Origin: a virus
Virus record (IMG/VR): IMGVR_UViG_3300025869_000091
Span: 1 to 25,190 of that record
Length of the DNA stretch: 25,190 nucleotides
Direction: 5' to 3' (one strand)
Below the pieces are notes generated by a model, which was given only the letters and a program-made list of their open reading frames with translations, was not told where the DNA came from and did no database searches. This document shows, piece after piece, positions 1 through 25,190 of the stretch (position 1 is the first letter of the stretch; each line of letters opens with the position of its first letter). The position numbers and the translations under genes were made by a program.

Positions 1-25
1 AAATGTTACATCTGTCCAAGCCATT
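1..25 (-). CDS. Start of a fibre-like virion gene (cut by window edge)
   Basis: Eight codons are visible before the window ends, reading MAWTDVTF. The ATG overlaps the stop of the preceding gene as TAATG, and a GGGAG ribosome site lies about 8 bases upstream inside that gene, so initiation by translational coupling is likely. The first residues resemble the start of the preceding protein (MGFTNITF), which suggests a tandem paralogue that shares an N-terminal virion-attachment motif. Nothing can be said about the rest of the protein. Confidence 0.5.
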
Positions 26-470
26 AAGGAATCTCCCAGAATGTAACTAACATAGCTTCACAATCATCTTCTGCTGTTGCACTTGTAGAGACTCTTCTAT
101 CTCTAAAGCTACAATCAGAAGTGGTAAGAGTATTGACGTTTCCCATTCTTACATAAGAATCTCCTGCTATTCCTACGTTATCAATAAAACCCATATTAAC
201 CCCAACCTTTGTTTCATCTGCGAAGGGATGCTCAAAAACTATAGTGTACGCACCTACAGAATTATATGTAAAAGAAGTTATTCCTTTACTTGCGTAAAGT
301 CCGCCATCTACAGTTTGGAATCCAGCAAAATGACACCACTTAGTCGGTCTTGTAACTCTAGGTGCAGTTGGGTCGCCTTCTGCCAAAGCGTCAAAATTTT
401 GGTCTAATTGATTCAAGATTGTTGAACTTATTTTTTGCCCTGTTGTGAATGTTATATTAGTAAATCCCAT
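24..470 (-). CDS. Small tail-fibre-like virion protein
   Basis: A 148-aa protein, complete. The first 40 residues (GFTNITFTTGQ, then LNQLDQNFDALAEG) match a pattern I know from the N-termini of small phage tail or fibre proteins, in which a short beta segment is followed by a helix ending in N-F-x-A-L. The rest is rich in beta-forming residues, Thr, Ser and Gly, with four Cys. No enzymatic motif is visible. It follows the large tail-tip protein and precedes another gene starting with a similar motif. A role as a distal virion or receptor-contact protein is an inference from position and composition. The ribosome site is weak (AAGAT), so coupling to the upstream gene is likely. Confidence 0.6.
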   Translation of the reverse strand: MGFTNITFTTGQKISSTILNQLDQNFDALAEGDPTAPRVTRPTKWCHFAGFQTVDGGLYASKGITSFTYNSVGAYTIVFEHPFADETKVGVNMGFIDNVGIAGDSYVRMGNVNTLTTSDCSFRDRRVSTSATAEDDCEAMLVTFWEIP

Positions 471-479
471 ATCTTATTA

Positions 480-2063
480 TTATGCCAGAAGTCCTACTGT
501 ATTATCAAGAGTTCCTAAAGTAGCATCTCCAAGTGTAAAGACTGTCATGTTAGCAACAGCAATTCCATGACCTACTGATAATTTTAAATCCATAGTATTA
601 TTTTCTACATCAATTGTTTGTCCAACCATCGTATATGGCTCTGAAATTAATCCAACTTCCGATGCTGTAATATACATTAAATCACCCAACTGTTGCTGTA
701 AATATTTAATTGGAGTTTTTACTTGAACAGCTATCTCTGGCTCTCTTCTTCTAGCTACAACTCTTTGTGCTAAGTTGTTTGCATTAGCAGAGTTCGTGTA
801 CCAAATTTTGTTAGTTGTAACTTCTTTTGATACTTTACCAAAACTATTAACTGAAGCTGTATTAATATGAGCTAACCTTGCGTGTGGGTCAGAAGAAACT
901 CCATTGTCAGCAACAGTAAAAGAAGTTGGTACAATGTATTCGTTGCACATATCGTTTGCATCACCATTAGTGCTCATTGAAATAATGTCTGAATCTAAAA
1001 TTGTACCTGCAAAGCTTTGGACTCCAACTAAGTTTCTAACAAAGTAAATTTTATTATCTGCTTCTACATAAATAGCTGAATCTGTAACCTCTGCAATAGA
1101 TTGTAAAGCTTTTTGATAAGTATCATCTGCTTCAAAGAATCCATTTACAGTTATGTTCTCAGAATCTAAAGTGTCATACCATCTTTTCCAACTGTCATAA
1201 TGTATTTGTCCATTAGTGTAAGATTTTATAGAACTAAATTGTGCTCCAAAAGAATTCGAAGTTAGAATATCCCAAGTTAAATCTGCTGGATTATATTCGC
1301 TTCCTACATAAGTAACTCCAGTTTTAGAAGTTGTATCCAGAGATATTTTTTTCTCTGATAAAATATCCATTCTATTTTTGAAAGTAAGTGAAACTTTTGA
1401 GTTGTTATATCTTGCAGTAATTAATGAGCCACCACCTAGACATAAAGCATCAACACTATTAGCTGTTGCTTGATATCCATACATGACTTCGCCATCTTGT
1501 CTAAATTTAGTTTTATCTTCTATTAGTTCATTCATAAGTTGTGAAGCATTTTCTAATTCAATCGTAAATGGTTGTGCTGTAACATTTTTATATTCTCTTC
1601 TTATTGTAGGAAACTTTATTATTCTGTCAGTCAAATTAGAGTTTTGAAACGTAAATTTTCTAACTATAGAACTAGGATTTGTACTTAAATTTTTACTCAA
1701 AAAATAACTAGAAGCATCATGACCTATAAAACATCTAGAAAAAGTTTCTGTTACATCTACATTGCCAATTGTAGAAAGAAAATCCATTCCATTTAGTATT
1801 ATGTTAGTTCTTATATTTAAGTCGCCAACAGCAGTCTCGAAGTCTAAGCCATTGAGAGAAATTGATTCAAAAGAAGTTGCTAAAGTTGGTCGACCTATTT
1901 CAGATTCAAAATCAATTCCATTTAAACTTATGCCAGAGGTAAGATAATGATGGTAAGAAGCTCTAGCCCACAGGTCTCTTCTTAGTCTATTGTGTTGTGC
2001 ACTAGTGCTTAAATAGTGATAAGATTGTCTTTGATTTGATAGTCCATACGTTCCAAGAGCCAT
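480..2063 (-). CDS. Tail-tip / hub-like protein with N-terminal peptide repeats
   Basis: A 527-aa protein and the largest product downstream of the tape measure. Residues about 45-108 hold three tandem copies of a roughly 21-residue unit with consensus ISLNGxDFxxxIG followed by a short beta segment. Residues about 125 onward (KFTFQNSNLTDRIIKFPTI and then a Glu/Asn stretch) look like the beta-barrel start of phage tail hub or baseplate proteins. The middle region (about 280-360) reads like a domain that loads small repeated modules, as seen in tail-hub proteins. No lysozyme or peptidase motif was found. From position and size it could be the distal hub linking tube and fibres. The family assignment is tentative because it rests on overall pattern and not on a diagnostic motif. 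Confidence 0.6.
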   Translation of the reverse strand: MALGTYGLSNQRQSYHYLSTSAQHNRLRRDLWARASYHHYLTSGISLNGIDFESEIGRPTLATSFESISLNGLDFETAVGDLNIRTNIILNGMDFLSTIGNVDVTETFSRCFIGHDASSYFLSKNLSTNPSSIVRKFTFQNSNLTDRIIKFPTIRREYKNVTAQPFTIELENASQLMNELIEDKTKFRQDGEVMYGYQATANSVDALCLGGGSLITARYNNSKVSLTFKNRMDILSEKKISLDTTSKTGVTYVGSEYNPADLTWDILTSNSFGAQFSSIKSYTNGQIHYDSWKRWYDTLDSENITVNGFFEADDTYQKALQSIAEVTDSAIYVEADNKIYFVRNLVGVQSFAGTILDSDIISMSTNGDANDMCNEYIVPTSFTVADNGVSSDPHARLAHINTASVNSFGKVSKEVTTNKIWYTNSANANNLAQRVVARRREPEIAVQVKTPIKYLQQQLGDLMYITASEVGLISEPYTMVGQTIDVENNTMDLKLSVGHGIAVANMTVFTLGDATLGTLDNTVGLLA

Positions 2064-2084
2064 AACTCTTATTATATCCTATAA

Positions 2085-2405
2085 TTAGAATGTTGTAATT
2101 TCAAAGGGTACAGTCGGTGCTGTCCCAGAACTTAATACGATTGTTATAGAATATCCTTTATTGGTGTGCATTGGTGGTTGAAAAAACATTGGCTCAGTTT
2201 GTGTACCTTCAAATGCATCAGATGTTACAACTTTAGTTCCTGATGCTACAATAGTCGTATTTGCAATATTAACAGCAATTTTAGTATCTGCCGACATTGG
2301 TGTTAAATCAATTAAAGCAGAATAAACACCTACTGCTGCACTTGAATAAATCAATGTGCTTCCACTTAATGCTGTTGCTCCTGTCGCTACTACTGTTTGT
2401 GCCAT
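2085..2405 (-). CDS. Unknown small tail-region protein
   Basis: A 106-aa protein starting with ATG behind an AGGAGACAAATAAC leader that overlaps the end of the preceding gene. It is rich in Ala, Thr, Ser, Val and Ile with alternating hydrophobic residues, so an all-beta fold is likely. It has no signal peptide, no membrane helix of convincing length and no Cys. It sits between a fibre-chaperone-like gene and the hub-like gene. I do not recognise the family. A minor virion protein of the tail tip is the natural guess from context. Confidence 0.6.
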   Translation of the reverse strand: MAQTVVATGATALSGSTLIYSSAAVGVYSALIDLTPMSADTKIAVNIANTTIVASGTKVVTSDAFEGTQTEPMFFQPPMHTNKGYSITIVLSSGTAPTVPFEITTF

Positions 2406-2406
2406 G

Positions 2407-2655
2407 TTATTTGTCTCCTAATAATGCAGTATCCCATATTTCCCTTAACTCTGCAACCGAACTTGCTTCATCAATTTCTGGTTTTTGTGGAAAGTTTCTA
2501 AGTAGGTTTTTGACTTCAACGATGGATGTAGTATCTTCGCCCTTCTCTGTACATCGCATAAATTCAATATCTAATTGTTCTAAAATAGGTTTTCTTACTG
2601 CTCTAATTTTATTTCTCCAGATATCTCTGGCTTTTTCCATATCATGTCTTATCAA
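2407..2655 (-). CDS. Small helical protein, tail-fibre chaperone-like, TTG start
   Basis: An 82-aa protein, predicted to be mainly helical and highly charged. The core (RDIWRNKIRAVRKPILEQLD, then EFMRCTEKG and LRNFP) follows a pattern I know from small proteins that accompany phage tail-fibre genes: a long helix with R-x-P-x-L-x-x-L-D, then a helix, then L-R-N/D. The TTG at 2655 is chosen as start because AGGAG lies 7 bases upstream, while the internal ATG at 2640 has no ribosome site. The TTG overlaps the upstream stop codon (TTGA). A chaperone role is an inference from family resemblance and neighbours. Confidence 0.6.
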   Translation of the reverse strand: MIRHDMEKARDIWRNKIRAVRKPILEQLDIEFMRCTEKGEDTTSIVEVKNLLRNFPQKPEIDEASSVAELREIWDTALLGDK

Positions 2656-2870
2656 TCTGCTACTCCTGTATCAAGGTAGTCATCTGGACAAGTCCAAGCA
2701 TCTCTAAACTCATCCCACGCTGGTAAATCATTTGAGTTTATTATTTTATATTTTGTCCCTGTCGGTAAATCTTTTTTTGCTATCTCATCAACTGTAAGCC
2801 CACAATCTGTTGCTGGATGCGTGATAGCTAAGACTCCATTGTCCTGTTTCCAGATAATTACATCACTCAT
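2652..2870 (-). CDS. Small tail-fibre-associated protein (DLPxxxxFRDAW type)
   Basis: A 72-aa protein. The segment around residues 33-60 (LPTGTKYKIINSNDLPAWDE followed by FRDAW) matches a motif common in short phage proteins encoded beside fibre genes: P-x-G-x-x-Y-x-I-I/V, then D-L-P and F-R-x-A-W. The N-terminus is a short beta hairpin (VIIWKQDNGVLAITHP). Their role is thought to be fibre assembly, but I know of no firm biochemical proof. The start overlaps the end of the preceding gene, and the stop overlaps the following TTG start, so the small genes here look translationally coupled. Confidence 0.65.
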   Translation of the reverse strand: MSDVIIWKQDNGVLAITHPATDCGLTVDEIAKKDLPTGTKYKIINSNDLPAWDEFRDAWTCPDDYLDTGVAD

Positions 2871-3048
2871 TTATAACTCCACCTTCTTCTACATATTGTA
2901 AAACCATTTTGTAATATCTATTTCCTGCATCCATAGGACAAGCCACAACATCTTGGCTACCATCTTCTCTTGCTGGATATTCAATTATTACTTGATTTTT
3001 AACTCCACTTAAATCGTATCCATATTTTATTGTGCAACCTTCAAACAT
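2863..3048 (-). CDS. Unknown 61-aa protein in fibre cluster
   Basis: A longer reading from 3075 is possible, but the ATG at 3048 is preferred because AGGAGAAGTA sits immediately before it. That gives a 61-aa protein starting MFEGCTIKYG. It contains two Cys, a beta-rich first half and a helix near the C-terminus (RYYKMVLQYVEEGG). The stop overlaps the next ATG. I do not recognise a named family. Together with the next two genes it forms a trio of very short proteins behind the fibre gene, an arrangement usual for fibre-assembly helpers. Confidence 0.55.
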   Translation of the reverse strand: MFEGCTIKYGYDLSGVKNQVIIEYPAREDGSQDVVACPMDAGNRYYKMVLQYVEEGGVINE

Positions 3049-3056
3049 TACTTCTC

Positions 3057-4154
3057 CTATATTTCTGCGTCCCACCAGATATAAGCTCCTGCGTTATTCG
3101 TTCTTACAAAAGCAACGTGTCCACCTGTACTACTGCCAAATGTACCATACATTCCTACAGAGTTTAATTGAGCCCAAGACGCAGCAGTAAAGTTACCTGT
3201 AACAGACGCACCATTCCTATCTGCATAATAATAACCAGTTCCAGAGCCAAAGGCGAGAGATGGTGCTTCTCTAAATGTAACTGGTACTTGATAATGAACT
3301 GCTAGGACTGTTCCATTGTAAAAACCACCAGTACCTATACTTTTTGTATTCCCTTGAACATAATTCAAAAAGAATCTTTGGCATTTTGCTAGAGTTGTTC
3401 CATATTCTTCATGTACAAAATCTGTAGCACTTTCTCCTAATTCAATTTGTATACCTGTAATTTCATACCAGTCATCTGCTCCTGCTGTTCCTGTTGGAGT
3501 TTGTATTATTTGAAAAACTAATTGATTTGAATTTGTTGGTACAACACTTCCACTTGTAAATGTATACCTTACCCAGTCTCCTGTAATCGCTTGGTTAACA
3601 GCACCAATTACTGCAACAGAGCCAGTTAATCCTGCTATTAAAGATTCGTCAGTACCAGTTCCAGAATATACAGCTACATTAATATAATCACTTGTTGAAG
3701 AGAAATTTGCTCCTTTCCTAGCATAAAAACTTAAAGTTATTTTACTTCCTGCAAATCCTACACAACTAGCACTTTCGCATGGTTGTGAAAAATACAAACC
3801 AGTAGTAGTAGAAACTCCATTATCTCTTTGCATCCTTATGCTATGTTTAAATCCATCTGGTGCATTTGTAGTTTGTGATATTGTTCTACCACTAGCACCA
3901 AATATGTATGTATAAAATCTATCTAGCCAATAGGTTTGTGCACCACTTGTATGACTTGTTCCTTTTTGTGCAACTTCCATTGCTCCATTAATAATTAAAT
4001 TTCTAGTTGTAGGAACATCTACTGTTACACTCGTGCCTAAAGCAGTATCACTTCCATTTATTGTTATGGAATCGTTTGCTAGTTTTGCATTAGTTACAGC
4101 TTTGTTTTGTATATCATCAGTTCCAACATTTTGTACACTATCTGCAACTGCCAT
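3057..4154 (-). CDS. Tail fibre protein with carbohydrate-binding-like C-terminal region
   Basis: A 365-aa protein, start supported by AGGAGTAAGAT before ATG. Residues 1-40 carry a module (DDIQNKAVTNAKLANDSI) that recurs in phage fibre proteins as an N-terminal attachment segment. Around residue 52 the pattern RNLIINGAMEVAQKG with YWLDRF follows, and near 235 IQIELGESATDFVHEEYG then LAKCQRFF. These two signatures bracket a jelly-roll, carbohydrate-binding-like domain that I know from many marine phage fibres. The last 100 residues are a Gly/Ser/Thr-rich tip with aromatic residues, suited to receptor contact. The gene is followed by small probable chaperones, which fits a receptor-binding fibre. 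Confidence 0.75.
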   Translation of the reverse strand: MAVADSVQNVGTDDIQNKAVTNAKLANDSITINGSDTALGTSVTVDVPTTRNLIINGAMEVAQKGTSHTSGAQTYWLDRFYTYIFGASGRTISQTTNAPDGFKHSIRMQRDNGVSTTTGLYFSQPCESASCVGFAGSKITLSFYARKGANFSSTSDYINVAVYSGTGTDESLIAGLTGSVAVIGAVNQAITGDWVRYTFTSGSVVPTNSNQLVFQIIQTPTGTAGADDWYEITGIQIELGESATDFVHEEYGTTLAKCQRFFLNYVQGNTKSIGTGGFYNGTVLAVHYQVPVTFREAPSLAFGSGTGYYYADRNGASVTGNFTAASWAQLNSVGMYGTFGSSTGGHVAFVRTNNAGAYIWWDAEI

Positions 4155-4163
4155 ATCTTACTC

Positions 4164-4409
4164 CTATGTTTCACCCTTTGGATATTTAGATTTTATTTCA
4201 TTTTGTTTTGTTATAAAAGCATCTAATCCATTTTCTACTATATATTCTAATTGTTCTTCTGTTGAACCATATTCTTTTTGTCTCTCTCTTCTATATGCCA
4301 CAGCTGCGATATTAGCAGTTGCAGCTGCTTGTTCACTATCTACTGCTGCTTGTTCTTCATCTGTTAATTGAATAGAGACTCCATCTACCATTTTATATTT
4401 ATTTGCCAT
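4164..4409 (-). CDS. Short helical protein between two fibre genes
   Basis: An 81-aa protein whose ATG overlaps the upstream stop (TAATG). It starts with a short beta segment (YKMVDGVSIQLTDEE), then an Ala/Glu-rich helix, then YRRERQKEYGSTEEQLEYI and ends IKSKYPKG. This pattern (Y-R-x-x-R-x-x-E-Y, then E-E-Q-L, with K-x-K-Y-P-K at the end) is one I know from short proteins in phage and cyanophage tail-fibre regions. Function is not established. A fibre-assembly chaperone is a reasonable guess from charge, helicity and position. Confidence 0.6.
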   Translation of the reverse strand: MANKYKMVDGVSIQLTDEEQAAVDSEQAAATANIAAVAYRRERQKEYGSTEEQLEYIVENGLDAFITKQNEIKSKYPKGET

Positions 4410-5107
4410 TAGCTATTTTTCACTCCATATAATACGAACTTACCACTTTGAAAAACTCCAGAAGATGGGAAAAATTTAATATTGTTAAAACCACCACCAC
4501 CTGCCCAAACACTATGTTCTATGATTCGTCTTGAATAGTCATCTGCTGCAAAATGTCCTATCTCAGAATATGCTTGTGGATGACAATTACCATTTGCTGG
4601 ATTTATTAAAAAGATATGTCCATTTAAGCTATGTGTAGAATTATTCGCAACCTTTACTGCCCACATAAAGTAAGTTGCTGTAGATAAGGTAGTGGTATTT
4701 GCAGCAGAACCATTATATTCTGTAGCAAATCCAGCTGTTCTATAACTAGTTGTTTGATAATTTGCACCATTGTCAGTACTTATTTGGGAAGCAAAAGTAA
4801 TATTATCAGCACTAAATAATAAATCTTGAAATGTTATTAAATATCTTTCGTATGTACTTGTTAAATATGTTGAACTAAATGCTGTACTAAGATGAACGCC
4901 ACCTGCTACACTATTTTCTACTAAGAACTCTAAAGAGCCACCACCTGCTGCTGCCCAAGCATTGTCTCCTCTTAAAAAAGTAGATGAAGAAGGTGTGCCA
5001 GTTGCAGACAACTCTGCAATAGCAATTGCATCATCTGCGACTTTAGGATTAGTAACAGCATTGGTTTCTAAACTATCTGTTCCAATTGTTGTTCCTTGTA
5101 TAGCCAC
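4409..5107 (-). CDS. Tail fibre protein, GTG start
   Basis: A 232-aa protein beginning at GTG, with AAGGTG just upstream inside the end of the preceding gene. Residues 1-30 contain TDSLETNAVTNPKVADDAI, clearly related to the N-terminus of the 365-aa fibre (TDDIQNKAVTNAKLANDSI). The following ELSATGTPSSSTFLRGDNAW is a phrase I know from the shafts of many phage fibres. The C-terminal 160 residues are beta-rich with many Asn, Thr, Ser and aromatic residues. Two fibres sharing an attachment module but carrying different tips suggest either a branched fibre or duplicated receptor-binding proteins. Confidence 0.7.
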   Translation of the reverse strand: MAIQGTTIGTDSLETNAVTNPKVADDAIAIAELSATGTPSSSTFLRGDNAWAAAGGGSLEFLVENSVAGGVHLSTAFSSTYLTSTYERYLITFQDLLFSADNITFASQISTDNGANYQTTSYRTAGFATEYNGSAANTTTLSTATYFMWAVKVANNSTHSLNGHIFLINPANGNCHPQAYSEIGHFAADDYSRRIIEHSVWAGGGGFNNIKFFPSSGVFQSGKFVLYGVKNS

Positions 5108-5108
5108 G

Positions 5109-5522
5109 TTACACCTTTAATACAAATGGGTCAGATGATGGGAAAGTTACATTAACTGTTCCACCATCAGGCGTTAATGGAAACCCACTTCCCGAAGATT
5201 GGATTGCTATTAATGGACTTGTACTTGAATTAGTTGTAGCAACAAAATAAATTACTGCATTTATTGGAGCACCTGTTACTGTTGGTATAGCTAAGTCATC
5301 TGCATTAACTCTACCAGAACTTACTGCTACATTTGAAAGTGAATATACAGCTACTTGTGCTACTGCTGGTACGTTTGCTCTTGTCGTATGTGCTGCTGAA
5401 AATACATATCCAGAAGCAACATTAGCAGTTGTATTAACAAGCAATGCTCCTATTGTTACAGAAGACAAATCTGCACTTCCTACTGCTAAATAGTTTCTAA
5501 ATGAATCGTAAATATGTGCCAT
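5109..5522 (-). CDS. Putative minor virion protein of the tail
   Basis: A 137-aa protein. The start (IYDSFRNYLAVGSADLSSVT then IGALLVNTTANVASGYVFSA) resembles a common small structural protein of marine phages in which a F/Y-N-x-F/Y opening is followed by a Leu-rich strand and a segment about a time-varying beta sheet. The rest is beta-rich with many Ser, Thr, Val and Ala, and no Cys. No catalytic motif is visible. It is packed between the unknown 125-aa gene and the GTG-started fibre. A virion role is inferred from location and family likeness only. Confidence 0.55.
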   Translation of the reverse strand: MAHIYDSFRNYLAVGSADLSSVTIGALLVNTTANVASGYVFSAAHTTRANVPAVAQVAVYSLSNVAVSSGRVNADDLAIPTVTGAPINAVIYFVATTNSSTSPLIAIQSSGSGFPLTPDGGTVNVTFPSSDPFVLKV

Positions 5523-5546
5523 TAGTAAACCTTACCTTTTTGTAAT

Positions 5547-5924
5547 TTATTCAGTAACCTCAAAGACTACTCCCATCACACCACATTCAACAGTTATTTC
5601 TGCTTCTGGCGATGTTACTCTAACACTATAACTAGATGGTAAAACAAAACAAGGTCTTAAATCTTGATGTTCTGATACAGGGTCAGAGCTAGAATGTTGA
5701 TGGACGTGTAACTTCATCATTGTATGTTCTAAGCTACCACTAGCATCGTATAATCCGATTTCGATTGTACCACTTGTTTGTGCTGTAGTAAAAGCATCTA
5801 TATATATTTCTGTACAATAAAAGTTTTTATTACCCCAATCTGCAGCTATTTCTGTACCATCTGTAGCTTGAGCATTTGATATTTTATATGTTCCTCTGTC
5901 TGCAAATCTGCCTCTTTTACCCAT
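5547..5924 (-). CDS. Unknown 125-aa tail-region protein
   Basis: The protein begins MGKRGRFADRGTYKISN, then has a beta-rich core with an HTMMKLHVHQHSS stretch (four His within about 14 residues) and DLRPCFVLPSSYSV. It contains three Cys and ends in an acidic tail. The His cluster might bind metal, as some phage tail-tip spikes do, but the spacing does not match a motif I can name. It lies directly after the distal-tail-like gene. The function is unknown, and virion location is an inference from context. Confidence 0.55.
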   Translation of the reverse strand: MGKRGRFADRGTYKISNAQATDGTEIAADWGNKNFYCTEIYIDAFTTAQTSGTIEIGLYDASGSLEHTMMKLHVHQHSSSDPVSEHQDLRPCFVLPSSYSVRVTSPEAEITVECGVMGVVFEVTE

Positions 5925-5938
5925 AATTTATTTTACCT

Positions 5939-6313
5939 CTAAACAGTTTCCAATACAAGTTCACCATCATAGAATTGTCTGAAGTATGGTTTCTTAAATA
6001 CTGTAAATGGGTCTGTCTTACCAACGAGTCTAACTGTGTAATAGCTTGTTGCAAAAGTATCATCTTCAATAAATCTTAAATCTGTTGCTGTACTAAACCA
6101 AGAATTAATTAAACTTCTATCTGATGATGTTACAAAAGACATTGGCAATTTAAAAGTATTATAATTTCCCTGAGCAGTTATGTATGTAAATAAACTTCCA
6201 CCTTTAGTTCTAATGTCATTTTTATCAAACTGTTCTATAAATCTGTATCCATAAGTTGCAGTTGTATCTAAAGTTATATAACTAGAATTAGGAACTCCTA
6301 AAAGCATACTCAT
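5939..6313 (-). CDS. Putative distal tail / tail-tip protein
   Basis: A 124-aa protein starting one base after the tape-measure stop. It is beta-rich and aromatic (SYITLDTTATYGYRFIEQFD; FTVFKKPYFRQFYDGELVLE). In siphovirus gene order the first gene after the tape measure usually encodes the distal tail or the lambda gpM-type tip protein, and size fits such a role. The pattern of strands ending in F-x-D-G-E-L-x-L-E is reminiscent of small tail-tip proteins, but I cannot cite a diagnostic residue. Assignment is based mainly on order. Confidence 0.55.
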   Translation of the reverse strand: MSMLLGVPNSSYITLDTTATYGYRFIEQFDKNDIRTKGGSLFTYITAQGNYNTFKLPMSFVTSSDRSLINSWFSTATDLRFIEDDTFATSYYTVRLVGKTDPFTVFKKPYFRQFYDGELVLETV

Positions 6314-8047
6314 TTATCTTCCCTCTCTAAAAGCAAGAGTAGTAGTCTCGCCCATCTCACCAAGATTATTCATAGCTGGAAGTATTTTTTCTTGCACTAA
6401 AGTTTCCCAGTATTGAACTGGTTTAGCTAAGAGAGCTTCATCAATACTTGCATTAGGTAAAATATTTAATTGATTAATTGTTTGTCCACCACCATTCATC
6501 TCAACTGGGATGCTTCTACCATTAGGTAAAGGTACAACTGCTTCTCTGTTGTTTGCATTGTCACCTATCAAAGCTAATTGTGGAGCATTAGTAATTCCAC
6601 CCTGAGCAAAACTTGGTACATCAAGTGCATTAGTTATGCCACCATTTTTACCAGAAAATATACCACCTATTTTCATTCCACCACTTGCTGCAAAAGCTCC
6701 ACCAGTTAAAGTATTTAAAACTAAAGCTAGAGCTAACATGGCAACCATCTTAACCATCATTTGAGCAATTTGCATAATTACTTGTTTCTTTAAATCTTTC
6801 CAGATAGCAGACATTGATTGTTTGAAACTTTTACCTTCGGTTAACATTTCTCCAAATGCAGTTCCTATAGAATCAACAGTTGTTGCTAAAGTTGATTGTA
6901 TACCTGCACCTAATTCCATAGACATTTGAGTTAATGTCATTTGGTAATCTTTATGAGCATTTAAAAATCCCTCTTTAACTGCATTAAGATTATTCATAAG
7001 TTTGTTTGTAGTTTCTTCAGGGTCTTTATCTTTGTCTTCATCTTCTGGTTTAGTTAAATCCATCCCACCAAAGGTAGTCGGTGGTGCAACACCAACACCT
7101 AATATTGTATTCATCCTTTGTAATTTTTCTAAGTTTTCATCGGTTAAATCATCTTTAAAGAATTTACTAATCGAACTAACTAAACTTTTAATACCTTCAA
7201 AACTCACTTTACCAAGAGTTGTAAATATATCAGTTACAACAATTAAAGGTTGTGCTAAAGCTTTCAAAGTAACAATAAATATTTGGAAAGCAGTATTCAC
7301 TAAAGGTACGACAACCAACATTACATCTTTCATAAAGGTGAACATCTGAGTAAGAATTGGTATAATTTGTTTACCAATAGTTCTACCTAAGCCAACAAAT
7401 GTACTTTGTAATCTTAAGAGTTCATCTTGAAATGCTTCAGATTGCTCTGCTTCTACTTTTGAAAATGTTAATCCTAATATTTCTGCTTCTTCACGAAGAC
7501 CTTTTATTTTTTCAGTACCCATCATTAATAAAGGAATTAATTTTGTACCACTTCTTCCAAATAATTCTTGTGCTAAAGCTGTTCTTTCTACTGGACTTTT
7601 TAATGCTTTAAAAGCATCTGCTGATTCCATAATTAATTCTTCAGCAGTTTTCATTGTGCCATTAGATTTTCTAACTTCTAATCCAAGTTGTTTGAATGAA
7701 CGTACAGATGTCATCAATCCATTATTTGCATCGTTAACTCTTTTGGATACAACTCTTAAAGTAGTAGCAACAGCACTCATATCTGCTCCACCAATTTGAG
7801 CTGCAAAGCTTAATTCAGATAGTGCTTTAGCATTAGTACCAACCTGAGCAGCAGTTTTAGCAAAGTCATCTCCTGCTTTAGCTGTAGAAAAAGCTAATTT
7901 AGTTAATCCAGCAACTAAAGCTAAGACAGCAACAGTTGCTATATTTGCTCCAGTAGCTAAACCACCTAGTTTACCTTTAAGACCTTCGAGACCTTTGGAA
8001 GCTTTATCTTTTAAATTAACTGCTAATGATATTTTTTGGTCTGCCAA
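6314..8047 (-). CDS. Tail tape measure protein
   Basis: A 577-aa protein that sets tail length and is threaded inside the tube. The start is TTG at 8047, two bases after the stop of the frameshifted chaperone; AGGA lies 8 bases upstream and no nearby ATG exists. Residues 1-30 are basic and amphipathic, followed by a hydrophobic stretch at about 34-52. Residues about 90-175 include FAAQIGGADMSAVATTLRVV and ALAQELFGRSGTKLIPLL, which is the pattern of the TP901-type tape-measure core. A second hydrophobic region lies at about 425-455. The C-terminus has QLALIGDNANNREAVVPLPN, a phrase frequent in this family. By the rule of about 1.5 angstrom per residue the tail would be near 85 nm, a short-to-medium siphovirus tail. 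Confidence 0.9.
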   Translation of the reverse strand: MADQKISLAVNLKDKASKGLEGLKGKLGGLATGANIATVAVLALVAGLTKLAFSTAKAGDDFAKTAAQVGTNAKALSELSFAAQIGGADMSAVATTLRVVSKRVNDANNGLMTSVRSFKQLGLEVRKSNGTMKTAEELIMESADAFKALKSPVERTALAQELFGRSGTKLIPLLMMGTEKIKGLREEAEILGLTFSKVEAEQSEAFQDELLRLQSTFVGLGRTIGKQIIPILTQMFTFMKDVMLVVVPLVNTAFQIFIVTLKALAQPLIVVTDIFTTLGKVSFEGIKSLVSSISKFFKDDLTDENLEKLQRMNTILGVGVAPPTTFGGMDLTKPEDEDKDKDPEETTNKLMNNLNAVKEGFLNAHKDYQMTLTQMSMELGAGIQSTLATTVDSIGTAFGEMLTEGKSFKQSMSAIWKDLKKQVIMQIAQMMVKMVAMLALALVLNTLTGGAFAASGGMKIGGIFSGKNGGITNALDVPSFAQGGITNAPQLALIGDNANNREAVVPLPNGRSIPVEMNGGGQTINQLNILPNASIDEALLAKPVQYWETLVQEKILPAMNNLGEMGETTTLAFREGR

Positions 8048-8463
8048 TTATTTAATCCTCATAGAGCTTCTTTCGTTTCTATGTTTAATTTTATGAATTA
8101 AATAGTTGATTTGATTTGTTGTTAAGTGTTCAATGTCAAACATATTCCATCCATACTCCTGTCCGAATAAGTCTAACACATCTAAGAGGGTCTTATTAAC
8201 TATTTCTTTACTGCCAAAAAATAGGAAACAACCTCATTCATAGTTTCCATATCTGACATTGTAGTGTTTTCCTCAACCCATTCCTGAGTAATTGTAGAAT
8301 CGCTTTGTTGCAAAGCTTTTGTAAAAATAGTTATGACATCTTGAAAAGTAAAATCTTCACCGAGCTTAGAAAGTGTTTTACCAGTTTCTTTCTCAATTTC
8401 TAAAACGTGTTTTGTTTTAGCTGATGTGATGACAAACTCTTTGTCTTGTATCGTGAACTTCAT
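8048..8463 (-). CDS. Tail assembly chaperone, frameshifted G-T-type fusion
   Basis: This is the predicted product of a -1 ribosomal frameshift. The upstream frame contains TAT TTT TTG, so the heptamer TTTTTTG (8215-8221, read on the minus strand) is in the right phase for tandem slippage. After slipping, translation continues as GSKEIVNKTLLDVLDLFGQE and on to RNERSSMRIK, stopping at 8048, directly before the tape-measure start. The fusion has 83 residues of the short protein plus 55 new ones, 138 in all. In lambda and most siphoviruses, a chaperone pair (G and GT) made by this kind of frameshift recruits tape measure and tube protein. Position, phase and an open downstream frame with no own start all agree. 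Confidence 0.85.
8200..8463 (-). CDS. Tail assembly chaperone, short (G-type) product
   Basis: An 87-aa acidic, helical protein, made when ribosomes do not shift frame. Residues 1-30 form a beta hairpin plus helix (FTIQDKEFVITSAKTKHVLE), as seen in many small tail chaperones, followed by a Thr/Glu-rich helical part ending VVSYFLAVKK. Its last codons contain the slippery heptamer, five codons before the stop. The ribosome site GGAGAAGC before the ATG is good. It lies between the tail tube and the tape measure, the universal place for this gene in siphoviruses. Confidence 0.85.
   Translation of the reverse strand: MKFTIQDKEFVITSAKTKHVLEIEKETGKTLSKLGEDFTFQDVITIFTKALQQSDSTITQEWVEENTTMSDMETMNEVVSYFLAVKK
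8215..8221 (-). promoter_or_regulatory. -1 ribosomal frameshift slippery site TTTTTTG
   Basis: The minus strand reads TA-TTTTTTG-GCAG with zero-frame codons TAT TTT TTG. This fits the X-XXY-YYZ rule for -1 slippage. The zero frame ends 12 bases further on with TAG, while the -1 frame stays open for 55 codons. No strong hairpin is evident right after the heptamer, so the level of shifting cannot be predicted. Confidence 0.8.
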
Positions 8464-8474
8464 GAGCTTCTCCT

Positions 8475-9437
8475 TTAGTAACTAGTTTGTGTGTTCTGTA
8501 ATGTAAACCTTCCAGCATAGCTACTTGTAGTATTGTATTCTGCTTTGCCTTCATAAGATGCTGTGATTAATCCTGCACCACCAATCGGGTAAGCATAAGT
8601 TGTATAATTTACTTGTGGTAAATCTAAAGTTAATTGATTTCTTTCTGATGCTGTACCAACAACATCACCAGTTACAGTAAATTTAAAAGCTTGTCTTGTT
8701 TGTGCTCTAAACTTACCTTCCTGAAGTTGACTTGAAAAATCTTGGTCACCTGCAATTGTTATATTTCTAAATCCACTTCTTTTTAGTTTGCCTTCATTTA
8801 AACTTCCATTTAAAGTCATGACTCCTTCTATTGGATTTTCGATTGTAAGAACTGCTGTTCTAAATTCTCCATTTGCTGCACCAGCTATTTGTACTGATGT
8901 TTGATTCCATGTCATTACTGGAGCTGGATTGTATGCTGGAGTTTGCTTGGCTACCTTGCTATAAGCTCTTCCATGAACTGTAGCAGTCGACTTAATTATT
9001 TCACCTGCATTCATTTCAATTGTGAGAGTATGAATTTGCCCATCTACAATTTGATAAGCACTTCCTACTGATTTAAAAATCTCAATTGTGTAAGGTGGAA
9101 GTGTGCAATCTGCTGAGAAGTCAGCTTGAGCTGGTAAGAACTCGTGTAAATATGTAGAGGTTACAAGAGTTGAAGTTGGGTCTGCACCTAAACAAGCTCT
9201 TAAAAAAGTTCCAATAGTTGCTGGAGTTGGCTCAAAAGAAATATCTCCTGTTACATTATTGATACCTTCTAAACTATCAGGTGCATCAAACTTACCTGTT
9301 AAATTTTCTGATTCTAGTTGTTCTACGTTTTCTGTTAGTGATTCTGATACAAAAGGGATAAAAGACCTATTAGTAGTTGCAGTTCCAAATGCTGACTGCT
9401 TACTAAGACTTATATATCCACCTACTCCATAACCCAT
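8475..9437 (-). CDS. Major tail tube protein
   Basis: A 320-aa protein, start supported by GGAGTCGAATAATG overlapping the end of the preceding gene. It has the composition and order of strands of phage tail-tube proteins (family often called Phage_tube_2): an opening GYGVGGYISLSKQSAFGTAT, then SFIPFVSESLTENVEQLESE, a conserved-looking segment FEPTPATIGTFLRACLG, and a second half with strands such as GVMTLNGSLNEG and QAFKFTVTGDV. It is placed immediately before the tail chaperone and tape measure, as expected. This protein forms the stacked rings of the non-contractile tail tube. No sheath gene is adjacent, which supports a siphovirus. Confidence 0.85.
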   Translation of the reverse strand: MGYGVGGYISLSKQSAFGTATTNRSFIPFVSESLTENVEQLESENLTGKFDAPDSLEGINNVTGDISFEPTPATIGTFLRACLGADPTSTLVTSTYLHEFLPAQADFSADCTLPPYTIEIFKSVGSAYQIVDGQIHTLTIEMNAGEIIKSTATVHGRAYSKVAKQTPAYNPAPVMTWNQTSVQIAGAANGEFRTAVLTIENPIEGVMTLNGSLNEGKLKRSGFRNITIAGDQDFSSQLQEGKFRAQTRQAFKFTVTGDVVGTASERNQLTLDLPQVNYTTYAYPIGGAGLITASYEGKAEYNTTSSYAGRFTLQNTQTSY

Positions 9438-9634
9438 TATTCGACTCCTTCAGGCTTTACACCTGTTTGTTTAATTTTACTCTTTTTAGATAACTTTGCA
9501 AGTCCTTGTTCGATTAAAGAATCAGCAACTTCTTTTGGTACTTCTGTTTGTCTGCCTTTTGCTGTTATTCCCCATTCAGGAATAAGTAATCCAGAAACTT
9601 GCCAAGTAATTTTTATCATGTTATTTATATCCAT
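9437..9634 (-). CDS. Small protein between tail terminator and tail tube
   Basis: A 65-aa protein. The middle (PEWGITAKGRQTEVPKEVAD then LIEQGLAKL) follows a pattern I know from short phage proteins near the head-tail junction: G-x-x-x-E-V-P, a helix with A-x-x-L-I-x-x-G-L-A. The C-terminus is lysine-rich. It overlaps both neighbours by one base or so and is thus tightly coupled. The molecular function is unknown. It could be a completion factor, but nothing in the sequence proves that. Confidence 0.6.
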   Translation of the reverse strand: MDINNMIKITWQVSGLLIPEWGITAKGRQTEVPKEVADSLIEQGLAKLSKKSKIKQTGVKPEGVE

Positions 9635-10074
9635 TATTCTCTAACCTCACATTCTAATCTTAAACTTACACCTTTAAAGAAACCAATGCCTTGATTATTT
9701 TTTTGGTTATCAAATTCACCACCACTAAATCTTGTAATCAAAACTTTATCTGAGAGAGTTCGATTCGCTTTAAGAACTCCTTTTACATTATCAAGCATAA
9801 TATCTCTAGCAGTTGCTCCAGCTAAATTCTCAAAACTAAAATCATAAATCCAGAGCTCAATTGTTAGAAAAGTTGTAATCGGTTTTGCACCACCTATTAA
9901 TTCATCTTCTGCTGGACTATCCCATGAGTTCAGATATATCTGCACTAAAGGACAAGCATCTGTTCTTACAGCATCAGGTGGCTCTACAAATACGTTGTAG
10001 CCCGATGTGTCTGAATCTGCATCCAGTAAATCTTTAATTGCATTTTCTATTGCTAAGTAGTTTATTGAAGCCAT
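9634..10074 (-). CDS. Tail terminator / tail completion protein
   Basis: A 146-aa alpha/beta protein. It starts with a helix (YLAIENAIKDLLDADSD), a strand (YNVFVEPP), a segment CPLVQIYLNSWDSPAEDEL and two long strands (ITTFLTIELWIYDF) before a second helix with DIMLDNVKGVLKAN. This is the lambda gpU-like or DUF3168-like layout of tail terminators, which cap the tube and join it to the head. It is placed between the gpG-like completion protein and the tube gene, exactly where terminators are found. The match is structural in pattern and not to a single invariant motif. Confidence 0.7.
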   Translation of the reverse strand: MASINYLAIENAIKDLLDADSDTSGYNVFVEPPDAVRTDACPLVQIYLNSWDSPAEDELIGGAKPITTFLTIELWIYDFSFENLAGATARDIMLDNVKGVLKANRTLSDKVLITRFSGGEFDNQKNNQGIGFFKGVSLRLECEVRE

Positions 10075-10080
10075 GATATA

Positions 10081-10488
10081 TTATACTTTGCTTAATTCCT
10101 TTATGTAATTATTTACTAATCTTTTTGTTGTTGCAAGAGCAATTCTTTCTGATGGAAGCATTGGTCTCGCAGGAATATTACCACTACCAAATTGATGAAT
10201 ATCTGAATACTCAACTGGACTTCCAACCTTGACTCCTGTATTTCCAATTAATTCAAATACAAAACTCCCTGCAAGATTGCCAGTCTTTCTTAAAATCCTT
10301 CCATCTCTAAATTTTAAAGAAGCCCAACCTGTGCCATCGTTACCTTCTTGTCTAAAGTTTTTGTCAATTTCTTTTAGAAGAGTTACACCAATTCTTTTCA
10401 AAACTGGTTTTGGATTTTTTATTCCTCTGCCAATATTAGTCAATTTTAATTGTACTTGTTGACTACCTCTTACTGTTACCTTACCCAT
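10081..10488 (-). CDS. Virion morphogenesis protein, Mu gpG / HK97 gp10-like
   Basis: A 135-aa protein with hallmarks of the family that completes heads or tails in Mu-like phages: an N-terminal helix, then NFRQEGNDGTGWASLKFRDG, ILRKTGNLAGSFVFEL, a strand pair GVKVGSPVEYSDIHQFGSG, and the terminal IPARPMLP. The order G-x-x-W-x-x-L, L-R-x-T-G-x-L, Y-x-x-I-H-Q-F-G, P-A-R-P-x-L is diagnostic of PF05069-type and gp10-type proteins. It starts where the connector gene ends (positions 10488, overlapping by one base), suggesting coupled translation. The assignment is safe at family level. Confidence 0.85.
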   Translation of the reverse strand: MGKVTVRGSQQVQLKLTNIGRGIKNPKPVLKRIGVTLLKEIDKNFRQEGNDGTGWASLKFRDGRILRKTGNLAGSFVFELIGNTGVKVGSPVEYSDIHQFGSGNIPARPMLPSERIALATTKRLVNNYIKELSKV

Positions 10489-10985
10489 TAGTAATAAGGA
10501 CTGTACTCTTCAAGTCTTACTTCATCGTACTCATCTTGCAATCTGTCTGAATCAATTTGCTGTAAAGTTTCATCTAGCATTGTGAAAGTTGGATTGTAAT
10601 TCATTGTATTAGAAATAATTGTATCACCAGCATTGTAAGCTATGAGTTCAAGTGAAGATGTATAGAGTCCAATATCTCCATTGTTTATTTTATTTAATAA
10701 ATCAAAAACATAATCTTTACGTTCTGTGACCCACTTGTTTTCTGATTGTACTTCCTGAGTAAAAAATCTTTCTAAGATTTTAACCAAAGCATATTCTGTA
10801 CTGATTGTAGTCAGGACTGGAATTGAAGAACTGAATGGAGTTGTATAATTATTTACAACATAAGCATTGACTTCATTTTCTGCTTGGTCAATGTAGAAGG
10901 AAACCGAAGCAGAATTTACACTACTTAGGCTTCCTACTCTTGGATATAAACTATAAACATTAGCGACTGATGTATAATATGCCAT
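10488..10985 (-). CDS. Head-tail connector, Mu gp36-like (DUF1320-like)
   Basis: A 165-aa protein. The opening YTSVANVYSLYPRVG, then SFYIDQAENEVNAYVVNNYT and PFSSSIPVLTTISTEYALVKI, follows the Mu gp36/DUF1320 pattern: helix, a segment in which D-x-A-x-x-x-x-x-A-Y leads to the first contact with the portal, then a long helix ending in an aromatic and acidic region. The C-terminus (EVRLEEYSPYY) is acidic and aromatic. It is the first gene of the left-hand tail module and fits the head-tail joining complex. It follows an unrelated accessory gene, so the connector is separated from the capsid gene by about 5 kb of insertions. Confidence 0.75.
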   Translation of the reverse strand: MAYYTSVANVYSLYPRVGSLSSVNSASVSFYIDQAENEVNAYVVNNYTTPFSSSIPVLTTISTEYALVKILERFFTQEVQSENKWVTERKDYVFDLLNKINNGDIGLYTSSLELIAYNAGDTIISNTMNYNPTFTMLDETLQQIDSDRLQDEYDEVRLEEYSPYY

Positions 10986-11005
10986 GCTTTATTTTATCAC
11001 ATCCT

Positions 11006-11743
11006 TTATGCACTTTCTACTAATGAAAGTTTTTGTTCTTTTAGCTCCTTTCTTTTTTCTGCTCTGAGAGCTTTATCGTGCTCTGCATAAGCAGGGTTAA
11101 TTGCTAGAAATTTTTTATGTGCTAAATCTTGGTCTCTCATAATAAAGTGTTGATGACCTCTAGCATTGATTTCTTTAGTTCTCTCAGCTTTGGAAGAAAA
11201 CCCATCTGAGCCATTGTGGTTTTTTGTATAAACAGCTTTTAGAAAAACTTTATCTCCCCTATCAAAATTTGAAGGATGCCTTTTGATTATTTTTTCTCTA
11301 TCAAACTCACTACCCTGAACTCCAAAAAATGATTCTAGTTCATCCAAATTAAAAACATATATTTCATTATCAATAAGTTTGTAAAGTTTTCCAAAGGGTT
11401 TAGATACTAACTCATTAACATTTGAAGGATGAGTTTGTTTAAATTGCTTAGTGTTATACTTTTCCTTCACAGTATCTACATAAGGAAAAACTGGATTTCC
11501 GAAGCTTACTAAATTGTCAAAAACTACCTGTTGCTCATCTACAATTTGTTTATTTTCTTTTCGCAGTCTTTGTTTAAATTCATCGTAAACTTCTGTTACT
11601 TTTTCACATAATCCCCCTCTATAGTATTTGCGAAGTCCAAAATAATCAACATCGCCTTTTGCAAAATTCTCATAAGTAAACTCGATAATTTTTTCTTTTC
11701 CCCACGTATAACTTGCTTGGTCTGCGTAAATTTTTGTATTCAT
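11006..11743 (-). CDS. Unknown protein, second gene of accessory cassette 2
   Basis: A 245-aa basic protein. An ATG at 11761 exists, but the ATG at 11743 is preferred because GAGGAG sits 5 bases upstream of it. It contains two related short phrases (KQTHPSNVNELVS near residue 105, KRHPSNFDRGDK near 156) and charged helices at the C-terminus (KALRAEKRKELKEQKLSL). A long aromatic N-terminal part (YTWGKEKIIEFTYENFAKG) is notable. I cannot assign a family. It follows a 152-aa gene behind the duplicated promoter, so its expression may differ from that of the structural genes. No membrane segments or signal peptide are seen. Confidence 0.65.
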   Translation of the reverse strand: MNTKIYADQASYTWGKEKIIEFTYENFAKGDVDYFGLRKYYRGGLCEKVTEVYDEFKQRLRKENKQIVDEQQVVFDNLVSFGNPVFPYVDTVKEKYNTKQFKQTHPSNVNELVSKPFGKLYKLIDNEIYVFNLDELESFFGVQGSEFDREKIIKRHPSNFDRGDKVFLKAVYTKNHNGSDGFSSKAERTKEINARGHQHFIMRDQDLAHKKFLAINPAYAEHDKALRAEKRKELKEQKLSLVESA

Positions 11744-11769
11744 TTTATTCTCCTCGCTCATTTAGAGCT

Positions 11770-11790
11770 TGGCAGTTTTAGGTACTGCCA
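11770..11790. other. Intergenic hairpin in accessory cassette 2
   Basis: A 7-base perfect inverted repeat (TGGCAGT and ACTGCCA) with a 7-base loop lies between the two genes of the cassette. On the minus-strand transcript it ends just before the ribosome site of the second gene and has no U-run after it, so it is not a simple terminator in that direction. On the plus strand a T-rich stretch follows 9 bases later. In the transcript an alternative pairing of AGGT and ACCT overlapping the stem is also possible. Confidence 0.5.
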
Positions 11791-11801
11791 GACCTGATTT
11801 T

Positions 11802-12260
11802 TTATTTTATTGTGTTTCTTTTGTTTAGTACAATGTTCCCCTTAGCATCTAATTCTGTAAAACCGAAGTTGTCAACAACAAACTTGTTGCCATCTTTATC
11901 TTCTACAACATCACCTACTGAAACTGAATAAGAATTTTCTCTTCTTGAAACGTAAATGTTTCTTTCCATCCAACCTTTACTTTCATCTACATCAAGGTCA
12001 TGTGCGTGGTTACCTGCGTAGAAAACATCTTCTAAGTCTGTGCAGATGACTGTTAATGTTAATTGTAGTTGTGGCTCAACGATAGAAAGAAAATTTCTAC
12101 CATGTCCAGAATGTTTCATCCACCATTGTGTACCTTGTGAAGGGTTAGTGGAAAAAGGATAAGACCCACCATGTGCTTGGTCTAAAGTGCTTTCGAATTT
12201 GCCATCCTTGTTTGGCTCTTCGTTCTTGTATTGATAAACCTTGTAAAGTTGTTCTTTCAT
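11802..12260 (-). CDS. Unknown protein with YodL-like C-terminal pattern, first gene of cassette 2
   Basis: A 152-aa protein. The ATG at 12260 is used because AAGGAG precedes it by about 7 bases; the longer reading from 12305 has no such site. Residues about 18-60 have many Gly, His and aromatic residues (GGSYPFSTNP; WWMKHSGHGRNF). The C-terminal third (SYSVSVGDVVEDKDGNKFVV followed by DNFGFTEL) matches a pattern I know from small phage and plasmid proteins with a YodL-like end: S-V-S-V-G-D-V-V, a Gly turn, V-V-D-x-F-G-F. These are uncharacterised and have been proposed in some contexts as anti-defence or regulatory factors, but I have no proof here. It is transcribed from the duplicated promoter element. 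Confidence 0.65.
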   Translation of the reverse strand: MKEQLYKVYQYKNEEPNKDGKFESTLDQAHGGSYPFSTNPSQGTQWWMKHSGHGRNFLSIVEPQLQLTLTVICTDLEDVFYAGNHAHDLDVDESKGWMERNIYVSRRENSYSVSVGDVVEDKDGNKFVVDNFGFTELDAKGNIVLNKRNTIK

Positions 12261-12311
12261 TTTAGTATCTCCTTGATGATTGTTTTTAATTTGTTTTTTC
12301 ATCATGAGTTA

Positions 12312-12388
12312 AAAATAATCAATATTATTATAATTGTCAACTACTTTATTTACATTTATTTTACTAAAGTGATAAAAGCCTTTATTTA
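12312..12388 (-). promoter_or_regulatory. Promoter region of accessory cassette 2 (duplicated element)
   Basis: Reading leftward: TAAATAAAGGCTT (12376-12388), 35 bases, then TTGACA (12335-12340), a 17-base spacer and TATTTT (12312-12317). TTGACA is a perfect bacterial -35 box and TATTTT a plausible -10. The same blocks, TAAATAAAGGCTT and TTGACAATTATA, occur at almost the same distance (34 bases) in front of the cassette at 22639. The conserved upstream block may be an activator or repressor site. The start of transcription would lie about 45 bases before the ATG at 12260. Confidence 0.65.
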
Positions 12389-12422
12389 TGCACCTTATAT
12401 AAAGAAAAAAAATTTTATATTT

Positions 12423-15278
12423 TTATAGAAATTCGCCTTCAAATGGCTCAGATACTTCTGAATATCTGCTTTTTAAATAAGCAAAAAATTCATCACTATC
12501 TTGAAATCTTCCTAAGTTATCTTGCACTTCTTTTTTAGGAATATCTTTTCCTGCACTAATGTTAAATTGAAACTCAAGTCCTTCACCTAACATTCTTAAT
12601 GACTCAGAATAAAATTGTAAAGCTTCTGGTTGATACATTGAATAACTATTTAAAAAATCTTTTCTAAAATACTCTCCTGCTTCAAGACAATAATCAATTA
12701 CCTTCTGTGTGTGTTGCCCATTGTTTTGTTGTATTTCATATCTTGAAAGATGAACTAAATCTCTAATCCATAAAAATTTTCCAAGCAATCTTTCTGGATT
12801 AAGTTCTCTATCTTTTTTCATTAACTCAATATTTCTAGTAAACCTTCCTCTTCTAACTGTTTCAGTTAAGTAACCATCGTGTGCAATATCAGCATCCGAG
12901 ATTACTGTGCTAGTACCAACTCCTTCGTTGATTCCTAGTTCTGGATGTTCATGAACGTGACCTAAAAATTTTATTTTCTTATGATTCCTAAATATCCTGA
13001 CAGGTAAATCAATTTTTATTTCAGAGCCATCAGCAGTAAAGTGATGTTGCTTTATTGAATAACCATTAAAAATATTTTCTCTTAAATACTTTCTAATATT
13101 CCACGACTCTAATAATTCTTCATCAGAATCAATCCAGAGAATCCAATCACTCTTTGCATCTTTGATAGAATGATTTCTGGCACTATCAAAACCAATCTCT
13201 GTAGCTGGGTCGCAATAAATAATCTTAGCTCCATACTGTCTAGCAATATCTAAAGTTGAATCTGTGCTTCCATTGTCACAGATAATTATTTCATCTGCTA
13301 AGTCTTTGACAGATTTTAAACATCTATGCAACATTGATTCTGCATTTTTTGTTATCATGCAAACTGAAACTGTCTGCTTAGGTGCAACAACTTTAATTTT
13401 ACGTTCCATGTTAATTGGTCTGCAAGGCTTTTGATTCTTAATGTAACTAATTACCCACCAACCTTTACCTTCTTGTTTTAAATAATTTGGCTCTGCTGAA
13501 ACTATCTTGATTGATAGTTCTTTTTTGTCAGCTAACATATTTGCTAAGTCATACCTTTCAAAGTTCCAAAGATGTGCATTACGATTATCATCCCACATTC
13601 CAAATGGTACTGTGATACTCATGAGTCCTGATGGTTTTAGATTCTTTTCTAATTCATCTAAGAACTTATCTGGCTCTGGTTGATGCTCTAATATCTCACC
13701 AGCAAAGATTACATCATAAGCTTGATTCTCTAACTTTGAGCCATCGCTTCCAACATGAAATGTTATAGGCAATTCTGAGCCGAATTTAGCCTTCATTTTC
13801 TCAGCGAGTATGTTTTCCTCTTTTGAGATATTGATGGCATCTATCGTAGCTCCAAATGCCTTAGAGAAGAGAATAGACTCGTTACCTATCCCACTAGCAA
13901 AGTCTAAAATCTTAGGATTCTTTTTACCTTTTAGGTAATTATTAATTCCTGACATTGCAACTTCAACTCTTGGATAGTTTCGCATCTCAATATCAGTTTC
14001 AATCTTTGCATATTCTTTTCCTAGATGTTCATATTTTTGTTTGTATAGCTTTGGATGGTCTACATATTTATATAAACATTCTAATCCTTCTGTTCTTTCT
14101 TTGTCACAATCAACCTTCTCTGCAAGATACTTGTAAGTCATAATATCTTCTCTCTCGTAAAGATGGTTATATAGAGAATCCCTTTTAGCAGATTTCTCTG
14201 CAAACATTTTTAAGAATTGCTCTTCCCATTGAATTGCTACGTTATCCCAATCATATTTTTTAACGTATTCTAATCCTGCTTTCTGTGCTTTCTTATAAGC
14301 AACTTCATCGTTCATTAACTTCCAAGCACCTTCAACGAATGCTTCGTGATATGCTCCACTCTTTGCATCACCATCTATAATTAGTCCTGCTTCATTACAT
14401 AAGGTTTCAGGTAAAGCACCTCGATTAGAAGTAACCATTGGCAATCCACACATTTGAGTTTCCATAGCTGTTATGCAAGAAGTTTCATAAAAGTTTGTAG
14501 GATATAAAAACAACTTTGATTCCTGATACAACTTATATAAATCATTTTTATTTAAAGCTCCAACGTGTTTAATTTTAAATCCTTTATCTGCATAACCTTT
14601 GATTGTAGAAGCTAACGTATTATAAAAAACTTCCATTTCCTTGACTGTGTTATCGTAACCAGCAATCACAACTTCTATGTCTTGGTCTTTTTCCCAGAGC
14701 TTAGGAAGTATAGAATACAACAAAGTATCCATTCCTCTTTCTGGTCTGTTTGTATAAACAACTTGATTCTTTTTTTGTATATTGTTATTTGGTTTTACTA
14801 ACTTCACTCCATTAGATGTTTTGAAAAAACCATTATCTTCTTTTCTCAGATTATTAATTTCAATGTAGTTGTCTATGTGCCAATCTGACAAACAAAAAAC
14901 TTTATCTACGTTCCAAAGAGCACCTGTAAATTGTGACCTTCTGCTTTTTTGTGCAAAGTCATGTTGCCATAAAATATTTATTTTAGAACTGTATTTCGCC
15001 ATAAACATTTCTGGAACTCTTTGAACTATTAATACATCGTGTGGACAGCTTTGTGCATATTGCTGGAAGCTTTCAATTGGCAAGTAGTTTACATTGTCGT
15101 GCTTTCCTGCATTGTCAGTATTACAAAACAAACTTACATGATGACCTCTTTTTCCCAGAGCATGAGCTATGCAGACTCCAGCAGTTTCACTTCCACCAAG
15201 AGACTTTGTTTTTAAAGTGTCGAAGTTAACCGACATTCCATTCATATAAATTACTATATCTAGCTTGTGGTTTTCCAT
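12423..15278 (-). CDS. GT4 glycosyltransferase - methyltransferase - GT2 glycosyltransferase fusion
   Basis: A 951-aa protein starting at ATG 15278 behind AAAGGTAGGG; a longer reading from 15317 lacks a ribosome site. Residues 1-360 form a GT-B-type transferase: LGGSETAGVCIAHALGKRGH at the start, NRPERG near 177 and the E-x7-E donor motif at E265/E273 (FYETSCITAMETQMCGLP). Residues 435-620 hold a class I methyltransferase with a SAM loop DFASGIGNES at 459-468 and EILEHQPEPD near 528. Residues 636-850 are a GT-A, GT2-type transferase: VCMITKNAESMLHRCLKSV, DNGSTDS, and the metal-binding DSD at 717-719, then GHVHEHPE. The product would transfer two sugars and a methyl group onto some acceptor. 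It lies between capsid and connector genes behind an endonuclease gene. Whether the acceptor is virion protein or host glycan is unknown. The gene has no signal peptide or membrane segment. Confidence 0.85.
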   Translation of the reverse strand: MENHKLDIVIYMNGMSVNFDTLKTKSLGGSETAGVCIAHALGKRGHHVSLFCNTDNAGKHDNVNYLPIESFQQYAQSCPHDVLIVQRVPEMFMAKYSSKINILWQHDFAQKSRRSQFTGALWNVDKVFCLSDWHIDNYIEINNLRKEDNGFFKTSNGVKLVKPNNNIQKKNQVVYTNRPERGMDTLLYSILPKLWEKDQDIEVVIAGYDNTVKEMEVFYNTLASTIKGYADKGFKIKHVGALNKNDLYKLYQESKLFLYPTNFYETSCITAMETQMCGLPMVTSNRGALPETLCNEAGLIIDGDAKSGAYHEAFVEGAWKLMNDEVAYKKAQKAGLEYVKKYDWDNVAIQWEEQFLKMFAEKSAKRDSLYNHLYEREDIMTYKYLAEKVDCDKERTEGLECLYKYVDHPKLYKQKYEHLGKEYAKIETDIEMRNYPRVEVAMSGINNYLKGKKNPKILDFASGIGNESILFSKAFGATIDAINISKEENILAEKMKAKFGSELPITFHVGSDGSKLENQAYDVIFAGEILEHQPEPDKFLDELEKNLKPSGLMSITVPFGMWDDNRNAHLWNFERYDLANMLADKKELSIKIVSAEPNYLKQEGKGWWVISYIKNQKPCRPINMERKIKVVAPKQTVSVCMITKNAESMLHRCLKSVKDLADEIIICDNGSTDSTLDIARQYGAKIIYCDPATEIGFDSARNHSIKDAKSDWILWIDSDEELLESWNIRKYLRENIFNGYSIKQHHFTADGSEIKIDLPVRIFRNHKKIKFLGHVHEHPELGINEGVGTSTVISDADIAHDGYLTETVRRGRFTRNIELMKKDRELNPERLLGKFLWIRDLVHLSRYEIQQNNGQHTQKVIDYCLEAGEYFRKDFLNSYSMYQPEALQFYSESLRMLGEGLEFQFNISAGKDIPKKEVQDNLGRFQDSDEFFAYLKSRYSEVSEPFEGEFL

Positions 15279-15796
15279 GTTTTCCCTACCTTTATATCGT
15301 AAATTGTTCGATAACATACTTTGTACATATCAGCAATGTCTTGCAACCTCTTACCCTCTTTGATTAATCTTCTTATTTTTTTTACATTTCTAGGTTGTAG
15401 GACTCGACTAGGTGATGTCATTGTAGTCCAATCTGCATTGCTTGTGCCATGCTTTATTGAATCTGCTTTATTGTCTTTTGCATTTCCCCAATATAAATTT
15501 TTTGCATGGTTAAAAACTTTATTTCCATCCTTGTGTAAAGCCATAGGTTTTTCTTTGCTTTTGCCTTGACAAAAAGCCTCAGCTACTAATCTGTGTACTT
15601 TTGCTTTTATGTAAGTTTTGTTAGGGTAGAGAGTAACAGTCATATAGCCATCTCTATCTGGATTCTGGGATAAAAACCTGCGTGTGGTTTTATCTTTATT
15701 ATAATATTTTGTTGATGTAACTTGTCCAGTATTGGAAACCATATAGTCTTCGTATTGTGTAGGTTTCCATATTTCTTTTCGATTTTGGTAACTCAT
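15260..15796 (-). CDS. NUMOD4 / HNH homing endonuclease
   Basis: A 178-aa protein of the free-standing phage homing endonuclease type. Residues 8-30 (EIWKPTQYEDYMVSNTGQVT) are the NUMOD4 DNA-binding motif. Residues 62-105 form the HNH_3 nuclease (KVHRLVAEAF, then ALHKDGNKVFNHAKNLYWGN) with H88 and N96/N100 as likely catalytic or zinc-proximal residues. Residues 136-176 (KKIRRLIKEG then LQDIADMYKVCYRTIYDIKV) look like a helix-turn-helix for target recognition. It overlaps the glycosyltransferase gene by 19 bases and has a good promoter just upstream but no ribosome site, so the message would be nearly leaderless. Such genes spread by cutting phages that lack them, and neighbours travel with them. 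Confidence 0.85.
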   Translation of the reverse strand: MSYQNRKEIWKPTQYEDYMVSNTGQVTSTKYYNKDKTTRRFLSQNPDRDGYMTVTLYPNKTYIKAKVHRLVAEAFCQGKSKEKPMALHKDGNKVFNHAKNLYWGNAKDNKADSIKHGTSNADWTTMTSPSRVLQPRNVKKIRRLIKEGKRLQDIADMYKVCYRTIYDIKVGKTWKTTS

Positions 15797-15811
15797 GGTT
15801 ATCTGTTTTTT

Positions 15812-15840
15812 ATTGTAAATTATTTTTAGTTTTATGTAAA
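15812..15840 (-). promoter_or_regulatory. Promoter for endonuclease-glycosyltransferase unit
   Basis: On the minus strand TTTACA (15835-15840), a 17-base spacer and TACAAT (15812-15817) fit the bacterial -35/-10 consensus with one mismatch each. Transcription would start near 15805, less than 10 bases before the endonuclease ATG. It follows a region that looks terminating for the capsid transcript, so the endonuclease and transferase appear separately expressed. Confidence 0.6.
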
Positions 15841-15893
15841 GTGTAAAATAGTCTAAGTTGTCTTTTATACTATATCAGGTAAAATACCTTATT

Positions 15894-16064
15894 ATGAAAA
15901 AAGAACTTTCAAGAGAAGAAGAGTTAATTGCTAAAGTAGAAAGGCAATTTACAATTCAGGCTTCTCAGACAATAAGTTTTAAGGAAGAGAAAGAAGGAAG
16001 TGTTTTCTGGTATGACCCAAAGATGATTCCACTATCTCGACCTCTAAACTATAAAAAGAAATAA
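15894..16064 (+). CDS. Small plus-strand protein of unknown function
   Basis: A 56-aa protein starting at ATG 15894, on the opposite strand to the rest of the window. A longer reading from TTG 15858 is possible but the ATG follows a small AGGTA/TACCT inverted repeat (15877-15888). The ribosome site (AGG) is 14 bases away and weak. The protein starts with charged helix (KKELSREEELIAKVERQFTI), then EEKEGSVFWYDPKMIPLSRP and a Lys-rich end. I recognise no family. Its stop codon lies in the stem of the terminator-like hairpin. A single inverted gene with its own ends in a structural operon is typical of a moron-like insertion, but the evidence is limited to orientation, length and composition. Confidence 0.5.
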   Translation: MKKELSREEELIAKVERQFTIQASQTISFKEEKEGSVFWYDPKMIPLSRPLNYKKK

Positions 16065-16085
16065 GAGGTTAGTGCTAATCTCTTA
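16062..16085 (-). terminator. Probable terminator of the leftward capsid transcript
   Basis: An inverted repeat of 10 pairs including one G-T pair (TAAGAGGTTA and TAATCTCTTA, loop GTGC) is followed on the minus strand by UUUCUUUUUAU. That is a rho-independent terminator pattern for transcripts coming from the capsid gene. In the plus direction the same stem includes the stop codon of the small plus-strand gene but has no clean U-run. Confidence 0.6.
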
Positions 16086-16134
16086 GCTTTCTACGTTGCT
16101 CACATTCCTGTGTTGCTACCCTCGTTTAAGTATT

Positions 16135-16302
16135 TTACCCAAGCAATTGCAAACAAGAAAGAACTTTAAACATTCTTTTTTTGAATAATAACTTTTGATA
16201 AGTTCTTAGTGAAGAAGTTGTTATTAAGTTTGTCATTTCAAATACCTCGCTTTTTGATATTTGAACTTTTAATCCATGTTCTATGGAAGTCTTTTTATCC
16301 AT
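16135..16302 (-). CDS. Possible small protein, low confidence
   Basis: A 55-codon frame reading MDKKTSIEHGLKVQISKSEV at its start and ending LSCLQLLG. It is in the same direction as the neighbouring late genes and begins within one of the TCCAT/ATGGA repeats. There is no ribosome site before the ATG, and in AT-rich DNA a frame of this length can occur by chance. I recognise nothing in it. Listed so that it is not lost. Confidence 0.2.
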   Translation of the reverse strand: MDKKTSIEHGLKVQISKSEVFEMTNLITTSSLRTYQKLLFKKRMFKVLSCLQLLG

Positions 16303-16312
16303 GACTTATGGA
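16273..16312. repeat. Two tandem inverted repeats TCCAT-N5-ATGGA
   Basis: The unit TCCAT-N5-ATGGA occurs at 16273-16287 and again at 16298-16312, 25 bases apart, each with similar flanks (AT before, A[A/G]T after). Paired dyads of this kind commonly bind dimeric repressors or activators. They lie just downstream of the capsid gene hairpin on the minus strand. Confidence 0.5.
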
Positions 16313-16315
16313 AAT

Positions 16316-16339
16316 AAGGGAGCAGTTGCCTACTCCCTT
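16316..16339 (-). terminator. GCAA-tetraloop hairpin after the major capsid gene
   Basis: Reading leftward, arm AAGGGAGTAG, loop GCAA, arm CTGCTCCCTT: ten pairs including one U-G wobble, closed by a GNRA tetraloop, 11 bases after the capsid stop codon. The following UUAUUUCC is only moderately U-rich, so it may act as a weak terminator or protect the 3' end of the abundant capsid message. Confidence 0.65.
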
Positions 16340-16350
16340 TAATGTCTTTG

Positions 16351-17301
16351 TTAGCTTACACAAGCAGTTAACAGATAACCTAATTCTGGAGCTGCAATCT
16401 TTTCATCTTGATAATATTGAACTCTTAAATTAGTAAAGTTTCTGTGGTCTGGGTCATCCCATTTTTCGACAGCGAATGGTGCTCCGAACATTGGGTTTGT
16501 CCATCTAAATCCATACATTAGTGATGGATTTTTGCCATCAGTTTCAGCATTAGCAAAGTGACCTAAGACTGTATTTTTTCCCCACACATCTGAGAAAGAA
16601 TCAGCTAGATTTTCACTACCACCATTGATGACTGACTTACCTACATAAACATTTGCTACATCAAACAATGAAGCTAGAAGGTCAGATGTTACAACACCTT
16701 TTTGAACATACTTAATTCTGTCAAGAATGTCTGCGTGTCTAATAAGTGCATCATAACATTGTTTACCTAAGATAATTGTATTAGGCTCTAATCCTGTTGT
16801 GCTTCTAATTGCTTCTTTAGCTGTAGCAATATCTCCGAATGGGTCTGAAGTACCTGCTGCACTTGAATCCCATTTAGAACTAACTGCTGCTGTGCCACCT
16901 AAGTTGCTTCCAGTAGTTAGAATTCCTGCTACTCTGTTTTCCATATCTAAGTTTAAAAGATTGAAAAGATTTCTTGCTGCCTTCTCATCTAACTTTAATG
17001 GATTGTCTTGGTTTACTAAAGTTTCGTAATCCATTTCATCTACTAATGCATAGTTAGTTGCATAGTAAGAATCAGAGGATACGTTAAACTGTGCTGTTCT
17101 ACCTTTAGTTCTTGGAGCTCTTACTGTTGTACTTGGTACTCTAAAGAAATCGCCTTTGTCATACTTGAAATACAAATCAGATTGTTTTGCTACATCAACT
17201 ATCGGAAGAAAATTTTGTACGACTGTTCCTACTGGCTCAAATCCAACAACTAAATTGGATAATGGTCTGTCAATATGAACGTCTCTTGATGTTATTCCCA
17301 T
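16351..17301 (-). CDS. Major capsid protein (HK97-fold type)
   Basis: A 316-aa protein, start supported by AGGAGATT 9 bases before ATG. The opening (DRPLSNLVVGFEPVGTVVQN then FLPIVDVAKQSDLYFKYDKG) matches the N-arm of a class of major capsid proteins that I know from Mu-like and marine phages. Residues 60-130 (RAPRTKGRTAQFNVSSDSYY; YALVDEMDYETLVNQDNPL) fit the E-loop and spine helix regions, and the C-terminus has LMYGFRWTNPMFGAPFAVEK. It lies after the decoration gene and is followed by a strong hairpin. Length and order agree with an uncleaved-size HK97-fold capsid subunit of about 34 kDa. No head-fibre domain is fused. Confidence 0.85.
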   Translation of the reverse strand: MGITSRDVHIDRPLSNLVVGFEPVGTVVQNFLPIVDVAKQSDLYFKYDKGDFFRVPSTTVRAPRTKGRTAQFNVSSDSYYATNYALVDEMDYETLVNQDNPLKLDEKAARNLFNLLNLDMENRVAGILTTGSNLGGTAAVSSKWDSSAAGTSDPFGDIATAKEAIRSTTGLEPNTIILGKQCYDALIRHADILDRIKYVQKGVVTSDLLASLFDVANVYVGKSVINGGSENLADSFSDVWGKNTVLGHFANAETDGKNPSLMYGFRWTNPMFGAPFAVEKWDDPDHRNFTNLRVQYYQDEKIAAPELGYLLTACVS

Positions 17302-17327
17302 AATTTATAATCTCCTATAATTTTTTA

Positions 17328-17690
17328 TTAACCTCTGTAGCCATTGTGCTGTACTAATAGTTGGAAGTAACCACCACTTGCTACTGATGTTATTGATTTA
17401 CCAAGAATGTATTGTCCTGATGTTGCTGCTAAACCTGTACCAGATGCAGTTACTGAAATCCAGCTTCCTGCTCCTACAGTTCCACCTGCAAAACATCTTG
17501 TGAGTCCACCAACTGTAACAGTTGCGTTCTCACCACTCTGTGGTTTGTTGTTTAAAACTCCAAGAACTCCTGCACCAGCAGCAACTCTTAAAGCAATCAT
17601 GTTTTCACCAGATGATACATTCACAATTTTATATTGTGCTGTACTTAAATCTTCTGATGCTACCATACCTATGTATTGTTTTTGTGACAT
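17328..17690 (-). CDS. Capsid decoration protein (DUF2190 / gpD-like)
   Basis: A 120-aa beta-rich protein with many Gly, Ala, Val and Ser: GMVASEDLSTAQYKIVNVSS, GAGVLGVLNNKPQSGENATV and GGTVGAGSWISVTASGTG. The sequence of short strands joined by Gly turns is the DUF2190 pattern of head decoration proteins that stabilise the capsid, and the gene lies directly before the capsid gene. Mu and lambda have analogous small proteins in this slot. No catalytic residues are seen. Confidence is good for virion decoration and moderate for the exact family. Confidence 0.75.
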   Translation of the reverse strand: MSQKQYIGMVASEDLSTAQYKIVNVSSGENMIALRVAAGAGVLGVLNNKPQSGENATVTVGGLTRCFAGGTVGAGSWISVTASGTGLAATSGQYILGKSITSVASGGYFQLLVQHNGYRG

Positions 17691-17711
17691 AATTTATTTA
17701 CCTCTCCTGTT

Positions 17712-18221
17712 TTATTTTGTTCCTTCGTATTCTGCTTTTAAAGTTTCATCATCTTTTAAAACTAAATCTAAAGCTTCTGAATACTGACTTGCTTTACCAT
17801 GCTTGATATAAAGTTTTGCTCTTCGGTCAACTTCATCTCCTGCATTGTCATAAGGTAATCTGTCCACAATGAATTCTCCTGATTCGGAAATTTCTGCAAA
17901 CTCAACCAACTTAGGTAAAGATTCTATGATTGATTCCACTAACTCAAACTGTGATAGTTCAATAGTTTTTTCTTCAACAGTATAACTATAGACTTTGTTG
18001 TCATTTGTAGTTTCAAGTAAAGCTTTCAACTGATTCTCAAAAGCAGGAAGTATCCTTCCAACTTCTTTCTGATGAGATATAAATGCAGATATTTTTTCAG
18101 CTCTCTGCTGAGATTTTCTTTCATTTAACTCCTTATCAGTTTTGGCTTTTTCTTCTTTAAGTTTTGCAATTTGATTTTGCAAAGCCTTAAATTCTTTAAT
18201 GGATATGTTTGTATCATCCAT
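17712..18221 (-). CDS. Nested scaffold protein (Mu gpZ / lambda Nu3-like), in-frame internal start
   Basis: Inside the protease gene, ATG at 18221 (residue 291) is preceded by AAAGGAG at a spacing of 9 bases, a near-perfect ribosome site. Translation from it gives a 169-aa protein equal to the C-terminal helical region (MDDTNISIKEFKALQNQIAK at the start). In Mu (gpI/gpZ) and lambda (C/Nu3) the separate scaffold is made exactly this way. The predicted protein is acidic and coiled-coil rich, as a scaffold should be. The evidence is the ribosome site plus the domain boundary that falls just before it. Confidence 0.8.
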   Translation of the reverse strand: MDDTNISIKEFKALQNQIAKLKEEKAKTDKELNERKSQQRAEKISAFISHQKEVGRILPAFENQLKALLETTNDNKVYSYTVEEKTIELSQFELVESIIESLPKLVEFAEISESGEFIVDRLPYDNAGDEVDRRAKLYIKHGKASQYSEALDLVLKDDETLKAEYEGTK

Positions 18222-19091
18222 AACTTCGGTCTCCTTTTCTAAGTAGAATTTAAACTCTGCATCTTTGTTATATAATCCAGAAATACTTTCAAGATTAGTA
18301 ACAGCAGGAATCTCGCTACCTAGAAGTGCAACAGCTTTTAAGACTCTATCAAGAGTCATTCCATTGCTCTTATAATTCCAATAAATTTCAGAACTTACTC
18401 TTTTGTAGTTTCCTCGTTTAATGGCTTCATAAACTTTTTTAGGAAGATTTACAAAGTTAGCAAGAAGCTTCTCGCCTTCTGTATAAATCTTGTTAACATA
18501 ACCTAGAGCTGGAGCTCCATCGAGCATTTCAGGTTGCTCTTCGTTATGTCCTAATTTTAATGGTGGTTGAAAACCTGTTTCATCAAAGTTATCGACCATT
18601 GCATTCAAATCTTTTGCTGTATATTTATCTCCATTCCAGATGCCTTCTGAGAATATCTCTACCCCTTCCAGATTAAATGTAGTTTCTACTTGATGATTTC
18701 TAGCACTTGTTTCTGTTTTTTCACAATCGCAATCTGGTTTTGCTTCTTCGCAATCGCAATTAAGTTGAGAATTTTTTTTCTCATCCTCATGGTCTCCTTC
18801 CATTTCTTTATCATCATCATCTTTCATTTCTTTATCTTCATCTTCTTTCATCTTAGCTTCTTCTTCTTCGAGAGCTTGTTCATACTCTTCGTGAGTGGGA
18901 AATGGCATATACATAACTTTTTCTTCATCTTCTATGGTTAGCTTCATTTCATGAGAGCCCTTGCCACCCATTTCTTTTGCTCTTGCATCTGCTTCTTCTT
19001 CAGTTGCATAAACATCTTTTTCCATAACTTTCTCTTCTTCTTTTTCCTCAACCTCAGTTTCTTCTTCGGTGACTTTTACATCATCTGCCAT
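17712..19091 (-). CDS. Head maturation protease with scaffold domain (Mu gpI-like)
   Basis: A 459-aa protein starting at ATG 19091 behind GGGAGAAG; the reading from 19118 has no ribosome site. Residues 1-110 are very acidic. Residues 111-125 hold CDCEEAKPDCDCEK, two C-x-C pairs that could bind metal. Residues 135-275 form the Mu I-protein protease: FSEGIWNGDKYTAKDLNAMV, PPLKLGHNE with H182, GAPALGYVNKIY, and RVSSEIYWN with S233/S234 as the likely nucleophile region. Residues 291-459 are a helical scaffold with a coiled coil (KALQNQIAKLKEEKAKTDKE). This is the protease-plus-scaffold design of Mu gpI/gpZ. The protease cuts the scaffold after head assembly. A palindrome TGCTAAA-A-TTTAGCA precedes the ribosome site. 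Confidence 0.85.
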   Translation of the reverse strand: MADDVKVTEEETEVEEKEEEKVMEKDVYATEEEADARAKEMGGKGSHEMKLTIEDEEKVMYMPFPTHEEYEQALEEEEAKMKEDEDKEMKDDDDKEMEGDHEDEKKNSQLNCDCEEAKPDCDCEKTETSARNHQVETTFNLEGVEIFSEGIWNGDKYTAKDLNAMVDNFDETGFQPPLKLGHNEEQPEMLDGAPALGYVNKIYTEGEKLLANFVNLPKKVYEAIKRGNYKRVSSEIYWNYKSNGMTLDRVLKAVALLGSEIPAVTNLESISGLYNKDAEFKFYLEKETEVMDDTNISIKEFKALQNQIAKLKEEKAKTDKELNERKSQQRAEKISAFISHQKEVGRILPAFENQLKALLETTNDNKVYSYTVEEKTIELSQFELVESIIESLPKLVEFAEISESGEFIVDRLPYDNAGDEVDRRAKLYIKHGKASQYSEALDLVLKDDETLKAEYEGTK

Positions 19092-19163
19092 TTTCTTCTC
19101 CCTGCTAAAATTTAGCATAAATAATTTTATTTGAGTTTCTAAGAACTTCGAAGAACAGCTTTG

Positions 19164-19340
19164 TTAGAATGTTTGGATGTAGCCACAACGACCACACTTA
19201 ACCTCTCCTGCAAGTAAGCCATCCTTATTGTATTTTGCCAGAAGTTTATTACATTTGCAACAACGTGCTTCTGTTTTTATTAGTGTTTGTATAAATTTTT
19301 TAGCATCTTCTAAGGTTGTTAGAGATTGCACATTAGTCAT
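19164..19340 (-). CDS. Com-like zinc-ribbon protein
   Basis: A 58-aa gene starting at 19340, overlapping the portal stop as ATGA, so translation is coupled. The C-terminal part has C27-x2-C30 (CCKC) and C49-x2-C52 (CGRC) separated by 18 residues, followed by GYIQ. This is the zinc-ribbon arrangement of Mu Com (R-C-x-x-C-N-x-L-L ... C-x-R-C-G). Mu Com binds mRNA and activates translation of mom, but Com-like genes also occur in many phages at the head-gene junction without mom, and no mom gene is visible here. An RNA-binding or structural role is possible. The first 20 residues are helical. The zinc-binding residues are complete. Confidence 0.8.
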   Translation of the reverse strand: MTNVQSLTTLEDAKKFIQTLIKTEARCCKCNKLLAKYNKDGLLAGEVKCGRCGYIQTF

Positions 19341-21874
19341 TCGGTCATTCCAGACAGCTCAATTATTTCTTGTAAGTCTGCTTCGCTACTCCATTCAACT
19401 GGTAAATCATCTTTAGTCATGAACACTAAAATAGTTCTACAGTTATAATGTAGAGGTGGAGTTAAATCATTTAAGAGTCCTTCATCTTGTACTCTTATCT
19501 GTGGCTCTAGCTCTGCAACTAATTCACAAACTTCAGAAGTTTCATTATCTAAGACTGCTGATAATTGATATCCGATAATAAAATCTTTTACATCTTTATC
19601 ATCACCAACTTCTCTTCTACCATAATTGTAAGCACCAAGATTTGCAGTTCTTACAATTGCCTGTGTCCTATATCCAGTCATTGCTTTCCCTGTTTTTCCA
19701 GATATCTCTGTACCATCTGCAATGTAAGGATTAAATCCTTGCTGAATTGCAATAGTTGTTTTAGGAATTGAATGTCCTTTAACTAAACTATCTAATAAAA
19801 TAGTAGACATATTGTTTGTCAAAGTTGCTGATATTTTTTTAACATCAAGTCTTGCTTTTGATTTAAAGTATCTTGTAAATCCTGAAGTTAAGATGCCAAC
19901 TCCAATTTTAGTTTTTAAGAACTTCTTTGGTAAAGATTCTCTGGCTTCTGTCTTTCCAATCGTATATGAATCGGTATAACCTTTCTCGAATACTTTAATC
20001 AGCTCTGTTTTAAATTTAAGGTCGAGATTATCAATAGCTGTAAAATCAAACTCATTCTTATTCATTTTATTTGTAACATAAGTTTGTACTGCTTCCATTT
20101 GCTTAGTCATGACTTTATGAACTGACTCTTCAAACTCTAAGTCTAATCTGTCTAATGACCTTTCTATTTTTTTAAAGTCTACTCTTTTTTCTGCTGAAGA
20201 TTTTGCATAATGTTTGTGTGCATCTTGTGAATGATTTTTTAGATGATTGACAATCCTTCTACTCCAACTGAATCCTGCATCACCACCCCAAAGAGCCCAA
20301 GCAATTCTTCCTGCACTTGGATATCCATCTTCACCTCTTTCAAAACCTTTGCCTTGTTTGTCGACTTCGTGTCTTGAGAAATATGAGAACATTCTTTTAA
20401 CTGTATCAATACTTAAATTTTGTCTGTTGCTTAATTGGTTTGCTCTGGCAACACCAACCTGAGTCCCACCTCTGTTGAATTCTTTTCTCCAAGCAAGTCC
20501 ACGTTCTGCTTCTGCCTTCATAGACTCTGTTGGTTTAGTATCTATTTCTGATATTGGTGCATAAGTATTTTCTGTTACAGTTTCAGCTTCTTCCTCGATT
20601 ACTTCTTCATCTGGAGTTTCTTCAATCTCAGTATCAGGCTTCTCTGGGTCTAAATCTTTTTCTGGAAAATTAAGTTGCCTTCTAAGTACATTCTCATCTT
20701 CCAGAGTTGGAATCACAACTCCTTTCTCGACTGCTGTAATAAATAAAGTTTGTAGTTGTAGCTTCTGGTCATCTGTCATTGGATTGAATACAAACTTAGG
20801 TAGCTCTTCAACATTAGAGTAGTTATAAGAAACTAATCTTTTTATTAACTGCTCGTTCATAACAGTTTCTTCTATATCTTGTCTTAGCTTTTGTATTACC
20901 CAAAGAAATACATCAAAATGAATTTTAGCTTGTGAATAAGCTCCTGTATCTCCTTCTGCCATTAATCTGTCAGGAATTAGGATTGAACGTGCTATTGACT
21001 TGTTATAGAAGTTTAGAGCTGTGTTAAAATCGTTTGTAGATGCTCTGGTAGATTCTAACAATCCAATATCGTACTCATCCATTCTGTGAGTAATAGAAGT
21101 CTTAGCTGTAAGGTTATCTAAAATATTCCTGAGATTATTTCTTCCTGATGGGTCGTTGGACTTATACTTTCCGATGATAGTTGGATTTGCAAATCTTTCT
21201 AAATAGATATTCCACATTTTGATTAGAACATCTTTACTCCAGTAACCTCGATAAGCAGGTCTTAAATCTGATGTGCCATAGTGATTGCCAAATTCTTTTT
21301 GATAACTAAATACTAAGAACTTGCTGGTTGGATAATACTTTTCCTCACCACCTTTATCATAAACAATTCCATCTTTTAAAAGATTAGAAAATTCATCTAC
21401 TGCAAATCTGTAATAATAAGGTTGCTTTGTTTTAAGATTTTTAAGACCTATCTTTCCTTGATGGATTCCTGAGTCAAATGTTTTGTAATTAATTTCTGTA
21501 ATTGAGTATCCATAATCTAATGCAGTCATCATTTCTAAAGTTGCATCAATAAGACTTCCTTGCATTTTATCAAAGCAGTAACTTACGAAGTCAGCGACTT
21601 CTACATCTTGCTCATCATTTGATGCAGGTAAGATTTCATAGTTAGGTGCTAAGGTTGCAAATTTCTTTAATGTAAGACAAGCCTTCACTTGGTCATCAAT
21701 TCTCATCTGGTCATAAATTGGAAATCCTTTTCTACCTAACAAGGTATCTGGATTGTAAGGAATGATTGTGCCTTTGAGATATAAGTTATCTTCAGATGAT
21801 GCAATTTCTTTCATCTCTGGTTTAGTATCTTGGAAATTTTTTTGTACCTGTTCTAAAGTTTCTGATATAGCCAT
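19337..21874 (-). CDS. Portal protein fused to Mu gpF-like head morphogenesis domain
   Basis: An 845-aa fusion. Residues 1-410 are a Mu gp29-like (DUF935) portal: QMRIDDQVKACLTLKKFATL, ALDYGYSITEINYK, YLERFANPTIIGKYKSND and RSILIPDRLMAEGDTGAYSQ. Residues 410-450 form an acidic linker (EEEVIEEEAE-like). Residues about 452-545 carry an uncharacterised domain with RGLAWRKEFNRGGTQVGVAR, MFSYFSRHEVDKQGKGFE, GYPSAGRIAWALWGGDAG, which recurs in many phages. Residues 640-815 are the Mu gpF / SPP1 gp7 minor head protein: AIVRTANLGAYNYGRREVGD, then VLDNETSEVC and the end PPLHYNCRTILVF. Portal and gpF are separate genes in Mu. The portal dodecamer is the DNA entry gate, and the gpF part works inside or at the head during assembly. 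The Com-like gene is coupled downstream. Confidence 0.85.
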   Translation of the reverse strand: MAISETLEQVQKNFQDTKPEMKEIASSEDNLYLKGTIIPYNPDTLLGRKGFPIYDQMRIDDQVKACLTLKKFATLAPNYEILPASNDEQDVEVADFVSYCFDKMQGSLIDATLEMMTALDYGYSITEINYKTFDSGIHQGKIGLKNLKTKQPYYYRFAVDEFSNLLKDGIVYDKGGEEKYYPTSKFLVFSYQKEFGNHYGTSDLRPAYRGYWSKDVLIKMWNIYLERFANPTIIGKYKSNDPSGRNNLRNILDNLTAKTSITHRMDEYDIGLLESTRASTNDFNTALNFYNKSIARSILIPDRLMAEGDTGAYSQAKIHFDVFLWVIQKLRQDIEETVMNEQLIKRLVSYNYSNVEELPKFVFNPMTDDQKLQLQTLFITAVEKGVVIPTLEDENVLRRQLNFPEKDLDPEKPDTEIEETPDEEVIEEEAETVTENTYAPISEIDTKPTESMKAEAERGLAWRKEFNRGGTQVGVARANQLSNRQNLSIDTVKRMFSYFSRHEVDKQGKGFERGEDGYPSAGRIAWALWGGDAGFSWSRRIVNHLKNHSQDAHKHYAKSSAEKRVDFKKIERSLDRLDLEFEESVHKVMTKQMEAVQTYVTNKMNKNEFDFTAIDNLDLKFKTELIKVFEKGYTDSYTIGKTEARESLPKKFLKTKIGVGILTSGFTRYFKSKARLDVKKISATLTNNMSTILLDSLVKGHSIPKTTIAIQQGFNPYIADGTEISGKTGKAMTGYRTQAIVRTANLGAYNYGRREVGDDKDVKDFIIGYQLSAVLDNETSEVCELVAELEPQIRVQDEGLLNDLTPPLHYNCRTILVFMTKDDLPVEWSSEADLQEIIELSGMTE

Positions 21875-21915
21875 GTTGAATTAAAGTTTAAATTAATAGT
21901 TGTATTTATGCAAGA

Positions 21916-21956
21916 GGGTCAGCAAAAGCTCGGAAGGAATTATCCGATACTGACCC
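21916..21956. other. Structured hairpin upstream of the portal gene
   Basis: GGGTCAG (21916-21922) pairs with CTGACCC (21950-21956), with an inner TCGGA/TCCGA pair (21930-21934 and 21943-21947). It sits between an accessory gene and the portal gene, in the 5' leader of a possible leftward transcript. On the minus strand it is followed by UCUUGCAU and not a U-run, so it is more likely a leader structure or RNA-processing site than a terminator. Confidence 0.5.
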
Positions 21957-21963
21957 ACAGATT

Positions 21964-21991
21964 ATTATAGCTCATTCACCAAAGAGGTCAT
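21964..21991 (-). promoter_or_regulatory. Possible weak promoter before the portal gene
   Basis: A perfect -10 box TATAAT (21964-21969) has ATGACC as a poor -35 box at a 16-base distance (21986-21991). It lies at the end of the 93-aa gene and would transcribe the hairpin and the portal gene. In AT-rich DNA TATAAT alone is weak evidence. Confidence 0.3.
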
Positions 21992-22253
21992 TAGTTAAAT
22001 CTTTGCCATCTTCTGGATGACCAACGACTGTATGCCAACCATCTTTTCTGTAAACTTTTACAATGTCTCTAGCATAGACACTTCCAACTTCATCGAACAT
22101 TCCAATCTCAGTTCCATGACAATCAACCAGTACAACTGATTTTAAACCACGACCTTGCTTTGGACTTTCTAGTAGCACACTTGTTACTGGTGCTCCAAGC
22201 TGAACTGTCTTTAGATTGTCACCTTTCTTTAAATCTTTAAATTTTATTTCCAT
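21972..22253 (-). CDS. Unknown protein, second gene of accessory cassette 1
   Basis: A 93-aa protein starting at ATG 22253 behind AAGGGGAAAATA. It has a Lys-rich N-terminus (EIKFKDLKKGDNLKTVQLG), a central beta part (GLKSVVLVDCHGTEIGMF) and a segment GSVYARDIVKVYRKDGWHTV. The phrase K-G-D near the start and the D-I-V-x-V-Y later recall small barrel proteins found in phages, but I cannot name a family. One Cys and one His are present. It forms a cassette with the gene upstream behind the duplicated promoter. A role in regulation or host take-over is possible but unsupported by motif. Confidence 0.6.
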   Translation of the reverse strand: MEIKFKDLKKGDNLKTVQLGAPVTSVLLESPKQGRGLKSVVLVDCHGTEIGMFDEVGSVYARDIVKVYRKDGWHTVVGHPEDGKDLTNDLFGE

Positions 22254-22263
22254 TATTTTCCCC

Positions 22264-22290
22264 TTCCTGATTTTTGGTGAGAATCAGGAA
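22264..22290. other. Intergenic hairpin in accessory cassette 1
   Basis: A perfect 9-base inverted repeat (TTCCTGATT and AATCAGGAA) with a 9-base loop lies between the two genes. On the minus-strand transcript the stem ends right where the ribosome site (AAGGGGA) of the downstream gene begins, so folding could affect its translation. The second cassette has a hairpin in the equivalent place. Confidence 0.55.
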
Positions 22291-22303
22291 ACTCATTTGA
22301 ACT

Positions 22304-22639
22304 TTAAAATTCTCTTTTTTCGTTTCTTGCTCTAGTAACAAAGTCTAAAGAACTTGTAAGATTTGTTAAAGTTTGATGTTGGTCTAACCATTCTTCAACT
22401 GAAACTGTGAGTCTGTACTTTGTCATAAGCTCTTGCAAGTTTACGAATAAATCCTTTCCATCCATTTCTATTGTATCGAAGAAAAGTTTTCCTTGAAAGT
22501 CATTCCATATTGTATGTAATTCAACGACTACATTTCTTGAACTTCTTTCTTCATTTAATCTTTTGCAAACACCTCTAAGTGCTTTATCAAGATTCCTTCT
22601 ATTTAGTTTTAGTTCCCTTGTTGAGTAAAGTGTATTCAT
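22304..22639 (-). CDS. Unknown protein, first gene of accessory cassette 1
   Basis: A 111-aa protein. The ATG at 22639 is chosen over the one at 22663 because AAAGGAG stands 7 bases before it. It is predicted to be mainly helical and charged: TRELKLNRRNLDKALRGVCK, NVVVELHTIWNDFQGKLFFD, LTVSVEEWLDQHQTL. There is one Cys. I recognise no family. It lies directly after terL, expressed from its own promoter, next to a 93-aa partner. Nothing in it suggests a virion protein. Confidence 0.65.
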   Translation of the reverse strand: MNTLYSTRELKLNRRNLDKALRGVCKRLNEERSSRNVVVELHTIWNDFQGKLFFDTIEMDGKDLFVNLQELMTKYRLTVSVEEWLDQHQTLTNLTSSLDFVTRARNEKREF

Positions 22640-22672
22640 TTTATTCTCTCCTTTGTTCTGCATTATGTTATA

Positions 22673-22748
22673 AAAGTAACTGTATTTGATATAATTGTCA
22701 ATAGAATAATAGCAACTATTTTACTTTACTTATATAAGCCTTTATTTA
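22673..22748 (-). promoter_or_regulatory. Promoter region of accessory cassette 1 (duplicated element)
   Basis: Reading leftward: TAAATAAAGGCTT (22736-22748), 34 bases, TTGACA (22696-22701), 17-base spacer, TACTTT (22673-22678). The -35 box is perfect, the -10 weak. Blocks and spacing match the region before the cassette at 12260, and at the same distance after TTGACA both have TA-pyrimidine-TTT, which strengthens the -10 assignment. An additional palindrome TTTATTAATAAA lies at 22756-22767, after the terL stop. Confidence 0.65.
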
Positions 22749-22774
22749 CAGGGTGTTTATTAATAAAGTTTTTT

Positions 22775-24118
22775 TTAAAAAGATTGGATATTTGTTTCTC
22801 TTTCTCCATAAACCTCTGGTGGTGAATCAAATCCTGCATATCTTAGGGCATCAACGCAATGGTCGAATCCACTTGTATCATAAACCTCTGGATTTCTTTT
22901 ATCTGTTTGTATTTCTTTTAGCGACCTGTAAGTAATCGGTACATCTTTTGTAAAAAATATTTTTGGCTTCTTTGTATATTCATCAACTCTTAATCTCATG
23001 TGCAATTGTTGTTTACCAAATGTTCTATTGTTATTTGCTCGGTGCATTACTAATCCTATTCTCTCAAATATCTCACCAATAGATTCACCTTCATTTTGTT
23101 TTCCCCAGATAGCTGGGTCAGATGCTCCATAAGAAATGTGCAATGAGTTTTGCTCCTCTATATCTTTTATAGTTCTAGCACATTCATCTGCACCCATCAT
23201 TAAACCTTTGTTGCTTCCATCTGCTGTGCCTATCCATTCCTTAAAAACTATTAAGTCACCATCTCTGGTTATTGCAATCCAGACAGTTGCAAATGGAGCT
23301 GTGAATCCCCAATCGAATCCTCTAATTAAAATATCAGAAGATGTTGGAGTATAGGAATCTATCAAATGAGTCTGGTCATGTATCTCTGGAAAAGCTACTC
23401 CATCAATCAAACTCCAATCACCAAACCTTAATGCTTGATAAATGTTTTCCCCTTGAAGCCTTAATCTCTTTTCATAAAGTGGGTCTGATTCTGTTAAGTG
23501 TGGATTGTCATCTAAAGTTGCTGGAATATAAAGTCTGGATAAACTGGTTTCCTTATCTTTAATTATTTTATAGCTTCCAGAATCTATGAATCTTCTTCTT
23601 ACCCAATCAATATGTTTACCGACTGGAGTTCCTGTGCATCTTACTCTTGGAATTAAATCTGGATTAGTTGACCTACATCTTGTATGAAGATAAAGATACA
23701 TATCTTCCTCGAAGTGAGTAATCTCATCAAAGTAAACTCCACTATTATATTCTTGTCCATCGTGCTGATGTTTATCTTGTGGTGATTCCATGTGACTGAA
23801 ATAAATCTTGCCACCTGATGGAAATACCCAGACAGCTTTCTGAGCTAAGTAATAAGCTCCGAGCTTTCTATAAACTTGCTGTGAGTAATCAATTAGCTGT
23901 TGTAGTTCCTTTGTAGTCCTTCTGAAGATTACTGCTTTGGCTTCTGGATTATTCATTTGCCTACAGGCATCAACAAGCAATACAGAGCTCTTGCCACTTC
24001 CTGCTCCACCCAAATATGCGACCTCGAAGATTGCACCTGCTTTAAGAAACTCTAGTTGCTTCTTAGTGGGCTTCCAGATTACATTAGTGTTCTGATTCGG
24101 TTTCTTCTCTAATCTCAT
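22775..24118 (-). CDS. terL: Terminase large subunit
   Basis: A 447-aa ATPase-nuclease that drives DNA into the prohead. Walker A is GGAGSGKSS at 37-45, Walker B VYFDE at 128-132, and the coupling motif CTGTP at 161-165. The C-terminal nuclease has the acidic residues D269 (RGFDWGFTAPF), D334 (ASDPAIW) and D423 (HCVDALRYAGF). All residues needed for activity appear intact. The ATG at 24118 lies within terS, giving a 35-base overlap, and no ribosome site is obvious, so translation is probably coupled. The size and motif order fit terminases of Mu-like and marine siphoviruses. Confidence 0.95.
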   Translation of the reverse strand: MRLEKKPNQNTNVIWKPTKKQLEFLKAGAIFEVAYLGGAGSGKSSVLLVDACRQMNNPEAKAVIFRRTTKELQQLIDYSQQVYRKLGAYYLAQKAVWVFPSGGKIYFSHMESPQDKHQHDGQEYNSGVYFDEITHFEEDMYLYLHTRCRSTNPDLIPRVRCTGTPVGKHIDWVRRRFIDSGSYKIIKDKETSLSRLYIPATLDDNPHLTESDPLYEKRLRLQGENIYQALRFGDWSLIDGVAFPEIHDQTHLIDSYTPTSSDILIRGFDWGFTAPFATVWIAITRDGDLIVFKEWIGTADGSNKGLMMGADECARTIKDIEEQNSLHISYGASDPAIWGKQNEGESIGEIFERIGLVMHRANNNRTFGKQQLHMRLRVDEYTKKPKIFFTKDVPITYRSLKEIQTDKRNPEVYDTSGFDHCVDALRYAGFDSPPEVYGERETNIQSF

Positions 24119-24464
24119 CTATCGTAGGCTCTAAGGCATCTATCTTTGGAATCTCGATTATGTTTATCGTTCTGTTTAGTTGTTCGACTTCTTGCTTCTC
24201 AATGTAACCTCGATTCTTCCCGATAGTTTTTAACATAAAGAATACTGCCTGAGCATTTCCCTCTTGGACTAATTCTATTAGTTTAGATTCACCTAAGTCT
24301 AAAACCTCTTCCCTTGCATCCTCTAAGGCTTCCTGAAGCTCTATATCGTTATCTAACCTTTCATAGAAGCTTTGCCTTGCCATATCTAAAGACTTACATA
24401 TGTTAGTTACAATCCCTCTATTTTGCTTTATTGCTTTGAGTAAACTTTCCTTAGTTGCTTTCAT
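24084..24464 (-). CDS. terS: Terminase small subunit
   Basis: A 126-aa protein. Residues 1-40 form a helix-turn-helix (ESLLKAIKQNRGIVTNICKS and LDMARQSFYERLDND), the domain that recognises packaging sites. It is followed by a helical segment (LEDAREEVLDLGESKLIELV, GNAQAVFFMLKTIGKNRGYI) and an acidic C-terminus. This is the layout of small terminases that form rings and load the large subunit. It overlaps terL and is preceded by a set of phased repeats that could be its binding site. Confidence 0.85.
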   Translation of the reverse strand: MKATKESLLKAIKQNRGIVTNICKSLDMARQSFYERLDNDIELQEALEDAREEVLDLGESKLIELVQEGNAQAVFFMLKTIGKNRGYIEKQEVEQLNRTINIIEIPKIDALEPTIDEIREETESEH

Positions 24465-24484
24465 TTTAAAACTCTAACCTATAT

Positions 24485-24547
24485 GTCAGGTTTTGTCAGG
24501 TTTTTATATAATTGTGAAGCCCATACGAGCCCATTGCTGAGCTCATT
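24485..24547. repeat. Helically phased short repeats upstream of terS
   Basis: GTCAGGTTTT is repeated exactly in tandem at 24485-24494 and 24495-24504. A second motif occurs three times: GAAGCCCATA at 24516, CGAGCCCATT at 24526 and the degenerate TGAGCTCATT at 24538. The periods of 10, 10 and 12 bases put copies on roughly the same face of the helix. This is the only sizeable gap in the packaging region (about 110 bases) and is not coding. It is a candidate cos/pac site for the small terminase. Confidence 0.5.
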
Positions 24548-24577
24548 AGGGTTAAGATGTATATTGGGTCATGTTTA

Positions 24578-25063
24578 TTAAGAGATAAGCTTAGCTTCAG
24601 TTCCCCATTCGCATCCAGTTCTTATAAAGAGTTTCTCCATAAAGTAGATTCCTGCAAGTCCTTTAACTTCTGGTCGTGTACTGCGACTTCCGACTTCAGC
24701 ATCATCTTCTTCAGTCAGTTGGCATAATCCAAGTTGTTTTTGTTTTCTGGATTTAGCACCGATTGAAATAAATTTGCTTCCACCTTTATTGATTAAAAGA
24801 TTTTCATCATCATGAAGTATCCAGCATTCACCAAATCTAGTATCAATGATTTTTGCTTTAACCCTTCTTTGACCTTCGTACAATCCTACGAATTGTGCCT
24901 TGTTATTCTTACCTGCAAGGTCGGCTTCTAGTTGATGTTCAAAGACTAGGTTTTGATTTACCAACTGAGTAACGAATCCATCTTCATCACATCTTTGGAT
25001 TGATTCGCTTCTAGCTTTATTACATTCCTGAGCTTTGTCTAAATGATATTTTACTTTATCCAT
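24578..25063 (-). CDS. Unknown 161-aa protein upstream of terS
   Basis: The protein begins with helices (DKVKYHLDKAQECNKARSES) and has a beta-rich middle (KAQFVGLYEGQRRVKAKIID; FGECWILHDDENLLINKGGS), followed by KSRKQKQLGL and a Cys-containing end (TGCEWGTEAKLIS). It has four Cys and many charged residues but no recognised motif. It overlaps nothing; the preceding gene's stop lies 2 bases before its ATG, suggesting coupling. Location before terS is common for genes that act in packaging or DNA metabolism, but the sequence does not say which. Confidence 0.6.
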   Translation of the reverse strand: MDKVKYHLDKAQECNKARSESIQRCDEDGFVTQLVNQNLVFEHQLEADLAGKNNKAQFVGLYEGQRRVKAKIIDTRFGECWILHDDENLLINKGGSKFISIGAKSRKQKQLGLCQLTEEDDAEVGSRSTRPEVKGLAGIYFMEKLFIRTGCEWGTEAKLIS

Positions 25064-25065
25064 GA

Positions 25066-25190
25066 TTATTTTTTACCCCCTATTATAGAAGCAATCACTC
25101 TATCGTTAAATGGTCTAATGAAGTTCTCCATTGTTTCCAAATATGTACCAACCCCAATATTCCTTAGAGTTCTAGTTTCTTCTATTTCCT
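25066..25190 (-). CDS. C-terminal end of an unknown gene, cut by window edge
   Basis: An open frame of 41 codons from the right edge to TAA at 25066-25068, reading EIEETRTLRNIGVGTYLETM at its start and then ENFIRPFNDRVIASIIGGKK. The start is outside the window. It is helical and moderately charged with a hydrophobic Gly-Gly-Lys-Lys end. No family is recognisable. It stops 2 bases before the next ATG, so the two are probably co-transcribed. Confidence 0.5.
   Translation of the reverse strand, partial: EIEETRTLRNIGVGTYLETMENFIRPFNDRVIASIIGGKK

Follow-up and report, generated by a model that had tools for sequence, protein, structure and literature searches.

The locus lies on the minus strand of the window, i.e., the whole stretch of 25,190 nucleotides of IMG/VR virus record IMGVR_UViG_3300025869_000091 that was analyzed in this study. 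In the direction of transcription, it encodes a small head protein (positions 17328 to 17690; phrog_673, conserved in the clade), the major capsid protein (16351 to 17301; phrog_1005, 2.1e-69), a free-standing NUMOD4/HNH homing-endonuclease-like protein (15260 to 15796), a GT4-methyltransferase-GT2 fusion protein (12423 to 15278), and a gp36-type head-tail connector (10488 to 10985; Pfam PF07030, 2e-7), which closes the slot. The mechanically defined ORF of the fusion protein (12423 to 15317, minus strand) corresponds to 964 amino acids; homologues begin at the ATG at position 15278, which is the conserved start of the 951-residue enzyme. A preliminary description of this DNA placed the enzyme gene between the capsid gene and the connector gene, and this position is correct, except that two further ORFs (11802 to 12305 and 11006 to 11761) separate the enzyme from the connector. 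Both have no assigned family and occur only in copies of this phage; a family search with X251 and X167 gave no match. A strong palindrome (11769 to 11791) is located between these two ORFs. A small plus-strand ORF of 68 amino acids (15858 to 16064), antisense to the operon, is found between the capsid and HNH genes and is likewise restricted to copies of this phage.

A strong terminator-like hairpin (16316 to 16339, minus strand; -17.6 kcal/mol, z = -3.9) is observed just 3' of the capsid gene, whereas the hairpin downstream of the enzyme gene is weak (z = -1.6); the next strong palindrome is approximately 630 bases beyond the 3' end of the gene, past another ORF. Thus, the terminator-like hairpins initially described on both flanks are well supported only on the capsid side. 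Promoter-like sites occur at the level expected by chance (35 found versus 35.9 expected), so the promoter of its own that had been attributed to the enzyme is not supported. The gene had also been called part of an island, but this label is wrong because the gene matches its neighbors in base composition and is fixed in the clade.

The enzyme is encoded by a single ORF in the order GT4, methyltransferase, and GT2, and each domain scores above its Pfam cut-off (E-values of 8e-15 for Glycos_transf_1, 4e-11 for Methyltransf_23, and 3.5e-22 for Glycos_transf_2), in agreement with the three-domain composition proposed at the outset. The GT4 domain with the GT-B fold (approximately residues 1 to 365; 14184 to 15278) matches PF00534 (55.2 bits against a cut-off of 26.4) and PF13692 and contains the E-x7-E motif at Glu265 and Glu273. 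The SAM-dependent methyltransferase domain (approximately residues 425 to 590; 13509 to 14006) scores above the cut-offs of PF13489, PF13847, and PF08241 and has motif I. The GT2 domain with the GT-A fold (approximately residues 640 to 800; 12879 to 13361) is of the SunS/GmaR type, as judged from PDB matches and Foldseek, matches PF00535 (79.6 bits against a cut-off of 23.3), and contains a DSD motif at residues 717 to 719. The remaining residues 801 to 951 (12426 to 12878) form a helical C-terminal region according to the secondary structure of the model and a domain HMM, and this region is found together with the GT2 domain in the full-length family members.

A structure model built from an alignment of 39 homologues has a mean pLDDT of 92.2 and a pTM of 0.91, with all domains packed confidently. 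The motif positions reported earlier (Glu265/Glu273 and Asp717/Asp719) are correct and are invariant in the 39 homologues. In the wider set of informative distinct rows, Glu265 is kept in 95 of 96 and Glu273 in 94 of 96 for the GT4 domain, and both Asp717 and Asp719 are kept in all 83 rows for the GT2 domain. Motif I and the E-x2-E-H stretch of the methyltransferase domain are also conserved among homologues, i.e., Asp459 is found in 75 of 76 rows, and Glu528 and His532 in 75 of 75. Residue 483, at a position that usually contacts the ribose of SAM, is aspartate or glutamate in most homologues, while it is asparagine in 16 of 75 rows, which represent the subclade of the window. This substitution makes the methylation step less certain and is the chief doubt about it.

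The nearest folds of the GT4 domain are BshA, PimA, TarM, and SdgB; the last of these is a protein glycosyltransferase that was solved with an O-glycosylated SD peptide. For the GT2 domain, the top Foldseek match is SunS, and ThuS is also among the closest folds. SunS and ThuS are glycocin peptide S-glycosyltransferases, the acceptor of which is a small bacteriocin peptide. The enzyme remains well under the cut-off of the SunS family TIGR04195 (76.2 versus 350 bits), although it may act like SunS while standing outside that family. The best PDB sequence matches of the GT2 domain are GmaR (6.7e-24, reaching 6e-33 with a profile) and SunS (2.2e-15), at an identity of approximately 30% or lower. 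GmaR is the flagellin GlcNAc transferase of Listeria monocytogenes (PDB accession number 22ao); unlike the enzyme, it carries TPR and antirepressor domains, and a methyltransferase or GT4 domain is not described for it (PMC9638930).

The three-domain order is not unique to the window but is shared by a large family in uncultured phages. Scanning of IMG/VR with six homologues gave at least 484 relatives, some with the GT4 domain only, and the best 80 were kept. The loci collected contain 69 ORFs with GT4-MT-GT2-CTD in one chain, and the full domain order is present in approximately 60 nonduplicate contigs; GT4-MT occurs in 70 loci after removal of known duplicate contigs, 9 of which are cut by contig ends. 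Among 56 enzyme-anchored loci with at least 2.5 kb of upstream sequence each, the capsid gene lies no more than 2 kb upstream of the enzyme in 46; in several of the remaining loci, a scaffold or portal gene is found immediately upstream. With two narrow capsid scans, the enzyme was found adjoining the capsid gene in 29 of 29 viral contigs that encode a capsid protein at least 50% identical to that of the window and have enough downstream sequence. For more distant capsids, the enzyme is present in 46 and absent from 9, a ratio biased by the seeding of the scan with capsids from enzyme-bearing loci. For phages with this head type, the enzyme is best regarded as part of the core gene set. The isolated phages searched did not yield the enzyme, and it was likewise not encountered as a free cellular gene: the isolated-phage collection gave single-domain matches only, none with more than 80% coverage, and none of the isolates searched is related to the window at the nucleotide level. 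When genomes were scanned, a close alignment gave no match; with a wider alignment, MAG contigs were matched, several of which have phage head genes beside the enzyme gene.

Several variant layouts were observed. In L011, L162, and L175 (3 of the 29 close loci), the enzyme gene occupies the same slot after the capsid gene but in inverted orientation, which implies that it has its own transcription there and that cotranscription with the capsid gene is not required. A GT4-GT2 protein without the methyltransferase directly follows a capsid gene of the unrelated family phrog_1328 in L120 to L122. L100 has a phrog_1005 capsid gene followed by a protein with the permuted order GT2-MT-GT4. These arrangements indicate that the pairing of such enzymes with capsid genes recurs. 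Methyltransferase-less GT4-GT2 proteins are also encoded in L123 and L126, and permuted fusions (GT2-MT-GT4 and GT2-GT4) are encoded in L097, L100, and L094 to L105; a different HNH gene lies between the capsid gene and the permuted fusion in L100. L034 and L046 have a rearranged layout, in which the HNH and enzyme genes are divergent from the connector and neck genes and do not follow the capsid gene.

In addition to its linkage to virion structural genes, the enzyme shares its inheritance with them. In the close group, capsid identity tracks that of the GT4, methyltransferase, and GT2 domains with rho values of 0.83, 0.77, and 0.76, respectively, which are descriptive values since sequence pairs in identity matrices are not independent. 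Every domain is under purifying selection (dN/dS of 0.086 to 0.145 in the L008-L010 pair, quoted because the comparison of the window with L005 is saturated at synonymous sites). Together with the domain searches, the confident fold, and the conserved catalytic residues, this per-domain selection supports the single-chain glycosyltransferase-methyltransferase-glycosyltransferase enzyme of the preliminary description.

We consider it probable that this enzyme decorates a virion protein, most plausibly that of the capsid, with a short glycan that carries a methyl cap. In the pathway that we infer, including its acceptor, step order, sugars, timing, and purpose, a whole short glycosylation route would be fused in one phage-encoded chain. 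The C-terminal GT2 domain, whose SunS/GmaR type links sugars straight to the side chains of proteins, would probably initiate glycan synthesis on a Ser/Thr (or Cys) residue of a virion protein, for which the major capsid protein encoded next door would be the most likely acceptor; the N-terminal GT4 domain would then add a second sugar, and the SAM-dependent domain in the middle would cap the glycan by methylation. The sugar donors are probably supplied by the pool of the host, as a nucleotide-sugar epimerase was detected in none of 19 related contigs, although absences are weak evidence where contigs may be fragments. The product may serve to change the particle surface, adhesion, or stability. 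The virion link is favored by the constant location of the enzyme gene beside the capsid gene; a head-operon position alone is no proof that a virion protein is the substrate.

The main rival reading is that the enzyme modifies the host surface (lipopolysaccharide, teichoic acid, or flagellin), thereby blocking superinfection or altering that surface. Surface polysaccharide synthesis typically involves GT4 and GT2 families, phage glycosyltransferases are often cargo genes of that sort (phrog class "moron"), and GmaR, the best solved relative of the GT2 domain, itself glycosylates flagellin; however, the acceptor of both GmaR and SunS is a protein. Moreover, cargo genes come and go, whereas the enzyme is fixed in the head block throughout a very broad range of phages and codiverges with the capsid protein. 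No homologue lay in a host-surface sugar cluster in the loci examined, no flippase, polymerase, or anchor gene is located beside the enzyme in the window, and no integrase was found in the 19 related contigs, which may be fragments. Host-surface modification is therefore disfavored by the fixed capsid linkage, and we regard it as unlikely. A slightly smaller chance is given to another virion protein as the acceptor, i.e., the small upstream head protein, the tail tube, or the tail fibers. The phrog_673 head protein is rich in Ser/Thr and is present in most of the same loci, and both capsid and tail-tube subunits are glycosylated in mycobacteriophages (PMC12619734), but the enzyme gene directly follows the capsid gene, even where the latter belongs to an unrelated family. 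This adjacency is compatible with a second acceptor. That the enzyme glycosylates modified bases of the phage DNA, as certain phage glycosyltransferases do according to work cited in PMC12619734, is very improbable: thymidylate synthase/hydroxymethylase homologues (PF00303) are rare, being found in just 3 of the 19 related contigs, possibly fragments, which disfavors DNA modification; in addition, the nearest solved relatives of the GT2 domain act on protein, and the gene is placed in the head operon.

The endonuclease bears on one more explanation, namely, that it introduced the enzyme in the form of a mobile cargo island, as had been suggested for this locus. The NUMOD4/HNH ORF itself was located next to the enzyme as previously described; it has a NUMOD4 motif (1.1e-6), an HNH-type match (phrog_59, 2.8e-36), and a sporadic presence at one site, consistent with a predicted homing endonuclease. 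Its 3' end overlaps the start of the enzyme gene by 19 nucleotides, and the same overlap is found in most HNH-bearing loci, which would fit joint transfer. However, of the 29 close capsid-anchored loci with the enzyme, only 18 have the HNH gene and 11 do not, and nearly all of the distant enzyme loci lack it. Furthermore, HNH identity shows rho values of only 0.24 with the capsid, 0.09 with GT4, and 0.03 with GT2, again as descriptive values for nonindependent pairs, and in L015 the HNH protein is 77% identical while the GT4 domain is 52% identical. As judged from these sequence comparisons, the cargo-island explanation appears to be already contradicted, and we assign it the smallest chance of all. 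The absences and the uncorrelated divergence indicate that the endonuclease is best regarded as a mobile gene in its own right, with the start of the enzyme gene as its insertion site; i.e., the HNH gene inserts beside the enzyme gene, not the enzyme gene beside the HNH gene. The HNH alleles of two near-identical phages (15260 to 15796 in the window and 85 to 621 in L002) diverge over the N-terminal third and agree over the remainder, which represents a recombination mosaic. A group I intron or known RNA near the endonuclease was considered and rejected, as no Rfam match was obtained in the window.

Glycosylation of the virion by phage-encoded enzymes has precedents. Corndog encodes an O-methyltransferase, two glycosyltransferases, and a putative N-acetylglucosaminyltransferase between its portal and protease genes, and capsid modification was proposed because expected capsid peptides were missing (PMC4351075). 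Glycosylated proteins are reported in Che8, Corndog, and Myrna (Freeman et al. 2023, as cited in PMC12363180), and Che8 gp110 and Corndog gp38 are named as essential for capsid glycosylation in work cited in the same article. These phages resemble the one studied here in combining glycosyltransferases with O-methyltransferase functions and, as would also apply here, in the glycosylated virion that results, and in Corndog the genes also lie inside the head block. In contrast, they use several separate or partly fused genes that are apparently unrelated to the single chain fixed beside the capsid gene, the homology being compared for Che8: gp110 is a GT25 protein with no detectable homology to the enzyme family (hhalign probability of 0.1%), and gp108 is a GT2-methyltransferase fusion with just weak methyltransferase likeness to it (12%). 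A glycosyltransferase and a methyltransferase are also joined in the cellular GT2 protein for type B flagellin of C. difficile (CDR20291_0242), which is proposed to add and methylate rhamnose, extending a protein-bound glycan; however, no GT4 domain is reported for it, and a separate GT1 is needed for the attachment of GlcNAc (PMC5207246). Our literature search found no GT-MT-GT fusion in phages. Thus, the kind of system is already known, and the fused, capsid-locked enzyme is a new form of it.

Virion glycosylation has so far been demonstrated mainly in phages of mycobacteria. More tentatively, and at somewhat less than an even chance, a large group of uncultured tailed phages may routinely build a methyl-capped capsid disaccharide with one self-contained assembly-line enzyme, in which case methyl-glycosylated capsids would be common in environmental phages rather than a mycobacteriophage peculiarity. 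Virion glycosylation would then be widespread and recognizable by a clear gene marker, and the enzyme would offer a compact one-chain tool for protein glycosylation. In mycobacteriophages, the glycans serve as a shield against antibodies; this cannot be the motive for environmental phages, and the question would be raised of what the glycan protects against or adheres to. Possible host leads are provided by L114 and L123, which are candidate prophages in long MAG contigs labeled as Deltaproteobacteria (982 kb) and Armatimonadota (3.1-Mb chromosome) and carry the enzyme or its methyltransferase-less form.
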